From NCBI GenBank assembly GCA_017412625.1, contig JAFPWZ010000084.1, forward strand, positions 1 to 53,610: DNA of 53,610 nt. The letters run 5' to 3'. Position 1 is the stretch's first letter; the number at the start of each line of letters is the position of its first letter. Positions 1 through 53,610 of the stretch are shown here, in pieces. This DNA comes from Methanomicrobium sp. GTDB lineage: Archaea; Halobacteriota; Methanomicrobia; Methanomicrobiales; Methanomicrobiaceae. The notes under the pieces are model-generated. The model was not told the DNA's origin and searched no databases. It was given only the letters and a program-made list of their open reading frames with translations. The position numbers were made by a program, and so were the translations under genes.

Positions 1-46
1 TGCTGATGGGATTACTCTCTAAATAACAAATAAAAACGGAGGTATT

Positions 47-562
47 ATGAAAAGCAACACAAAACTCAGACTGCCATTAGCAATATTACTCATCGTATCA
101 CTTGCAACAGTGGCAATGCCTGCGTCGGCACTGACGATTACCTCATACACTGCCGAGATTCAGGATGACGGCAATGCAATACTGACATTCAACTACGATA
201 TGACCTTTGTGGAATACGTGGGATACTACCTCAATATTGCAAACCCGGGTAAACTGATGAAGGAAGAATACGATAAACATGCCAACATGCCGGGGGACGT
301 CCTTTCATCCGATTCCAAGGCGACAAGCTTCAAGGTTTACGGATATGCAGCCGTGTCGGACGATGCAAACGGAAAAACGATAACAACGCCCTCTCAGTCC
401 TTCCAGAAGGCTGAGGCAATATTAAAGGAGCACCCCGTAGCAAAACTTACCACCTTTGACCTTTCGCCGGACATTACGACAGTCACATTCCCTGACGGAT
501 ACTGCGAGACCTTCTATAATGAACTGTCAATACCATCAATCACCCATGTCGTAAGACGCTGA
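47..562 (+). CDS. Exported protein of unknown function
   Basis: I do not recognise a family for this 171-residue protein. The N-terminus is a clear Sec signal peptide: basic residues, a hydrophobic core at about residues 8-24, then a small-residue cleavage site (Ala-Ser-Ala) near residue 28. The rest is soluble-looking, with one cysteine and no further membrane segment, so it is probably released or loosely held at the cell surface. The start is well supported because GGAGGT lies at 38-43, three bases before the ATG. A repeat-rich spacer of about 670 bases follows. Function is unknown. Confidence 0.75.
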   Translation: MKSNTKLRLPLAILLIVSLATVAMPASALTITSYTAEIQDDGNAILTFNYDMTFVEYVGYYLNIANPGKLMKEEYDKHANMPGDVLSSDSKATSFKVYGYAAVSDDANGKTITTPSQSFQKAEAILKEHPVAKLTTFDLSPDITTVTFPDGYCETFYNELSIPSITHVVRR

Positions 563-1235
563 ACCGAACTTATCTGACCAAGACAAACGGAACCAATCAC
601 GGAAAAATTCAGGCAAATCACTCAAACTCACTCAAACCCACTCAAACCCACTCAAAATTAACAACCGCAGCAACAGACACAACCTACACAACCCACTCAA
701 CCACTCAACCACTCAAACTCAACAAACAGGCAAAACAGGCAAAACAAACAGACCAAAATCAACAACCCACTCAACAACAAACTCAACAACTAACTCAACA
801 CGCAAAGAAGAAGGAAAAACAGAACAGGCTAAAACAAAAAAGAGGATAATAAGAAAAAAAAGAACGCTGAAGATGACTTACAATAAAAAACCGATACCGC
901 AAACTTCACTGAATCCATAATTAATCACCTCAAATATCCAATATCAACCACTCCATCACCGGACACAATCACCCAATCTTTTTAACCACTCCTTATTTTT
1001 TTGTCTTAAGCAGTTAAAGTCATTAAAAATCATCCGGTCATTCCCAATAATCCGTTCTTTCAAAATTCATCCGCTCCTGATTACGACCGATTACGGATAT
1101 ATTTAGATGATCGGCATCAAATAATTCTGTGAAACAATATCGTCGCATCTGTGACATATCATGGCGGCATCATAAGCGTCACGAAAGCGACACAAAAAGA
1201 AGGCTGATAACATCTCGGTAAACTCAATTAAAGAC
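563..1235. repeat. Gene-free spacer with degenerate CACTCAAAC repeats
   Basis: No credible gene lies here. From about 610 to 800 the plus strand is nearly free of G and is built from a degenerate short unit close to CACTCAAAC or AACTCAACA, with two AGGCAAAAC copies near 727-750. Near 1093-1103 the sequence GATATATTTAG could be a TATA box for the downstream Cys-rich gene, which would give a leader of roughly 110 bases. Coding frames across the spacer are short and low in complexity. Confidence 0.6.
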
Positions 1236-1943
1236 ATGGAATCCGCGATTAACGCCATTGACGAAGAGATAGTCTCACTTGAGGCATATCCGCGGGAGGA
1301 ACTTGAAAAGATCATAAAGGACGTAGGATTCAGATGCACGCTCTGCGGCAGGTGCTGCACGAAGGAATACAACGACCACGTCTTTCTTCTCGTAAAAGAC
1401 TGCCGTCGCGCAAAGGAAAAATATCCCGAGATGATTGTGCCGGCGCCGTATTTCGAGATCTGCGACAACGAGGGGCACTTTTACGTCTCGGGATACGCGC
1501 TCAAAGTGAAGGAGAACGGCGACTGCGCATTCCTGAGCAAAGATCGCCGCTGCGAGATCTACGGCGACCGCTTCGAGATCTGCCGCATCTATCCGTATAT
1601 GCTCCATCGGGAAGCGGACGAATACGGCAATGTCGACTGGAGGCAGATCTCGGGTCTGAACGAGCACGGGGAGTACAATTCCGAAATCTCCGACGAAGAA
1701 TGCAGAAAGACCGCGGAGATGACGGCGGCGTATGAAAAAGACTTTTTAGTTCAGGAACGCGATTTTTATAAAAGAGTCCTAACGCATCTCGGCGAAAACG
1801 GACTTAAGCCAGTGCGAAGGATATACGACGAGAGGATGAGGGACTTCGGGCGCGGAGAGCCGATAACGGTTTTCGTCTACAACGGCGACGGTTTCGACGA
1901 GAAGGTTGTCGTATCCGGCGATTACACGGTGAAATCCGATTAA
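1236..1943 (+). CDS. YkgJ-family Cys-cluster (Fe/Zn-binding) protein
   Basis: A 235-residue cytoplasmic protein with the hallmark CxxCxxCC cluster at residues 34-41 (RCTLCGRCC). A second set of cysteines follows in the stretch reading GDCAFLSKDRRCEIY and in FEICRIYPY. This is the YkgJ/UPF0153 'putative zinc- or iron-chelating domain' pattern, and the cysteines are expected to bind iron or zinc. The biochemical role of the family is not established. The ATG at 1236 is the only good start in the open frame, and the upstream in-frame stop is at 1173. I see no strong Shine-Dalgarno sequence. It reads toward the nuclease-like gene at 1986 and may share its transcript. Confidence 0.8.
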   Translation: MESAINAIDEEIVSLEAYPREELEKIIKDVGFRCTLCGRCCTKEYNDHVFLLVKDCRRAKEKYPEMIVPAPYFEICDNEGHFYVSGYALKVKENGDCAFLSKDRRCEIYGDRFEICRIYPYMLHREADEYGNVDWRQISGLNEHGEYNSEISDEECRKTAEMTAAYEKDFLVQERDFYKRVLTHLGENGLKPVRRIYDERMRDFGRGEPITVFVYNGDGFDEKVVVSGDYTVKSD

Positions 1944-1985
1944 AACGATGGGCTATATGATATAAGATAAGAAAGAGGATAATTC

Positions 1986-2909
1986 ATGGCAAGAAAAGGA
2001 CGTAAACGAAAGAACGACAATACAAAGCTGCTTTATCTCGTAATCATCATTGTCGTGATAATTGCGGCGGGATACACACAGAAGGATACCATAATGTCGT
2101 CCGTGTCGAACGCGGACGTAAAAGACAACACGCAGCACAGTTCGGATCTGCTGAAGGTCGGTTCATTCAATATCCAGGTATTCGGGCAGTCAAAGAGCGC
2201 AAAAGCCGATGTAATGAATGTGCTCTCCGACATTATACGGACATACGACATCATCGCCGTTCAGGAGATACGTGACAGCTCGGGAACGGCGTTGGACAAC
2301 CTTATAAAGCAGGTAAACTCCGACGGTTCTTCTTACGCGTATCTGGTGAGCGAGAGACTGGGACGCACCTCAAGCAAGGAGCAGTATGCCTATGTCTACA
2401 ATACAAGGACGGTGTCGCCGGTCGGCAACGCATTTACCTATCCGCAGACGAGCGACATCTTCCACAGGACGCCTTACATCGCGTCGTTTAAGTCCAACGA
2501 AGGTATATTCAACGCCACTTTCGCGGTAATCCATACCGACCCCGATGATGCCGCAAACGAGATCAAAGCCCTCTACGAGGTCGCGGAATACGCAAAAGGC
2601 GTCCTGCCCGCAGATGAGCCGGTTATAGTGATGGGCGACTACAACGCCGACGGCAGATACTTCGACGAGACCTCCTACGTGCCGCTGAAATCCGAGAATT
2701 ATATCTGGATCATCGGAAACGAGGTTGATACGACGGTTGCCTCCGGCGACAATACCTATGACAGAATCGTCTCCACAAAACCGAATATCTTCTATACGGG
2801 AGATGCGGGCGCGTTCAGATTCGACGAATACTATAACCTCACGCACGAGTTTGCCGCCGAAGTCTCGGATCACTATCCCGTCTATGTATTCTTCAAAAAA
2901 GACGCTTAA
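1986..2909 (+). CDS. Membrane-anchored endonuclease/exonuclease/phosphatase-fold protein
   Basis: A 307-residue protein with a basic N-terminus, one membrane segment (about residues 14-30), then a DNase I-like domain. Family motifs are visible: FNIQ at 61-64, the metal-binding QE at 93-94 (IIAVQEIRD), GDYNAD near 217-222, and SDHYP at 294-298, whose histidine is catalytic in the family. The lone N-terminal helix should hold the domain on the outer face of the membrane, suggesting a surface nuclease or phosphodiesterase; this is inference. A GAGG ribosome-binding site lies about 10 bases before the ATG. The substrate (DNA, phospholipid or nucleotide) cannot be told from sequence. Confidence 0.85.
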   Translation: MARKGRKRKNDNTKLLYLVIIIVVIIAAGYTQKDTIMSSVSNADVKDNTQHSSDLLKVGSFNIQVFGQSKSAKADVMNVLSDIIRTYDIIAVQEIRDSSGTALDNLIKQVNSDGSSYAYLVSERLGRTSSKEQYAYVYNTRTVSPVGNAFTYPQTSDIFHRTPYIASFKSNEGIFNATFAVIHTDPDDAANEIKALYEVAEYAKGVLPADEPVIVMGDYNADGRYFDETSYVPLKSENYIWIIGNEVDTTVASGDNTYDRIVSTKPNIFYTGDAGAFRFDEYYNLTHEFAAEVSDHYPVYVFFKKDA

Positions 2910-3002
2910 ATGACGGATAAAAACGGAATATATAACGTAAAATAGCGGAATAAAAAAATAGCGGAATAAATCCGGAAAATAAATCGCCGATAAAAATCAG
3001 AC

Positions 3003-3629
3003 TCAATTCTTTTTCTTTTCGGCAGCTTCTTTCTTCGCGGCTTCTATTTTATCAAGATACGGCTGAGTGTGCTCGCGGACAAACGCCTCAACCGCGTCAT
3101 AGTTATCGGGATTGCAGAATATGGCAAGCGGTGCAAAAAGACCCGTTTTTACATAGATATAGTGACGTTTCGGGTTGAAGGTGACCGAGGTTACATCCTT
3201 CCACTTCATCTCCTCCTTAAGTCTGGATGAGGCGAGAGCGGAAGAACCCGCAAGAGTGTAATTCCCCTGCGACATGCCTCCGAAGAAACCGACAGCGCAG
3301 AGCAGTTTCATCAACCGCGTCTGGCTCCTCTGAGTCTCGCAGACGAAACTCATCTCCCCGAGCGTGTTGTGAACGAGATAGTATCCTCCCATGACCGCCA
3401 TCGCAACGAATGCGAGAAGGCATATGAAGAGAAAGAGCATGAGCAGACCGAAGAAGAACGGGATCATCTCGGGGTCAAAGCCCGTGGCGAGCAGAAGAAT
3501 GAGATAGACTATGAGAAAACTCGCGCCGAGAGCGCCGAAGAGCTGCTTCAATATCAGCGGATTCGTATACATCAGAACCCTGCTGTCCCATTCCATAATT
3601 ACGGGGGAATCATCAGATTTTTTAGCCAT
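3003..3629 (-). CDS. Conserved membrane protein, two transmembrane segments
   Basis: About 208 residues, beginning MAKKSDDS. Two long hydrophobic segments (roughly residues 33-52 and 58-85) are followed by a basic soluble domain and a Lys/Ala-rich tail. I do not recognise the family, although the layout resembles membrane proteins with a PH-like domain. The frame can be opened four codons earlier at a TTG, but that TTG lies in the GAGGG Shine-Dalgarno sequence of the ATG at 3629, so the ATG is preferred. The stop codon of the upstream gene ends one base before this ATG, so the two are very probably translationally coupled. Confidence 0.7.
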   Translation of the reverse strand: MAKKSDDSPVIMEWDSRVLMYTNPLILKQLFGALGASFLIVYLILLLATGFDPEMIPFFFGLLMLFLFICLLAFVAMAVMGGYYLVHNTLGEMSFVCETQRSQTRLMKLLCAVGFFGGMSQGNYTLAGSSALASSRLKEEMKWKDVTSVTFNPKRHYIYVKTGLFAPLAIFCNPDNYDAVEAFVREHTQPYLDKIEAAKKEAAEKKKN

Positions 3630-3630
3630 T

Positions 3631-4086
3631 TTATCCCTCAATTTTACTTATAACTGCGGCGGTCTTTGCCGCAAGCTTCTCTTTTCCTTCTATCGTCGAG
3701 ACATCCTTTACGGCTTCGAGGAGATGAACCGACTCTTCGAGATAGCTCAGGATATCGGTGGGGAAGAGGTCGATTCCGTATTCGTCAAGAAGGAACTCGG
3801 AGATGTCGCGGTGGTTCATGCCGCTCATGCGCAGTTCGAGTATTTCGGCGGCAAACTTCCTCTCGGCGCATCCGCAGAGGGGATTTGTTTTGCAGCGGCA
3901 GTTCAGGAACGCCTTGAAGAAGTTCGTGAGCTGGGTCTTCAAGCGCTTATCCATGCGGTTATAATCCACGGTGGCACAGACCGCCTCAAGGAACTGCCCC
4001 TTGAACGCGAATTCCGGAACGCGATATCCCACGATATTCTCGAGTTTTTTTGCGCCTTTGAACCTTGCTTTCTGTGCGATTGACAT
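3631..4086 (-). CDS. Cys-rich conserved archaeal protein (DUF5814-like)
   Basis: A 151-residue protein with a compact cysteine knot near the middle, CRCKTNPLCGC, preceded by a helical region and followed by a helix-rich C-terminus. The CxC-PxCGC arrangement resembles the Cys-rich domain annotated as DUF5814 in euryarchaea, which also occurs at the end of some archaeal superfamily II helicases. I assign it with moderate confidence and no function. It probably binds zinc. It sits one base upstream of a two-TM membrane protein gene (TAA-A-ATG junction), so the pair is an operon. Its own upstream region is TATA-like and T/G-rich. Confidence 0.6.
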   Translation of the reverse strand: MSIAQKARFKGAKKLENIVGYRVPEFAFKGQFLEAVCATVDYNRMDKRLKTQLTNFFKAFLNCRCKTNPLCGCAERKFAAEILELRMSGMNHRDISEFLLDEYGIDLFPTDILSYLEESVHLLEAVKDVSTIEGKEKLAAKTAAVISKIEG

Positions 4087-4206
4087 GATACCAAAAAAGA
4101 TTATACGGATTTTTCCGTAATCCGATATTTCGGTCGTGTATTATTCCGAATATTATTAGGGTTGTTTGGGTTGTTTGGATTGTTGTTGGTTGTTTTTATG
4201 GTCAGA

Positions 4207-4839
4207 TCAGACGTCAATGCCGAACTCTTCGTCGAACTTCTTGAGCGATGCAAGCGCCTCGCCGAGGTCGTCGATCTCGCCGAGCCACTCGTCGAACATT
4301 ATCGGCTCGTCGTCGGAGTCGTCCTTGAGATATTTCGAGCAGCATTTTTCGCCGTTTATGACCTTGGCGCCGATTGTTGCCGCAATGTCGAGCACCTTCT
4401 CCATATCGTCCTCGGGGAGTTTTCTGCCTGCCTTAACCAGATCTTTTATCTCGCCCTCGCCGATATTGCCCTCGATATATCTCTTGCAGGAGATGAAGAG
4501 AACAAGGAAGCGCATCTGAAGACCCTGGACGATATCCGCGATGTCGCTCTCGGGGACTTCTCCCATGATGATGGCTTCAACCTCGTTGAGCTTTGCAAGC
4601 GCCGTCTTGGCATCGTAACTGCCGTTCTGGAAGACCTTGACTATCTTCATCACCGAGACATTGACATCTTTGGTAAAGTTGTCGAGCGAGGACAGACCCT
4701 CGGGCATCTCGTCGGAGTTCTCGTCGCCTTCGAAATCCGCTTCGGCGAGGACTTTGAGCCAGTTATCCCATCGCTCCTGCGTGTAGTAATAGTATAAGAC
4801 CGAGGTCGGCTCCGGTTTGTCGTCTTTTTTCTTTGCCAT
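4207..4839 (-). CDS. DUF2150 family protein
   Basis: A 210-residue acidic cytoplasmic protein. The N-terminal YYYYTQERWDNWL segment and the later long helical region fit the euryarchaeal DUF2150 family, whose function is unknown. The start shown is the ATG of MAKKKDD. The frame continues upstream to a GTG at 4866, but the extra nine residues look unlike coding sequence. A TATA-like CATATATTG lies near 4898-4906, which would start transcription a few bases before the GTG, so the leader is short with no clear Shine-Dalgarno and the exact start remains uncertain. The spacer to the next gene (4087-4206) carries TTGTTTGGG-type repeats near 4158-4195. Confidence 0.75.
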   Translation of the reverse strand: MAKKKDDKPEPTSVLYYYYTQERWDNWLKVLAEADFEGDENSDEMPEGLSSLDNFTKDVNVSVMKIVKVFQNGSYDAKTALAKLNEVEAIIMGEVPESDIADIVQGLQMRFLVLFISCKRYIEGNIGEGEIKDLVKAGRKLPEDDMEKVLDIAATIGAKVINGEKCCSKYLKDDSDDEPIMFDEWLGEIDDLGEALASLKKFDEEFGIDV

Positions 4840-5016
4840 AATATGAAAGATATTTTCTAATCTCACTTAAAAAGAAGTTTCGATTTTTACGGGAATTCAA
4901 TATATGAATCTTTTGAAATTGCAGCGACAAAGAGTAAAAACAGTATTATCGGAAGATTTCAATAAATCTCACCGACAATCATTTTCAATCTTTTCCAATC
5001 TTTCAAAGGTTTACGG

Positions 5017-6252
5017 TCATTCTCTGTCGCCGTCTTTGAACTCATGCGCTTTCACGCCGTTTAATGTAAGTTCACCGTTAACCGCCCTGTATTTTACCGT
5101 TTTACTCAGGCAGAGCTCGCAGAGCCCCTCAAGATCGAGTTCCTTCTCATCTTCCAGAACTTCGGCAGTCTTTGCCGAGATTGCCGGGTGTTTGGGAACG
5201 ACCCTGCATCCAACATCGCCGACATTGTCCCTGAAAGTGCCTATGCGCCTTCCGATGCGGACGGTCTCCTCTTTGTCATAGGTAAGCAGCGGCTGAAGGA
5301 GCGGAATACCCGACGGGACGGCGGCGCCGATCACACCCATGTTGACTATGGTCTGGGATGCCACCTGACCGAGATTGTTTCCCATGACAATGCCGTCGTA
5401 ACCGTAGCGGCGGACAATCTCGCAGGAACAGCGCAGCATGAACCTCTTACAGATGATACAGCGGTTTTTGATGTTCTTAATCTTAATCAGTTCGTCATAG
5501 AACGGCGCGAGATTGACCTCGTACATCTCGTGGTTGTATCCGCTCGTCCATCTCGAGAGAGCGCAGAGGTTTGCAAGCGCACCCTTCCTCGTGTCGGCGC
5601 CCATGTGCTCCCCGCCGTTGAAGTGAATATGCGTGACGACGCTGCCGCGTTTCATGATCAGCCACGCCGCGACCGGGGAGTCTATGCCTGCGGAGAGAAG
5701 AGATACGACCCTTCCCTGAGTGCCGAGCGGCAGTCCCCCGGGACCCTCGATAACTTCGTCATAGACAAGACCGCCCTCACGACGCGCCTCGACAAAGACC
5801 TCGTAATCGGGGTTTGTGAGGTCGACCCTCAGCCCCTCGACGGTATTGAATACCCTGTCGCCTACAGCCGCGCCGAGTTCCTGACTCGTGAACTCTTTGA
5901 TGTTTGAGCGTCTGGCGCGGACTGCAAAACTCATGCCGCTCTTCAGTTTGCCTCTCGAGAGTTCCGCGGCGGCATTGCCGAGTGATTCAATGTCGTTTCC
6001 CGTCATCTCGGCAATCGAGAGACCGACTATGCCGTAAACCCTTGAGACTGCCGCGGCTATCGCATTTACATCGTCGCCCTTTGCGCTGTCGCCTATGAGG
6101 ATTCTGCCGCGATGGAGGACAATCTCCGCATCAATCCCTTCCGCGTCAAGTATGCCGCGAATGTTCTTCGTCAGCAGTTTAGTATAAAAGCGCTGTACGG
6201 ACTCACTCTTTAAGAAGAGTTCTCCGTATTTTGCCATCACAGTCTTTGACAT
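5017..6252 (-). CDS. thiI: tRNA 4-thiouridine synthase ThiI (archaeal Fe-S type)
   Basis: ThiI adenylates and thiolates U8 of tRNA; bacterial forms also serve thiamine thiazole synthesis. The 411-residue protein has the N-terminal ferredoxin-like/THUMP region (to about 165) and an adenylating PP-loop, SAGIDS, at 187-192. It ends without the rhodanese domain found in E. coli ThiI. Instead it has a CIIC pair at 265-268 and another cysteine at 349. These match the positions I recall for the [3Fe-4S] cluster ligands of Methanococcus maripaludis ThiI (265, 268, 348). Sulfur transfer is therefore probably cluster-based, fitting the methanogen context and the neighbouring tRNA-dependent cysteine gene. 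MAKYGELF (residue 6) is an alternative start. Confidence 0.93.
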   Translation of the reverse strand: MSKTVMAKYGELFLKSESVQRFYTKLLTKNIRGILDAEGIDAEIVLHRGRILIGDSAKGDDVNAIAAAVSRVYGIVGLSIAEMTGNDIESLGNAAAELSRGKLKSGMSFAVRARRSNIKEFTSQELGAAVGDRVFNTVEGLRVDLTNPDYEVFVEARREGGLVYDEVIEGPGGLPLGTQGRVVSLLSAGIDSPVAAWLIMKRGSVVTHIHFNGGEHMGADTRKGALANLCALSRWTSGYNHEMYEVNLAPFYDELIKIKNIKNRCIICKRFMLRCSCEIVRRYGYDGIVMGNNLGQVASQTIVNMGVIGAAVPSGIPLLQPLLTYDKEETVRIGRRIGTFRDNVGDVGCRVVPKHPAISAKTAEVLEDEKELDLEGLCELCLSKTVKYRAVNGELTLNGVKAHEFKDGDRE

Positions 6253-6440
6253 TGTTATATCCCGATATTATGCCGATAAATCGACGGGTTTGAAATCCCG
6301 TTATCTTTTAATTCACGAAAAAAAGAAGATTAAACCAAAGGGGAAGATATCTGCGGATCCTCCTCTTTTTTCTTTCCTTTTTTACTTTATGCTATCCAAG
6401 TCTGTTTTTGCGCGTTTCGCCGCGGATATGTCAGAGACAA

Positions 6441-7622
6441 TCAGTTCGAGACAGGAAGACCGTTCTCTTCGGCAACCGCCTTGAAGGATTCGGCAAGGTA
6501 GTTTGTCTGGCGGTCGGTGAGTCCGTAGGGGTTGTATTTCCAGACACGTGTGGTGCCTGGGATAATTCCGACGATACCGCGCTTTCTGAGTGCGGCGGCG
6601 AAGTAGTATCCCTTCTTCTTGTGAGTCTCGGCAACCTTGTCGAACGAGCCCTTGGTGTCGACTCTCGTAAGGGTGTGCTGACGCGGATTATCGCTTAAGA
6701 TGACGGTTCCGTCGATATCGGTGAGAGCGTCGGCGATAATCTGACTGTGCTTAACCTCGGTGTCCCAGTTCTCGACACGCTTCTTTACCGCGGGGAATGA
6801 GGCAACGAGACCTGCCATGGTTGCACCCATGAGCGAACATCCGATAATCTGAATCTCCTTTATACCGAACTTTCTGCCGGTGACATCACCCGAGACCTTT
6901 GTCGTGCTGAAGACCTTATCGGCATACTCTCCGTTAGCCGCAAGAACTCCCGACGGCGCAGGTGCCGCCATGCTCTTGTGTCCCGAGCCTACGATGAAGT
7001 CAACGCCGAGTTTCTTGCCGTCGATGGGCATTGTTCCGACCGTGTAAGCGCCGTTTAACAGAACGGGCACATCGTGTGCGTGAGCCGCCTTGACGATGCC
7101 TGCGATGTCGTGAAGGTTGCCGAACTGATAGTCGACGTGATCGATATACATCAGGGGCGGAGTCTTCTTGTATTTGGCGATGACCTCTTCTATCTTGGCC
7201 GCGGTGTTCTCGGGCGTGATATGGTTCTTCTCATCCTTGGGAATCTCGCACGGAATGCCGCCCGCCTGCTCGATTGAGACATATTCGGTGTAGTGTGCGA
7301 GCGATGAGAGGATTACGGGGTCGCCTTTCTCCACAAGGGAGTTTGCCACAGCCTGAAAACCGCGTCTGGCGCCGGGAACCACTCTTAAGACATCCATGTT
7401 AAGCCATTTTGCGGCTTCTACGTGGAAATCGGCAAGTGCCGGTTTCTTTATGTAGTCGAGTCTGAAAGGTCGGACACAGTTGTCACAGACCGAGTAGCCG
7501 TCGGAGTACGAAAGAATCGCTTTCTGCGCTTCGGGAGTGAGTCTGCCGCCTGCCTGAGTGGGGCTTAAATTGATGAAGAGTTCCTCAATTTCGCGGGCTT
7601 CCATATCTCCTATTTTCACCAT
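6441..7622 (-). CDS. pscS: Sep-tRNA:Cys-tRNA synthase (SepCysS)
   Basis: This PLP enzyme converts phosphoseryl-tRNA(Cys) to cysteinyl-tRNA(Cys), the second step of the methanogen route to cysteine after SepRS charges the tRNA. At 393 residues it has the family length. The Cys pair of the N-terminal active-site region is CDNC at 46-49, the third family cysteine is C262 (IIGCSLM), and the PLP-binding lysine is K216 in GSGHKS. The start is fixed by a strong GGAGGT seven bases before the ATG, and that Shine-Dalgarno lies inside the last codons of the small upstream gene (TAA directly followed by ATG). The two proteins are therefore made together. SepRS itself is not in the window. Confidence 0.95.
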   Translation of the reverse strand: MVKIGDMEAREIEELFINLSPTQAGGRLTPEAQKAILSYSDGYSVCDNCVRPFRLDYIKKPALADFHVEAAKWLNMDVLRVVPGARRGFQAVANSLVEKGDPVILSSLAHYTEYVSIEQAGGIPCEIPKDEKNHITPENTAAKIEEVIAKYKKTPPLMYIDHVDYQFGNLHDIAGIVKAAHAHDVPVLLNGAYTVGTMPIDGKKLGVDFIVGSGHKSMAAPAPSGVLAANGEYADKVFSTTKVSGDVTGRKFGIKEIQIIGCSLMGATMAGLVASFPAVKKRVENWDTEVKHSQIIADALTDIDGTVILSDNPRQHTLTRVDTKGSFDKVAETHKKKGYYFAAALRKRGIVGIIPGTTRVWKYNPYGLTDRQTNYLAESFKAVAEENGLPVSN

Positions 7623-7802
7623 TTAAAGTACCTCCTTTTCCAGAACGGCTATCTGCTTCTTGAGACCTTCGATGATCTTCGCCGCCTTCTCTTTGTCTTC
7701 TCCCTCAAAATCTTGGAAAGGAGCATTCTGTCTGAACAGCTCCCTCATATCCGTAAGCAAAAACATTGCCTGGAATAATGCGTCTACTCCTATCTGTGAC
7801 AT
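7623..7802 (-). CDS. 59-residue helical protein coupled to SepCysS
   Basis: A small acidic protein, MSQIGVDALFQAM onward, predicted to be almost entirely helical, ending in a heptad-like stretch (residues about 35-59). The ATG at 7802 has GGAGG at normal spacing; a TTG four codons earlier is the start of that Shine-Dalgarno context and is not favoured. The stop codon abuts the ATG of SepCysS. In class I methanogens the scaffold SepCysE holds SepRS and SepCysS together, using an N-terminal helix to contact SepRS. A short helical protein locked to SepCysS could be a minimal form of that scaffold. This is inference from context, not from a recognised motif. Confidence 0.72.
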   Translation of the reverse strand: MSQIGVDALFQAMFLLTDMRELFRQNAPFQDFEGEDKEKAAKIIEGLKKQIAVLEKEVL

Positions 7803-8141
7803 TGTTTCCTCCAATTTTTATAACATGTTCTCTTTGATACATTATTAAATCATCCATTCACAAGCAGAATTTTTTAATTTAGACAATTTTATTAAATATT
7901 TGCGATAAATCCGTTAATCAAAATTCACAATTGTTAATCGACGTAACGCGGTCGGATCGGATATGATGATCAAAAGCCGGTTGCCGAGTCCGTAAAAGAC
8001 GCGCAAAAACAATCGTCAACACATAAGCAACACATCAGTAACACATCAGGTACGGCAGCAGAAAATAATCCCGACAGAAAATAATAACCGAAAGATAACG
8101 AAAGAGTCAGATTGAGTCAGAAAAAACTTAAAAAAACAAAG
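7803..8141. other. Gene-free spacer with short repeats
   Basis: No gene seen. The promoter for the SepCysS operon should lie at its left end, where the sequence around 7835-7930 is very AT-rich. The right part carries small direct repeats: an ACACATCAGTA-type 11-base unit repeated three times near 8019-8053, and CAGAAAATAAT twice near 8059-8086. It ends at the 3' end of the first tRNA-Asp gene. Confidence 0.5.
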
Positions 8142-8214
8142 CGCCCAGCTCGGAATTCGAATCCGAGTCGCAACCGTGACAGGGTTGCATGATAGGCCTC
8201 TACACTAGCTGGGC
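8142..8214 (-). tRNA. tRNA-Asp (GTC), copy 1
   Basis: The minus strand folds as a 73-base tRNA. It has acceptor GCCCAGC paired with GCTGGGC, discriminator G, anticodon stem CAACC/GGTTG around the loop CTGTCAC (anticodon GTC), and T stem TCGGA/TCCGA around TTCGAAT. CCA is not encoded. A TATA-like sequence at 8241-8250 lies about 30 bases upstream. Between them is a short inverted repeat, GACATC-GGT-GATGTC (8222-8236). The gene is identical to the copy 340 bases further along. Confidence 0.97.
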
Positions 8215-8240
8215 AAGTGACGACATCGGTGATGTCAGCA

Positions 8241-8250
8241 TACTATATTG
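8241..8250 (-). promoter_or_regulatory. TATA box for tRNA-Asp copy 1
   Basis: On the minus strand the sequence reads CAATATAGTA, centred about 31 bases before the first base of the tRNA. That is the expected archaeal TATA position for a transcript starting a few bases before the tRNA. Confidence 0.5.
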
Positions 8251-8481
8251 GACTTAGGGGTTTTTAATCTCTATGATCCGTCTTTCACGTAAAACCCGAC
8301 AAGTCGGGAGAGCAAAAGACGAAAGCCGGAATACTCAAAACCTCAAATCGAAAATCAAAACCAAAACAAAAGAAAATCAAAACTAAATCAAAACCAAATC
8401 AATGCAAAATCAAAACAGATACCCAAAATCAAGAAGAGATACTCAAAAATCAGTAACGGAAAATCGAAAAAGAAAACTTAG

Positions 8482-8554
8482 CGCCCAGCTCGGAATTCGA
8501 ATCCGAGTCGCAACCGTGACAGGGTTGCATGATAGGCCTCTACACTAGCTGGGC
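8482..8554 (-). tRNA. tRNA-Asp (GTC), copy 2
   Basis: Identical over all 73 bases to copy 1, with the same fold and GTC anticodon; identity extends only one base beyond each end. It starts 33 bases after the end of the tRNA-Tyr gene on the same strand, with no TATA box between, so it is probably processed from a tRNA-Tyr/tRNA-Asp precursor. The 266 bases between the two tRNA-Asp genes hold no gene, only A-rich AATCAAAACC-type repeats. Confidence 0.96.
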
Positions 8555-8587
8555 AGTACAACACACCAGACCCACACGATTTACAGA

Positions 8588-8700
8588 TCCCGCCTCCCGG
8601 ATTCGAACCGGGGACATCGCGGTAGCCGCGCAGTTGCTCGACTTCGTATCGGGCAAACCAAACTACAGCCGCGCACTCTACCAGTCTGAGTTAAGGCGGG
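8588..8700 (-). tRNA. tRNA-Tyr (GTA) with a 39-base intron
   Basis: The minus strand gives acceptor CCCGCCT/AGGCGGG with discriminator A, anticodon stem CGCGG/CCGCG and T stem CCCGG/CCGGG around TTCGAAT. The C1-G72 pair is typical of archaeal tRNA-Tyr. The anticodon loop CTGTAG-A is interrupted after the base 3' to the anticodon by an intron at 8624-8662. The junctions form a bulge-helix-bulge. CUGU of exon 1 pairs with GCGG near the intron 3' end, giving a four-pair helix. It is flanked by three-base bulges AG|U and CU|A, each cut after the second base, which is the form recognised by the archaeal splicing endonuclease. Confidence 0.96.
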
Positions 8701-9014
8701 GCTGGTGCGCTATATATGTTAAACTGATAAGGCTTTAAACGTTTTCTTTTGTAACTGCACTGCCGAAAGATTTACGCCCGAAGTCAGAAAAAACAGCACG
8801 GCGCGCAGACAAAATGAGTGCAAAATGAACGTATTTCGACCGGAAAACGAATGCCGAAAACGTGCAAAAATGAGGGTCAAAATGCGCACAAAATACGTGT
8901 AAATATACGCGTCAAAGTATGTGAAAAATGCATGAAAAATTATGGCAAAAATGCGGTTCAAAAAGCGGGTCAAAAAGTGTGCTTAAAAGCGTGTGAAAAG
9001 TATTGAAAATGTGA
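8701..9014. other. Gene-free spacer between tRNA-Tyr and prefoldin
   Basis: No convincing gene. A TTTAAAG sequence on the minus strand near 8733-8740 is a plausible TATA box for the tRNA-Tyr/tRNA-Asp transcript. The part nearest the prefoldin gene (about 8860-9005) is a run of degenerate CAAAAAGCGGGT-like units. Open frames exist on both strands here, but both consist of this repeat and have no ribosome-binding site. Confidence 0.45.
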
Positions 9015-9395
9015 TCAGTTGGCAGACGGCGGCGTACCTGCGCCTGCGCCGGCAGTGCCCTGCACCGCACTCTGAATCTGCTGCTGAAGCTGCTCGAACT
9101 TCGTCTGCAGAGTCTTTTCCTGCTTCTCGAGCGACTTTACGCGAAGCTCAAGAGTCTCGACCTTATCGTTGAGATCGGCCTCGACCGAAGCCTTGTCCTT
9201 CTGCATCATGACCGAACCGATTGTAGTGTATACAACCGCATCTTCCTTTGCCGAGGAAAGCTCCTCGATAGCCTTTCTGGCTTCCTTTGCCGCCATCTCG
9301 AAACTTGCCTTCTGCTGAAGAATTGTCTGAAGCTGCTGCTGTACCTGCTGGAGCATAGCCAGCTGATTCTGAACCTTTGGTGGTATATTATTCAT
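9015..9395 (-). CDS. pfdB: Prefoldin subunit beta
   Basis: Beta subunit of the hexameric prefoldin (GimC) chaperone, which captures unfolded proteins and passes them to the thermosome. The 126-residue protein shows the beta-type layout: an N-terminal coiled coil (residues about 4-45), a hairpin around YTTIGSVMM at 55-64, and a second coiled coil (about 70-110), then a Gly/Ala/Pro tail of about 15 residues. It overlaps the end of pcc1 by eight bases, so it is the last gene of the rpl37ae operon. This position is conserved in many euryarchaea. Confidence 0.95.
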   Translation of the reverse strand: MNNIPPKVQNQLAMLQQVQQQLQTILQQKASFEMAAKEARKAIEELSSAKEDAVVYTTIGSVMMQKDKASVEADLNDKVETLELRVKSLEKQEKTLQTKFEQLQQQIQSAVQGTAGAGAGTPPSAN

Positions 9396-9660
9396 CTCTT
9401 ATTGCCTCCTGCATCTCTTCGGAGATCTGAATTAATCTCAGCCATGTATTAAGTGCCGCACGAAGTGCCGATATATCGTCAGCCTCGACGGTCAGAACAA
9501 CCGCCCGCACATCACCCTCCTCGCTGAGCGTGACTTTCGAGGACGAACGCCCCATATCCTCGTCCTCCGGCAGAACAGCCTGCCAGATGGTCCTTGCATA
9601 CGGCGTCTCGAAACGAAAGACCGCTTTATTCTTCTTTGGGTTGCCTGAGTCTGAGGACAT
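9388..9660 (-). CDS. pcc1: KEOPS complex subunit Pcc1
   Basis: Pcc1 is the dimerising small subunit of KEOPS, which makes N6-threonylcarbamoyladenosine at position 37 of ANN-decoding tRNAs. The protein is 90 residues from MSSDSGN. The pattern KAVFRFETPYARTIWQAVLPE, a central beta strand with VEADD, then ALRAALNTWLRLI matches the family. The frame opens earlier at 9696, but the ATG at 9660 has GAAGG upstream and gives the usual length. It overlaps the end of the Brix gene by 35 bases and is followed by pfdB in the same operon. Confidence 0.9.
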   Translation of the reverse strand: MSSDSGNPKKNKAVFRFETPYARTIWQAVLPEDEDMGRSSSKVTLSEEGDVRAVVLTVEADDISALRAALNTWLRLIQISEEMQEAIRDE

Positions 9661-10033
9661 AACGCCTTCTCTGTGCGCCGTCAAAGATAAGCACATCCTG
9701 ATTATCTTCTGTTTTACAAACCTTGATATATGAACTCAGTTTATCATAAACAATTTGGTTACCCGTAACCAGACCTCTTATGAGTTCGCCCTCGCGATTC
9801 TCCACGGAATACGAGGTGAATAAGAGATCGAATACAGGTTCGTCATCGTGAAAAACTTCAATCAAAAAATATCTGCCTGATTTTGAGACAATCAGAAGAT
9901 CATCGTCCATGCCTGTAAGGTCGCCAAGTCCTGCCTTTCCCCGCGGCGAATAATGTCCGCCGAGGGAAAATGCAAGATCCTTTGAAAATGTTCTAAGGGG
10001 CGGTGCAGGTTTGCGCGAAGTGGTAACTTCCAT
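9626..10033 (-). CDS. Brix/Imp4-like ribosome biogenesis protein
   Basis: A 135-residue protein starting MEVTTSRKP. The opening VTTSRKPAPPLRTFSKDL and the GGHYSPRGKAGLGDL segment are characteristic of archaeal Brix-domain proteins related to Imp4, which act in pre-rRNA processing and ribosome assembly. It is shorter than most archaeal homologues (150-190 residues), and the C-terminal half is diverged. Its ATG follows the rpoP stop codon with no gap (TAA-ATG), and its end overlaps pcc1, so it is translated within the operon. Confidence 0.82.
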   Translation of the reverse strand: MEVTTSRKPAPPLRTFSKDLAFSLGGHYSPRGKAGLGDLTGMDDDLLIVSKSGRYFLIEVFHDDEPVFDLLFTSYSVENREGELIRGLVTGNQIVYDKLSSYIKVCKTEDNQDVLIFDGAQRRRYVLRLRQPKEE

Positions 10034-10165
10034 TTATCGGGCTTTTACAGTCTTGATACCTGCGCCACGCTCTTTGAAGAGAATGCGGTGGCCGCAGTAG
10101 GGACAGCGGACATTGATATCAATCTCCACTTTTTGTTTGCACCTTGCACACTTATAACCTGACAT
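10034..10165 (-). CDS. rpoP: RNA polymerase subunit P (Rpo12)
   Basis: A 43-residue protein, [15 protein letters not shown] through [15 protein letters not shown]. The CxxC...CxxC zinc ribbon (cysteines at 6, 9, 21 and 24) and the basic C-terminal RILFKERG are diagnostic of subunit P (eukaryotic Rpb12/Rpc10), which bridges Rpo3 and the large subunits in RNA polymerase assembly. It lies between rpl37ae and the Brix gene as in other euryarchaea. Its stop codon touches the next ATG. It is easily missed because of its size. Confidence 0.96.
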
Positions 10166-10180
10166 AAATTAAGACCTCAT

Positions 10181-10471
10181 TTACTCTTTAATTAATGAAC
10201 GCTCAATTGTACGGAGTGCAACCTTAAGGTTAGGCGTCTGCGGGACGTATGCTCCGCCGGCATACTTGTATCCGCACTTCTTGCATTCCCAGATACCCGT
10301 TCCCTTTCTGGTAACGGCTTCGGTTGCGCAGTTCGGACATACGTGTTTTGCCTTTGCAATTTTCTCGACTTCGTTGACGCGTTTTCTCAGGAATCTGCCG
10401 TATCTGGGACCGAATCTGCCCGATGTTCCGACAACCCTTCCTTTTGCTCTCTGATTACTTGATTTTGCCAT
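10181..10471 (-). CDS. rpl37ae: Ribosomal protein L37Ae (eL43)
   Basis: A 96-residue large-subunit protein with the C4 zinc ribbon CPNC...CKKC (residues about 45-67) and the family signature GRFGPRYG near the N-terminus. It is the first gene of a five-gene operon (rpl37ae, rpoP, Brix, pcc1, pfdB). Its ATG lies about 30 bases after a clear TATA box, so the leader is only a few bases. In most archaea this gene follows rrp42; here the exosome genes are absent and the SBDS gene is next upstream. Confidence 0.96.
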
Positions 10472-10496
10472 TGTTTCTTAGCCCCGAATTTAGGTC

Positions 10497-10508
10497 TGTA
10501 TATATTGG
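10497..10508 (-). promoter_or_regulatory. TATA box for the rpl37ae operon
   Basis: On the minus strand CCAATATATACAG lies centred about 31 bases before the rpl37ae ATG. It implies a nearly leaderless transcript and shows that rpl37ae is transcribed separately from the SBDS gene, 142 bases upstream. Confidence 0.6.
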
Positions 10509-10613
10509 ATTTGTAACCTTATTAATTATGACTGGTTTGTTCTTTAATATTTCTTATATGATCCCCCCGAAGGCATCTTCGCATGCCGCGGGAGAGGGGG
10601 TGCGAGGGAGTTC

Positions 10614-11315
10614 TCAGTCCTGACTGAGAAGCTTTACCTCGCCGTCACCCTTTGTGAGACGGTTGACGAGGTCGAAGAATTCGCCCTGAATTCCGGCGGG
10701 AATCTTGCAAATGCATATCCATGAGCCGTCTTTCTGCCACTCGTCCTTCTCAAGCGTTGTCGCCGACGCAAGTTCGCCGTATGCCTTGGGCGCGAAGTCC
10801 GCGGGTATCTTTACGGCATAGCGCGCTTCCGCAAATTTAATCGGAATCAGCGGTCTGAGGGCTTTCATGACGTCTTTTACCTGTTCGTCGACATGCTTGA
10901 ACGGGTCTATGCTGACTCTTGCCTCCTCCATTGCCATCTCGATACGCTTCGGCGGGTGAGGAAGTTTGGTCTGCGGATTAATCGCGTTGCGCGATATGAA
11001 GGTGATAATCTGGTTGCGCTTCATCTCGACCATCTGTTTTCTCTGTTCCGCGGTCAGGTGAATCTCGCCTTTCGTGATTATACGCTGGGCTATTGTCTCG
11101 AAATCGGTCGTTCCGAAGACTTTCTTAAGGGATTCGTCCGAAGCTTTGTCGGTCTTGGATGCGTTCTCGAATACGAACAGTGCCGCAACCGCATCCTCGA
11201 TATTGATCTTTTCGCCCTGGCGTATGCGCGCCGCTTCATCGGGATCCACGAGGATCTCAAACTTCTCCCCGTGGCTCTCGAGCCTTGCCACTACTGCCTG
11301 CTCAAGAGATATCAA
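10614..11315 (-). CDS. SBDS-family ribosome maturation protein (Sdo1)
   Basis: A 233-residue SBDS protein, the archaeal relative of the Shwachman-Bodian-Diamond factor that releases the anti-association factor aIF6 from new large subunits. The N-terminal FYSH domain (residues 1-90), the three-helix central domain with [26 protein letters not shown], and the ferredoxin-like C-terminal domain (about 160-233) are all present. It begins 10 bases after the end of psmA and belongs to the same transcript. In many archaea rrp4, rrp41 and rrp42 follow directly; they do not here. A small hairpin (CGAAG-GCAT-CTTCG, 10569-10582) lies downstream. Confidence 0.94.
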
Positions 11316-11324
11316 TTTTACACC

Positions 11325-12164
11325 TCACTCTTTCTTATCGGTCTTTGATTTCTTTGCCGCCGCGTCGTTCTTCTCGGATTTATCCGCGGTCTTCGCCTTG
11401 GCGGCTTTTTCTGCTTTCTTCTCTTCTTTCTTTACGGATGCCTCGAACTTGTCAACGCAGACCTTGACCTCTTCCTTGGTCATCTTCTTGAAAGACGCGG
11501 TCTTAAGGTCTACGATGCCAATCTCGACGGTATTGACGTCGAACTTGCCTTCGGTCGCGGCATGAAGGGCCTTGAGTCCCATGGGGATTGCGTCCGAGAT
11601 AACCATCTTGTCTTTGTAGTCTTCCTCAAAGACTTTCATTACGGCCGCTCTTCCGGTTCCGATGGCGGTTGCCTTGTATTCGAGGAGAGTGCCCGACGGG
11701 TCGGTCTCGAAGAGGCGGGGCATGTCGTCGCTTACGCCCGCAATCAGGAGCGCGGTGCCGTAGGGTCTGCCGCCGCCGAACTGCGTGAGTGTCTGCATGT
11801 GATCGCAGAGTTTCTTTGAGAGTGTCTCGACGTCGATGGCTTCGTTGTATGAGACGTGGTTTATCTGCGCCTCGACTCTGGCGCGGTCGACGAGTGCCCT
11901 TGCATCTCCGACAAGTCCCGAGGATGCGACCGCGATGTGCTCGTCGATCTTGAAGATCTTCTCGATTGATGACTGTTCGAGAAGTCTGGAGCTTACGCGT
12001 TTGTCGACGATTAAGACGACGCCGTCCTTACATTTGATTCCGAGTGCCGTTGTTCCGCGCTTTACCGCTTCTCTGGCGTATTCAACCTGATATAAGCGTC
12101 CGTCAGGGCTGAACATCGTTATTGCCCTGTCGTATCCTCCCATTTGAGCGTTCATTGGTTGCAT
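11325..12164 (-). CDS. psmA: 20S proteasome subunit alpha
   Basis: The alpha subunit forms the outer, gate-forming rings of the archaeal 20S proteasome. The [24 protein letters not shown] start is the proteasome alpha signature, and the fold runs to about residue 237. A tail of about 40 residues, rich in Lys, Ala and Glu, follows and is longer than usual (family about 235-260). The start has GAGGAGT eight bases upstream and overlaps the end of rnp2 by 13 bases. A TATA box inside the rnp2 tail (12223-12234) probably gives psmA its own promoter as well as read-through from rpl15e-rnp3-rnp2. Confidence 0.96.
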
Positions 12165-12754
12165 TGTAACTCCTCAATATCTTTTTTTGTGTAATACAAA
12201 GAATCTTGGCTTTTTATTCCATCTTTATATAAATCAATCTTTTCCCGCGAGATTATCACGGGACGATAGGAAATACCTTTTATGATTATGTCCTTTTTTG
12301 CATATAGCAGATTTGATTCTGCGCAATGCGCACCGTTCTCACTGCCCGCACTGTCCCCACGGTTCTCAAAGTTCTCACGGCTCTCAGTGTTCTCAGGGTT
12401 CTCACAGTCCGCACGGCTCTCAGCGGCGCGAATCTTCTCTTTAAGGGTGAGCACGGTTCCCGACGTTAGGACGGGACGGATTGCGCACGGCATGCCTGCG
12501 ACCGCAGTCACGGTCGAGACTGCCGCCTGAAGTTTCTTCTCGGTTCCCCGCGTGCAGCGGATTATCGCCCAGTTTCCTTCGGTGTGAACAACGCTCATTC
12601 CGATTTCGGCGGCGCCGTTATCGCCGAAGAGCGAGGCGACCGCGTCGTAAACGGCGTAATAGACCTCTTTTCCGTCCGCATCAATGCCGTGCGGGACGAT
12701 TCTGCACAGCACATAGCGTTTGTTGACCCTCAGTGTCGGCGGCAGCGCTTTCAT
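12152..12754 (-). CDS. rnp2: RNase P protein component 2 (Pop5), with a C-terminal extension
   Basis: Pop5 binds the catalytic domain of RNase P RNA together with Rpp30, and both genes are adjacent here. Residues 1 to about 112 form the expected Pop5 domain ([16 protein letters not shown], then [20 protein letters not shown]). The remaining 88 residues are unusual. Residues 118-141 are a tripeptide repeat of ENx type encoded by a 9-base repeat, and residues 142-200 are an AT-rich stretch that overlaps the psmA promoter and start. The family usually ends near 110-150 residues, so the tail looks like acquired read-through. The start overlaps the rnp3 stop as ATGA. Confidence 0.9.
12223..12234 (-). 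promoter_or_regulatory. Probable TATA box for psmA, inside rnp2
   Basis: The minus strand reads ATTTATATAAAG about 65 bases before the psmA ATG. This predicts a start near 12203 and a leader of about 40 bases that carries the psmA Shine-Dalgarno. The site lies within the C-terminal extension of the rnp2 reading frame. Confidence 0.5.
12332..12403 (-). repeat. In-frame 9-base tandem repeat in rnp2 (8 units)
   Basis: The minus strand reads as eight 9-base units close to GAGAACNNT, encoding [21 protein letters not shown] and ENG. The unit core TGAGAAC also occurs in the intergenic array at 14521-14590. Array length is a multiple of three, so the frame is kept. Confidence 0.8.
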
Positions 12755-13572
12755 GATATATCCTCCGTGTTTCCGATGTCTTCGTCGTATTCGTCGGATT
12801 CGTCTGTTTCTTCAAGTTCGTTGAATCCATCATATTCGTTGCAGGCGGCGCTTTCATCGCATGGGCTGTCGCTCTCCGACGGCGCACCGAAATTCGACGG
12901 GTTTACGGTTACGGCATTCTGCGGGTTCAAAAGTGCCGATACGGAGTTCAACGCGGCCGCGGTCTCTTCGTCGGTCATGCCGAAGAGAGAGCAGAGATTC
13001 GAAATCTCGCGAACGCCGCGAAGCTGGGTGTAAGTCCGCGCTCCCGAGGATATCGTGAGCATAAATCCGTATTTTCTGTGGAATTTCAGTATATCGGCAT
13101 ATGCCGCGAGCGCCTTCTGCCTTGCGATGCCGCGCTTTCGAACGATGGGCGAGAGGTCGATATCGACGGCGACGGACTTCTCAAGGGCGTTTACCGCGCA
13201 GACATCGTCGAAGGCGTTTTTGGGAGCGCTGTCGATGTTTTTGAGGATATTGACTCTGCCGGACGAGAGCACGCTGCGGTTGAAGGCGTTGTCACCCGCG
13301 GTTACCGCGACAATCGGCACGGAGTCGTATTTTTTGACCTGATTCTGAAAATCTTTGAAGTTTTCGGCTTTTATGACCGCGCCACGCACAATCTCGACGC
13401 CGTATACATTGAAGACCGTCATGCCGGCGAACTCTTTCGGAGTCGCGGCTTTAAAATCCGCGTTTGAGCAGACGAGTCGTGAAAATCCGAGATATTTTGC
13501 TTCGAGAGCCATTCGGCGCAGCGACGAACTGCCGAGCGGATACGCAAAGACACAGGCGTCTGATACTGTCAT
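12751..13572 (-). CDS. rnp3: RNase P protein component 3 (Rpp30)
   Basis: Rpp30 is a TIM-barrel protein of the PHP-like superfamily that pairs with Pop5 in archaeal RNase P. From MTVSDACVF the protein has 273 residues: the barrel (about 1-210) with VDIDLSPIVRKRGIARQKAL and MLTISSGARTYTQLRG near its end, then an acidic tail of about 60 residues. The open frame extends 32 codons further upstream, but that part reads unlike Rpp30 and has no ribosome-binding site, so the internal ATG at 13572 is preferred. It ends in a 4-base overlap with rnp2 and follows rpl15e by 137 bases. Confidence 0.9.
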   Translation of the reverse strand: MTVSDACVFAYPLGSSSLRRMALEAKYLGFSRLVCSNADFKAATPKEFAGMTVFNVYGVEIVRGAVIKAENFKDFQNQVKKYDSVPIVAVTAGDNAFNRSVLSSGRVNILKNIDSAPKNAFDDVCAVNALEKSVAVDIDLSPIVRKRGIARQKALAAYADILKFHRKYGFMLTISSGARTYTQLRGVREISNLCSLFGMTDEETAAALNSVSALLNPQNAVTVNPSNFGAPSESDSPCDESAACNEYDGFNELEETDESDEYDEDIGNTEDIS

Positions 13573-13709
13573 TGTAATATAATTATTGAAAAAGAGCAAT
13601 GAATCTTTGTTTCTGGCGGGAATATCCTGCCCGAGTTGCGTTGAGAAGTGATATGACCGATTTCGCAAAAGGATATCGGAGGATTTCCGATACCTTCGCG
13701 GAATTATTT

Positions 13710-14300
13710 TTACTTTCCTCTGTTCTGGTTGGAACGGATGCTCGGGCGGGTGTGCTCGGTTCCCGTGCCTCTCTTGCGCATTCCGCGTCCTTTAATGCCG
13801 GCGCTTGTGCGTCCGCGCTCTGCACGTCCGGTGTTCTTGTTGGACGAGAACCATGAGAGGTGAGCGTCCGACTTGATTGCCGGGTGGTTGCCGTCGACGA
13901 GGATGACTTCATACCATTTGGATCTTCCGTCTTCTCCGACCCAGTAGGAGTTGAGAACTTCGAGGTTGGTGTATCTGCGTGATGCACGCTCTTCCGCCAT
14001 TCTCTGAATGCTCTTTCCCATTGTGTTGCGGCGCATTCCCATGCGTGCCGTGCGGCGACCGCGGATGTATCTCGACTTCCTGCGTCCGCCGCGGCGAACC
14101 TTTACACGCACTACGATGATTCCCTGCTTTGCGCGGTATCCGAGGCTGCGTGCCCTGTCGATCCTTGTCGGTCTCTCGACACGGGTCATGCTGCCTTCTT
14201 TACGCCATTCCTGCATTCTGCTCCAGAGCAGACCTTTTACTTCAGTTTTGTCCGGGCATTTCCATGCGTCGCGGACGTAGCTGTACATTGATCTTGACAT
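13710..14300 (-). CDS. rpl15e: Ribosomal protein L15e (eL15)
   Basis: A 196-residue basic large-subunit protein; [32 protein letters not shown] and [21 protein letters not shown] are family signatures. It is the first gene of the cluster with RNase P and proteasome genes. AGGTGA lies eight bases before the ATG. A TATA-like sequence near 14408-14419 implies a leader of roughly 85-90 bases, within which a two-tier hairpin can form (14367-14395). Confidence 0.96.
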
Positions 14301-14366
14301 TGGTATTTCACCTAAAAGGTTCAGCCGAATTTTATTTGGGCCACATTCCTTTGTTAACCGTTCTTC

Positions 14367-14395
14367 GGGTATTCCGCACGGATGCGGAGGTTACC
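14367..14395 (-). promoter_or_regulatory. Possible structured leader before rpl15e
   Basis: On the minus strand GGGTA and TACCC enclose an inner stem CCGCA/TGCGG with tetraloop TCCG. The hairpin lies about 70 bases before the rpl15e ATG and just after the presumed TATA box, so it would be at or near the 5' end of the mRNA. A role such as r-protein feedback control is only a guess. Confidence 0.3.
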
Positions 14396-14407
14396 CTCAA
14401 AGGTTCT

Positions 14408-14419
14408 TTACATATTGGA
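14408..14419 (-). promoter_or_regulatory. Candidate TATA box for rpl15e
   Basis: The minus strand reads ATCCAATATGTAAAG around this position, a reasonable archaeal BRE/TATA match. It is the best candidate upstream of the L15e-RNase P-proteasome cluster. Confidence 0.4.
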
Positions 14420-14520
14420 TCTTGTATGCAAAAAAGGTTTGGTATGTTCGGATATTGATTAAGAGATATTTTGAGAGATTTTGAGAGATTTCAAGAGATT
14501 ATGCGGGTTTTTATTGCCGC

Positions 14521-14590
14521 TTCTCACTTTTAAGTTCTCAGTTTTAAGTTCTCACTTTTCAGTTCTAATTTATCAGTTCTGATTTATCAG
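14521..14590. repeat. Five-unit 14-base tandem repeat
   Basis: The plus strand contains five back-to-back 14-base units: TTCTCACTTTTAAG, TTCTCAGTTTTAAG, TTCTCACTTTTCAG, TTCTAATTTATCAG and TTCTGATTTATCAG, followed by a partial sixth. The array ends three bases from the moaC stop codon. Next to it, 14464-14500 carries a 10-base GAGAGATTTT repeat. It is not CRISPR because there are no spacers. Confidence 0.85.
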
Positions 14591-14593
14591 TTC

Positions 14594-15064
14594 TCAGTTC
14601 TTCTCTTTTCTGATGACGTGGATGTCCTCTATGCCGGTTACGGGATACTGACCGTTCTCGTCCTTTTCGGCGGATTTTACCATGTCCCAGATTGTGAGAA
14701 GTGCAATCGAGACACCCGTAAGCGCTTCCATCTCGACGCCTGTCTTGCCGTAGGTCTTGACCGTGCAGGTTGCTTCGATGCAGTTTTCGTCGGCGATGTC
14801 CTCAAAATCAACGGAGACGCCGCCGATGGGCAGCGGGTGACACATGGGTATGAGGTCTGAGGTTCGCTTTACGCCCTGTATCGCGGCAACGCGTGCGGTT
14901 GCAAGGACGTTTCCTTTTACAACCGTTCCTTCGCGGATTGCCTTCATTGTCTCTTCGCGCAGGTATATTCTGCCGGCGGCGACCGCCAGCCTGTTTACGT
15001 CGGTCTTTTGGGTGACGTCGACCATATACGCCTTGTCGTCTTTTATGTGTGTGAATTCTGCCAT
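14594..15064 (-). CDS. moaC: Cyclic pyranopterin monophosphate synthase MoaC
   Basis: MoaC converts the cyclised GTP product of MoaA into cyclic pyranopterin monophosphate for molybdopterin, needed by the W/Mo formylmethanofuran dehydrogenase and formate dehydrogenase of methanogens. The 156-residue protein carries [25 protein letters not shown] and DMVKSAEKD, all MoaC signatures. The start MAEFTHI has GGAG six bases upstream; an upstream TTG in the same frame is not favoured. It stands alone, with nnr 121 bases upstream on the same strand. Confidence 0.95.
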
Positions 15065-15185
15065 GGTTACTCCGGGTTTATTCAAAAGTTATCTCTAATT
15101 TGTGCTTATATTGCATATAGCTTGCATATGACTTACAGTATGTTGCTTTTTTGTTTCGCATTTTTTGCTTCGCATGATTCCCGCA

Positions 15186-16913
15186 TCATTCCGAGTCTGA
15201 ACGGAGTATCTCCGCAATAACGGGAAGAAGGTCGGAGGCGAGGAGACCGTCGCCGTATTTATCCGCAACCGCCTCGCCGCACTTTCCGAGGGAGTATGCC
15301 GCCGCGGCTGCCGCATCAAACGCCGGCATTCGGCACAGCAGTGCGCCGCAGAGACCCGCAAGAAGGTCGCCGGTGCCGCCTTTTGTCATCGCAGGCGTTC
15401 CCGTAGCGTTGAATCTGACGCTTTCTCCGTCGGAGATTACGTCAACGGCGCCTTTCAGGAGAATGACGGCGTTCAGGTCTTCGGCGGCGTTGGCGGCGGC
15501 GTTGGCGGCTTTAATTTCGGCGATAAACTTCCTTGCCTTTTCCGCACGCCCGCGGAGTGAATCGGTTGCGGAGGGGTCATTATCTGCCGCGGCAGTCTTT
15601 TGTATCTCCGTTCCCGAAATTCTCCGAAATTCTCCGAGATGCGGGGTGTAGATTACCTCCCGCAAATGCGGCGAGCCGCAGGGGGTTGACACGGGCAGAG
15701 GCACAGGCAGAGGTACTCTGAGTGCGTCGGCGTCGATGACGGCTTTTTTCGCGTATGCCGCAAGTCTCCTCACGGTATCATGACTGCGGCTGCCCAGCCC
15801 GCAACCGATTACGACCGAATCCGCAAGATCGATGAGCTGTTTAAGCCGCTCTTCGTGAATCGCGGAGAGGTATCCGCCGTTATTCGGGTCATAGGGCAGG
15901 TTTTCCGTGATGAGATCGGGATACTGCATCACGAATTCGGATGCGGGCGGCGTGAAAGTCGCGACCTGAACGATATCGGCGCCGGCTCTCAGCGCGGCAA
16001 GTGCGGCGAGATAAGGCGCGCCCTGATACTCCCGGCACCCGCCGATGACGAGGACTCTTCCGCCGGCGCCTTTGTGCGCATCCTTTGATTTCTTCGGGAT
16101 TACCGCAATCTCCCCGGGACCTGTGAGGAGTTCTGCCGCGGCAGGTATCCCTATCTCGCAGACGCGGATTTTGTCGTTCGGAATCGCATCCTGCGGCATA
16201 TTTTCGGACGCGGTTATCTTCTCCCTGTGAAATGCCGCCGTGAAGTCCGACCGAATCTGCGGAGTGGGGATATCGGCGCTGACGACAAAAGCGGCGGAAG
16301 AGTTCGCGGAAGCAACCATCTGATTCAGCGGCTCGCGAAGTTTTCTTCCCGCACCTGCGCCGGTTCCGAGGATGCAATCGGCGATTAATGTCGCCTCATC
16401 GAAGATATACGAGAGTTCCCTTACGTCAGCGTCGGTTTCGACCGCATAAACGCCGATATTCGGGATCTCACGAACTCTGTCAAGATTTTTACGGCTTTCG
16501 GGCGTGTATCTTTCCGCGGCTGACTTCGGGTAGATTACCGATACTTTTGCAACGGCATTATCGCCGCCTTTATCAGCCGCAAGAATACGTGCGCAGACAA
16601 AACCGTCGCCGCCGTTGTTCCCGCCGCCGCAGAGCACCAGAATCTTCTGCGGGTTTTTGCAGGCGGCAACGGCATCCGGGGCAGGGACAGCACGGGCGGC
16701 GCTGATCTCGCGGATTTTATCGCGGATGCACTCCGCAAGCGCTCTGCCAGCATTCTCCATGAGAGTCTCCGCCGATATGCCGAGCGCCATTGCATTCCTG
16801 TCAATCGCCCGCATTCGCAGCGGAGATACCGCGCCCTTATGCATGAATCCAGACAGCTTTTCGATATCGATGTCTGCGGACTTACACTGCTTTTCGGGAG
16901 TTACTGCCTTCAT
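15186..16913 (-). CDS. nnr: Bifunctional NAD(P)H-hydrate epimerase / ADP-dependent dehydratase
   Basis: Nnr repairs NAD(P)H hydrates: an N-terminal epimerase (YjeF_N, about residues 15-235) and a C-terminal kinase-like ADP-dependent dehydratase (about 265-575). Visible motifs are CGGGNNGGDGFVCAR in the first domain, and IGGCREYQGAPYLAALAALRAGAD and TKGGTGDLLAGLCGALL in the second. At 575 residues it is longer than average because of low-complexity insertions: a Pro-rich VPLP repeat from a 12-base unit, and an Ala/Asn run near residue 490. The start at 16913 has only a weak ribosome-binding site. Confidence 0.93.
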   Translation of the reverse strand: MKAVTPEKQCKSADIDIEKLSGFMHKGAVSPLRMRAIDRNAMALGISAETLMENAGRALAECIRDKIREISAARAVPAPDAVAACKNPQKILVLCGGGNNGGDGFVCARILAADKGGDNAVAKVSVIYPKSAAERYTPESRKNLDRVREIPNIGVYAVETDADVRELSYIFDEATLIADCILGTGAGAGRKLREPLNQMVASANSSAAFVVSADIPTPQIRSDFTAAFHREKITASENMPQDAIPNDKIRVCEIGIPAAAELLTGPGEIAVIPKKSKDAHKGAGGRVLVIGGCREYQGAPYLAALAALRAGADIVQVATFTPPASEFVMQYPDLITENLPYDPNNGGYLSAIHEERLKQLIDLADSVVIGCGLGSRSHDTVRRLAAYAKKAVIDADALRVPLPVPLPVSTPCGSPHLREVIYTPHLGEFRRISGTEIQKTAAADNDPSATDSLRGRAEKARKFIAEIKAANAAANAAEDLNAVILLKGAVDVISDGESVRFNATGTPAMTKGGTGDLLAGLCGALLCRMPAFDAAAAAAYSLGKCGEAVADKYGDGLLASDLLPVIAEILRSDSE

Positions 16914-16965
16914 GGATTATTTTCCAAAAACGGTTTTTATACCGTGATATTCACTTCTTTCACGG

Positions 16966-17730
16966 TTATGACAGAGCATCAACGAATTGATCTCTCTGTG
17001 AATTTTTCAGAATCTCAATCTTATATTCTCTGCATATCGACTCAAAATCACGACCGATCTTTTTCTCATCATTGACGATGATATATGCCTTATTATTATC
17101 CCCCCTTACCTGACCGATGTCGTATAACTGAAACGCATAGTTAGCGGCATCCGCTTTTCTGGGATTGTTGCAGACATTCAGATATCTGTCGGGAGCATCC
17201 TTGGAATGCGGGATAACAAAGTCAAACGCATGGTCGACTCCTGATTTGCCGGCAATTTTGACATTCGGCAGATATCTGATATTGACGGATTTAAGCCATC
17301 TCTCCACATCATCAAAGAAGAGATTTCTGACTGTAGGAAATGAGGTATATGCAACATCTCCTATTGCAAGAACCGCCTGAATAAGATCGTTCTTCTTCTG
17401 CGCGAAATTATCCTGTTGAGCAACTGCAGTCAGCTCCGTGCCTTCGCGCTGAATGCCGAAACGCATCAGAGTGTAATCAATGATCTTTGACCGAGTCGGC
17501 GTTGTCACGTCGCATCCGGACATTTTCAGTCCCTGTAAGGTTTCACCGCCGTCTGTCAGGTCTACAGTGCCGTCAATGTTCTGTCGGACATAGATCTGAA
17601 TGCAATCGTTATCGATATCCAGAAACGGCGTCGTTATCTCCGACCATCCGTTTTCCAAAGGATATGCCGAGAGATCCTTCTTCAGCCACGCCAGATATGT
17701 CTGTATGAAATCGGGTTGAACTGCGGCCAT
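16966..17730 (-). CDS. DUF1828/DUF1829 domain protein
   Basis: A 254-residue cytoplasmic protein. The first about 90 residues fit DUF1828 (DIDNDCIQIYV, DLTDGGETLQGL) and the rest fits DUF1829. This two-domain protein is scattered across bacteria, often near phage or defence genes, and its biochemical function is unknown. Its start overlaps the preceding gene by 49 bases with GGTGAG upstream, so the two proteins form a coupled pair. Context suggests an accessory module, possibly a toxin-antitoxin or antiviral pair; this is inference. It separates nnr from the RecJ-like gene, both housekeeping. Confidence 0.8.
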   Translation of the reverse strand: MAAVQPDFIQTYLAWLKKDLSAYPLENGWSEITTPFLDIDNDCIQIYVRQNIDGTVDLTDGGETLQGLKMSGCDVTTPTRSKIIDYTLMRFGIQREGTELTAVAQQDNFAQKKNDLIQAVLAIGDVAYTSFPTVRNLFFDDVERWLKSVNIRYLPNVKIAGKSGVDHAFDFVIPHSKDAPDRYLNVCNNPRKADAANYAFQLYDIGQVRGDNNKAYIIVNDEKKIGRDFESICREYKIEILKNSQRDQFVDALS

Positions 17731-18191
17731 AATCTCACCAATTTAGTCTGAATATCGATATTATGTCTGATATTACAATATGTCAAAAAATCATATAGAG
17801 TTTGTGACGGATTTTTGAGGTCGGAGAAATTATCTGCCGGAACGGGATATGCCCATGCCGAAGTTCCGTCCCGGTATATATGAAGATGCGGACCCGTTAT
17901 TGTTTCTCCGTCGGGATTGACGTGCCTCGCCCGCGGGTAGGTGTCAAGCCGAATTAACGGGTGTGTCACTCTTTTTGATCGCAGTTGTTCCTTTATCTTG
18001 AACTCAACAAACCCGCATCCCACATCCAATACGAAACGTTCCGTGCAGTCTTCCGATATGAGGTCATACTCCGCTTCCCTATTGCATGCGGGTAAGGGTA
18101 TTGAATGAAGTTCACTGTCCATGAATCGCTTCTCCATCCCGATAAGTTCCACCGCTTCCTCATCCGTGATATTTGTCTCATTGTCTGCCAT
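17682..18191 (-). CDS. DUF6978-like partner of the DUF1828/1829 protein
   Basis: A 169-residue protein with an N-terminal helical stretch, then a mixed alpha/beta domain with RFVLDVGCGFVEFKIK, LIRLDTYPRARHVNPDGE and GPHLHIYRDGTSAWAYP. I recall this HLHIY arrangement from small bacterial proteins filed as DUF6978, usually beside a DUF1828 protein. The histidines and acidic residues could form a metal or nuclease site, but no known catalytic motif is certain. GGGGAA precedes the ATG. It is the first gene of the pair and overlaps the second by 49 bases. Confidence 0.7.
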   Translation of the reverse strand: MADNETNITDEEAVELIGMEKRFMDSELHSIPLPACNREAEYDLISEDCTERFVLDVGCGFVEFKIKEQLRSKRVTHPLIRLDTYPRARHVNPDGETITGPHLHIYRDGTSAWAYPVPADNFSDLKNPSQTLYDFLTYCNIRHNIDIQTKLVRLWPQFNPISYRHIWRG

Positions 18192-18322
18192 ATCTTCCCC
18201 TATTCAGATTCATACAACAGACTCTGTATTTTACATAAATATCGATCGTCCGTGCGGCGCGAAAGTATTAACCGAAAATTCTTCTGAGAATTGTTTTCTT
18301 CTTGTAAAACAGATCAGTATTA

Positions 18323-19738
18323 ATGAGTTTCACACAGGAGATCGCGGATGCCGCCGAAACCATAAAAAATGCCGATTCGGTCACAATAATTTCCCATATA
18401 GACGCTGACGGCATCACAAGCGAAGCCGTGCTTCGTCAGGCGGTCACGCGATGCAATATCAAACTGGAATCCGTCTTCGTAAGACAGCTCGAACCGATGA
18501 CGATGAAGCACGTTCCCGACAACGACAGCCTCAAGGTCTTCATCGACCTCGGCGCCGGACAGCAGAATCTGCTGGAAGAACGCGGTCTGAAAGAGAGCGA
18601 GGTCCTCATTATAGATCATCACGTAAGCCAGGATACCGATACGCCCTATCAGCAGGTTAACGGTCTGAAATACGGATACGAAAAACTCTCGGCGGCGGGA
18701 GCGGGTTACTTCGTCGCAAGAGATATTGAGGACTCGAATATCGATCTGGCGAAACTTGCCGTCATCGGCAATGTCGGCGACATGATGGCGCGTGAGAGCC
18801 GCGGACTTATCGGACCCGCAAAAGAGATAGCCGAGGACGGGGTCAAAGCCGGCAACGTGCGGGTCGTAGACGGCGATCTGAACAGCTACGGTATATCCAC
18901 GCGCCCGCTTCACCTCTTCCTCTCCTATTCCAACGATCCTTTCGTGCCCGGCATCACCAACGACGCCGACGGCGCACAGCGTCTTGTCGAGGAATACGCA
19001 AAGATTCCGCTGCGCAAGGATAACGGCAAATTCAGGGTCTGGGAAGACCTGAAACCCGATGAGAAGGACCGCATCATAAAACTGATGAAATACCATCTCA
19101 TCGACTCGGACGAGCCGGTGCCCCCCGAGAGACTTATCGCACAGCATTATATCTTCCCCGACGAGCCGCGGTATACGCCGCTTCGGAACGCATCGGAGTA
19201 TGCGACAATGCTCAATGCCTGCGGGCGCTGGGTTAAACCCAAAGTGGGAAGCACGGTCTGCTGCGGCAACAAAAAGAGCAGGGAATATACGGAGGCATGC
19301 AGCGAAGCCGCGGATATGCTCAGGCATCACCGCTCGGTTATCCGCGAGATGATGGAGTATATCCTCGATACGGGCGTAAAAGAGCTGTCGCATCTGCAAT
19401 ACCTTCACGTCGGCGACAGATTCCCCGACACCATAGTGGGTATCGGCGCCGGAATGGCGCTTTCAAAGCTGAACTGGCGGCTTCCGATAATGATCCTCTG
19501 CTATCTTCCCGACGATCCCGAACTCGTCAAGATTTCGATGAGAACCAACGAGACCATGGTCTCAAAGGGCGTAGATCTTCAGGCGGCGCTTCTTGAGGCG
19601 TCGGAGGCTGTCGGCGGCGCAGGCGGAGGTCATAAGATAGCTGCGGGCGCATATATATCCAGAAGCAGGGAAGAAGGCTTTGCCGAGAGAGTCAACGAAA
19701 TACTGAAGAGACAACTGAGTCTGAGGCAGCCGAATTAA
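18323..19738 (+). CDS. Archaeal RecJ/GAN-type DHH phosphoesterase
   Basis: A 471-residue DHH/DHHA1 protein. HIDADG at 25-30 and DHH at 98-100 are the metal-binding motifs, and GGGHKIAAGA near 434-443 is the DHHA1 substrate motif. Length and order fit the euryarchaeal RecJ-like nuclease; relatives include GAN, which binds the GINS complex of the replisome. It is therefore probably a single-strand DNA exonuclease, although RNA or nanoRNA substrates are possible. No Shine-Dalgarno is visible before the ATG, so the mRNA may be leaderless. The spacer after it has a 15-base repeat, three copies. Confidence 0.88.
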   Translation: MSFTQEIADAAETIKNADSVTIISHIDADGITSEAVLRQAVTRCNIKLESVFVRQLEPMTMKHVPDNDSLKVFIDLGAGQQNLLEERGLKESEVLIIDHHVSQDTDTPYQQVNGLKYGYEKLSAAGAGYFVARDIEDSNIDLAKLAVIGNVGDMMARESRGLIGPAKEIAEDGVKAGNVRVVDGDLNSYGISTRPLHLFLSYSNDPFVPGITNDADGAQRLVEEYAKIPLRKDNGKFRVWEDLKPDEKDRIIKLMKYHLIDSDEPVPPERLIAQHYIFPDEPRYTPLRNASEYATMLNACGRWVKPKVGSTVCCGNKKSREYTEACSEAADMLRHHRSVIREMMEYILDTGVKELSHLQYLHVGDRFPDTIVGIGAGMALSKLNWRLPIMILCYLPDDPELVKISMRTNETMVSKGVDLQAALLEASEAVGGAGGGHKIAAGAYISRSREEGFAERVNEILKRQLSLRQPN

Positions 19739-19825
19739 AGGCAACCGAGTAAAAGGCACTGAGCTGAAAGCAACCGAGTTAAAGATGAGATTTCGGGAGT
19801 AAGCAGGAATAAACAGGAGTAAACA
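19739..19825 (+). repeat. 15-base and 10-base direct repeats leading into a ribosome-binding site
   Basis: The units GGCAACCGAGTAAAA, GGCACTGAGCTGAAA and AGCAACCGAGTTAAA follow one another at 19740-19784. Then GGAGTAAGCA, GGAATAAACA and GGAGTAAACA abut the ATG at 19826. The last unit therefore serves as the Shine-Dalgarno of the PUA gene, and two near-copies lie upstream. Confidence 0.65.
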
Positions 19826-20434
19826 ATGTCCGAGATGAATAAGGTCAATAAATTCGAAGGAAAACGAAGCGAGCGAAGCGAGAACAGCGGAAATCGGGAT
19901 AATCGCGATAACCGCGACAGAGGCGACAATCGTGAAAAGCGTGAAAAACGTGATTTTACAAGGGAAGCGCCGTATGCAAAGGATTCCTACTTAAGCCGCG
20001 TCAGAGTCATCGCCGATTACCAGTTCGGAAAGGGTGCGGGCGCGGGGCTTTTCCCCGACGACTGCGAGTTTAAGCTTTCGGCAACAAAGCGCGTGCGCTA
20101 TATCTTTCTCGGTAAAGAGCGTCTGGCAACACTGCGCGCAAACGACGGCAGGCTGACCCTCAGCCAGACGGGCGCAAAGAGGCTCTGCGAGACCCTGCCC
20201 GCACCGGCATACCGCGTTATCGTAAAGGACGATGTCTGCGAGTTTGTCGCGGCAGGCAAGAACGCGATGGCAAAGCACGTTACTTTTGCCGATCCGCAGA
20301 TTCGCGGCGATGACGAGGTTCTGGTCTGCAACGAAAAGGGCGAGTTTCTTGCAACCGGCAACGCGGTGCTGAGCGCAAAGGAGATGGCGGAGTTCAACTA
20401 CGGCGTTGCGGTCATGGTCAGAAAAGGAAACTGA
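19826..20434 (+). CDS. PUA-domain RNA-binding protein with a repetitive N-terminus
   Basis: A 202-residue protein. Residues about 47-202 match a euryarchaeal PUA-domain protein related to archaeosine tRNA-guanine transglycosylases and pseudouridine synthases (AKHVTFADPQIRGDDEVLVCNEKGEFLATGNAVLSAKEM). It probably binds RNA. Residues 15-44 are ten tripeptides (SER, SEN, SGN, RDN, RDN, RDR, GDN, REK, REK, RDF) encoded by a 9-base repeat, probably a disordered charged extension. The GGAGTAAACA before the ATG supports this start, so the repeat appears to be translated. It precedes nac, as in related methanogens. Confidence 0.82.
   Translation: MSEMNKVNKFEGKRSERSENSGNRDNRDNRDRGDNREKREKRDFTREAPYAKDSYLSRVRVIADYQFGKGAGAGLFPDDCEFKLSATKRVRYIFLGKERLATLRANDGRLTLSQTGAKRLCETLPAPAYRVIVKDDVCEFVAAGKNAMAKHVTFADPQIRGDDEVLVCNEKGEFLATGNAVLSAKEMAEFNYGVAVMVRKGN
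19868..19957 (+). repeat. In-frame 9-base tandem repeat in the PUA gene (10 units)
   Basis: Ten degenerate 9-base units of CGCGATAAC type encode residues 15-44. The array length is 90 bases, keeping the frame. It matches in unit length the arrays in rnp2 and in the PepSY-like gene. Confidence 0.8.
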
Positions 20435-20561
20435 TTAAATCGGGGATTGCCCACTCAATTACACATTTCATTACAACTTTATTGCACAATATTGCACAAT
20501 TTATTACACAATTTATTACACATTCGATTGCATAATATTAGGAAAGATAAGGAGAGAAAAT

Positions 20562-20897
20562 ATGATTCCGGGAGTCAACCCAAAACAGATGAAAGCAATG
20601 ATGAAAAAGCTCGGCATGAAGATGGAGCAGTTCGAGGATGTCGAGCGCGTCATTGTATACACGAAGAAAGGAAACTACATCTTTGAGAATGCCGAGGTTG
20701 TCGCGACGACAATGCAGGGCGCAACGACCTATCAGCTCTCGGGCGACATGAGATTCGAGGAAGCCGAGACGGTCATACCCGAGGAAGACGTCGCCATGGT
20801 CGCGGAGCAGGCTTCGGTCTCGAAGGAAGCCGCACTTGCCGCGTTAAAAGAGACAAACGGCGATATCGCCGAGGCAATTCTCAAGCTTTCGGAGTAA
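20562..20897 (+). CDS. nac: Nascent polypeptide-associated complex protein
   Basis: Archaeal NAC is a homodimer that binds ribosomes and nascent chains. The 111-residue protein begins MIPGVNPKQMKAMMKKLGMK, has the NAC beta-barrel (VERVIVYTKKGNYIFENAEVVATTMQG) at about 25-75, and a C-terminal UBA domain (about 72-111). AAGGAGAG lies at good spacing before the ATG. The 127-base spacer upstream is made of TTGCACAAT and TTATTACACAA repeats. Confidence 0.95.
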   Translation: MIPGVNPKQMKAMMKKLGMKMEQFEDVERVIVYTKKGNYIFENAEVVATTMQGATTYQLSGDMRFEEAETVIPEEDVAMVAEQASVSKEAALAALKETNGDIAEAILKLSE

Positions 20898-20981
20898 CCG
20901 CCGATTCGCCCGCACACAGCGAAACTGCGAACGATATGCCGGTAACGGTCATTATCGCAATCAACATTATCAACACTTTTT

Positions 20982-21713
20982 ATGATTAAGGAAAACGACA
21001 GAGTGCTTTTGTCAGACGGAAAGCGCGAATTTTATGTGAGAGCGGTTGAAAAGGACTTTTCGACCGACAAGGGCATCCTGAAACTCGCAGACCTTATCGG
21101 GATGGAGTCGGGGGGGACAATTTACTCCCATCTCGATAAGCCGTTTAAGGTAATTGTGCCCAGACCGACCGATTTCTTCAATCACGCCAGAAGGACGGGC
21201 GCTCCCATGCTCCCAAAGGATATCGGCATGGTGATTGCCTATACGGGCATGAATCATAACGACAGAGTCCTCGATGCCGGATGCGGAAGCGGAGTTGCGG
21301 CCATCTACTTCGGCGGCATCGCGGGGCATGTGACCTCATACGAGAAGCGCCCCGAGTTTGCCGAGATATGCCGTGCGAATATACTTGAGGCGGGGCTGGA
21401 CAACGTCGAGGTAATCGCGGGAGACATGCTCGACGCCGAAGGCGAAGGTGTCTTCGATGTCGTCCATCTGGATATGCAGATTGAGAAGGAGCATATAGAG
21501 CATGCGCACGCACTTCTGAGAAACGGCGGCTATCTGGCGACTTACACGCCGTTTCTGGAGCATACGTTCACGGTTATGGACGCGGCAATTCCGCTGTTTT
21601 CGGAGGTCACCTGCCACGAGCTTATTGCGCGTGAACTCACAAGAACGGAGCGCGGAACACGCCCGTCCACAAGGGTAGCCCATACGGGATACATTACGGT
21701 ATGCAGAAAATAA
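20982..21713 (+). CDS. trmI: tRNA (adenine-N1)-methyltransferase TrmI
   Basis: An S-adenosylmethionine-dependent methyltransferase that makes m1A at tRNA position 57/58 in archaea. The 243-residue protein has a small N-terminal beta domain, the PTDFFNHARRTGAPMLPKDIGMVIAY segment typical of TrmI, the SAM motif DAGCGSG at 98-104, and the acidic residue of motif III in VVHLDMQ. It follows nac by 84 bases in the same direction. No strong ribosome-binding site is visible. Confidence 0.9.
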   Translation: MIKENDRVLLSDGKREFYVRAVEKDFSTDKGILKLADLIGMESGGTIYSHLDKPFKVIVPRPTDFFNHARRTGAPMLPKDIGMVIAYTGMNHNDRVLDAGCGSGVAAIYFGGIAGHVTSYEKRPEFAEICRANILEAGLDNVEVIAGDMLDAEGEGVFDVVHLDMQIEKEHIEHAHALLRNGGYLATYTPFLEHTFTVMDAAIPLFSEVTCHELIARELTRTERGTRPSTRVAHTGYITVCRK

Positions 21714-21782
21714 CACGAATTGCCGATAAAATATGGCGTGTATCATCAATTTAAATTGCAAAAGCCGCACACTATGCCAAGA

Positions 21783-21792
21783 ACTATATATT
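21783..21792 (+). promoter_or_regulatory. TATA box for the eIF1 gene
   Basis: ACTATATATT is centred about 27 bases before the ATG at 21814, so the transcript should begin within a few bases of the start codon (leaderless or nearly so). Confidence 0.5.
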
Positions 21793-21813
21793 CAGAATTG
21801 TAAGTAATAAGTA

Positions 21814-22119
21814 ATGACAGGTGGTATTTGTCCCAAATGCGGACTACCAAAAGAATTGTGCATTTGCGAAGAAGTAGCAAAAGAGCAGCAACAGATTAGC
21901 GTGAAGATCAACAAGAGACGATATGGCAAAGAAGTTACGGTCATAGAGGGTCTCGATCCGATGGATATTGATCTCGATGAACTTCATAAATTCCTGAAAA
22001 GCAAACTCGCCTGCGGCGGCACTATTAAGGATAATATAATAGAGCTTCAGGGCAATCACCGCGAGAGAGTCAAAAAGCTCCTTCAGGACAAGGGATATAA
22101 ACTTGACAATATAAACTGA
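21814..22119 (+). CDS. Translation initiation factor aIF1 (SUI1)
   Basis: A 101-residue SUI1-fold protein that checks start-codon selection on the small ribosomal subunit. It has the archaeal N-terminal zinc-finger-like [13 protein letters not shown], then the SUI1 core with [35 protein letters not shown]. The TATA box placed about 27 bases before the ATG suggests a nearly leaderless mRNA. It ends convergently with the pilus/secretion genes. Confidence 0.93.
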
Positions 22120-22250
22120 TTCGCCGATATCGCAGAAGTCCTCTCGGACGGCTGCAACGGACGAATTAAGCATAATGCCCGTATCCTTTCAAGGATCAAC
22201 CTTTTTTAAGACGCTGAATTATAAAGGGAGCGAAGGCTCTCGAACAGCGA

Positions 22251-23348
22251 TCAGATAAAGAATCTGAACGCAATCCAGGCTATTGCAAGCATTATCAGCG
22301 AATATTTGAGCCCCGCAATCGCGTTTCCCTCACCCATCTGTCCGGCGACAAGTCCGGAGAAGAACGCCTGAATCATTGCCGCGTGGGAGAAGAGACGGCG
22401 GTACAAGTCCATATCCTGACCGCCGCCGACGGACATGCCGCCGAATACCGATGCACCCGCACTGCCCGCGGTTCCCGCGCCTGCGCCTGCCGTGCCCTCC
22501 GCTCCTCCCGACGCTCCTCCCGAATACAGAGCCGAACCTGCGTCCGCCATGGTCTGAAGGAAGGTTGCCGACATTATGCCTATGATGAAGAGAAAGACCA
22601 GAAACGAGATTATGACGATTATGACGTAGATGAGCATGTTGTTTCGGCGTTCTTCGGCGAGACCGACGAATTCGCGGGAGTCTTCGGCCGCGGCTTTGAG
22701 GACCTCGCTTACGTTGCCGCCCGCAATGCTTGCTTTGGCAACGAGGTCGACACTGCGTTTGGCAAGAGGCGCTTCCAGAGAGTCCCCGAATCTCACGATT
22801 GCGTCGATAAACGGCATGTTCCACGAGATTTCGCAGTCCATCTTTTTTATACGGGGCGTCAGTTTTCCGTAGTCGCCGCCCGATACCGTGTGAACGGCGT
22901 TGGGAAGCGTCATTCCGCTCTCGTTCATGCCCGCAAGGTCGCGGAAGAAGTTGGGCAGGGCAACCTCCATGCTTCTTATCCGCATGCTCTCCCGCGTAAA
23001 AAGCACGGCATAGGGCGTAAGCGCGATAAAGAGCGCGAGCACGACGAGATCGTCTACGTATGCCGAGGAAAAGGTCTCCGCTATGCCGCATTCCGCGACC
23101 GACCGCAGCATGCCTGCGATGAGGACGGTTAACGCGAGCGGAATCGAGACGATGAGGACGTTTTCGGGCTTTTCGGTCAGCATATCCGCGGGATGACAGA
23201 ACAGCCTCCGTATGCCTTCCTCCGATCTCTTCTTCAGCGCTATCCTGCGGAGGATCTCTTCCTGCATATCTCCCCGCATAATCCCGTCATCCGTGAGATC
23301 GGGATTGGCATCGGCGGGGGCTGCTTTTTGCATCATATTATCCTCCAT
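22251..23348 (-). CDS. Type II secretion/pilus platform protein, TadC-like (GspF domain)
   Basis: A 365-residue membrane protein with a cytoplasmic N-terminus, a pair of membrane segments (about 60-110), a GspF/T2SSF domain (about 125-235: RDLAGMNESGMTLPNAV, SWNMPFIDAIVRFGDSL, KASIAGGNVSEVLKAAAED), and three more membrane segments separated by a Gly/Ala-rich external loop. With the preceding gene it forms the usual pair of platform proteins of Tad-type pili and archaeal type IV pilus systems. Its ATG lies one base from the stop of the upstream gene, so the genes are cotranscribed. Confidence 0.88.
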   Translation of the reverse strand: MEDNMMQKAAPADANPDLTDDGIMRGDMQEEILRRIALKKRSEEGIRRLFCHPADMLTEKPENVLIVSIPLALTVLIAGMLRSVAECGIAETFSSAYVDDLVVLALFIALTPYAVLFTRESMRIRSMEVALPNFFRDLAGMNESGMTLPNAVHTVSGGDYGKLTPRIKKMDCEISWNMPFIDAIVRFGDSLEAPLAKRSVDLVAKASIAGGNVSEVLKAAAEDSREFVGLAEERRNNMLIYVIIVIISFLVFLFIIGIMSATFLQTMADAGSALYSGGASGGAEGTAGAGAGTAGSAGASVFGGMSVGGGQDMDLYRRLFSHAAMIQAFFSGLVAGQMGEGNAIAGLKYSLIMLAIAWIAFRFFI

Positions 23349-23349
23349 C

Positions 23350-24285
23350 TCAGATCTCCGGCGTCATCGAGTCTATGAGTATCACAAAGAGCAGACTGCC
23401 CAGCGGGATTATGCCGTAGATAACGACGTATAAGAAGACGGGGTCGTCACTGCCGCTTATCGAGGACATAATCGACTGAAGGATTATCAGAAAGAGCGTT
23501 CCGGCAACGAGAGCGGTGACATAGGACTCCGAGATGAGTCCGAGCGTCTCGAGGAAGGTCTTCTGCTCCATTCTGTTTTCGCGGGCATACTGCTCCGATT
23601 TGTTCCTGAAATATCCCGTAAGGTTGCTTCCCGAGGATATGCTTGCGACCGCGCCCTGAAGGAAGTCCTTCATGCGGGGGCTGGGGGTGTAGCGGCCGAC
23701 GGTTACGAGCGCTTCGGGGAGGGCTTTGCCGAAGATATACACCTCGCGCGTGATATATCGGGCTTCGACGGCGCTCTCGCCGTATATTTCGCTCTCACCG
23801 AGTAGTCTGAAGACCTCGGCGGGCGGAATTCCCGCAGTCGACATCGCGGTTATGTAGTTTATCGCATACGGCAGTGTCGCATCGATATTGCGGCGGCGTT
23901 CGCCGGCACGGATGCGGGGATATATCATGAATCCGAGCCATGTGACGGCGGAGAAGATGAGAAAGGCGACGGCTGCCGCGATGATTGCGCCGATGAAGAG
24001 GCTGTATCCGCTCAGCTGATAGAATATATCGGGCAGACTGCCGAGGCTGTATACGATGAGCGGCAGCCGCAGGAGATATGTGATGAGGGATGCGAAGAGC
24101 GCCGCAATCAGACCGACCGCGACGGCGCTTATGTATGCCGTTGCCAGATACGCCTCGAAGGAGATTCTCATGCGGGCGCTGAGCATTCCGTTTATCAGCG
24201 CGGAATCGGCTTCCCGCTTCGTCTTTATCCTCGCCTTTATCCTCTCGCCGAGGAGGTTATAACAGAAGCGCTCATAGACGTTCAT
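23350..24285 (-). CDS. Type II secretion/pilus platform protein, TadB-like (GspF domain)
   Basis: A 311-residue membrane protein with four to five membrane segments and a GspF domain (about 140-250: LPYAINYITAMSTAGIPPAEVFRLL, then DFLQGAVASISSGSNLTGYF). It is the second platform protein of the set. The start overlaps the end of the ATPase gene by 14 bases and the stop is one base before the next start, indicating tight coupling. Residues 20-40 contain basic cytoplasmic sequence. Confidence 0.88.
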   Translation of the reverse strand: MNVYERFCYNLLGERIKARIKTKREADSALINGMLSARMRISFEAYLATAYISAVAVGLIAALFASLITYLLRLPLIVYSLGSLPDIFYQLSGYSLFIGAIIAAAVAFLIFSAVTWLGFMIYPRIRAGERRRNIDATLPYAINYITAMSTAGIPPAEVFRLLGESEIYGESAVEARYITREVYIFGKALPEALVTVGRYTPSPRMKDFLQGAVASISSGSNLTGYFRNKSEQYARENRMEQKTFLETLGLISESYVTALVAGTLFLIILQSIMSSISGSDDPVFLYVVIYGIIPLGSLLFVILIDSMTPEI

Positions 24286-26377
24286 TGAGATCGCCTCTTA
24301 CGAGTCTGGTGACGGCATCGGGGTCGCGGTAATATGACATGAGGACTTTTCCGACGTCACGGTAGTTTCTGAGTTTTTTGAGCCGCATCCATTCGAGGAT
24401 CTCCTGACGGCGTTTGAGTTCTTCGAGCATTCGCGCCTCGTCCCAGCCGTGTGTCTCCATGATCTCCTCGAGGATGTAGGATTTGCCCGAGTAGCGTATC
24501 TCGTCCGTCGACTGATGCCATCTGAAGACTTCGTTTGTGATAAGTTCGTTTGTTCTCGGGTCTATGTCCAGAATCTCGATTATCTGCCTGTTTCTGCGCA
24601 CCCGCTGACCGCCCGCCTTTGCCTGCACCTGAATGCACATGAGGTTGAGAGAACTGAGCATGTTTCGCGGCACGTTCATCGGCGGATTTTCTATGCGGTG
24701 GACGGCGCCAGCGACGGAATCGGCATGCATTGTCGAGTATGTGACATGCCCCGTGCTCATCGCCTGAAAGAGTGTCTGCATCTCGGTGCCCCTTACCTCG
24801 CCGACGAGGAGGTATTCGGGGCGCTGACGGAGTGCGGCACGCAGGAGTTCGTACATGTCGATTGAGCCTTTCCCGTCCCTGTCGAAGGATTCGCGGGTAA
24901 CTGCGGGTATCCAGTTCCGATGCGGCAGCCTGAGTTCGCGGGTATCCTCAAGGGTTATTATCTTGGCAAGCGGCGGTATGAAGAGCGAGATGGCGTTGAG
25001 CGAGGTGGTCTTTCCCGAGGCGGTGCCGCCCGCGAATATGCAGGATTTTCCGGCTTCGACCGCCATCCAGATATATGCCATCGATAGCTTGGAGAAGGTT
25101 CCCCATTCGATGAGGTCGGTAGGCGTTATCGGCTCGTCCTTGAATTTGCGGATTGTAAACGTGGATCCGTGCGCAGTTACCTCGGTGCCGAGCGTCATCT
25201 GTATGCGCGAGCCGTCTGTCAATGTCGCATCCAGCATCGGTTCGGATATGGATACGTATTTTCCCGCTTTCTGCGCCATTTTTATGACGAATGAGTCGAG
25301 TTCGGCGGCGCTTTCGTAGACGACGCCGGTCTGCACGGATTCGTATTTTGTGTGGAAGACGAAGATTGGGATATTGAGTCCGTCGCAGGATACGTCTTCG
25401 ATGTATTTGTCGTGCATGATTGCGTCTATGAGACCTTCGCCCAGGAAATCGCGGACTATGTGATAGATTATTTTTTCGCGGTCGGCGACCGGCATCTTCA
25501 GTCCGTAGTCCTCGATGATGTCGCAGATTTCGTCGCGTAGGATCTTCTGCGCTTTCTCTTTGGTGAGGTCTTTCGTGCTTACGTTTAGGGTCTCGAAGAG
25601 CCTCTGCACGATTTCCTGCCTGAGTTTTTCCTGCGCCGGGTTGAGAGTCGGCTCCAGGACGTTGTAGGCGTACTCGTTCGTGTTCCTGTCGAAGGTGATT
25701 CTTACGTAGGCGTAAGGGGCGTTGACGCCGTAGAGCTCGACTTCCTCGATTCCTTCGGCGGCTTGGAAACTCAGATCGACGAGGGCTCCGTGAATCGCGG
25801 GGTCGTACTCTTCTCGTTTTCTTTCGACGAGGGCTTTTGCGAATCCGAAGAGTCCTTTCTTCTTCGTCCGCGTCTCTTCTTTTGCGGAGGTGTCGCGGTC
25901 GCTCTGCCGTTCGTCCTTCGATACGGAATATGCCGAGTAGATCTTTTCTATTGCCGAGATTGTCCTTTCACGCTCGGCGGGTTCGGGTTCTCCAGCGGCA
26001 TCGCCGCCGCGGATTTTGAGTTCTTCAATCTCAAAGGTGGTTGCGCCCTTGAGGGTAAGCTCGGAGATGTCGGCTTCGTCAACCGAGATTATTCCCGCAT
26101 TCCCAGAACCGATACCGCCTTTCCTCTCCGCGTCATGCGTTGCCGCATCATTTACAGTGCCGTCATGCGTTGTGCCGCCATGATTCGCCGCGTCACTCTT
26201 TGTCCCGTCGCGGCTGTCCCCGGTTTCGGCCGAGAGAGATGCGGTCGGTTCCTGCGGTTTCGGCAGCTGCGGAATCTGCCCGGGGTTTGGCAGGGACTTC
26301 GTATCGGTCGGGAAGAGCGTATCCCCGTTTAACCCGCCGCCCCTGTTTTTCTTTCCGAACAGTCCCAATCGTTTCAT
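24272..26377 (-). CDS. Type II/IV secretion ATPase (TadA/GspE family)
   Basis: The motor ATPase of a pilus or secretion system. From MKRLGLFGKK it has 701 residues. A low-complexity N-terminal region (to about residue 150, with NHGGTTHDGT and DAATHDAE repeats) precedes the conserved core. The core carries Walker A GGTASGKTT, LPHRNWIPAVTRE, the acidic Walker B in YLLVGEVRG, and the His box AMSTGHVTYSTMHADS. The frame opens 41 codons earlier at a TTG without a ribosome-binding site, whereas this ATG follows AAGGGA, so it is preferred. First gene of a three-gene operon with two GspF proteins. Confidence 0.92.
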   Translation of the reverse strand: MKRLGLFGKKNRGGGLNGDTLFPTDTKSLPNPGQIPQLPKPQEPTASLSAETGDSRDGTKSDAANHGGTTHDGTVNDAATHDAERKGGIGSGNAGIISVDEADISELTLKGATTFEIEELKIRGGDAAGEPEPAERERTISAIEKIYSAYSVSKDERQSDRDTSAKEETRTKKKGLFGFAKALVERKREEYDPAIHGALVDLSFQAAEGIEEVELYGVNAPYAYVRITFDRNTNEYAYNVLEPTLNPAQEKLRQEIVQRLFETLNVSTKDLTKEKAQKILRDEICDIIEDYGLKMPVADREKIIYHIVRDFLGEGLIDAIMHDKYIEDVSCDGLNIPIFVFHTKYESVQTGVVYESAAELDSFVIKMAQKAGKYVSISEPMLDATLTDGSRIQMTLGTEVTAHGSTFTIRKFKDEPITPTDLIEWGTFSKLSMAYIWMAVEAGKSCIFAGGTASGKTTSLNAISLFIPPLAKIITLEDTRELRLPHRNWIPAVTRESFDRDGKGSIDMYELLRAALRQRPEYLLVGEVRGTEMQTLFQAMSTGHVTYSTMHADSVAGAVHRIENPPMNVPRNMLSSLNLMCIQVQAKAGGQRVRRNRQIIEILDIDPRTNELITNEVFRWHQSTDEIRYSGKSYILEEIMETHGWDEARMLEELKRRQEILEWMRLKKLRNYRDVGKVLMSYYRDPDAVTRLVRGDLNERL

Positions 26378-26722
26378 TATCCCTTCAGTATCCTTCAATG
26401 AAAATCCCCCACCCCGATGCGGGTTGTTAACAGAGTTAACAGGTAACAAAAGAACTCTGTCACGCTCAAAATTATAATCTTCCGAAAAATTGACCGACAA
26501 AAGGAGTTTAAAAGGTGTTAAATGGAGTTAAAAAAGATTCAAAGAAAATCCAAAGAGATTCTTAAGATATGCCGAAATGATTCCCTGGAAATTCTCAGGT
26601 AATTCTTAGGGAGTTTTCAGGTTATTCGTAAGGTATTTTCAGGTCATTCATAAGGTATTTTCAGATAATTCATATGTAATTTCAAAAGGGATTCAAACCG
26701 ACTTTAATTCAAATCCGAAAAT
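26378..26722. other. Divergent promoter region with an unusual repeat
   Basis: This 345-base region separates the ATPase operon (minus) from the prepilin peptidase (plus), so promoters for both should lie here. It is AT-rich. Its right half holds a four-unit 22-base tandem repeat described separately. Several A/T-rich stretches could be TATA boxes, and I cannot choose among them. Confidence 0.5.
26592..26679. repeat. Four-unit 22-base tandem repeat
   Basis: Four contiguous 22-base units begin TTCTCAGGTAATTC, TTTTCAGGTTATTC, TTTTCAGGTCATTC and TTTTCAGATAATTC, the middle two differing at two positions. The array lies between the divergent ATPase and peptidase genes. Its unit length is two helical turns of DNA, so the units would present themselves on the same DNA face. 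Confidence 0.85.
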
Positions 26723-27577
26723 ATGAAGAGAACTAATATATTGCCGCGGACAGATCTTTATATATTCATGGAAATACTTCTGATAATCTCATCAATAGCA
26801 ATAATAATCACGCTTTTGTATGCTTCATACCGCGATTATAAAGAACGCCTTGTGGCGTTTAAGACATGGTATCCGATGCTCGTCATCGGTGTGCCGATTG
26901 CCCTCTATACCTATGCAACGCTTATTCTTGCGGAGCCGCGTGCGGCTGTCGGCTACATCGTCCTTGTCGCGATCTTCTGTGCGATGTTCTATTTCTCGTC
27001 GGCATACCTGCACATATTCGGCGGGGCGGATGCCTGGGCATTCATCTTCATCACATTCCTTGTGCCCCTCTATCCGATACTGCCGCTCACGGGATATCCG
27101 GCAATCGCTTTCTTCCCGCTGACCGTTCTGATAAATGCCGTGATACTGAATCTTGTCGTGCCGATTGGGCTTCTGATATACAATCTCGCAAAGAGGAACA
27201 GGGCGCCGCTCTTCTGCCTCCTCACATGCTACCCGGTCGCGAGCGAAAAACTTACGGATTCGTTCGGATTTATCATGGAGGAGTTCGAGGAGTGCCCCAA
27301 GAGCGCCGAGTCGCCCGAAGGCTTTAAGCGGAGATTCCTCACCTTCGGCGCCTCGATTAAGAGGATGGTCGGGGGAACGCGCAGGATGTATACCGGCGAT
27401 CTCAAAAGGAATCCGCAGGAATACAAAAAAGAACTTGCCCTCTATAAGAAAGCGGGACATGTCTGGATATCCTACGGCGTTCCGTTCATCATCCCGATTA
27501 CGGCGGGTTTCATAACGGCGCTCGTCTTCGGGGACATACTGTTTACGATAATACGCTGCATTACGGGGGCAATGTAA
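26723..27577 (+). CDS. A24-family prepilin peptidase (archaeal preflagellin/prepilin type)
   Basis: An aspartic membrane protease that removes class III signal peptides from pilin-like proteins. The first catalytic aspartate is in SYRDYKERL and the second in FGGADAWAF (GxxD). Six or so membrane segments surround a cytoplasmic domain (about 180-245), and a final pair follows GVPFIIPI. The ATG used here gives 284 residues. MEILLIISS, 15 codons later (26768), is a credible alternative; neither has a clear ribosome-binding site. It is divergent from the pilus ATPase operon and probably processes its unseen substrates. Confidence 0.88.
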   Translation: MKRTNILPRTDLYIFMEILLIISSIAIIITLLYASYRDYKERLVAFKTWYPMLVIGVPIALYTYATLILAEPRAAVGYIVLVAIFCAMFYFSSAYLHIFGGADAWAFIFITFLVPLYPILPLTGYPAIAFFPLTVLINAVILNLVVPIGLLIYNLAKRNRAPLFCLLTCYPVASEKLTDSFGFIMEEFEECPKSAESPEGFKRRFLTFGASIKRMVGGTRRMYTGDLKRNPQEYKKELALYKKAGHVWISYGVPFIIPITAGFITALVFGDILFTIIRCITGAM

Positions 27578-27613
27578 CCGAGTGCAAACCGAGTGCAAAC
27601 CGAGGCTTTGTAA

Positions 27614-28048
27614 ATGACCGAAAATACGAATAACAACCATAAATCGGACAACTCCCGCCTGCCGCTCCTCTCGGAGATAAAATACGACAGGAACGGGCTT
27701 GTGACCGTCGTCGTCCAGGACGCGGGAACAAAAGAGGTTCTCATGACGGCATGGTCGGACGAGGCCGCCGTCCTCGAGACGATTCGGACGGGATATGCGC
27801 ACTTCTACTCGCGCAGCCGCGGGAAGATGTGGAAGAAGGGCGAGGAGAGCGGGCATATTCAGGAGATAGTCCGCATCCTTGTCGACTGCGACTGCGACAC
27901 GCTCCTCTATCAGGTAAGACAGAAGGGCGGCGCATGCCACACGGGTCACATGAGCTGTTTTTACAGAACGCTCGAAGGAGAAGATGTCGGAGAGAAAGTT
28001 TTCGACCCGGCGGAAGTATACGGCGATTCCGGGAAGGGATCGATCTGA
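27614..28048 (+). CDS. hisI: Phosphoribosyl-AMP cyclohydrolase HisI
   Basis: Third step of histidine synthesis: opens the adenine ring of phosphoribosyl-AMP. The 144-residue protein has all expected signatures: LVTVVVQDAGTKEVLMTAW, THFYSR-like AHFYSRSRGKMWKKGEESGH, the metal-binding DCDCDTLLYQV and KGGACHTGHMSCFYR. No HisE domain is fused. It lies 36 bases after the prepilin peptidase, with a CCGAGTGCAAA repeat between them. Confidence 0.95.
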   Translation: MTENTNNNHKSDNSRLPLLSEIKYDRNGLVTVVVQDAGTKEVLMTAWSDEAAVLETIRTGYAHFYSRSRGKMWKKGEESGHIQEIVRILVDCDCDTLLYQVRQKGGACHTGHMSCFYRTLEGEDVGEKVFDPAEVYGDSGKGSI

Positions 28049-28106
28049 TTAGGGATTGAATACTTAATTAGGGATTGAATACTCTAATTAGGGATTGAAT
28101 ACATTA
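28048..28106 (+). repeat. Three-unit 20-base tandem repeat
   Basis: Three copies of ATTAGGGATTGAATAC plus a four-base tail (units of 19, 20 and 20 bases) start at the hisI stop codon and run to within 20 bases of the next ATG. The array is directly repeated without spacers, so it is not CRISPR-like. Confidence 0.85.
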
Positions 28107-28125
28107 TATAAAAGGGAGGTTTTGT

Positions 28126-30114
28126 ATGAAACTTATACCAGATACCAGCGTCATAATAGACGGACGCATCACCTCGATGATACAGGAGTCGGGTGAATAT
28201 AAAGGGGCCACAATAATTGTTCCGGAGGCCGTAATAGCAGAACTTGAAGCACAGGCCAACCAGGGACGTGAAATAGGATTCAGCGGCCTTATCGAGCTTC
28301 AGGAACTTTCAAAGCTCGCAGAAGAAGGAATAATAGAACTCAAATATCAGGGCGAAAGACCCAGCCTCGACCAGGTCAAACTTGCAAGCGGCGGCGAGAT
28401 CGACGCACTCATAAGAAAGGTCGCGCTTCAGTGCGATGACGCAAAGTTCATCACCAGCGACTTCGTGCAGTCCGAGGTCGCAAAAGCGAAAGGGCTTGAC
28501 GTATTATACTTAAAACCGCAGACGGAGAACTTTTCACCGCTTACAATAGAGAAATATTTCGATGAAAACACCCTCTGCGTATGGCTGAAAGAGCGCGCGA
28601 AGCCTTTCGCAAGAAAGGGAACGCCCAACAATAACAGTCTTGTAAGCCTTTCCGAGAATGTTCTCTCCGAATATGAGCTAAAGCGCATAGCACAGGAGAT
28701 TCTCGAACGCGCCAGACGCAGTCCCGACGGATTTATCGAGATAGAAAAGCGCGGCGTCACCGTTGTGCAGATCGGCGCAATGAGAGTATCAATATGCAGA
28801 AGACCCTTCTCGGACGGCATGGAGATTATCGCGGCAAGACCGAGCAGAAACAGCTCATTAAGCGACTATAAGAAATGCGCCGCGGTAAAGAAACTCCTCG
28901 ACGGCGGCAGAAAGGGTATCCTCGTCGTCGGCAAGCCGGGCACGGGAAAGACGAGCGTTGCTCAGAGCATCGCGGTCTACCTTGCCGACAGGGGTTGCTC
29001 GGTCAAGACGATGGAGTCCTCGAGAGATCTCTTCGTTCCCGATAAGATAACGCAGTACGGCGAGCTTGACGGAAGCATGGAGAACACATCCGAGATTCTT
29101 CTCATGATGCGTCCCGACCATGTCATCTTCGACGAACTCAGAAAATGCTCGGATTTCAACGTCTACTCCGAACTGCGCCTTGCGGGTGTCGGCGTAGTGG
29201 GCGTTGTCCACGCCGGCAGTGCACACGATGCTCTCTTCAGATTCATGTCGAAGACGGAGTTCGGCGTGCTCTCGCAGGTGATTGATACGATTATCGCCGT
29301 CAAAGACGGAGATATCGCCAATATCTATGACCTTAAGTTCGAGTTCAAGGTGCCCGACAGTCTTCCCGACGACAACGACGAACTGCCGGCAAGACCGGTC
29401 ATCTCGGTCATCAACACCGAGACCGGCCAGGCCGAGTCCGAGATATTCAGATACGACGGCGAGTCGATTGTCGTCAGATTTACTGAGGATGACGAGCCGA
29501 CCTGTCAGTCGATGCCGCAGTCAATGCAGTCCGTGCAGACCGTTCAGAGGGAGGACAGCTCCCAGCAGTCACTGCCGATTGAGGAAGACGAAGAGGATAT
29601 CTCGATGAAACTTGTCGAACGCGACATTCAGAGGGAGATCGGAAGATTCACGAACGGCTCCGTCGACGTGAAGATGCAGAACGAGAACAAGGCGGTTGTC
29701 TACATAGACGACAAGGATGTCCCCGCCGCAATCGGAAAAGGCGGAAAGAACGTCGCGGCAATCGTGAACAAACTCAGTATCGGTATCGATATCCGCCCGA
29801 GAAGCGAGCTTGCGAGATCGGCGCCTGCGGTATCGCAGAACGACTACGACCTCTCGCCCTCAATCGAACTTGACGGCACAACTGGCGGCGTCACGGAAAA
29901 CGGCGTCGAGATAAAGATTGACAAGAAGAATCTCCTGATTACCGCAAGAGAATACAGAGGTAAGATTGTGGATATCTTCGGCGGCAAAGAGTATCTCTTT
30001 ACCGCGACAGTCAACGATATGGGCGAGATTCACATGTCGAAGACCAACAGTATCGCAATGGATATGATTCGCCGTTACAATGACGGTGAAGAGATAAGGC
30101 TCAGACCGGTATGA
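28126..30114 (+). CDS. PIN domain-AAA ATPase-KH domain protein
   Basis: A 662-residue protein widely conserved in euryarchaea. Residues 1-150 form a PIN nuclease domain (acidic D6 and D12, then the EAVIAELE glutamate). The ATPase core has Walker A GKPGTGKT at 269-276 and the acidic HVIFDELRKC. A KH domain (about 505-570, IGKGGKNVAAIV) would bind RNA. The order suggests an ATP-driven RNA-cleaving or remodelling machine, but its substrate is not known to me. A strong GGGAGGT precedes the ATG. A low-complexity Ser/Gln linker (about 462-488) joins the ATPase and KH parts. Confidence 0.9.
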   Translation: MKLIPDTSVIIDGRITSMIQESGEYKGATIIVPEAVIAELEAQANQGREIGFSGLIELQELSKLAEEGIIELKYQGERPSLDQVKLASGGEIDALIRKVALQCDDAKFITSDFVQSEVAKAKGLDVLYLKPQTENFSPLTIEKYFDENTLCVWLKERAKPFARKGTPNNNSLVSLSENVLSEYELKRIAQEILERARRSPDGFIEIEKRGVTVVQIGAMRVSICRRPFSDGMEIIAARPSRNSSLSDYKKCAAVKKLLDGGRKGILVVGKPGTGKTSVAQSIAVYLADRGCSVKTMESSRDLFVPDKITQYGELDGSMENTSEILLMMRPDHVIFDELRKCSDFNVYSELRLAGVGVVGVVHAGSAHDALFRFMSKTEFGVLSQVIDTIIAVKDGDIANIYDLKFEFKVPDSLPDDNDELPARPVISVINTETGQAESEIFRYDGESIVVRFTEDDEPTCQSMPQSMQSVQTVQREDSSQQSLPIEEDEEDISMKLVERDIQREIGRFTNGSVDVKMQNENKAVVYIDDKDVPAAIGKGGKNVAAIVNKLSIGIDIRPRSELARSAPAVSQNDYDLSPSIELDGTTGGVTENGVEIKIDKKNLLITAREYRGKIVDIFGGKEYLFTATVNDMGEIHMSKTNSIAMDMIRRYNDGEEIRLRPV

Positions 30115-30150
30115 TCCGCAGGACACGGGGGCATCCCCGATCCGATTAAT

Positions 30151-30160
30151 CATATATTTT
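30151..30160 (+). promoter_or_regulatory. TATA-like element before leuS
   Basis: CATATATTTTTAAAAAT begins here, about 55 bases before the LeuRS ATG, predicting a leader of about 30 bases that carries the GGAAGTGA ribosome-binding site. Confidence 0.45.
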
Positions 30161-30212
30161 TAAAAATCCAAAATAAATATCCGAGATTTACATTCAATAA
30201 CGGAAGTGAATC

Positions 30213-33002
30213 ATGAGTAAATTCGAGACGAAAGAGTACGAAGAAAAATACTGTCGGGAGTGGAAACACGCCTTCGAGGCTGATCCCAAGGACGGCGCCG
30301 ATAAATTCTATATCAACGTCGCTTACCCTTATCCCAGCGGCGCTATGCACGTCGGTCACGGAAGGACATATATTGCTCCCGACGTAATCGCGAGATATAA
30401 GAGAATGCAGGGTCGTCATGTCCTCTTCCCGATGGCTTTCCACGTTACGGGTTCGCCTGTCATCGGTATTTCCAAGAGGATTGCCAGAGGCGACGAGAAG
30501 ACAATTAAGCTCTACCGCGACTTATACCGCGTTCCGCAGGATGTGCTTGACCGCTTTGTCGAGCCGACCGAGATTGTGAAGTATTTCAGCGACGAATACG
30601 AGCGCGTGATGAGCAGTTGCGGTCTTTCAATCGACTGGAGACGCAGGTTTACAACGGTTTACCCGCAGTACAGCAAGTTCATAGAGTGGCAGTACAAGCA
30701 CCTCTACGAGCAGAACCGCGTCAGAAAGGGTGCGCACCCCGTTAAGTTCTGCCCGCAGTGCGACAACCCGGTAGGCGACCATGATCTGCTCGAGGGCGAG
30801 AAGGCGGAGATTGTCAAATATACGCTGGTTATGTTCACATGGGGAGAATACAAGGTGCCCTGCGCGACCCTGCGCCCCGAGACGACATACGGTGTGACAA
30901 ATCTCTGGGTTAACCCCAACGTTACCTACAAGAAGGTGCTTCTCGACGGCGAGAAGTGGATTTTATCGCCGGATGCGGCGCACAAGCTTGCACTTCAGGA
31001 GCACGAGGTCAAGGAAGAGGGAGAGATTAAGGGCAGCGAGCTCGTCGACCAGAAGATGAGCCACCACATGTGCGGCAGTGTCCCCGTTCTTCCCGCCGAG
31101 TTCGTCGACCCCGACATGGCGACGGGTATCGTGATGAGCGTTCCCGCCCATGCGCCGTTTGACTACATCGCACTCCGCGACCTTCAGAAGCAGGGCAAAT
31201 ATACGGATATTCAGCCGATTGCACTCATCACGGTTCCGGGATTCGGTCAGTTCCCCGCAAAGGATGCGGTCGAGCGCTCGGGTATCGCCGACCAGAACGA
31301 CCCGGGAATGGAGACGCTGACACAGGAGGTTTACAGCGCGGAGTTCTCGAGCGGAAAGATGTTCCCGCAGTACGGCGGCAAGCCGGTCAAGATTGCACGC
31401 GAAGAGTATGCGGAGCTTATGCGCGAGAAGTACGGCTCAATCATAATGTATGATTTCGACAACCACAATGTGATGTGCCGCTGCGGAAGCCGCGTCTTCG
31501 TCAAGATTCTCAAGGATCAGTGGTTCCTGCAGTACAGCGACGAGGCATGGAAGAAGCAGATTCACGAGCAGCTCAACAAGGTCGAGCTTGTTCCGCCCGA
31601 GGTCAGGACCGAGTTCGAGAGGACAATCGACTGGCTCAAGGACTGGGCATGTTCGAGAAGAATCGGTCTGGGAACGAGGATGCCGTTTGACAAGAACTGG
31701 CTTGTGGAGCCGCTCTCGGATTCGACCATCTACATGGCCTTCTACACCATCGCCCACAAACTGCTTCAGATTGAGCCGGAGAAGCTCACGCCCGAGGTCT
31801 TCGACTATGTCTACCGCGGCGAAGGCAGCCCCGATAAACTGCCGATTCCCAGGGAAACGGCGGAAGACCTCAGAAAGGAGTTCCTGTACTGGTATCCGTA
31901 TGATTTCAGATTCTCGGCAAAGGATCTTATCTCGAATCACCTGACCTTCCAGCTCTTCCACCACAAGGCGCTCTTCCCCGAGAACCTTCAGCCCAAGGGT
32001 ATGGTCGTCTTCGGTATGGGTCTCCTCGAGGGCGCAAAGATGTCCTCGTCGAAGGGCAATGTCTTCCTGCTCGAAGATGCCGTGCGCGATCTCGGTGCGG
32101 ATACGGTAAGGATGTTCCTTGTCGGCAGTGCCGAGCCGTGGCAGGATTTCGACTGGAGAAAAGAGCTTGTTGCGGCAACAAAGAAGCAGATCGAGAGATT
32201 CTATACTCTGGTCACCGAGAGCAATGACGCGAGCGGCAGCTACGATATCGATAAGTGGCTCATCTCCCGCCTTCAGGAGAGAATTAAGAAGACGGATGAG
32301 GCATTACAGCTCTTCCAGACCCGTCAGGCGCTTCAGGAGGCCTACTTCGGTATCGATTCCGATCTCAAGTGGTACCGCCGCCGCCTTCCCGAAGGCGTTA
32401 CGGGTTCCGCGGTCTTAAAGGAGGTCAACAACGTCTGGATAAGGCTTCTTGCGCCGTTTATCCCGTTCACCTGTCAGAACCTCTGGGAGTTCACCGGCAA
32501 CAGCGGCAATATCGCGTTTGCGCAGTGGCCGACGGCGGATGCGTCCAAGATTGATGAGCCGGTCGAGCTTGCCGAGGAGCTTCTCATAAGGACTACGGAG
32601 GATATCGAGTCGATTGTGAAGCTTATCGAGACCGAGAAGGCTTCGACGATTACGCTCTTTGTGACGCCCGAGTGGAAATACGATCTCTTTAAGAAGATTG
32701 CCGGCGCCGAGGACAGAAACAATGTCATCGGTCTTGTCATGAAGGACGAGGCAATGAAGAAGCGCGGCAAAGAGGCGACGGATGCGACAAAGCAGATTAC
32801 GACGCTGATTCACCGCCTGCCGCCCGACCTTGTCGGGCTTATCGCGAAGAACGATGTCAGCGAGGCTGCGGTCTTCGAGTCGGCGGTCGGCTTCCTTGAG
32901 CGCGAATACGGTCTCAAGGTCAAGATTGTGAAGTCGGACGAGTCGACTCATCCGAAAGCGCGTCAGGCACTGCCCTTCAAGCCGGCAATACTGATTGAGT
33001 GA
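30213..33002 (+). CDS. leuS: Leucyl-tRNA synthetase
   Basis: A class I aminoacyl-tRNA synthetase of the archaeal/eukaryotic LeuRS type, 929 residues. It has the HIGH-type motif HVGH at 46-49, a connective peptide/editing domain (about 150-480), the KMSKS-type motif KMSSS near 609-613, and a C-terminal anticodon-binding and extension region. The Cys-containing [12 protein letters not shown] lies early in the editing insertion. GGAAGTGA precedes the ATG. It is monocistronic, with a TATA box upstream and an AT-rich end. Confidence 0.97.
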
Positions 33003-33083
33003 CGGGATAACCGTCCGATCTCAAATTTACTCTTTTATATTTTTTAACGATTTTAAAAAAGCGAATTGTAAAAAAAATTATGA

Positions 33084-33431
33084 TCAGTCAGCGCCTTTAA
33101 CGGCGTCGGTTGCCTTCTTCTTTCTCTCTTTGGTGTTGTAGCCCGTCACATATTCGAGATATCCTCTGAATCTCTTGTTCGTGTCGAGAACTATTTTGTC
33201 GGCATCCTCTTCGCTGTGGGTTTCGTAGAGTTTCGCGTCCGAGACGGTGTCGACCACGAACATGTTGCCTTTGTCGTTGATCCATGCCTCAAGGAGGGTG
33301 AACGAACCGAAACTGATTGAGAAGTGACCGTTCTTGACCTTCGGCTCGGTGTCAAAATATTTTACGAGCCCGTCTTTTGCTCTGTCCTCAAGTCCTTCCT
33401 TGAATCCTCGTTTGATCGAATATTCCTGCAT
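33084..33431 (-). CDS. DUF5611-family protein
   Basis: A 115-residue protein found in methanogens and filed, as far as I recall, as DUF5611. The start MQEYSIKRGF and the central beta-rich domain (GHFSISFGSFTLLEAWINDKGNMFVVDT) are characteristic; the last 15 residues are a Lys-rich tail. Function unknown. There is no clear ribosome-binding site, so the mRNA may be leaderless. It lies convergent to LeuRS and divergent from the PAC2 gene. Confidence 0.7.
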   Translation of the reverse strand: MQEYSIKRGFKEGLEDRAKDGLVKYFDTEPKVKNGHFSISFGSFTLLEAWINDKGNMFVVDTVSDAKLYETHSEEDADKIVLDTNKRFRGYLEYVTGYNTKERKKKATDAVKGAD

Positions 33432-33526
33432 ATGTATTAATTTACGGGCTTTGCTTTAATGTTTTTTGTATTGAACGGCGTTTGCGGGGGAGAGGAGAGG
33501 CGGAGTCGCGGGAGGCGTAACGACAG

Positions 33527-33537
33527 CAATATATAAA
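33527..33537 (+). promoter_or_regulatory. TATA box for the PAC2 gene
   Basis: CAATATATAAA lies about 48 bases before the ATG at 33580, leaving a leader of roughly 20 bases with the TTGGAGG ribosome-binding site. Confidence 0.5.
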
Positions 33538-33579
33538 TTATAATCGTATTGTAGTTACCCAAAGATTGGAGGCAGAAAT

Positions 33580-34305
33580 ATGGATGATGACATACGAATT
33601 ATCTCGGAAGCGCCGTCTTCGGAGGACATTACGGTCTTCTTCGGTTTCCCCGGGAGCGGGCTGGTCGGCAGTATTGCCGTTCAGTTCCTCGTCGATTCAC
33701 TGGAATACAAGTATCTCGGAGGCATTACGGGAAGGATGTTTCCGCCGGTCGCGATGATGGTGGACGGCGTTATCGCATCGCCGCTTCGAATCTACGGGAA
33801 GGATAACTGCGTTGCGGTAGTCTCGGAGATTCCGATTCCGCCGGAGGACTGCTATGACCTTACTCAGGCGCTCCTTGACTGGTTTTCGCAGTATAAGATA
33901 AAGGATGTGACGGTTGTCGCGGGTATGGTGACTAATTCGGGAGAGAAACGTGTCTTCGGCGTCGGCAGCGACGAGAAGAGTATCGCGCCGATACGGGATC
34001 TCGTGAATGTTCTGCCGATGGGGAGCATCTCGGGAATGGCGGGAAGCATCCTTCTGGAGTGCAGGGCGAGAGGTATTCCCGCAATCGGGCTTCTCGGCGA
34101 GACCGTGAATGTTCCCGATCCGCGTTCGGCCGTTGCCGTGCTTGAGGCAATCAACGGTACATACGATTTCAATATCGATGTCGGAAAGCTCATCACCGAG
34201 GCGGAGAACATCGAGGAGTCGATGCAGAGAATCTCCGAGCAGATGAGCAGTAAAGAGGATGAGGGCGAGACTATGAAGAGAGAGCATCTTCCGATGTACG
34301 GGTGA
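33580..34305 (+). CDS. PAC2-family proteasome assembly chaperone homologue
   Basis: A 241-residue PAC2-fold protein. Eukaryotic PAC2 helps assemble the proteasome alpha ring, and archaeal PbaA/PbaB relatives are chaperone-like. The family motifs FFGFPGSGLVGSIAVQFLVD and TVVAGMVTNSGEKRVFGVG are visible, and a helical tail (about 200-235) resembles the part contacting the proteasome. GGAGG lies at good spacing before the ATG. The stop overlaps the ribosome-binding region of the DUF473 gene, so the two are coupled. The proteasome alpha gene is elsewhere in the window. Confidence 0.88.
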   Translation: MDDDIRIISEAPSSEDITVFFGFPGSGLVGSIAVQFLVDSLEYKYLGGITGRMFPPVAMMVDGVIASPLRIYGKDNCVAVVSEIPIPPEDCYDLTQALLDWFSQYKIKDVTVVAGMVTNSGEKRVFGVGSDEKSIAPIRDLVNVLPMGSISGMAGSILLECRARGIPAIGLLGETVNVPDPRSAVAVLEAINGTYDFNIDVGKLITEAENIEESMQRISEQMSSKEDEGETMKREHLPMYG

Positions 34306-34310
34306 GCAGG

Positions 34311-34703
34311 ATGAAGATTAATGCATTGACGGGTATCTCGGCGGCGGTTATCGCCGAGCTCAAAAAAGGCAAGGCGCGGACAATTGAGCTTCAGAGCGCA
34401 CACAATATCATTACGCTTATCGATGTGCTCCCGGGGGATCATATCTTTATGACGGAGATAAACGAGGACGATCTCTCGGTCGGCGACCCGGGTATTGTGG
34501 TGAATGTTATCAGCGTTTCAATCGGCATGAAGAGGATGACGGAGTATGCGCCGCTGCACTACTGCGAGGAGAAAGAGCGCATGACCGCCCGCGTCAAGGT
34601 GCAGTATGTCGATAAGACTTCGGCAAAGTGCGTGGAAGGCTGCGATTGGGAAAAGCCCACGATAGTCGATGTCATACGCTCATCGGTCTATCACGCGGGA
34701 TAA
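34311..34703 (+). CDS. DUF473 family protein
   Basis: A 130-residue protein beginning MKINALTGIS. The pattern ALTGISAAVIAELKKGKARTIELQSAHNIITL and GDHIFMTEINEDDLSVGDPGIV fits the euryarchaeal DUF473 family of unknown function; the fold is probably beta-barrel-like. The frame also opens at a GTG three codons earlier (34302), but this ATG has GGTGAG at proper spacing. It overlaps the end of the PAC2 operon and is probably cotranscribed. Confidence 0.82.
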   Translation: MKINALTGISAAVIAELKKGKARTIELQSAHNIITLIDVLPGDHIFMTEINEDDLSVGDPGIVVNVISVSIGMKRMTEYAPLHYCEEKERMTARVKVQYVDKTSAKCVEGCDWEKPTIVDVIRSSVYHAG

Positions 34704-34828
34704 CAAAAAAGCGTAAGGGCGTGCGGGTGTTTTGATGCCGCATCTCAAAGGCGGGGTGCGGCAATGCCGATACCGCTCTCTTTTTTATCCGATTACGCAT
34801 GTGACAAGTTTAATATGCGATAATCCCC

Positions 34829-34837
34829 AATATATTA
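34829..34837 (+). promoter_or_regulatory. TATA box for tRNA-Arg
   Basis: AATATATTA is centred about 40 bases before the tRNA, placing the start of transcription about a dozen bases before the mature 5' end. Confidence 0.5.
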
Positions 34838-34872
34838 AGGCAAGACCTGAGGCAACTTCGGTCGTGCGCTAT

Positions 34873-34947
34873 GGATCTGTGGCTTAGCCTGGATATAGCG
34901 CCGGGCTTCTAACCCGGATGCCAGGGGTTCGAATCCCCTCAGATCCG
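34873..34947 (+). tRNA. tRNA-Arg (TCT)
   Basis: A 75-base tRNA with acceptor GGATCTG/CAGATCC, anticodon stem CCGGG/CCCGG around CTTCTAA (anticodon TCT), T stem GGGG/CCCC around TTCGAAT and discriminator G. CCA is not encoded and no intron is present. An AT-rich accessory gene cluster begins just after it. Confidence 0.96.
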
Positions 34948-35075
34948 CTGTTTTTTGTGCTTTGTTTTTCATTTAACTCATTTTTCGTATTATTTTCAAC
35001 AGCTATTGTGACTGATGTCTATCTGCGGCATTATTAAGTATATTTAATATTAATTATCTGGTATCTGGTGATTGT

Positions 35076-35852
35076 GTGGCAAAATCAGCGCCGTCGGGAC
35101 CAGTTATTGTTCTAGCAATAATAATTGGCTCCATTTTTTATTTTGCGAACTGGATTTATCAGAATCCATTGAACATCATATACGTAATATTAGCTTTAGC
35201 TGTCATTATCGCACTGATACGCATATACAGTTCACCTTTCCATTATCCATATTTTGAGCACACTTTTGATGTGTCCGGAAAGCGCAAACCAAATATTGAA
35301 AAACTCATTGATGAGTATCTGATTGAGAAAAGATTTGATGAAATCAAATTGCATGAACAAAATATTCAGAAATGGAAATCTCAATGCATCGAGATGATAG
35401 AACAGTCCAGATTCCATAAAATCCGTCAACGTCAATATGATGAATGTCTGGATGATGCGCATTGTTACCAGTTTAAACTTATACGCCAGAAGACAAGATA
35501 TCAGCAAAGAAACTATGTCAAGCAGTCATATAAGGTCAATGTAACCGATAGCTCATACTCCTGCAATTATAATTATCTCCATTCAAGGTATTCTAAGCTA
35601 TATTCCATAAATTTTGAGGCTCCACTTGTAGATTATGCTGCTAAGGAACAGAGAAATCTGATGACTAAAGAATTAAGAGAGAAAATCGCGAGACGTGACA
35701 ATTATACATGCCAAATATGCGGAAAATATATGCCAGACGGAGTTGGACTCCATATCGACCATATTGTACCAGTATCTAAAGGTGGCAAATCTGTCCCGTC
35801 AAATCTTCAGGTATTATGTTCAAAGTGCAATATGTCCAAGTCAAATAAGTAG
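35076..35852 (+). CDS. Membrane-anchored HNH endonuclease
   Basis: A 258-residue protein with two N-terminal membrane segments (about 9-27 and 32-46), a long charged, Tyr/Gln-rich middle, and a C-terminal HNH domain (about 205-256). The HNH domain has CQIC and CSKC zinc knuckles and the catalytic DHIVPVSKGGKSVPSNLQVLC. It starts with GTG, with GGTGA upstream; no ATG fits. Codon use and AT content differ from neighbouring housekeeping genes, and it lies directly after a tRNA gene, both signs of horizontal transfer. An anchored HNH nuclease suggests defence against incoming DNA or a role at the membrane; this is inference. Confidence 0.85.
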   Translation: MAKSAPSGPVIVLAIIIGSIFYFANWIYQNPLNIIYVILALAVIIALIRIYSSPFHYPYFEHTFDVSGKRKPNIEKLIDEYLIEKRFDEIKLHEQNIQKWKSQCIEMIEQSRFHKIRQRQYDECLDDAHCYQFKLIRQKTRYQQRNYVKQSYKVNVTDSSYSCNYNYLHSRYSKLYSINFEAPLVDYAAKEQRNLMTKELREKIARRDNYTCQICGKYMPDGVGLHIDHIVPVSKGGKSVPSNLQVLCSKCNMSKSNK

Positions 35853-35888
35853 TAAGCATATGGAGCACATGTCACTGTAATCTGGGGC

Positions 35889-35907
35889 ATTCTTAAATAT
35901 TAAGAAT
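35889..35907. promoter_or_regulatory. Palindrome before the lipoprotein gene
   Basis: ATTCTTAA and TTAAGAAT flank ATA, a perfect 8-base inverted repeat ending 25 bases before the ATG at 35933. A further half-site, ATTCTTA, follows at 35910-35917. The position, near where a TATA box would be, suits an operator, but it could also be a terminator hairpin for the HNH gene. Confidence 0.4.
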
Positions 35908-35932
35908 ATGATTCTTATTATTAGGTGATTTT

Positions 35933-36364
35933 ATGAAAAAAATATCAGCGATATTCGTTCTTGTCGTCATTGCAATGTTTGCGGTCATGATTACCGCAGG
36001 CTGCACATCGAACGCGGAGGCGGGCAACATACCGAAAGAAACCGAACATGCCCTTCCGGGACAGGTTGCGGACTGGAAAACCGATAAGCTGATCGGCGTC
36101 TGGGTGCTCTCCTCGATAAACAGCCATGTCGACCTCTCGCCCTACAGGGTTGATTCCGCGAAGCTGACCGTCAACGAAGACGGCACCTATGAGTATGCCG
36201 AGACCGAAATTTACAAGACCGAGCCTGTAATCACGAAAGGCACATGGTATAAGATAAACGACGGTTTCTACAAGATAGGCGACAAAGACTATCAGCTCAT
36301 AACCAACCAGAAAGTCCTTCAGGCCATCTACCCGAAGGGAACATATCAGTTCGTGCGTGTCTGA
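35933..36364 (+). CDS. Lipoprotein-like exported protein (lipocalin-like fold possible)
   Basis: A 143-residue protein with a hydrophobic N-terminus ending in a lipobox-like TAGC, which makes the cysteine near residue 23 a candidate for lipid attachment. The rest contains LIGVWVLSS, TVNEDGTYEYAE and KGTWYKINDGFYKI, the pattern of small beta-barrel 'lipocalin-like' stress proteins with a GxW motif. The family assignment is tentative. AGGTG lies eight bases before the ATG. It has its own palindrome-containing promoter region, so it is probably transcribed alone. Confidence 0.75.
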   Translation: MKKISAIFVLVVIAMFAVMITAGCTSNAEAGNIPKETEHALPGQVADWKTDKLIGVWVLSSINSHVDLSPYRVDSAKLTVNEDGTYEYAETEIYKTEPVITKGTWYKINDGFYKIGDKDYQLITNQKVLQAIYPKGTYQFVRV

Positions 36365-36794
36365 CGGCAACAGACCACCATCATTCACTCTTTTTTTTCG
36401 GACGGCGACTTTTTTGCTGCATTACTCAGAATAGTTTTATATAGTATGCCCACACACTGCCACCAGCCAAATGACACATAATTAAGCGCCGATAACGAAA
36501 ACAACCCCAAATAAAAGATTATCTATTTTTGCCACAAGTTGTGGCAAAATTACAGAATTCGATTTTAAGCCCGATATGAGCTTGGATGCCGAAGACCTCA
36601 GAAACAATACTTCAAAGTGCCCACAATATGACCGGTGTGCATAATATGAGTGTATTTCATTCAATTGTGCCACAACTTGTGGCAAAATTAGAACATATAA
36701 TTTTTAAGGAGAAATTATAGGTATTTTTGATTTTTAGCATAATTATAACCAAAATTTTTGCTAGTATACCTTCGAAAGCATAATATATCGATAT
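36365..36794. repeat. AT-rich spacer with two palindromic YhcG-like fragments
   Basis: No intact gene is evident. Two near-identical 23-base palindromes, 36527-36549 and 36665-36687, have cores GCCACAAGTTGTGGC or its complement. On the minus strand both read as LPQVVAQ-like or LPQLVAK-like peptides in one open frame. The same sequence occurs inside the neighbouring YhcG-type gene at 37551-37573, with three mismatches. The spacer therefore seems to hold degraded or duplicated pieces of that gene. Confidence 0.7.
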
Positions 36795-37868
36795 TCAGTT
36801 CAGCTCACGCTCAATCTCTTCGATGGTCGGGAGCGTTCCCTTGAAGTCTTCGGGCACGAGATCTGACAGTTCATACTCGGATATGCCGACGGGCGCCTTT
36901 GAAACGTTTACCGCATACTGTGCAAGGACATTGTCCTTATTCTTGCAGACAAGCAAGCCGACGGTGGGAGCATCACCTTCCTTTCGCAGAATGCCGTCAA
37001 CCGCCGCAACATAGGTTCCTATCTGTCCCATATCGCCGGGTTCGAAAGCCCTTGTTTTAACCTCGATAACGACATAGCAGTGCAGGGCGATGTTGTAAAA
37101 CAGCATATCGATAAACTGCTCGGTCTCACCTACTTCGAGGCGATATTCGCGCCCGACAAATGCGAATCCGGTGCCGAGTTCCAGCAGGAACTTGGAGATA
37201 TTATCCATAAGGGCATCCTTAAGTTCCTTCTCGTAGTATCCCTCCGTAATAGTGAGAAAATCAAAATTATAAGGATCCTTCGTCATCTCCTGCGCAAGAT
37301 CGCTCTGCGGCGACGGAAGAGTATTCACAAAATTTGAAATCGCTTTTCCCTGTCTTTCAAAAAGGTTCGTATCGAGGAAATTAAGCAATACGGCACGTGA
37401 CCAATTGTTTTCGAGAGTCTTTTTCACATAGAACAACGCCTTATCCCTCTCATCCATGCACTTATCGATGATATAACGGTGATGTCCCCACGGGATCATA
37501 AAGACATTCATCTGCGCCACAACATCGGGTGTAATCTCAACACTGTTGAATTGTCCCACAACTTGCGGCAAATTTGTTTCAAGTGAGTAAAGTTGGTAAA
37601 ACTTGTGCATATATCGGAGATTTCTCGGCGAAAATGACTTCACGCTCGGCAATTCCCGCGTTATATCATCACTGATCTTCTTATAGAATCCGCTACCCCA
37701 ATTATATTTTGACTTAAGGATCTCCATATTACGTCCCAAAGACCAGTAAAACATCAGCATCTCACGATTTACAGAAGATGCCGCCTTTATTTGCCTCCGG
37801 TGGAACTCTTCTTTCACCTGCATTATCCATTTATGATAGACTTCATCGTTTTTTGCGATTTCTGCCAT
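36795..37868 (-). CDS. YhcG-type PDDEXK nuclease (DUF1016)
   Basis: A 357-residue protein of the DUF1016/YhcG family. The N-terminal DNA-binding-like domain (about 1-130: YWSLGRNMEI, SFSPRNLRYMHKFY) is followed by the family linker and IPWGHH. The C-terminal PDDEXK nuclease domain has FVGREYRLEVGETEQFIDMLFY and the catalytic VIEVKTRAFEPGDMGQI. Such proteins are common on mobile or accessory DNA, and their targets are unknown. Here the linker is expanded, with LPQVVGQFN and DVVAQMN repeats. The gene stands alone, and copies of its linker sequence lie downstream. Confidence 0.9.
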   Translation of the reverse strand: MAEIAKNDEVYHKWIMQVKEEFHRRQIKAASSVNREMLMFYWSLGRNMEILKSKYNWGSGFYKKISDDITRELPSVKSFSPRNLRYMHKFYQLYSLETNLPQVVGQFNSVEITPDVVAQMNVFMIPWGHHRYIIDKCMDERDKALFYVKKTLENNWSRAVLLNFLDTNLFERQGKAISNFVNTLPSPQSDLAQEMTKDPYNFDFLTITEGYYEKELKDALMDNISKFLLELGTGFAFVGREYRLEVGETEQFIDMLFYNIALHCYVVIEVKTRAFEPGDMGQIGTYVAAVDGILRKEGDAPTVGLLVCKNKDNVLAQYAVNVSKAPVGISEYELSDLVPEDFKGTLPTIEEIERELN

Positions 37869-38009
37869 ATTATTCCCCCGTCCTTAAAATCAACCTGTAA
37901 GTCCGCATATCACTGATACCTGCGGACTCAAGCGCATTTATACTGTAAAGCAGTGACAATATCAATAATACATAAGCGTTTTAGGGCAATAAATGAATAG
38001 ATCACGCGA

Positions 38010-38900
38010 TTAATATCCTAACCGCTCCGCCCTCTTCCTTCCCCCGAAAACTTCCGCAACGAAAGCACCGCCGAGAATCAGCGCCGCACCCAGAATCTGA
38101 ACGGGCAGGAGAACTTCCGAAAGTATCAGCGCCGAGAACACGACCGCGGAAAGCGGCTCGATATAGCCCAGAACGGCAACGGACTGCGCCGGAAGGGAGC
38201 AAAGCGTAGAAAAATAGAGATAACAGCCAATCCCGGTATTGAAGATGCCGAGAACAAGAACGCAGATTAAGTCCTCCGGCGGAATGCTCAGGGTAAGTCC
38301 GTCGAGAGCAACGCGGATAACCGCGATGGTCAGAAAACCGATGAAAATCTGTAAAAAGGCGTTCTCAAAACCCCTTATCGACGCCGCTTTCTTGTTCGTA
38401 ATCAGCATAACCGCAAGCAAAACCGCCGACATAAGCCCGCAGAAAACACCCCACGTATTGCCCGAACCCGAAAGCAGCACCTCGTTCACGAGGTACATCC
38501 CCGCGATAACGCAGAAGAAGCCCGCAACCCTGACAAGAGTCAGCCTCTCGCCGAAGATAAACGGCGACAGCGCCAGAACGATAACGGGGCCCACGAAGTA
38601 CAAAAGCGTCGACGCACCCACACCAATCTGCTGATACGCCTCATAAAGAAAAAGCCACGAAGCCCCCATCACAATCCCGGACACACAGATATACGCGGCA
38701 TCACGCGGCTGCCCGAAACAGACGAACGGCTTTCGCAAAATCACAAAAATCGCGAGAAGAAACGCGCTTCCCAGCATTAACCTGAGGAAAACAATGTCGG
38801 AACTGCTCATTGCGATGAAACTCGCAACTATACCGTTTGTGCCGAAGATAAACAGCGCAAGCAGAAACTTGAAATACGCAAATCTGTCACTCGGCATCAT
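38010..38900 (-). CDS. EamA/DMT-family membrane transporter
   Basis: A 296-residue protein with ten predicted membrane segments in two five-helix EamA repeats, for example GTNGIVASFIAMSSSDIVFLR early and GIFNTGIGCYLYFSTLC and VLGYIEPLSAVVFSALILSE in the second half. The family exports or imports small metabolites, and the substrate cannot be predicted. It ends close to a gene-free region and starts 21 bases after the MetRS stop on the same strand, so it may be transcribed with metG. Confidence 0.88.
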   Translation of the reverse strand: MMPSDRFAYFKFLLALFIFGTNGIVASFIAMSSSDIVFLRLMLGSAFLLAIFVILRKPFVCFGQPRDAAYICVSGIVMGASWLFLYEAYQQIGVGASTLLYFVGPVIVLALSPFIFGERLTLVRVAGFFCVIAGMYLVNEVLLSGSGNTWGVFCGLMSAVLLAVMLITNKKAASIRGFENAFLQIFIGFLTIAVIRVALDGLTLSIPPEDLICVLVLGIFNTGIGCYLYFSTLCSLPAQSVAVLGYIEPLSAVVFSALILSEVLLPVQILGAALILGGAFVAEVFGGRKRAERLGY

Positions 38901-38921
38901 AAAAAAAGCCGTAAGGTGTGC

Positions 38922-41015
38922 TTAAAGCACCTTTGTGCCCGGCGCCACCCCGAACTTTGTCGTGAGAAGCGAAGCCTCATCGCCCGCCGCAAGAATCATG
39001 CCGTTTGACTCGACGCCGCAGAGCTTCGCCGGCTTTAAGTTCGCAACCACGACAACGCTCAGACCGACAAGCTCCTCGGGCTTGTAGTAGGGAGCAATTC
39101 CCGAAACAATCTGGCGCGGACTCTCCTCGCCGAGATCGACCATAATCCTGAGAAGCTTCTTTGACTTCGGCACCGGCTCGACCTCAAGGATTTTGCCTAC
39201 CTTCAGCTGCGTTCTGAAAAACTCATCAATCGAAATCTGTTCCACGGGTTCGTTATTATCTTCCATCTTTTTATCTCCTTTATTCTCTGTTTTCGGTTTG
39301 GTTGACGCAGTCTGCGCCGATGCGGAGCCTGCCGCGGCACTGCCCGCCTCCTTTGCCTTTGCCTCCTCAAGACGCATCTTAAGGGTATTTTCATACTCGG
39401 CAACCTTCTCGTCCTCAATCTTCGCGAAGAGAATCTTCGGTGTCGGCAGTTCTCTGTGCTCAAAGCCCGTAAGCGCCTCGGAAATCCTGCAGTCCGCGAC
39501 CTTACCCTTATAACCGAGAAGCTCCCACGCCTCCTGCGCCTTTACCGGCATAATGCCGTCGAGGAGAATCGTGAGCGCCTTAACGAACTGAAGACAGTTC
39601 CTTATCGTCTGCCTCGCGGCATTCTCGTCGGTCTTCATCAGTTTCCAGGGCGCATTCGTCTGAATATACGTATTTGCCGTGTTTCCGAGCGCAAGCACCG
39701 CCTCGACCGCCGCCTTGAACTCATACTCGCCTACCGCCTTATCCAGCTGGGCAATCGTGCTCTTTATCGCCTCAAGCACCTGCGGCTCGGCATCGAGGTC
39801 GGGGATGCCGCCCATCTTGTTCGCCGCAAAGTGAAGCGTGCGGTAGAAGAAATTGCCGATAGTGTCCACGAACTCGTTATTGACGCGGGCCTGGAACTCT
39901 TTCCACGAGAAATTCAACTCCTTCGTGTGGCTCGTATACGAGAGAAGATAATACCTCAGATAATCTGGGGAAAGACCGATATCGAGGTAATCCTCGTTCG
40001 TCCAGACCACACAGCCGCGGCTCTTGGAGAACTTCCTGTCGTCAATCTTCACCATGCCGCTTGCCACAACCGCCTTGGGCGGCTTGTAACCCGAGCCTTC
40101 GAGCAGGGACGGCCAGAAAACGCAGTGGTGATAGATGATATCCTGACCGATGAAATGAATGACCTCGCCTTTACCCTCGGGCTTCCAGAACTGTTCCCAG
40201 TCGCCGCCGGTCGCCTTCGCCCACTCCTTCGTAAACGAGATATAGCCGATTGGCGCATCAACCCAGACATAGACGACCAGATCGTCGTGACCGGGGAACT
40301 TCACGCCCCAGTTGAACGACCTCGTCACGCACCAGTCGTGCAGACCCTCTTTTACCCACATCGACGCGTAGTTCTTTGCATTCGACGTTCCCTGAATCGT
40401 CGGCAGATATCCGTTTAAGAAATCTTTGAAATCGCCGAGCTTGAGGAAATAGTGCTCCTGATCGCGAAACTCCGCAGGACTACCGCAGATCTTGCAGACC
40501 GGCTCTTTCAGTTCTCCGGGCTCGAGGTGCTTGCCGCATCCCTGATCGCACTCGTCGCCGCGTGCCTTCTCGCCGCAGTAGGGGCAGATACCCTCCACAT
40601 AGCGGTCGGGAAGGAACATCTCACAGTGCGGGCAGTAACTCTGGCTTATCGTCTTCTTATAGATATGCCCGTTTTCGATGAGCTTCGTAACAATCTCGGT
40701 CGTTGTCTCATGATTCATCGGATCGTCGGTCATACCGAATCTGTCGAAAAAGATGCCCATCTTCTTGAACGTCTCGTCAAAGTGCGCATTGTAGCGCTCC
40801 GACATCTGACGCGGCGTTACACCCTCGGCTTCGGCGCTGATGACTATCGGCGTTCCGTGATTGTCTGAACCGCATACAAAAACAACTTCTCTGCCGCAAT
40901 GTCTGAGGTATCTGACATAGAAATCCGCAGGCACATAGGTGCGCAGATGCCCCAGATGGCACGGACCGTTGGTATACGGCAGTCCGCACGTGACAAGTAT
41001 CGGCGTATCACTCAT
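38922..41015 (-). CDS. metG: Methionyl-tRNA synthetase with C-terminal tRNA-binding domain
   Basis: A class I synthetase, 697 residues. The HIGH-type motif is HLGH at 20-23, two zinc-knuckle sets are visible (CPHC...CPYCGEKARGDECDQGC...CKIC), and KFSKS is the KMSKS-type motif. After the anticodon domain (to about 545), a Lys/Ala/Ser-rich linker leads to a C-terminal EMAP/Arc1p-like tRNA-binding domain (about 590-697: LKVGKILEVEPVPKSKKLL). It faces the divergent gene at 41068 across 52 bases. A TATATA sequence there fits the other gene better, so the metG mRNA may be leaderless. Confidence 0.97.
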   Translation of the reverse strand: MSDTPILVTCGLPYTNGPCHLGHLRTYVPADFYVRYLRHCGREVVFVCGSDNHGTPIVISAEAEGVTPRQMSERYNAHFDETFKKMGIFFDRFGMTDDPMNHETTTEIVTKLIENGHIYKKTISQSYCPHCEMFLPDRYVEGICPYCGEKARGDECDQGCGKHLEPGELKEPVCKICGSPAEFRDQEHYFLKLGDFKDFLNGYLPTIQGTSNAKNYASMWVKEGLHDWCVTRSFNWGVKFPGHDDLVVYVWVDAPIGYISFTKEWAKATGGDWEQFWKPEGKGEVIHFIGQDIIYHHCVFWPSLLEGSGYKPPKAVVASGMVKIDDRKFSKSRGCVVWTNEDYLDIGLSPDYLRYYLLSYTSHTKELNFSWKEFQARVNNEFVDTIGNFFYRTLHFAANKMGGIPDLDAEPQVLEAIKSTIAQLDKAVGEYEFKAAVEAVLALGNTANTYIQTNAPWKLMKTDENAARQTIRNCLQFVKALTILLDGIMPVKAQEAWELLGYKGKVADCRISEALTGFEHRELPTPKILFAKIEDEKVAEYENTLKMRLEEAKAKEAGSAAAGSASAQTASTKPKTENKGDKKMEDNNEPVEQISIDEFFRTQLKVGKILEVEPVPKSKKLLRIMVDLGEESPRQIVSGIAPYYKPEELVGLSVVVVANLKPAKLCGVESNGMILAAGDEASLLTTKFGVAPGTKVL

Positions 41016-41016
41016 G

Positions 41017-41027
41017 CTTATATATGG
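41017..41027 (+). promoter_or_regulatory. TATA box in the metG/41068 divergent spacer
   Basis: CTTATATATGG is centred about 46 bases before the ATG at 41068, a suitable distance for a transcript with a 20-base leader. It lies too close to the metG ATG to serve metG. Confidence 0.45.
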
Positions 41028-41067
41028 GACATAGGAAAATAAATAGAATACTAAACGGAAATCTCAG

Positions 41068-42015
41068 ATGAAAAAAAGGCAGAATTTAATCCTTCAGAGT
41101 TTCGGCGCATCGGGCACGAAGATGCCGCCGCCGAATGCGGACGAACTCGCGGAATGGATTCGAACTCCGAGACCGAAGAAGACCGACCGCGACATAACGA
41201 CCTATTTTCTGGAGCGGCAGCTCAAGGCTCAGGCAGGCTGTGCGGATATCCCCGGATGCGGCGGCGGATTCTACGGTTCGCGCCTGCTTGAGTCAATCGG
41301 CGGGCATAAAGAGGGCTACGTCAACGGCGAACTCCATGCGGTTCCCGATATGGTCAAAGCCGATGCCGAATCAGTAAAGGCGCTTCAAAAGACGCTTTGC
41401 GGGAACACTGCGGCAGCGCCGCTGAACTTCGTTCTGCCTTCACCCTCCGCACTCAGACTGAACGATGTCTTCTACGACGATATCGGCGAGTATTACAGTG
41501 CAATCTGCGAGGTTTACGCCAAAATCATGCGCGAACAGCGCGATCTCGGAGTAAAAAGCCATATCCTCATCGCGGATTCCTTCGCGCACGACGAACTCGA
41601 GGAACTATCGCGTGAGAGAGTCTTCTTCTGTTCGCCTGCGGCAACGTCGCGGCAGCTGAGCAATATCCTCGAATATCAGACCGCGGTTGCGATAATCCCC
41701 TCAAAACTGCCCGTGCTCTTCGAGCTCATGAACGAATACGAGGTCAGGGATATCTGCCTCATCAATGCGAAGCCCTCCGATTTCGATCCGTGCCTTGAGC
41801 ATTTCGACCCCGACGGCATAAAGGCGGGCGGCATTGAATTCCGGCAGGACGCAAAAACGCAAACCGAAAGAGAATCAAAACCGAAACGGGAAACCGAAAA
41901 CCTAACCGTAAACGAAAACATAACCGAAAACGAAACGGAAACAGAATCTGCGGCAGAAAGCATGACCGCGTTCTGGAAAGATCTTAAAGAAAACAGTTAT
42001 CTGATGAGAGATTAG
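41068..42015 (+). CDS. Uncharacterised protein, MetE/UROD-barrel-like
   Basis: A 315-residue protein that I cannot place with certainty. The middle (about residues 90-245) has the rhythm of a TIM barrel related to methionine synthase II or uroporphyrinogen decarboxylase-like enzymes: NFVLPSPSALRLNDVFYDDIGEYYSAICEVYAKIMREQRDLG, then HILIADSF, then VRDICLINAKPSD. The usual zinc-binding cysteines are not obvious, so activity is doubtful. Residues 275-294 are five tetrapeptides from a 12-base repeat (ETEN, LTVN, ENIT, ENET, ETES). It may act in methyl transfer, but that is a guess. Confidence 0.65.
   Translation: MKKRQNLILQSFGASGTKMPPPNADELAEWIRTPRPKKTDRDITTYFLERQLKAQAGCADIPGCGGGFYGSRLLESIGGHKEGYVNGELHAVPDMVKADAESVKALQKTLCGNTAAAPLNFVLPSPSALRLNDVFYDDIGEYYSAICEVYAKIMREQRDLGVKSHILIADSFAHDELEELSRERVFFCSPAATSRQLSNILEYQTAVAIIPSKLPVLFELMNEYEVRDICLINAKPSDFDPCLEHFDPDGIKAGGIEFRQDAKTQTERESKPKRETENLTVNENITENETETESAAESMTAFWKDLKENSYLMRD
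41890..41949 (+). repeat. In-frame 12-base tandem repeat (5 units)
   Basis: Five 12-base units, for example GAAACCGAAAAC and GAAAACGAAACG, encode the tetrapeptides ETEN, LTVN, ENIT, ENET and ETES near the C-terminus of the MetE-like protein. The repeat keeps the reading frame. Confidence 0.75.
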
Positions 42016-42086
42016 GGGTTGGGGTTAGGTAGGTTATTGGGTTTGGGTTATTGAGTGGGGGTTGAAATCAGGTTATTCGGATTGGA
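42016..42086. repeat. GGGTTATTGAG-like repeats between convergent genes
   Basis: The plus strand is G/T-rich with degenerate GGTTATTGGG and GGGTTGGGGTTA units, just after the MetE-like gene and before the end of the DHH gene. I see no gene or clear terminator hairpin in it. Confidence 0.45.
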
Positions 42087-43076
42087 TTATTCCTCTTTTA
42101 CCTTCTCCGCGGCTTCAAAGAACTTCTCGTAATGCTTTGTCTTTTTCAGTATCATGAACGAGAGCTTATCGCCAAGCGAGAACTTAAACGTCCCGCCCGC
42201 CGCCGGAGGATGACCGCCGCCGTTAAACTTCTTCGCTATGAGGTGGCTCACCGGCGGCACCGAACGCACCGAGAACTTGCCGTTTTCGGCGACGATGACC
42301 TCGATATCGGTACCCATCCTGTCGCGAATGGCGTGCGCCGTTTCACTGGGGTATCCGTAAAGCGGCGCAAAGGCAATCTTATAGCGCCCCTGCATTATCC
42401 GCGTGTGCTTTATGCTCTTTTTTATCGCCGCGTTCTTCTCTTCCTCGATTACGCGGTATATCTCCCGAATTTCGTCGTTGATGAGTTTCCCGTCCAGAAA
42501 GCAGTCGCGGACGCACTCCAGATTCTCGCGCTTCGTGCAGACTTCGCCGAGCACCTTCGAATCCGGCACCTCATGCTTCCAGAGGTCATAGTCGCAGACA
42601 ATCTTTGCAATCTCCCCCGAATGCCCGTCTTCGGGAAGGAGGTCGCTTCTGACAATGCAGGTCGCACATACCGAGGTATCGACGCGGAGGTATTTCACAA
42701 GCGGCGTTATCTCGTTTATCTCTTCGTCCGTCCACCTGTGATGGTCGCGCCATTCCACAACCCAGCCGTTCTCCTTCGCTGTCTCAAGAGACCGGGCACA
42801 GGCGCTGTTGTAACCGATATCGGATATGCTCAGAATGTCCCCTTTTCCCGCCATCCTTGCGATATCGTCCAGATTCTTCGCAAATTTGGATACGGAGGAG
42901 AACTTTGTCACGACGTCTTCGTATTTCAGTCTGTGCACGGCGTCGCAGCCTACGGCGTCAAGGTCGTTATGCGTCAGATGGACGATATGACCTTTTCTCT
43001 CGTTGATTTCCTGTGACAATTTGATTTTTTTGCCTTTTTTGGCGCCGTCAGCCTGCATATCCGAATTATTGCTCAT
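42087..43076 (-). CDS. DHH-family phosphoesterase
   Basis: A 329-residue DHH/DHHA1 protein distinct from the RecJ-like one at 18323. THNDLDAVG at 35-43 and RDHH near residue 110 form the metal site, and GGGHPPAAGG near 296-305 is the DHHA1 motif. Its compact size fits the NrnA-like/oligoribonuclease or cyclic dinucleotide phosphodiesterase branch more than a processive nuclease. Substrate is uncertain. A Lys-rich N-terminus (residues 10-28) precedes the domain; M1 is preferred because no better start is evident. Confidence 0.86.
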   Translation of the reverse strand: MSNNSDMQADGAKKGKKIKLSQEINERKGHIVHLTHNDLDAVGCDAVHRLKYEDVVTKFSSVSKFAKNLDDIARMAGKGDILSISDIGYNSACARSLETAKENGWVVEWRDHHRWTDEEINEITPLVKYLRVDTSVCATCIVRSDLLPEDGHSGEIAKIVCDYDLWKHEVPDSKVLGEVCTKRENLECVRDCFLDGKLINDEIREIYRVIEEEKNAAIKKSIKHTRIMQGRYKIAFAPLYGYPSETAHAIRDRMGTDIEVIVAENGKFSVRSVPPVSHLIAKKFNGGGHPPAAGGTFKFSLGDKLSFMILKKTKHYEKFFEAAEKVKEE

Positions 43077-43167
43077 CTTTGACTCTCTCGGGACTCTGTT
43101 GACAATATATTATTGCCTAATTATATTGATTTTCCGTGATAGTCAATTTTTGCGATATGATATGCGG

Positions 43168-43443
43168 TCAGGTTTCCGGTGTATCATCATTCTTTTTCGC
43201 GATCAGCGAACCTGCGAGGAGTCCGAGCAGCATACCCGCCATCATTCCGATGCCGACATTGATGTGCAGAGCGACGCTTAAGGCAACGCCGAAGCACATT
43301 CCCAAAGCCATACCCTCGGAAACGTATTCGCCGTCCCCGTCATTCTTCTTCAGAACTGCCGCCCTTGCAAAAAAGACGGCAAGCATGAGTCCGATTGCAA
43401 TCCAGGGCAATGCCGCGTCGATAAACCCGTAAACGTCGTTCAT
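43168..43443 (-). CDS. Small membrane protein, two to three TM segments
   Basis: A 91-residue protein with one hydrophobic helix at about 10-29 and two more at 45-80, joined by a charged loop. The Gly-rich helices (GMCFGVALSVALHINVGIGMMAGMLLGLLAG) resemble small hypothetical membrane proteins. No family recognised. It lies 27 bases after the neighbouring small membrane protein gene, and the two may be cotranscribed. Confidence 0.6.
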   Translation of the reverse strand: MNDVYGFIDAALPWIAIGLMLAVFFARAAVLKKNDGDGEYVSEGMALGMCFGVALSVALHINVGIGMMAGMLLGLLAGSLIAKKNDDTPET

Positions 43444-43470
43444 GACCCGTTACCTCACCCGATTACAATT

Positions 43471-43713
43471 TCAGCAATCGGGTTTTTCTTCGCGGTTGCC
43501 GCCCGAATAATACAGAATGTATGTCGCCGCCGCAAACAGTCCTATTCCGACCCAGAACCCGCCGAAGCCGCCGTCGGCAATAACGAATACCGCCGCACAG
43601 TACAGCACCAGCGCCGCAAGTTTCAATGCATCTTTTATGATATTTTCATTCACTTTTCTGTTCGTATTTTCAGTCATATTTTCGCTCATTTTTTCGTTCA
43701 CCTTTTTATTCAT
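43471..43713 (-). CDS. Small membrane protein with a repeat-encoded N-terminus
   Basis: An 80-residue protein with two membrane segments (about 31-48 and 52-70) and a short charged tail. Residues 5-24 are five tetrapeptides (VNEK, MSEN, MTEN, TNRK, VNEN) encoded by a 12-base repeat. Several ATG codons inside the repeat are possible starts, so the true N-terminus is uncertain and the repeat might even be a leader. No family recognised. Confidence 0.55.
   Translation of the reverse strand: MNKKVNEKMSENMTENTNRKVNENIIKDALKLAALVLYCAAVFVIADGGFGGFWVGIGLFAAATYILYYSGGNREEKPDC
43642..43701 (-). repeat. In-frame 12-base tandem repeat (5 units)
   Basis: Five 12-base units on the minus strand (for example ATGAGCGAAAAT, ATGACTGAAAAT) encode the N-terminal tetrapeptides of the small membrane protein. 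The array at 43738-43814 lies about 40 bases upstream and shares the CATT/AATG-rich character. Confidence 0.75.
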
Positions 43714-43737
43714 TATTTTTCATTATTTGCTCGCAGT

Positions 43738-43814
43738 TCGCTCATTATCTGTTCATTATCTGTTCATTATCTGCTCATTATTTGCTCATTATTTGCTCAT
43801 TGTCTGCTCATTTT
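43738..43814. repeat. Seven-unit 11-base tandem repeat overlapping the tetR end
   Basis: Seven 11-base units on the plus strand, CTGTTCATTAT or CTGCTCATTAT with small changes, run without spacers. The last unit overlaps the tetR stop codon (43808-43810). Read on the minus strand they supply repeated TGA-containing ATGAGCA motifs. Confidence 0.85.
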
Positions 43815-44407
43815 TTCATGTAAACGGCGCAGAAGTGCCGTAAATGTCTCTCAATGCTCTCTTCAATCTCTTTCACGGACTGCGGCTGCCTGTCCGCCTT
43901 TGCGATGAGAAGCACCGCCGGAGCGGTAAGCTCCGTTGCAAGCAGTGCCGGATCGTCCTCTCCGACCAGCCCTTTTTTCATCATCTCTTCTAGAATGCGG
44001 GCATACATCCGCTGAATGCCGCTCAGCTGATGCATGGTGGTAACCTCGGCGATTCTTTCGTTCCTGAACTGCTCCTGCACAAGAAGCATTCTTGTCTTTC
44101 GGATTACGGGATCGCGGATTGTAAACGAAATCCTGCGCATCTCCGCCCGTATGAACTCTTCGCCGCTCTCCGGCACCTTCCCGATATTCATCTCGGAGCC
44201 GAACATCCCTTCGTAATGTGCCTGTGCGGAATCTATGAGAGCGTTGAGGATATCCTCCTTGCCCGCATAGTGCTTGTAGAGCGACGGCGCTTTTATCCCG
44301 ACACTGCCCGCTATCTCTTCCACGCTTGTTCCGTCGTAGCCGTTCTCCGAGAAGAGCGTCAGTGCCGCATCCAGTATCCTGTCTTTTGTGGACATCTCAC
44401 CTTTCAT
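43808..44407 (-). CDS. TetR-family transcriptional regulator
   Basis: A 199-residue regulator: N-terminal HTH (DRILDAALTLFSENGYDGTSVEEIAGSVGIKAPSLYKHYAGKEDIL, about 7-52) and a helical ligand domain with a likely C-terminal extension. The open frame extends 34 codons upstream, but these run through an operator-like array, so MKGEMSTKD (44407) is preferred; MSTKD (44395) is also possible. GGTGAG lies directly against the latter, too close to be a normal site. It probably represses its own gene, and possibly others, through the array. The cyclophilin-like gene ends about 85 bases upstream. Confidence 0.88.
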   Translation of the reverse strand: MKGEMSTKDRILDAALTLFSENGYDGTSVEEIAGSVGIKAPSLYKHYAGKEDILNALIDSAQAHYEGMFGSEMNIGKVPESGEEFIRAEMRRISFTIRDPVIRKTRMLLVQEQFRNERIAEVTTMHQLSGIQRMYARILEEMMKKGLVGEDDPALLATELTAPAVLLIAKADRQPQSVKEIEESIERHLRHFCAVYMKK

Positions 44408-44409
44408 GT

Positions 44410-44451
44410 TGCTAATACTCATTAGCCGTTTATGGCTAATAAACGTTAGCC
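44410..44451. promoter_or_regulatory. Operator array at the tetR promoter
   Basis: Read on the minus strand, GGCTAA, TTAGCC, GGCTAA and TTAGCA occur in turn, each separated by six bases (CGTTTA, ATAAAC, TGAGTA). Successive pairs form overlapping inverted repeats, as TetR dimers bind. The TTTATTAG inside the array is a plausible TATA element, so occupancy would block the promoter. The array is adjacent to the regulator start. Confidence 0.7.
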
Positions 44452-44492
44452 TTCGGCGGCAAAAAAATCGGTTCATCGATAAAGGACACAGA

Positions 44493-44972
44493 TCATACGG
44501 CTTCAACATGTATCGTGCCGGATAGATTCTTTATCCTGTCACCGCCTTCAGCAACCTCACCGAGAAGATACAGACCGGGATATGCAGGGGCATCGCCGTA
44601 GTACATCACCGCATTACCCCACGGCGAGAAGAGCGCAAGCGTGCCTGCGGGGCAGTCCCCCTCAATACCGCCGGTCGTATCGATTTTCTGCGGCGGAGTA
44701 AAGATCTTCTCGTTATTCGAGTAATTCTGCACCTCCGCATCAACAGGGAGCATCTCATACAGGCTCTTTGAGGAAGGGCTGTCGTTAAGCCGGAATATGA
44801 CGGTACTGGTGACGTCGGAAACTTTTATCATCATCTCTTTTTCCTCCGCGATAATTCCGGTCTGCTCCCGAGAGCCGGATACTGCATTTCCCGCAGACAT
44901 CATTGCAATTGCCGCAAACACGACAATCAGAAGCAATGCGATTACGGATATAATAAGGACTTTCTTTGTCAT
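44493..44972 (-). CDS. Membrane-anchored cyclophilin-like fold protein
   Basis: A 159-residue protein with an N-terminal membrane or signal segment (about 5-27), then a beta-barrel domain of the cyclophilin-like type found in bacterial and archaeal small proteins (TVIFRLNDSPSSKSLYEMLPVDAEVQNYSNNEKIFTPP, ALFSPWGNAVMYYGDAPAYPGLYLLGEV). It probably faces outside. Function unknown. It lies upstream of the tetR operator array on the same strand, so it may belong to the same regulatory unit. Confidence 0.78.
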   Translation of the reverse strand: MTKKVLIISVIALLLIVVFAAIAMMSAGNAVSGSREQTGIIAEEKEMMIKVSDVTSTVIFRLNDSPSSKSLYEMLPVDAEVQNYSNNEKIFTPPQKIDTTGGIEGDCPAGTLALFSPWGNAVMYYGDAPAYPGLYLLGEVAEGGDRIKNLSGTIHVEAV

Positions 44973-45050
44973 ATGAACAATAAATCAAATAGTTTATATG
45001 TGCAGATATCCAATATTAATTTCGCAAATCTGACAGATGTCGTTTTGTTT

Positions 45051-45124
45051 GCCTCAGTAGCTCAGACTGGGAGAGCGCCAGACTGAAGATCTGGTTGTCC
45101 CCGGTTCAAATCCGGGTTGAGGCA
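45051..45124 (+). tRNA. tRNA-Phe (GAA)
   Basis: A 74-base tRNA: acceptor GCCTCAG/TTGAGGC with a G-U pair, anticodon stem CCAGA/TCTGG around CTGAAGA (anticodon GAA), T loop TTCAAAT and discriminator A. No intron and no encoded CCA. Possible TATA elements, TTTATATG and CAATATTAAT, lie 50 and 35 bases upstream. Confidence 0.96.
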
Positions 45125-45560
45125 TCCGTTTTACGCTTTTTTGCAGTTATTTTCACGATTCAGACTACAAATATACATATTCAAAACTGTTTAAAACTGT
45201 TTCAAAACGGCTTCAAAAATGTTTTAATATTGCTTCAAATAATGCAAAACTATTCCAAATTATAGCGCTTTTTCACATCGTCGCTCGAATATGTCTTCCT
45301 GCTCTTCTGCGACATCATGGTATCCAAGTCGGCGATCTGCCCGTCAGCCGTCCTGTTTTTCGTTATTCGCTTATTGATTCGCATATAATTTACTCAGCCG
45401 CGAAATGTCATAATCTTTCTTGCCGAAAACCGATGAAAAAACTAATAGTGCATAAACGGAGATTATCTGTCATACAATTGCACACTCAAACAGATTAAAA
45501 AGTGATCCGAACAAGATACTACTCATAACATATCTGGATAAAAACAATTCCGGGGATAAT
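45125..45560. other. AT-rich spacer with one weak small frame
   Basis: Apart from the small minus-strand frame at 45250-45384 no gene is visible. 45178-45245 carries CAAAACTGTTT and CTTCAAAAATG-type degenerate repeats. The right end holds an AT-rich promoter region for the BRO/DinD-like gene, whose GGGGATAAT ribosome-binding site abuts the ATG at 45561. Confidence 0.5.
45250..45384 (-). CDS. Possible 44-residue small protein
   Basis: A charged peptide, MRINKRITKNRTADGQIADL at the start and SSDDVKKRYNLE at the end. It has sensible codon use but no recognised family and no clear ribosome-binding site. It could be an antitoxin-like small protein or a remnant. Confidence is low because it rests on frame and composition alone. 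Confidence 0.3.
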   Translation of the reverse strand: MRINKRITKNRTADGQIADLDTMMSQKSRKTYSSDDVKKRYNLE

Positions 45561-46109
45561 ATGGACAGAGCAACAATCGATAAACTCTTCGCACAGTTCG
45601 AATCCTGCCGTCACATCGACAGCGGCGTTGAACTCTGGATGGCAAAAGACCTTCAGACTCTTCTGGGATACCTCGACCCGCGGGACTTCTTCGTCGTCGT
45701 CGAAAAAGCAAAACTCGCCTGTCAGGACTCACGCGGCGTCGTAAAACACAACTTCGTCCCCGTCAGAAAACTCGTCAGAAAGAACGGGAAAGTTCAGAAG
45801 GTCGTCGGCGATCACAAACTCACGCGTCTGGCATGCTACTATGTCGCAAAAAACTGCGGATTCAGAAGCGACCCCATAACCTTCGCACAGGTCTACTTCG
45901 CCATCCCCGTCCGCAGACCCGACATAATCGAAGAACACTTAAAAAGTCAGGAAGCGGCATCGGATACGGCGGCAGGCAGCCCGTCACGCAGCGGAGAAAC
46001 GGCGGATCATACGGAAACGGAGTTCTCGCACGGCATGGACTTCCGCGGCTTCGGAAGCATAAGCTCCAGATTCGGCGGCAAAAAACCCGGCTCGGCACGA
46101 AGAAGATAA
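45561..46109 (+). CDS. BRO-N/DinD-like protein, short form
   Basis: A 182-residue protein resembling the N-terminal part of DNA damage-inducible protein D and BRO-family proteins: FESCRHIDSGVELWMAKDLQTLLGY, FFVVVEKAKLACQDS, HKLTRLACYYVAKNCGFRSDPITFAQVYFAI. These domains are usually DNA-binding. It is shorter than DinD (about 270), ending in a low-complexity Ser/Gly/Arg tail after residue 130, so the C-terminal half is missing or replaced. GGGGATAAT precedes the ATG. It lies beside the Ech operon with no obvious link. Confidence 0.75.
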   Translation: MDRATIDKLFAQFESCRHIDSGVELWMAKDLQTLLGYLDPRDFFVVVEKAKLACQDSRGVVKHNFVPVRKLVRKNGKVQKVVGDHKLTRLACYYVAKNCGFRSDPITFAQVYFAIPVRRPDIIEEHLKSQEAASDTAAGSPSRSGETADHTETEFSHGMDFRGFGSISSRFGGKKPGSARRR

Positions 46110-46254
46110 AATACCCATATACCCAATCAAATTCCCAAATCAAATTCCCGATACACTTTTTTAACGGCAAAAACGCAAAACCGCAAAACCTCAATAATTG
46201 AATATTTTACAATTTTGAAAAAATTGAAAAAATTGAAAAATTGTTCCTTCCTGA

Positions 46255-46638
46255 TTATGCGGCCGTCTCTTCGGCGGCAGGCTTCTCCTCGACCGGCTTA
46301 CCCTTATAGACATCCACATCGGTCTCGCCGGCGACAATCGGCGGATGATAGACATTCGTCTGATAAATCCCGCCCTTATTGCAGTTCTCCGCGCAGGAAT
46401 TACAGCAGATGCACCAGAGCCTGTTAATGCTCCATGTCCTCTCGTTCCTGTTCACCGTAATCGCATCGGCGGGGCAGTGCTTAGCGCAGAGACCGCAGAA
46501 GATACACTTATCGATATCAATCTCCATCTGACCGCGGGTGCCCTCAAAGCGCTTCGCAGGCTCTGCCGGATAGCGAATCGTCGCCGGCTTCTTAAACAGC
46601 GACTTCAGAACCGTCTTCGTCATCGAAAATAATCCCAT
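46255..46638 (-). CDS. echF: Ech hydrogenase subunit EchF (2[4Fe-4S] ferredoxin-like)
   Basis: The electron-entry subunit of Ech, which exchanges electrons with ferredoxin. The 127-residue protein has two cluster motifs: CIFCGLCAKHC (about 41-51) and CICCNSCAENC (about 71-81), each with the CxxCxxCxxxC spacing, although the second ends in Asn rather than Pro. The tail (from about residue 100) is Glu/Pro/Ala-rich, like extensions seen on several other genes in this window. Last gene of echABCDEF; six bases separate it from echE. Confidence 0.94.
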   Translation of the reverse strand: MGLFSMTKTVLKSLFKKPATIRYPAEPAKRFEGTRGQMEIDIDKCIFCGLCAKHCPADAITVNRNERTWSINRLWCICCNSCAENCNKGGIYQTNVYHPPIVAGETDVDVYKGKPVEEKPAAEETAA

Positions 46639-46644
46639 TCTCTT

Positions 46645-47724
46645 TCACCTCTCCGCACAACCGATACACGGGTCGATTGAAAGCACAATCACAGGCACAT
46701 CCGCCATCTGACAGCCCTCGAGCATCTTCACAAGCGGCGGTATGTTCGCCGACGACGGAGTCCTCACGCGTTCTCTCAGGATATTCTTCGAGCCGTTCGC
46801 CTTCACATAGTGGATGCACTCGCCGCGAGGCTGCTCGACCCTCGAGAAGTATTCGCCGTCGGGGTTGCCCTTGACCTTGACCTCGATATCGCCCGCGGGG
46901 ATGTTCGCCGCCGCCTGCTTAATGAGATCCACGGACTGTGCAAGCTCCTTTGCCCTCACTATACATCTCGCATAGCAGTCGCAGCCCGTCTCGACAATCG
47001 GCTTGAAATCCAGACTGCCGTAAGCGGAATAACCCGTCTGCCTCAGATCGAGTGCAATGCCGCTTCCCTTCGCAACCGGACCGACGGCGCCCAGCTTATG
47101 CGCATCCTCCTTCGAGAGCATACCCACGCCGACCGACCTGTGCTTTACGCTCGCGTCATCGAAGAAGACATGGCAGAGATCCTCGATCTCGCCGCCGATG
47201 GAATCCAGCTTTGAGGTCATCTCCTTGAGTTTCGCATCCGAAATATCGCGTCTTACGCCGCCGACCTTGCAGACACCCTGAATGACCCTGCCGCCGGTGG
47301 TCTCCTCCATCGCGTCGAGGATGCTCTCGCGAATCTTCCATGCGTTCATGAACAGATTCTCAAAGCCCATCGCATCCGCATAAAGACCGAGCCAGAGCAG
47401 GTGGCTGTGAAGCCTCGAATACTCGCTCCAGATAGTTCTCAGATACTGGGCACGCTCGGGAACCTGCAGGTCCATAATCGACTCGATTGCCTTACAGTAT
47501 CCGACGCTGTGCGTGAAACTGCATATACCGCAGATACGCTCGGCAATATAGACAAAGTCCTTGAAATCGCGCTTCTCGACAAGTTTCTCGAGACCGCGGT
47601 GGACATACCCTATCGAGGGTATTGCCTCAACAACCCTCTCGTCCTCCAGAACCAGATCCAGATGAATCGGCTCGGGAAGAACCGGGTGCTGGGGACCGAA
47701 CGGAACAACAATTCTTCCTGCCAT
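46645..47724 (-). CDS. echE: Ech hydrogenase large subunit EchE
   Basis: Homologue of NuoD and the [NiFe] catalytic subunit of Ech, 359 residues. Both nickel-ligand motifs are intact: RICGIC with C65 and C68, and DPCIGC with C353 and C356 near the end. This shows a true hydrogenase rather than a complex I relative. The protein stops three residues after the last ligand, so no C-terminal peptide of the kind removed from other [NiFe] large subunits is visible. The ATG abuts the echD stop codon. Confidence 0.97.
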   Translation of the reverse strand: MAGRIVVPFGPQHPVLPEPIHLDLVLEDERVVEAIPSIGYVHRGLEKLVEKRDFKDFVYIAERICGICSFTHSVGYCKAIESIMDLQVPERAQYLRTIWSEYSRLHSHLLWLGLYADAMGFENLFMNAWKIRESILDAMEETTGGRVIQGVCKVGGVRRDISDAKLKEMTSKLDSIGGEIEDLCHVFFDDASVKHRSVGVGMLSKEDAHKLGAVGPVAKGSGIALDLRQTGYSAYGSLDFKPIVETGCDCYARCIVRAKELAQSVDLIKQAAANIPAGDIEVKVKGNPDGEYFSRVEQPRGECIHYVKANGSKNILRERVRTPSSANIPPLVKMLEGCQMADVPVIVLSIDPCIGCAER

Positions 47725-48204
47725 CTATGCTTCCTCCTTTTTGCTTCCGGCATCGGCTTTGGCTTCGGGCTTTGTTTCGGTTTTACCGTCCGCCTTTGCT
47801 CCCGCTGCCGCCGCATTCTCCGTCTTTGCCGGCCTGGCCGCTTTGACCTTTGTAACCGTCGGCGTATTGAAAGGATTCTTTATGCTCGTCTTTATCAGAT
47901 TGCCCTTGAAATCGATGGCAATATCCTTTATGCTCACGCCGAAGAGGTCGTGAATCTCGTTCTCGTAGATGAACGCACAGAGATAAACGCCCGTAATACT
48001 CGGAACAACAACGCCTTCGGTAATCTTCAGGCGCAGATTCACGAACCTGTAATCCTTATCGAACGAGTAATTTATCTCGAAGATATCGTCGTATTTGCCG
48101 CAGCCTATCTGAATAAGGCGGTAACCTTCGTCATACATCTTCGAGACCTCGGATACGAGGTTTTCAACCGTGACCTCCGTAATCGTCTGCTCTTCCTTAT
48201 GCAT
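47725..48204 (-). CDS. echD: Ech hydrogenase subunit EchD
   Basis: NuoC-like hydrophilic subunit, 159 residues. The conserved part (1-115) includes EVSKMYDEGYRLIQIGCGKYDD and ITGVYLCAFIYENEIHDLFGV. The last about 43 residues are Ala/Lys/Glu-rich and beyond the usual family end. It lies three bases after the echC stop and abuts echE. Confidence 0.93.
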   Translation of the reverse strand: MHKEEQTITEVTVENLVSEVSKMYDEGYRLIQIGCGKYDDIFEINYSFDKDYRFVNLRLKITEGVVVPSITGVYLCAFIYENEIHDLFGVSIKDIAIDFKGNLIKTSIKNPFNTPTVTKVKAARPAKTENAAAAGAKADGKTETKPEAKADAGSKKEEA

Positions 48205-48206
48205 CT

Positions 48207-48695
48207 TCAGTTACCTCCTTCCTTCTTTTCGCCCGCATTGCTCTTATCGGTCTTCTTACCCTTGTTCTCAGCCGCAAACGCCGCCCTCTTCTCCTCGAGA
48301 ATACCCAGAGCCTTCACGACGCCGTCGATAATCTGCTCGGGTCTCACCGAACATCCGGGGACATAGACATCCACGGGTATGACCTGACCGACGCCGCCCG
48401 CAACATTGTAGCATTCCTTGAAGACACCGCCGGAGCAGGCGCAGATACCCACACCGATAACGACGTTGGGCTTGGGCATCTGATCGTAGATGTTCTTTAT
48501 TACCTCTCTGTTCTGCTCGTTGACACTGCCCGTGACCACAAAGATATCGGCATGCTTCGGATTGCCCGTATTCAGAATGCCGAAGCGCTCCACATCATAC
48601 AGAGGCGTAAGACATGCCAGAACCTCAATGTCGCAACCGTTGCAGCTTGAAGCATCGTAGTGTATAATCCATGGGGATTTAGTTAAACCTGACAT
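48207..48695 (-). CDS. echC: Ech hydrogenase small subunit EchC
   Basis: NuoB-like small subunit with the proximal [4Fe-4S] cluster, 162 residues. Cysteines C18 and C21 (SSCNGC), the GVGICACSGG cysteine and the VPGCSVRPE cysteine are the cluster ligands. A Lys-rich tail of about 25 residues follows the conserved domain. Translationally linked to echB by a three-base gap. Confidence 0.95.
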   Translation of the reverse strand: MSGLTKSPWIIHYDASSCNGCDIEVLACLTPLYDVERFGILNTGNPKHADIFVVTGSVNEQNREVIKNIYDQMPKPNVVIGVGICACSGGVFKECYNVAGGVGQVIPVDVYVPGCSVRPEQIIDGVVKALGILEEKRAAFAAENKGKKTDKSNAGEKKEGGN

Positions 48696-48698
48696 TTT

Positions 48699-49595
48699 TC
48701 ACCTCACAAAATACAGTGCAAACAGATTCAGAAATCCGAGCACCAAAGTAATCGCCCAGCATCCCTTGAAGACGAACTGCCACTTCGCCCTCGATGCCGC
48801 ATTGTCTATGAATATCTCAAGCAGGTATACCGCCGCGATAACGACAATTCCAATCAGCGGCGCCGCAAGTCCGAAGAACAGGAACAGGAATCCCAGCAGG
48901 AATACAAGCTCGTAAAGGTGGGCAATCTCGATCATGCCGAGAGTCGGACCCGAGAACTCGGTCGTAAGACCCTTGACAAGCTCCTGATGCGCATGGTGCG
49001 AGGTCGCGATGTCAAACGGCGACTTGCCGAGCTTTACCGTGAGGATATAGACCATTCCGATGAAGATACCCGGAATCAGAAGAATCGGGGCAGTGCTCGA
49101 GACGACAATGCCGTAACTCTCAAACGAGCCCGTTACCATGTAAAGACCGACCGCCGCCACTATAATCATCGGCTCCACCGACATGAGAGCAATCAGTTCC
49201 CTCTCGGCACCGACATGCGCATAGGGCGAACCCGTCGAGTAGGCGCCGAGTATGAGGAATACGTGCGCCAGTGTCAGTGCAAATATGACAAGCAGGAGAT
49301 CGCTGTTTGCAAAGAGCAGCATGCCCGAGATTACTATGAAGACGAGGTATGCGAAGACCCAGAAGTTCTCCGAGGTCGTAACCACCATCTTCTCCTTCTC
49401 GAAGAGCTTTTTGATATCGTAGAAGGGCTGAAGAACGGGCGGACCGACGCGTCCCTGCATTCTTGCCGTTATCTTCCTGTCAAGTCCCGTTATGATTCCG
49501 CCGACGAGCGGTGCAAGCAGAATAAAGAGCAATGCTCCGATTACCTGCGAAATTCCGAATGTGCCGACTGCCGACGCTGTTGCCGTTTCAATCAT
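48699..49595 (-). CDS. echB: Ech hydrogenase membrane subunit EchB
   Basis: NuoH-like membrane subunit, 298 residues with about eight membrane segments. GLDRKITARMQGRVGPPVLQPFYDIKKLFEKE is the family's cytoplasmic loop, which with its acidic residues near the quinone/ferredoxin interface is thought to link electron flow and ion movement. The stop of echA overlaps its ATG (ATGA). Confidence 0.95.
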   Translation of the reverse strand: MIETATASAVGTFGISQVIGALLFILLAPLVGGIITGLDRKITARMQGRVGPPVLQPFYDIKKLFEKEKMVVTTSENFWVFAYLVFIVISGMLLFANSDLLLVIFALTLAHVFLILGAYSTGSPYAHVGAERELIALMSVEPMIIVAAVGLYMVTGSFESYGIVVSSTAPILLIPGIFIGMVYILTVKLGKSPFDIATSHHAHQELVKGLTTEFSGPTLGMIEIAHLYELVFLLGFLFLFFGLAAPLIGIVVIAAVYLLEIFIDNAASRAKWQFVFKGCWAITLVLGFLNLFALYFVR

Positions 49596-51526
49596 AAGAC
49601 CGCCCCCGATGTAAACGTGTAAACAAGTATTGCGGCAAGAACCGCGAGTATGAGCACGGATATAATTATTCCGTATCTGCAGTTCATTTCTTCGCCGAAA
49701 TACTCCTCGATGTAGTAGTTGGATATGTCGGTTTTCATTGTGCGTCCGAGACTTCCCGCGAAGTTAAGCTCCGCATCCACGGGTCTGCCGCTCATATACT
49801 GTCCCTTTATCGTTCTGCCGTTGCTGAAGTATGCCATAGAGAGCGGGAGGAGGACTATTGTTACGGTCATTATGAACATGGTTATTATGTCTCCCGAACT
49901 CAGCAGAACGGGCACGGCAGACCCCAGACTCTCGAGATAGGGCATTATGAGATCGTAGGATATCAGCGGGAAGAATATCGTCGCAAGCACGGTCAGTGTC
50001 GTCAGGAAATAAAGCGAGAACATCTCCTGCGGCGTTGCTTCGCGGGCAAGAGGGCTCTTGGGATGTCTGACTTCTATGAGTTTACCCATCCACTTCGTCC
50101 AGAAGAATACCGTAAGGGCGCTTCCGAACGCTATTATCATGATATAGATCGCTCCGAACGGCTTCATTGCGTCAATGAAGGCAACTATTGCCGCCCACTT
50201 GGAGATAAGCATACCGAACGGCGCCAGGAACATTCCGGCAATGCCGATGAGCATCATCACGGATACCTTCGGCATCTCGGAGATAAGTCCCGTCATGTCC
50301 TCGATGTCGCGGGAGTGCTTCTGATGCTCGACCGAACCGACCGAGAGGAAGAGGAGCGACTTTGCGACCGCGTGGAAGATTATAAGCAGAATTGCCGCCC
50401 AGATTGCCGCTTCGGTTCCTATACCCGCACAGGCGACCACAAGACCGAGGTTGGCAATTGTCGAGTATGCAAGAACTTTCTTGGCATTGCTCTGACCGAT
50501 TGCGACGGCGGATGCGATTAGGAAGGTGAAAGCGCCCACAAGCGAGAGCGCCATTCCCGTATAGGTCATCTCGTATATCGGCGCGAATCTGACGATTATG
50601 TAGACACCCGCCTTTACCATCGTAGATGAATGGAGGAGTGCCGATACCGGTGTGGGTGCCACCATTGCGCCCACGAGCCATGAGGAGAACGGATACTGTG
50701 CGGATTTGGTGAGTCCCGCAAATCCTATGAGTGCCGCGGGTATTATCGCAACGGCACTGCCGGATGCCAGCAGTTTATCCATGAAGAGATATCCGAAGTC
50801 GCCAAGGACAGCGACAATGTAGAGTATTGCCGCGGAGAAGGCGATTCCGCCGAGCACATTGAACATCAGCGCCCTGAACGCATTGTTCCACGAGAGCTCG
50901 TCGCGTGCATATCCTATCAGAAGGAATGAACACAGCGAGGTTATCTCCCAGAACATGAGGAGCCATACAAGGTTGTTTGAGTATACGACACCGTACATTG
51001 CCGAGAGGAACAGGAAAATAAGGAAGAAGAAGAGTTTTCTGTGATCCTTTACATCCTTGTGCATCTCGTGATAGCCTCTCATGTAGCCGACCGAATATAC
51101 ACAGATAATGCCGCCTATAAGACCGATGATGAGCGTCATTATCATTGAGAATTCATCGGCAAAGAGCTCGCCTGCGGCGGGAAGGACGCCGCTGTGCATG
51201 AGATATTCAAGATAGAGCACGAATGCAAGCTGTATCGCACCGAGTACGGTTACGATATACTTCCTGAATTTTAAGCTGATTGCGATGATAAACAGGGCAA
51301 TCACGAGTTCCGCAACGAAAACGATGAGATCCACGGTTCCGCTGCCTATCGACACATACCGTATTCCTTTTCCGAAGGTCTCGACAAAGAGATATACCGA
51401 GCCTGCCGCGGTTATGAGTGCCGCAATCTTCACGATTATGTCACGGGCGTTGCCGTTTGGAAGAATGAGCATCAGTAATGCGGCTATGAGCGGAAAAAGA
51501 ATAAGGAAACATAACATATCCAACAT
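49592..51526 (-). CDS. echA: Ech hydrogenase membrane subunit EchA (antiporter-like)
   Basis: NuoL/MrpA-like subunit with the proton-translocating modules, 644 residues, about 16 membrane segments. The family core is visible (LLMFWEITSLCSFLLIGY, then PFSSWLVGAMVAPTPVSALLHSSTMVKAGVYIIVRFAP and a lysine-bearing helix around AVAIGQSNAKKVLAYSTIANLG). First gene of echABCDEF, transcribed from the 397-base spacer upstream. Ech uses ferredoxin and an ion gradient to make or use hydrogen; in a Methanomicrobiales-type cell it would probably supply reduced ferredoxin from H2. Confidence 0.96.
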   Translation of the reverse strand: MLDMLCFLILFPLIAALLMLILPNGNARDIIVKIAALITAAGSVYLFVETFGKGIRYVSIGSGTVDLIVFVAELVIALFIIAISLKFRKYIVTVLGAIQLAFVLYLEYLMHSGVLPAAGELFADEFSMIMTLIIGLIGGIICVYSVGYMRGYHEMHKDVKDHRKLFFFLIFLFLSAMYGVVYSNNLVWLLMFWEITSLCSFLLIGYARDELSWNNAFRALMFNVLGGIAFSAAILYIVAVLGDFGYLFMDKLLASGSAVAIIPAALIGFAGLTKSAQYPFSSWLVGAMVAPTPVSALLHSSTMVKAGVYIIVRFAPIYEMTYTGMALSLVGAFTFLIASAVAIGQSNAKKVLAYSTIANLGLVVACAGIGTEAAIWAAILLIIFHAVAKSLLFLSVGSVEHQKHSRDIEDMTGLISEMPKVSVMMLIGIAGMFLAPFGMLISKWAAIVAFIDAMKPFGAIYIMIIAFGSALTVFFWTKWMGKLIEVRHPKSPLAREATPQEMFSLYFLTTLTVLATIFFPLISYDLIMPYLESLGSAVPVLLSSGDIITMFIMTVTIVLLPLSMAYFSNGRTIKGQYMSGRPVDAELNFAGSLGRTMKTDISNYYIEEYFGEEMNCRYGIIISVLILAVLAAILVYTFTSGAVL

Positions 51527-51923
51527 CTAATCCTCTATTGTAAATATCGGATTTATCACTATTTATCATTTACAATTTACAACGACTTTTTTTTGCCGCG
51601 GCGGAATCACAGACAAATGGCTGTTTTTCCTATATCTTTGATAATAAGCAGTTTTGACCGTATGACCCCGACCGCTGAAGTAAGCGCGAGATAAAAAAAC
51701 AAAAGGGATTTATAAAATTATTCACGACGTTTCATGCGCTTTTTTCGGCGCAATTTCTTCGGATTTTCGGCATATCATACGCATACTTTTTTTATTGTTT
51801 TGACATATGTTACGCATATCTTTTTAATTATTTGTCAGACTTGAATCGGGAGAAGAACCGCATTTGATTTCATTGAGATTTACGGACAGAAAGGTTATGA
51901 GATATCAATGATAAGAAAATAGT
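51527..51923. other. Promoter region of echA with a 33-base repeat
   Basis: No gene is seen in this 397-base AT-rich spacer. The left end holds the echA promoter (TATTTATCATTTACAATTTA near 51559-51580 is the likely region), the middle is T-rich, and the right end holds the 33-base direct repeat near the antitoxin-like gene. Confidence 0.5.
51771..51836 (+). repeat. Two-unit 33-base direct repeat
   Basis: Unit 51771-51803 starts CATATCATACGCATAC and unit 51804-51836 starts CATATGTTACGCATAT, and both continue into TTTTT-rich sequence. They share TACGCATA and most flanking bases. The array ends 87 bases before the ATG at 51924 and may be an operator. Confidence 0.65.
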
Positions 51924-52118
51924 ATGAAAACTTTAGTAGTGTCTGATGCCGCATATAACGAACTCTACTCCCGCAGGGTTGGAAGAGAAGCAATATCTAA
52001 AACACTTCTGAGGGAACTTAAACCGGTTGAAAAATGTGATATCCGTGAAGAGTTGGAGCGCTTAAGAAAAGAACCGCGTTATTCTGCCGATGAAGTAGAA
52101 GAAATATTGGGCATTTAA
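51924..52118 (+). CDS. Antitoxin-like small protein
   Basis: A 64-residue charged protein, MKTLVVSDAAYNELYSRR then KCDIREELERLRKEP and ADEVEEILGI. The length, N-terminal beta-strand and C-terminal acidic helix fit small antitoxins (DUF7557/VapB-like). It faces and overlaps by four bases the toxin-like gene on the other strand. The ATG lacks a strong ribosome-binding site. Confidence 0.6.
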   Translation: MKTLVVSDAAYNELYSRRVGREAISKTLLRELKPVEKCDIREELERLRKEPRYSADEVEEILGI

Positions 52119-52408
52119 CATGCTTTGATCCAATTGTGATATTCTTTTTCAGTCATAATCTTGATTATTGCCGCATGTCTGTCCGGTCGCTCTCCCTCAA
52201 TAACATATATGACGACATAATCATAAGGGACGTGCAACCGCCAATAACCCGTACATTTTCCTTTTAATTCATGTTTATTGCATGAATTTACATTTACAAA
52301 CAGATGTTCCTCAAGACATTTTTTTATTGTCAAAATTATGTCCTTGCATATTCTTGGGTTCTTTTTCAGGAAAACAACCACTTTTTTGTTCATCTCATAC
52401 CTTGCCAT
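52115..52408 (-). CDS. RelE/ParE-family toxin-like protein
   Basis: A 97-residue protein resembling the RelE/ParE toxin superfamily: basic, with KKCLEEHLFVNVN, ELKGKCTGYWRLHVPYDYVVIYVI and a C-terminal IIKIMTEKEYHNW strand-helix. Other members are ribosome-dependent mRNA nucleases or gyrase inhibitors. Here it is convergent with the antitoxin-like gene, an unusual arrangement. MARYEMNKK has two possible starts; the internal ATG (52393) has AAGGT before it. Confidence 0.65.
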   Translation of the reverse strand: MARYEMNKKVVVFLKKNPRICKDIILTIKKCLEEHLFVNVNSCNKHELKGKCTGYWRLHVPYDYVVIYVIEGERPDRHAAIIKIMTEKEYHNWIKAC

Positions 52409-52535
52409 ATTATATCATAACCGAATATGCCTTTCAGATTAAAAGAATCAGTTATAATTGTCTAAAAAATGTTTAATAAAATTGATGCTTTTAAAGTGCA
52501 CAAAGCATCTGAAAAGCACAGGATCGTTTTTGCGA

Positions 52536-53522
52536 TCAGTTATATCCGCTCTTAAGCATTATCTCGCCGGTTTCGGCGTCAATGAGCACAATGCCGCCGT
52601 ATGTCGTGTAATTAACGGGCTTTCCTTTCAGCATCACGGTATAACTCAATGCGGGGCGACCCTTCTCGACATATTCCACGGACAGCGTGCAGGACTTATC
52701 GGTTACCTCAATGCCGGGGAACGCCTCAATTGCCTTTGCATAAGCCTCCTCTTCGCTCAACTTCGGCGTCATCGTGCCGTTATAATCGCGGTTCAGCGCC
52801 ATATACGAGAGGATTTCGCCGTTAACCGCGTCAACCGCGAGTGTGACAATATTCAGAGTCTGAACGCCGTCAACCGACTCCCTCCATGTCAGGATGTAAT
52901 CTTTGCCCCCCGCCATGTGATCGTTATACTCCGAGTCGATTTCGACCGTATTCATCTTCACAAATTCGGGATACTTTTCGGCAATATAGCGCCATGCATT
53001 CTCTTTTGCCTGATCAAGCGTTATTGCCTTCTCCTTTTCCGCGTCGCTCCTCTTATCGTAGAATGAGATCATCTCTACCCTGCCGTTGTCTTTACTGACA
53101 TATGCGGCGGCTTTGCCGATTCCGCTGCCGCCGTCGACGTTATACTGATAATAATCCCCCTGACTGAAGTAGGTAACTTCATTTGCGAATTTGACATCGG
53201 AGAGCTTCAGACTGTCATCGCCGATGAACTTCAACACGCTCTCTTTCCCTTCCTCAACGGTTATCTCCCCGCCGGCGCTTCCGACGTTTCCGGCGTCACC
53301 GACGCTCACGGTGCTTTCTGTGCTTCCGGTGCTTCCAGTGTTTTCTGTGCTTTCGGTACTCTTTCCTCCTTCGGCAGCGGTTGTTTTTACGCTGTCGCCG
53401 CTTACTTTACCCGCACCGGCACCTGCGGGTGATGAATTTAACATGTTCACTGCCGCAATGCCGCAGACGATGGCAACGACAGCAACGACTGCCGCTGCCG
53501 CAATTATTACTCCTTTTTGCAT
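52536..53522 (-). CDS. Exported PepSY-like protein with a 9-base repeat linker
   Basis: A 328-residue exported protein. An N-terminal membrane helix (about 5-25) is followed by a Ser/Thr/Gly/Glu linker with ten tripeptides at 55-84 (STE, STE, NTG, STG, STE, STV, SVG, DAG, NVG, SAG), then two PepSY-like repeats (ITLDQAKENAWRYIAEKYPEFV and LSEEEAYAKAIEAFPGIEV with following TLSVEY and GEILSYM). PepSY domains often inhibit peptidases. It starts after GGGGGGAT, which strongly supports the ATG at 53522. Confidence 0.82.
   Translation of the reverse strand: MQKGVIIAAAAVVAVVAIVCGIAAVNMLNSSPAGAGAGKVSGDSVKTTAAEGGKSTESTENTGSTGSTESTVSVGDAGNVGSAGGEITVEEGKESVLKFIGDDSLKLSDVKFANEVTYFSQGDYYQYNVDGGSGIGKAAAYVSKDNGRVEMISFYDKRSDAEKEKAITLDQAKENAWRYIAEKYPEFVKMNTVEIDSEYNDHMAGGKDYILTWRESVDGVQTLNIVTLAVDAVNGEILSYMALNRDYNGTMTPKLSEEEAYAKAIEAFPGIEVTDKSCTLSVEYVEKGRPALSYTVMLKGKPVNYTTYGGIVLIDAETGEIMLKSGYN
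53271..53360 (-). repeat. In-frame 9-base tandem repeat in the PepSY gene (10 units)
   Basis: Ten 9-base units on the minus strand encode residues 55-84 (STE, NTG, STG and variants). Total 90 bases, same as the PUA gene array. The linker is likely flexible and exposed outside the cell. Confidence 0.8.
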
Positions 53523-53610
53523 TTTTATCCCCCCAAAGATTCGATCATCTTAGGATAATACAATCTTTCGGACTTTTTAAGATATAAACAATACTTCATC
53601 GTTCGGAAAA

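Follow-up and report, generated by a model that had tools for sequence, protein, structure and literature searches.

Short tandem repeats in coding and intergenic DNA of a rumen-type Methanomicrobium, and the evidence for frame-keeping selection

Archaea rich in minisatellites have already been described, among them Methanosarcina, Methanobrevibacter ruminantium, and Methanococcus voltae (Subirana and Messeguer 2019, PMC6749651). The long-repeat arrays of M. ruminantium are reported there to be mutually unrelated, and many arrays in coding DNA to have periods that are multiples of three; microsatellites of 3 to 6 nt were abundant in all species studied, and short satellites were linked to them (PMC6749651). 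Human genes also contain repeats of codon-multiple length, which change the length of the protein (PMC1273636).

Here we describe a related case in Methanomicrobium. The window, by which we mean the whole stretch of 53,610 nucleotides that was analyzed, is contig 64 in a 128-contig, 1.63-Mb genome (G000). As in the genomes of PMC6749651, many short arrays are scattered over the genome, and many of the coding ones have a period divisible by three. Arrays with a period of at least 10 and at least 4 copies number 74 per Mb in G000 and 75 per Mb in its relative G002, compared with a maximum of 89 per Mb in that paper; our values come from samples to which its regularity filter was not applied. Repeats of 1 to 5 bp are below chance here, whereas microsatellites were abundant in those species. 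When satellite richness is defined by units of 10 to 200 nt in at least 4 copies at more than 4 per Mb, there are 24 such arrays in 0.326 Mb of G000 and 27 in 0.360 Mb of G002, and 0 in 0.2 Mb of the congener G005, with units searched up to 60 nt and the internal-regularity filter left out. The units are unique, in that no 6-base word beyond the AT-rich background is common to many of them, and the two marks of coding minisatellites are present: periods divisible by three in genes versus free periods outside them, and array differences between orthologs that come in whole codons. Unlike the human case (PMC1273636), this one concerns an archaeon, the intergenic arrays provide a built-in control, and conserved RNase P and repair proteins are affected. 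We compare coding with noncoding periods within one genome, turnover between sister species, and protein insertions, comparisons not made in the passages of PMC6749651 on which we draw; the main text of that paper makes no mention of Methanomicrobium, and among open-licence papers we found none on tandem repeats in this genus and no closer match. Rumen-type Methanomicrobium is a new, unusually dense case of the minisatellite-rich archaea already described, with codon-length repeats in coding DNA.

Five other genomes of the genus were available. The proteasome-alpha gene adjoining rnp2 has 96% identity with a contig from water-buffalo reticulum assigned to Methanomicrobium sp. RGIG7908; that genome is G004, whose contig C201 equals the RGIG7908 record letter for letter. 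Identity of rnp2 to the window is 86% in G002, 81% in G004, and 60 to 63% over the core in G001, G003, and G005. A three-gene tree places G000, G002, and G004 in one clade (support 1.00), from which we define the name "rumen clade," and the other three in a second (0.99), where G001 groups with G003 (0.71) and both then with G005 (0.99). Divergence between G000 and G002 at fourfold sites is 0.19. Periods were counted on samples of 326 kb from G000, 360 kb from G002, 52 kb from G004, and 200 kb each from G001 and G005, with smaller pieces of seven other genomes added; genes were called with a dicodon model, and Tandem Repeats Finder was run separately on genes and spacers. The samples are a nonrandom fraction of each genome, and the G000 window and contig C5 of G002 are syntenic and therefore not fully independent; G004 is only 74% complete. 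Five all-N contigs of G000 (L102, L112, L114, L117, and L119) were removed from the density counts, and the G000 array counts are the same either way (49 coding, 156 intergenic); one all-N contig each in G004 and G006 was counted as spacer, which makes their spacer densities somewhat low. Lag statistics leave out all N.

Arrays of the window and their orthologs

A sequence-only reading of the window had pointed to in-frame arrays in five unrelated genes. All five are present at the positions in Table 1 and start in codon phase 0, and 0 of 1,000 codon shuffles of each gene reached the observed lag identity. The MetE-like array also has a lag identity of 0.67 at lag 6 and 0.71 at lag 18; the gene owes its label to that reading and had no Pfam match at an E value of 0.001. 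That the encoded peptides often contain Glu-Asn is true of rnp2, the MetE-like gene, and the small membrane protein, but not of the PUA and PepSY genes, where the pair occurs once each. For the arrays between genes, only units of 11, 14, 20, and 22 bp had been listed; this is too narrow, the range in the window being 8 to 33 bp and including 9, 12, 18, and 24.

Table 1 Tandem arrays of the window, with the rnp2 gene
Feature	Position	Strand	Lag identity or relatives
Intergenic 11/33-bp array	8351..8417	no strand	
rnp2 (Pop5 subunit of RNase P), 200 aa	12152..12754	-	orthologs of 185 aa (G002), 218 aa (G004), 160 aa (G005)
rnp2 array, 8 x 9 bp, unit GAGAACNNT (coding strand)	12332..12403	-	lag-9 identity 45/63
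rnp3 (RNase P p30, 12751-13572), coding 9-bp array in C-terminal tail	12781..12804	-	
Intergenic 7/14/28-bp array	14521..14601	no strand	unit without match in G002 interval
YjeF_N/Carb_kinase gene (15186-16913), coding 12-bp array	15482..15509	-	
YjeF_N/Carb_kinase gene, 10-bp unit, 2.4 copies, exception not divisible by three	15614-15637		also in G002
YjeF_N/Carb_kinase gene, second coding 12-bp array	15690-15713		
TGT_C2 + PUA gene (19826-20434), degenerate 10 x 9-bp array at N terminus	19868..19957	+	lag-9 identity 54/81
T2SSF gene (22251-23348), coding 12-bp repeat, 2 copies	22500..22523	-	
Intergenic 11/22-bp array	26591..26674	no strand	unit without match in G002 interval
20-bp array x3, from last bases of gene 27614-28048 into spacer	28044..28102	no strand	G002 interval without array
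MetE-like gene (41068-42015), 5 x 12-bp array (also 6/18-bp) near C terminus	41890..41949	+	lag-12 identity 33/48
Small membrane protein gene (43471-43713), 5 x 12-bp array at N terminus	43642..43701	-	lag-12 identity 31/48
Intergenic 11-bp array, 6.6 copies	43740..43812	no strand	G002 interval without array
PepSY gene (52536-53522), 10 x 9-bp array	53271..53360	-	lag-9 identity 56/81

The arrays are outside or between domains wherever domains are recognizable. Pfam Rpp14/Pop5 covers residues 13 to 108 of the rnp2 product, and the array follows it; the TGT_C2/PUA domains begin at residue 58, after the array; and in the PepSY protein the array is located between an N-terminal hydrophobic segment and DUF4901 (residues 143 to 241), which precedes PepSY (254 to 321). 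An AlphaFold2 model of Pop5 based on 32 orthologs gave block-mean pLDDT values of 52, 43, and 38 over residues 121 to 150, compared with at least 90 at residues 11 to 110; few alignment rows contain the insert, so the low values there partly reflect lack of data.

Alignment with relatives, proposed earlier as a check, gave net differences between G000 and G002 in whole codons: 45 nt in rnp2, 18 in the PUA gene, 54 in the PepSY gene, and 36 in the MetE-like gene. The PepSY and MetE-like arrays are the shorter ones in G002, and the conserved tail of the MetE-like protein then continues in the same frame. The rnp2 insert is absent from G001, G003, G005, and four aligned outgroup loci, in most of which the conserved C-terminal tail directly follows the core; within the rumen clade, its length and unit differ per species (a 9-bp unit in G000, a short degenerate run in G002, and a 12-bp unit in G004). 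The start region before the PUA array is similar in G002 and G004, and G001, G003, and G005 match only from residue 41 to 50 on. Conserved sequence in frame on both sides supports the view that the array segments are translated (rnp2, MetE-like, PepSY, and, in G002 and G004, PUA). Only residues 24 to 71 of the small membrane protein, after the array, are recognizable in G002 (56% over 48 aa). The locus as a whole differs strongly between the sister species: the matches flanking window positions 43447 to 43807 (360 bp) are about 1.1 kb apart in G002. Gene 27614-28048 encodes 144 aa, its G002 ortholog 158 aa, and the 20-bp array there may have moved a gene end.

Repeat periods in coding and intergenic DNA

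The contrast in unit length between genes and spacers had been read as the product of selection for an intact frame, and a period count in the samples bears this out. Among arrays of at least 2.5 copies, the period was divisible by three in 54 of 54 coding arrays versus 71 of 200 intergenic ones (Fisher p of about 1e-20), and the intergenic share is no different from one third (p = 0.55). The coding counts are 28/28 in G000, 21/21 in G002, and 5/5 in G004, and the intergenic counts 34/95, 34/98, and 3/7; at the same copy number, G001 has 5/6 coding and 3/17 intergenic, and G005 1/2 and 1/3. With all copy numbers included, the figures for the rumen clade are 89/100 and 124/331. The stronger statement, that the unit in coding DNA is always a multiple of three, holds for the rumen clade at 2.5 copies or more and fails below, the 11 exceptions among 100 coding arrays all having 2.4 copies or fewer. 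Matches counted by lag without a repeat finder (rumen clade, lags 6 to 48) were distributed over residues 0/1/2 modulo three as 161/15/13 runs in coding DNA, against 27/5/8 after codon shuffling, and as 195/134/142 in intergenic DNA, where we attribute the mild excess at residue 0 to harmonics of 9 and 12 and perhaps to missed genes.

Such a contrast could be an artifact, if an open reading frame is called coding only when its repeat keeps the frame open, or if metagenomic assembly made the arrays. Our genes come from an in-house caller, and arrays of other periods would break a reading frame. We nevertheless regard an artifact as very unlikely. Among genes with a homologue in another sampled genome, coding arrays of at least 2.5 copies still have periods divisible by three in 15 of 15 cases in G000 and 14 of 14 in G002; when proteins of G001 and G005 were placed on G000 and G002 by tblastn, 0 of 226 placements were frame-split, with filters that could miss short remnants. 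A 10- or 11-bp period repeated three more times also keeps the frame, yet none is present at 2.5 copies or more, and three separate genomes agree.

Length differences between the sister species were counted as well. A gap-by-gap count over the raw alignment of the window with G002 gave lengths divisible by three for 64/127 coding and 102/392 intergenic gaps; these counts are less clean; net changes are split over several gaps, and many gaps are in the poorly alignable gene 43471-43713. For well-flanked indels between G000 and G002, the counts are 18/26 coding and 8/51 intergenic, the coding exceptions comprising six 1-bp and two 8-bp indels. The data support frame-keeping selection as a filter on a general process of duplication or slippage. 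Even arrays with a period divisible by three are less dense in the genes of G000 than in its spacers, by a factor of about 6 (45 in 269.8 kb versus 54 in 55.7 kb). One genome thereby offers a natural experiment, with a less filtered mutation spectrum between genes and a filtered one inside them.

In the samples of G000 and G002, coding arrays overrepresent N, D, and S (in G000 Q as well) and contain little L, F, M, and W; V and I are reduced too, though to a lesser degree in G002. Variation between units is higher at third codon positions (0.24 in G000, 0.22 in G002) than at first and second positions (0.13 to 0.17), an excess that points to some selection at the amino acid level too. One might go further and suppose that the arrays were selected for peptide function, as charged or polar tails that bind RNA or partners or as linkers of a given length, the codon period then following from repeated peptides. 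The overall bias toward N, D, S, Q, K, and E and the third-position pattern fit this idea, as do the arrays of rnp2, rnp3, and PUA, all RNA-linked genes of the window. It does not explain why arrays of free period also fill the spacers, nor why the rnp2 unit and its length differ in all three species; the rnp2 array has eight units, and in all of them the variable codon ends in T while its first two bases vary, the opposite of what peptide selection would leave, and 14 of 19 coding arrays have no unit in common with the sister species. We consider peptide function improbable as the source of the contrast, and frame-keeping selection on a general process the better account.

Distribution, unit lengths, and turnover of the arrays

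Intergenic arrays number 280 per 100 kb in G000, 280 in G002, 153 in G004 (a small sample), and 145 in G001, compared with 23 in G005 and 16 in G003 (one array); six genomes from other genera of the family have 0 to 64 per 100 kb, each value resting on at most 2 arrays. Arrays cover 12.6 to 12.7% of intergenic DNA in G000 and G002, where dinucleotide-shuffled spacers gave 9 arrays versus 156 seen and 4 versus 163 seen, respectively; the coding samples contain 49 and 42. Among 80 loci around the proteasome gene, only the Methanomicrobium locus and that of one horse-feces archaeon attain a density of 74 arrays per 100 kb counted over the total sequence, and the other 78 have 37 or fewer. The latter archaeon (L076, JAKSUH010000022.1; 8 arrays in 10.9 kb) is distant, with 61% identity in the proteasome protein, and comes from another gut.

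The position of G001 deserves separate mention. Its sample (L121 to L130, G001:C1:700001-900000) is rich in intergenic arrays but has few protein insertions, and the genome groups with the array-poor G003 and G005. This pattern points to an independent second rise in G001 or to losses in its relatives. A single array-rich origin common to G001 and the rumen clade finds no support in the three-gene tree; loss in G003 and G005 could still reconcile the two.

The unit-length spectrum was obtained from runs of at least 10 matches at each lag in 120 kb of rumen-clade spacers. Lags 1 to 5 gave 0 runs versus 17.3 expected from shuffles, lag 6 gave 5 runs, and lags 9 to 15 gave 177 versus 3.9 expected, with a peak at 11 and 12. 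Lags 1 to 5 are also depleted in G001 (4 versus 18.4 expected) and in G005 and G003 together (0 versus 5.5), so the block on small repeats is general in the genus and the excess of larger units the lineage-specific part. Intergenic units peak at 10 to 12 bp, with echoes at 22 and 24, and the commonest coding periods are 9, 12, and 15.

A peak at 10 to 12 bp with such echoes recalls the helical turn of DNA, and phased repeats might be kept for chromatin, bending, or protein binding. The placement of the arrays speaks against a role of this kind. They cover 0.03 to 0.055 of the bases within 25 bp upstream of start codons versus 0.09 to 0.18 further up, are least frequent in divergent spacers, and are densest about 25 to 75 bp after stop codons, as expected if arrays are tolerated rather than used. 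The commonest coding periods (9, 12, and 15) and the turnover of the units also count against it; we give this explanation hardly any weight.

The sequence-only reading had also seen shared cores, TGAGAAC and GAAAAC, as a sign of a common process. This part did not stand. TGAGAA, GAGAAC, and GAAAAC occur in the unit of 1 to 2 of 49 coding and 1 to 4 of 156 intergenic arrays in G000, and of 0 to 2 of 42 and 0 to 2 of 163 in G002. Small palindromic elements have spread through genes and spacers in Rickettsia, and a mobile or dispersed repeat with such a core might have done the same here; the three words are indeed about 5- to 6-fold commoner inside than outside the coding arrays of G000, and TGAGAA occurs at 1.29 per kb in its intergenic arrays versus 0.47 outside. 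The coding enrichment, however, comes from one or two arrays for each word, and the words found most often in intergenic units are typical of any AT-rich DNA, no other 6-base word being common to many units in this comparison of 6-base words. There is thus no core sequence common to many loci, as an RPE-like family would have, and we judge a dispersed element extremely unlikely. The common process is evidenced by density, period spectrum, and lineage distribution, not by a common sequence.

Units are seldom shared between the sister species. By a similarity cutoff that we set, the unit recurs in the orthologous G002 interval for 11 of 58 intergenic arrays (61 lie in aligned contigs, 3 of them not comparable) and for 5 of 19 coding arrays; 23 of the 58 G002 intervals contain some other array. 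Adjacent units diverge on average by 12% in spacers and 17 to 18% in genes, values biased by the finder threshold, and the variation inside units fits randomly placed point mutations. Clean indels between G000 and G002 total 77, and of the 35 with at least 6 bp only 2 are exact tandem copies, so no duplication was caught in the act; clean events were too few for a useful measure of microhomology at duplication borders. Taken together, the comparisons suggest that arrays are born, drift, and vanish quickly. The rnp2 array, with its constant TGAGAAC and free dinucleotide, had raised the idea of a core plus variable spacer made by an untemplated or switching mechanism. As a general mechanism we rejected it: the column states match random mutation, 30 indel-free intergenic arrays of G000 with at least 3 copies having 7 columns with three or more states versus 8.6 expected.

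Among 113 ortholog pairs, protein length differs in 19 of 24 with an array and 37 of 89 without. Internal insertions of at least 8 aa number 21 in G002 versus 1 in G005 (89 orthologs; one of the 21 is in Pop5), 14 in G002 versus 0 in G001 (62), 9 in G000 versus 0 in G005 (50), and 8 in G000 versus 0 in G001 (35); the control pair, G001 versus G005, has 5 versus 1 (57). These insertions are not all independent, with several per gene and recurring genes, and their direction was checked with outgroups for rnp2 only. Relative to G005, 11 of 21 insertions in G002 and 5 of 9 in G000 are periodic, compared with 20 of 105 and 4 of 45 segments drawn at random from those genes. The arrays add floppy, fast-changing segments to otherwise conserved proteins of a methane-making rumen archaeon, and the entry of new disordered segments into conserved proteins becomes testable in an archaeon.

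Repair genes and the possible origin of the arrays

Mismatch repair acts on loops of a few bases and lets larger ones pass. Its loss, which would produce microsatellite slippage, was considered and ruled out: MutS and MutL matches are present in 6/6 genomes of the genus, and lags 1 to 5 show no excess. NucS is represented in the family only by weak NucS_C matches (8/28 genomes, best E value 4e-8). The rad27/FEN1-type signature of yeast consists of duplications of units of at least 5 bp, uncorrected by mismatch repair; here, in contrast, all six Methanomicrobium genomes have a FEN1-family match. DinB matches are likewise present in all six, and an XseA match is absent only from G004, the incomplete genome; across the six, the presence or absence of FEN1, XseA, and DinB formed no pattern separating array-rich from array-poor genomes.

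The best explanation as a whole, to which we assign a probability of roughly 0.85, is that rumen-type Methanomicrobium duplicates short segments (units from about 8 bp upward) in tandem at a high rate and that a frame filter acts on the result. Such duplications would arise by strand slippage or by flap or loop misalignment during replication. The lack of 1- to 5-bp units would follow from MutSL-type mismatch repair, which removes small loops but lets large ones escape, an evasion that we infer from the spectrum and gene presence only. Frameshifting duplications and those within folded parts would then be removed by purifying selection, and the codon-multiple repeats that remain would be disordered insertions that enlarge proteins such as Pop5, MutL, and DinB.

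G005 and G003 have the same MutS/MutL genes and also lack microsatellites, yet contain few arrays, so a further cause is needed beyond evasion of mismatch repair; none was found among the MutS, MutL, FEN1, DinB, and XseA matches of the six genomes. What suppresses duplication on the minisatellite scale when mismatch-repair genes are intact thereby becomes testable, a question that arises because intergenic array density differs about tenfold (280 versus 23 and 16 per 100 kb) between congeners that have the same MutS/MutL genes. More tentatively, and with doubts on our part, the rumen Methanomicrobium and, separately, the G001 lineage might be minisatellite mutators proficient in mismatch repair, in which replication or repair has changed (in flap processing, polymerase choice, or loop repair) so that duplications of 8 bp and more are common while smaller ones stay blocked, and frame selection turns the result into disordered linkers across the proteome. 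If so, the supply of new disordered linkers would be steady despite the reduced genome and would extend to the repair enzymes MutL and DinB themselves.

Both of these enzymes are enlarged in the rumen clade. MutL has 703 to 711 aa versus 612 to 619 in G001, G003, and G005 (84 to 99 aa more), with polar inserts in the N-terminal domain and the linker that are different among the three species (L201 in G000, L202 in G002, and L182 in G004). DinB, which likewise carries polar, variable segments, has 471 to 492 aa versus 362 to 369, with 109 to 123 residues past the conserved VRL(I/V)GV motif versus 19 to 26 (L111 in G000:C17, match at 10230-10679; L208 in G002; L207 in G004). The rumen-clade DinB ends in KTRLQNWF, which resembles a PCNA-binding (PIP) box, and a PCNA-tethered error-prone polymerase would be a candidate cause of the arrays; G001, with many arrays and no DinB tail, counts against it. 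The XseA N terminus of G000 and G002 also carries a polar, variable segment.

Follow-up and report, generated by a model that had tools for sequence, protein, structure and literature searches.

Several described systems resemble, each in part, the two genes that are reported here. TumE has been found by experiment to be toxic, to lower protein synthesis and to be neutralised by its partner TumA; the RNase activity proposed for it is unproven (PMC10584680). Ntox24 is a predicted RNase toxin that is also encountered in toxin–antitoxin loci (PMC3482391). In the validated defence system DS-6, also termed HipAD, the partner of the HipA-like toxin (DS-6B) carries a DUF1829 domain, and AlphaFold3 predicts binding of this protein to DNA as well as to the kinase (PMC13092281). 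The PDC systems, finally, are candidates, for the most part unvalidated, that came to light because they are embedded in known defence loci (PMC12988326). One of these, PDC-M24, is a named candidate in many bacterial phyla, archaea, prophages and plasmids; in the literature searched it was not named and no validation of it was found.

Here we describe two overlapping genes, A and B, of Methanomicrobium sp. that reside in a stretch of 53,610 nucleotides (contig JAFPWZ010000084.1, hereafter the window). The encoded proteins match both PDC-M24 models of PADLOC-DB 2.0.0 over nearly their full length, A the PDC-M24A model PDLC04538 (E 3.4e-34, residues 8–150) and B the PDC-M24B model PDLC04539 (E 1.7e-79, residues 6–253), and the genes are adjacent and in the same order as in that system. 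Both proteins are also present in PHROGs as families of unknown function. The pair is thus not new as a defence candidate, and the window copy is a new archaeal member; what we add is a proposed toxin class for A, the fold of B, an empty site, a one-sided dependence of A on B, and a set of phage proteins that correspond to one half of B. In the reading that we favour and hold to be fairly probable, the pair is a toxin–antitoxin-like abortive-infection module of the PDC-M24 type, with A as the toxin and B as both antitoxin and sensor.

A probably horizontally acquired insert between conserved genes

Both genes are encoded on the minus strand, A first and then B, and the features of the locus are as follows:

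16950–18294, no strand assigned: insert of ~1.35 kb with A and B only; borders are approximate and follow from the empty site of sister genome G005
18192–18294, minus strand: region upstream of A within the insert, presumed promoter
17682–18191, minus strand: gene A, 169 aa, DUF6978 / PDC-M24A, proposed toxin; based on matches to PF22398 and PDC-M24A and on conservation
17682–17730, minus strand: 49 bp shared by the 3' end of A and the 5' end of B; based on ORF coordinates
16966–17730, minus strand: gene B, 254 aa, DUF1828 (residues 34–123) and DUF1829 (residues 161–246) / PDC-M24B, proposed antitoxin and sensor

The original prediction had described two genes that overlap by 49 bases and form an island between housekeeping genes, and both parts of that description are borne out by the reading frames and by the flanking DNA. 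The overlap exceeds the 4 bp that are usual in the family because the C-terminus of A runs ~15 codons beyond the family consensus; these extra codons constitute a low-confidence part of the structural model of A. Each ATG is preceded by a ribosome-binding-like stretch, aggggaagatATG ahead of A and ggtgagattATG ahead of B, and a palindrome search upstream of A returned no clear operator-like palindrome beyond repeats of 6–7 bp.

The pair is flanked by an NnrD-type gene and a DHH-family gene, both of which are present in all 28 relatives tested, where they are usually adjacent and divergent. In G005 the DNA on the DHH side matches at 96% identity as far as window position 18295, and only ~100 bp, with no insert, separate the two flanking genes, which denotes an empty site; the left border of the insert (about 16950) was placed by eye. 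The G+C content of the insert is 0.447 versus 0.583 and 0.547 for the flanking genes. The A/B pair is an insert that was probably acquired horizontally, and the empty site of G005 provides a natural genome pair for comparison. Neither an integrase nor a transposase gene was detected in the insert, and no defence genes adjoin it. The corresponding gap in a further congener, G001, is occupied by another gene (L162, 270–1133) that by eye reads like a flavodoxin- or ferredoxin-type protein; the DHH/NnrD site therefore seems permissive and may be a small insertion spot. Elsewhere in the window, two tRNA-Asp(gtc) genes (8141–8214 and 8481–8554) lie on the same strand ~270 bp apart.

Fixed, vertically inherited presence beside metabolic genes, the pattern that the original prediction had set against its own reading, was looked for and not found: B is missing from all five other genomes of the genus that were searched and the G005 site is empty, and a fixed housekeeping pair was rejected on this basis.

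Distribution and genomic company of the pair

B was found in nine of 80 relatives (0/5 in the same genus), always with an identity below 40%. One genome scan yielded 365 relatives from many phyla, the best 80 of which were retained, and A and B also occur in temperate phages, in one satellite phage and on plasmids; in several temperate phages the pair is situated between the repressor and the integrase. A tree of B places the window copy on a very long branch, away from those of Methanoregula and Methanospirillum. That B descended vertically within the order was rejected on this grouping, with the caution that long branches demand, and the placement fits an independent acquisition of the window B, the exact place in the tree being unsure owing to the long branches.

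The divergence of the window B on its long branch, together with the lack of mobility genes and of adjoining defence genes, might suggest a decaying or silent insert with no present function, or else a pair with a housekeeping-like regulatory role. We consider this highly improbable, since both frames are intact and retain the signature residues, and the distribution is patchy and mobile.

The two genes keep close company. Of 101 B genes, 91 are immediately preceded on the same strand by an A gene, in most cases with an overlap of 4 bp, and the pairing is far above chance. Among 295 archaeal-phylum genomes DUF6978 was found in nine and DUF1828 in 22; all nine genomes with A have B side by side with it (chance of co-occurrence 1.2e-11), as all seven viral contigs that were found by A carry B. 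The remaining 13 archaeal B genes include nine with a diverged A-type gene directly upstream, three without an A-type gene there (L176, L178 and L179) and one, L009, with none at the threshold used. Hence A was not seen without B, whereas B is sometimes found without A. The operon arrangement is not obligatory, as in two viral loci (L148 and L151) A and B lie on opposite strands and converge; in L148 phage repressor and integrase genes adjoin them. By eye, the DUF1828 gene without A in L179 lies beside an AAA gene and a small partner gene, and that in L176 beside a large ATPase; these two lone DUF1828 genes may belong to other defence operons. Two adjacent small genes, of which the toxin candidate was not encountered without its partner, are reminiscent of type II toxin–antitoxin systems. 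In contrast to these, B with its 254 aa is larger than A, which is unusual for an antitoxin, and is devoid of a recognised DNA-binding domain of the classical antitoxins.

The wider surroundings of the pair, which the original prediction had suggested as a check, show an enrichment of type I restriction genes at a distance of up to two genes. The four nearest genes around 30 loci (120 proteins) yielded ten matches to type I REases and ten to type I MTases, versus at most one and at most two, respectively, for the 117 proteins encoded at distances above 5.5 kb; some of the loci are closely related (L030–L032) and the effective number of loci in this count is therefore smaller. Other Pfam domains encoded nearby comprise DUF1016/YhcG, the TOTE primase, Abi_C and AAA. 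The window copy stands alone; besides the pair, the one strong PADLOC match in the window is to PDC-S02, ~19 kb away; this unvalidated defence candidate (36795–37868, E 2.5e-153) comes with an additional PD_DExK-associated match.

The occurrence of the pair on plasmids and in phage lysogeny regions, and its position alone between housekeeping genes in the window, would also suit an addiction or maintenance module of plasmids and prophages that has no antiviral role and is kept as loss of B frees A. We regard this as unlikely in view of the proximity of restriction genes and of the fact that the system was catalogued through its embedding in defence loci (PMC12988326), although addiction and defence are not mutually exclusive. 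The earlier notion of a patchily distributed pair of the toxin–antitoxin, anti-phage or anti-plasmid type, with this locus as an archaeal example, fits the distribution, the catalogue entry and the restriction context, at the level of a candidate.

Gene A and its distant similarity to TumE

Protein A belongs to DUF6978, as had been proposed (PF22398, E 3.2e-31, 108.8 bits with a Pfam cut-off of 29.6 bits), and the conserved HLHIYRDG-type motif that had been noticed was located in it. A search of NCBIfam returned no match. In 76 homologues R81, H90, N92 and A114 are invariant and D83, P93, H102, H104 and Y106 are at least 90% conserved, with D94 also among the conserved residues. A wider set of A-type proteins (n = 90) retains R81, H90, N92, H102 and H104 at 97–100% and D83 at 88%.

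The arrangement of these residues, R-x-D followed by H and then HxH, is colinear in the hhalign alignment with the R-W-D-N-x-P-H-H ... P-H-x-H of TumE (PF20126, former DUF6516). Profile comparisons of A with TumE scored 28.8 and 31.4 with the main set (hhalign probability 32–50%), and 29.9 (44%) and 41.3 (89%, E 2e-6) once divergent partners were added, as against at most 17.8 for column-shuffled controls and 11.8 for a reversed alignment. Pfam matches to TumE were obtained for two of the 76 homologues (best E 3.6e-4) and to Ntox24 for 14 (best E 0.0077), and the window's own A matched neither at E <= 10. When the TumE profile was run against 5,704 ORFs the top matches were A proteins, with E values of 0.0017 to 0.3 that are near background. 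Judged from these profiles, the apparent relation of A to TumE is one of distant similarity and not of family membership; the similarity to Ntox24 (PF15529), itself a mostly-beta toxin with conserved histidines, appears weaker than that to TumE, and the profile matches are too weak for claiming membership.

The structural models of A and B were built with alignment rows from genomes only, phage and plasmid rows being left out. The model of A (pLDDT 81) portrays a strand-rich sheet between two helices. TumE has been described as a seven-stranded antiparallel sheet with two helices; the model of A appears to accord with this description in its strand-rich fold between two helices and its lack of a PDB match. 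Searches with the fold of A retrieved nothing useful from the PDB or from viral proteins, among which an uncharacterised phage protein was the best match (E 2e-3); by sequence, no meaningful solved relatives of A, B or TumE were found.

There are clear differences too. A is not above the Pfam cut-off for TumE and possesses an extra NPDG stretch and an HIYRxG...A hairpin. Compared to TumE–TumA, the proposed toxin gene comes first in the A/B pair, and its partner is a 254-aa DUF1828–DUF1829 protein instead of the small TumA. Ntox24, for its part, usually forms the C-terminal part of exported toxins. Under the favoured reading A would be a toxin, probably a metal-independent endoribonuclease that stops translation, and would act through its conserved Arg/Asp/His cluster (R81, D83, H90, H102 and H104).

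Gene B, its nuclease-like fold and phage DUF1828-only proteins

B combines DUF1828 (PF08861, E 1.3e-25) with DUF1829 (PF08862, E 9.9e-21), both far above the Pfam cut-offs and in agreement with the family assignment made at the outset. Its model is confident (pLDDT 93), and the DUF1829 half is modelled with the order helix–strand–strand–strand–helix–strand that is characteristic of the PD-(D/E)XK superfamily. A Foldseek search of the PDB gave ten matches at E <= 0.001, of which the named ones all belong to this superfamily: Card1, Can2, Cdn1, AF1548, NucS/EndoMS and restriction enzymes. B thus shares with the PD-(D/E)XK nucleases the fold and strand order of its C-terminal half and D170, which is 93% conserved; E140/D141, D204, R209 and N220-D221 are strongly conserved as well. 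It differs from them in the third strand, where residue frequencies at positions 182–188 revealed no conserved acidic-x-Lys pair. Nuclease activity of B is therefore doubtful, and binding is the likelier role.

These matches and conserved residues raise the prospect that B is the effector, a working atypical PD-(D/E)XK nuclease directed against invading DNA, with A as a regulator or sensor subunit, and the B genes that stand without A would accord with it. We deem this improbable: the third strand lacks the residue pair, the catalytic-looking cluster is in A, which was never encountered without B, the pattern of a toxin, and in HipAD a DUF1829 protein partners a kinase toxin. DUF1829 is all that B and DS-6B have in common. 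The HipAD toxin is a HipA-like kinase, DS-6B has DUF3037 where B has DUF1828, and no kinase and no DUF3037 were detected in A or B that would place the pair in that system.

From these distant similarities we infer the toxin class of A and the antitoxin role of B. The original prediction knew of no established biochemical role for either protein; roles can now be proposed through the likeness of A to TumE and the DUF1829 domain shared with HipAD. In the toxin–antitoxin-like module that we favour, B would bind and restrain A and would sense infection or foreign DNA, probably via its degenerate PD-(D/E)XK half, whereupon A would be set free and growth would stop (abortive infection).

Six of the 24 viral contigs that were found with B hold the DUF1828 half only, in the following frames:

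L152, L153, L154 (7989–8384): DUF1828 only
L158 (7989–8366): DUF1828 only
L159 (7372–8061): DUF1828 only
L160 (7998–8447): DUF1828 only

The encoded DUF1828 halves span about 125 aa, stop at roughly the same point after a KHNLIQAI-type helix and form three sequence groups (L152/L153/L154/L158, L159 and L160). No frame in these six loci encodes DUF1829 or A. Four of the six genes are well inside their contigs, and phage lysis, helicase-loader-like and methyltransferase genes are among those nearby. From their domain content, these phage proteins could be decoy antitoxins or antitoxin mimics. It is conceivable, if rather doubtful, that DUF1828/DUF1829 constitutes a portable antitoxin-sensor that serves different toxins, a TumE-like RNase here and the HipA kinase in HipAD, and that phages counter it with a decoy of the DUF1828 half.

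The link between DUF6978 and TumE furnishes the proposed toxin of PDC-M24 with an active site and a mechanism that can be tested, and counter-defence could be probed directly with the DUF1828-only proteins of phages. The degenerate nuclease fold of DUF1829, a domain that is also present in HipAD, suggests that a common antitoxin-sensor module may stand behind different toxins.
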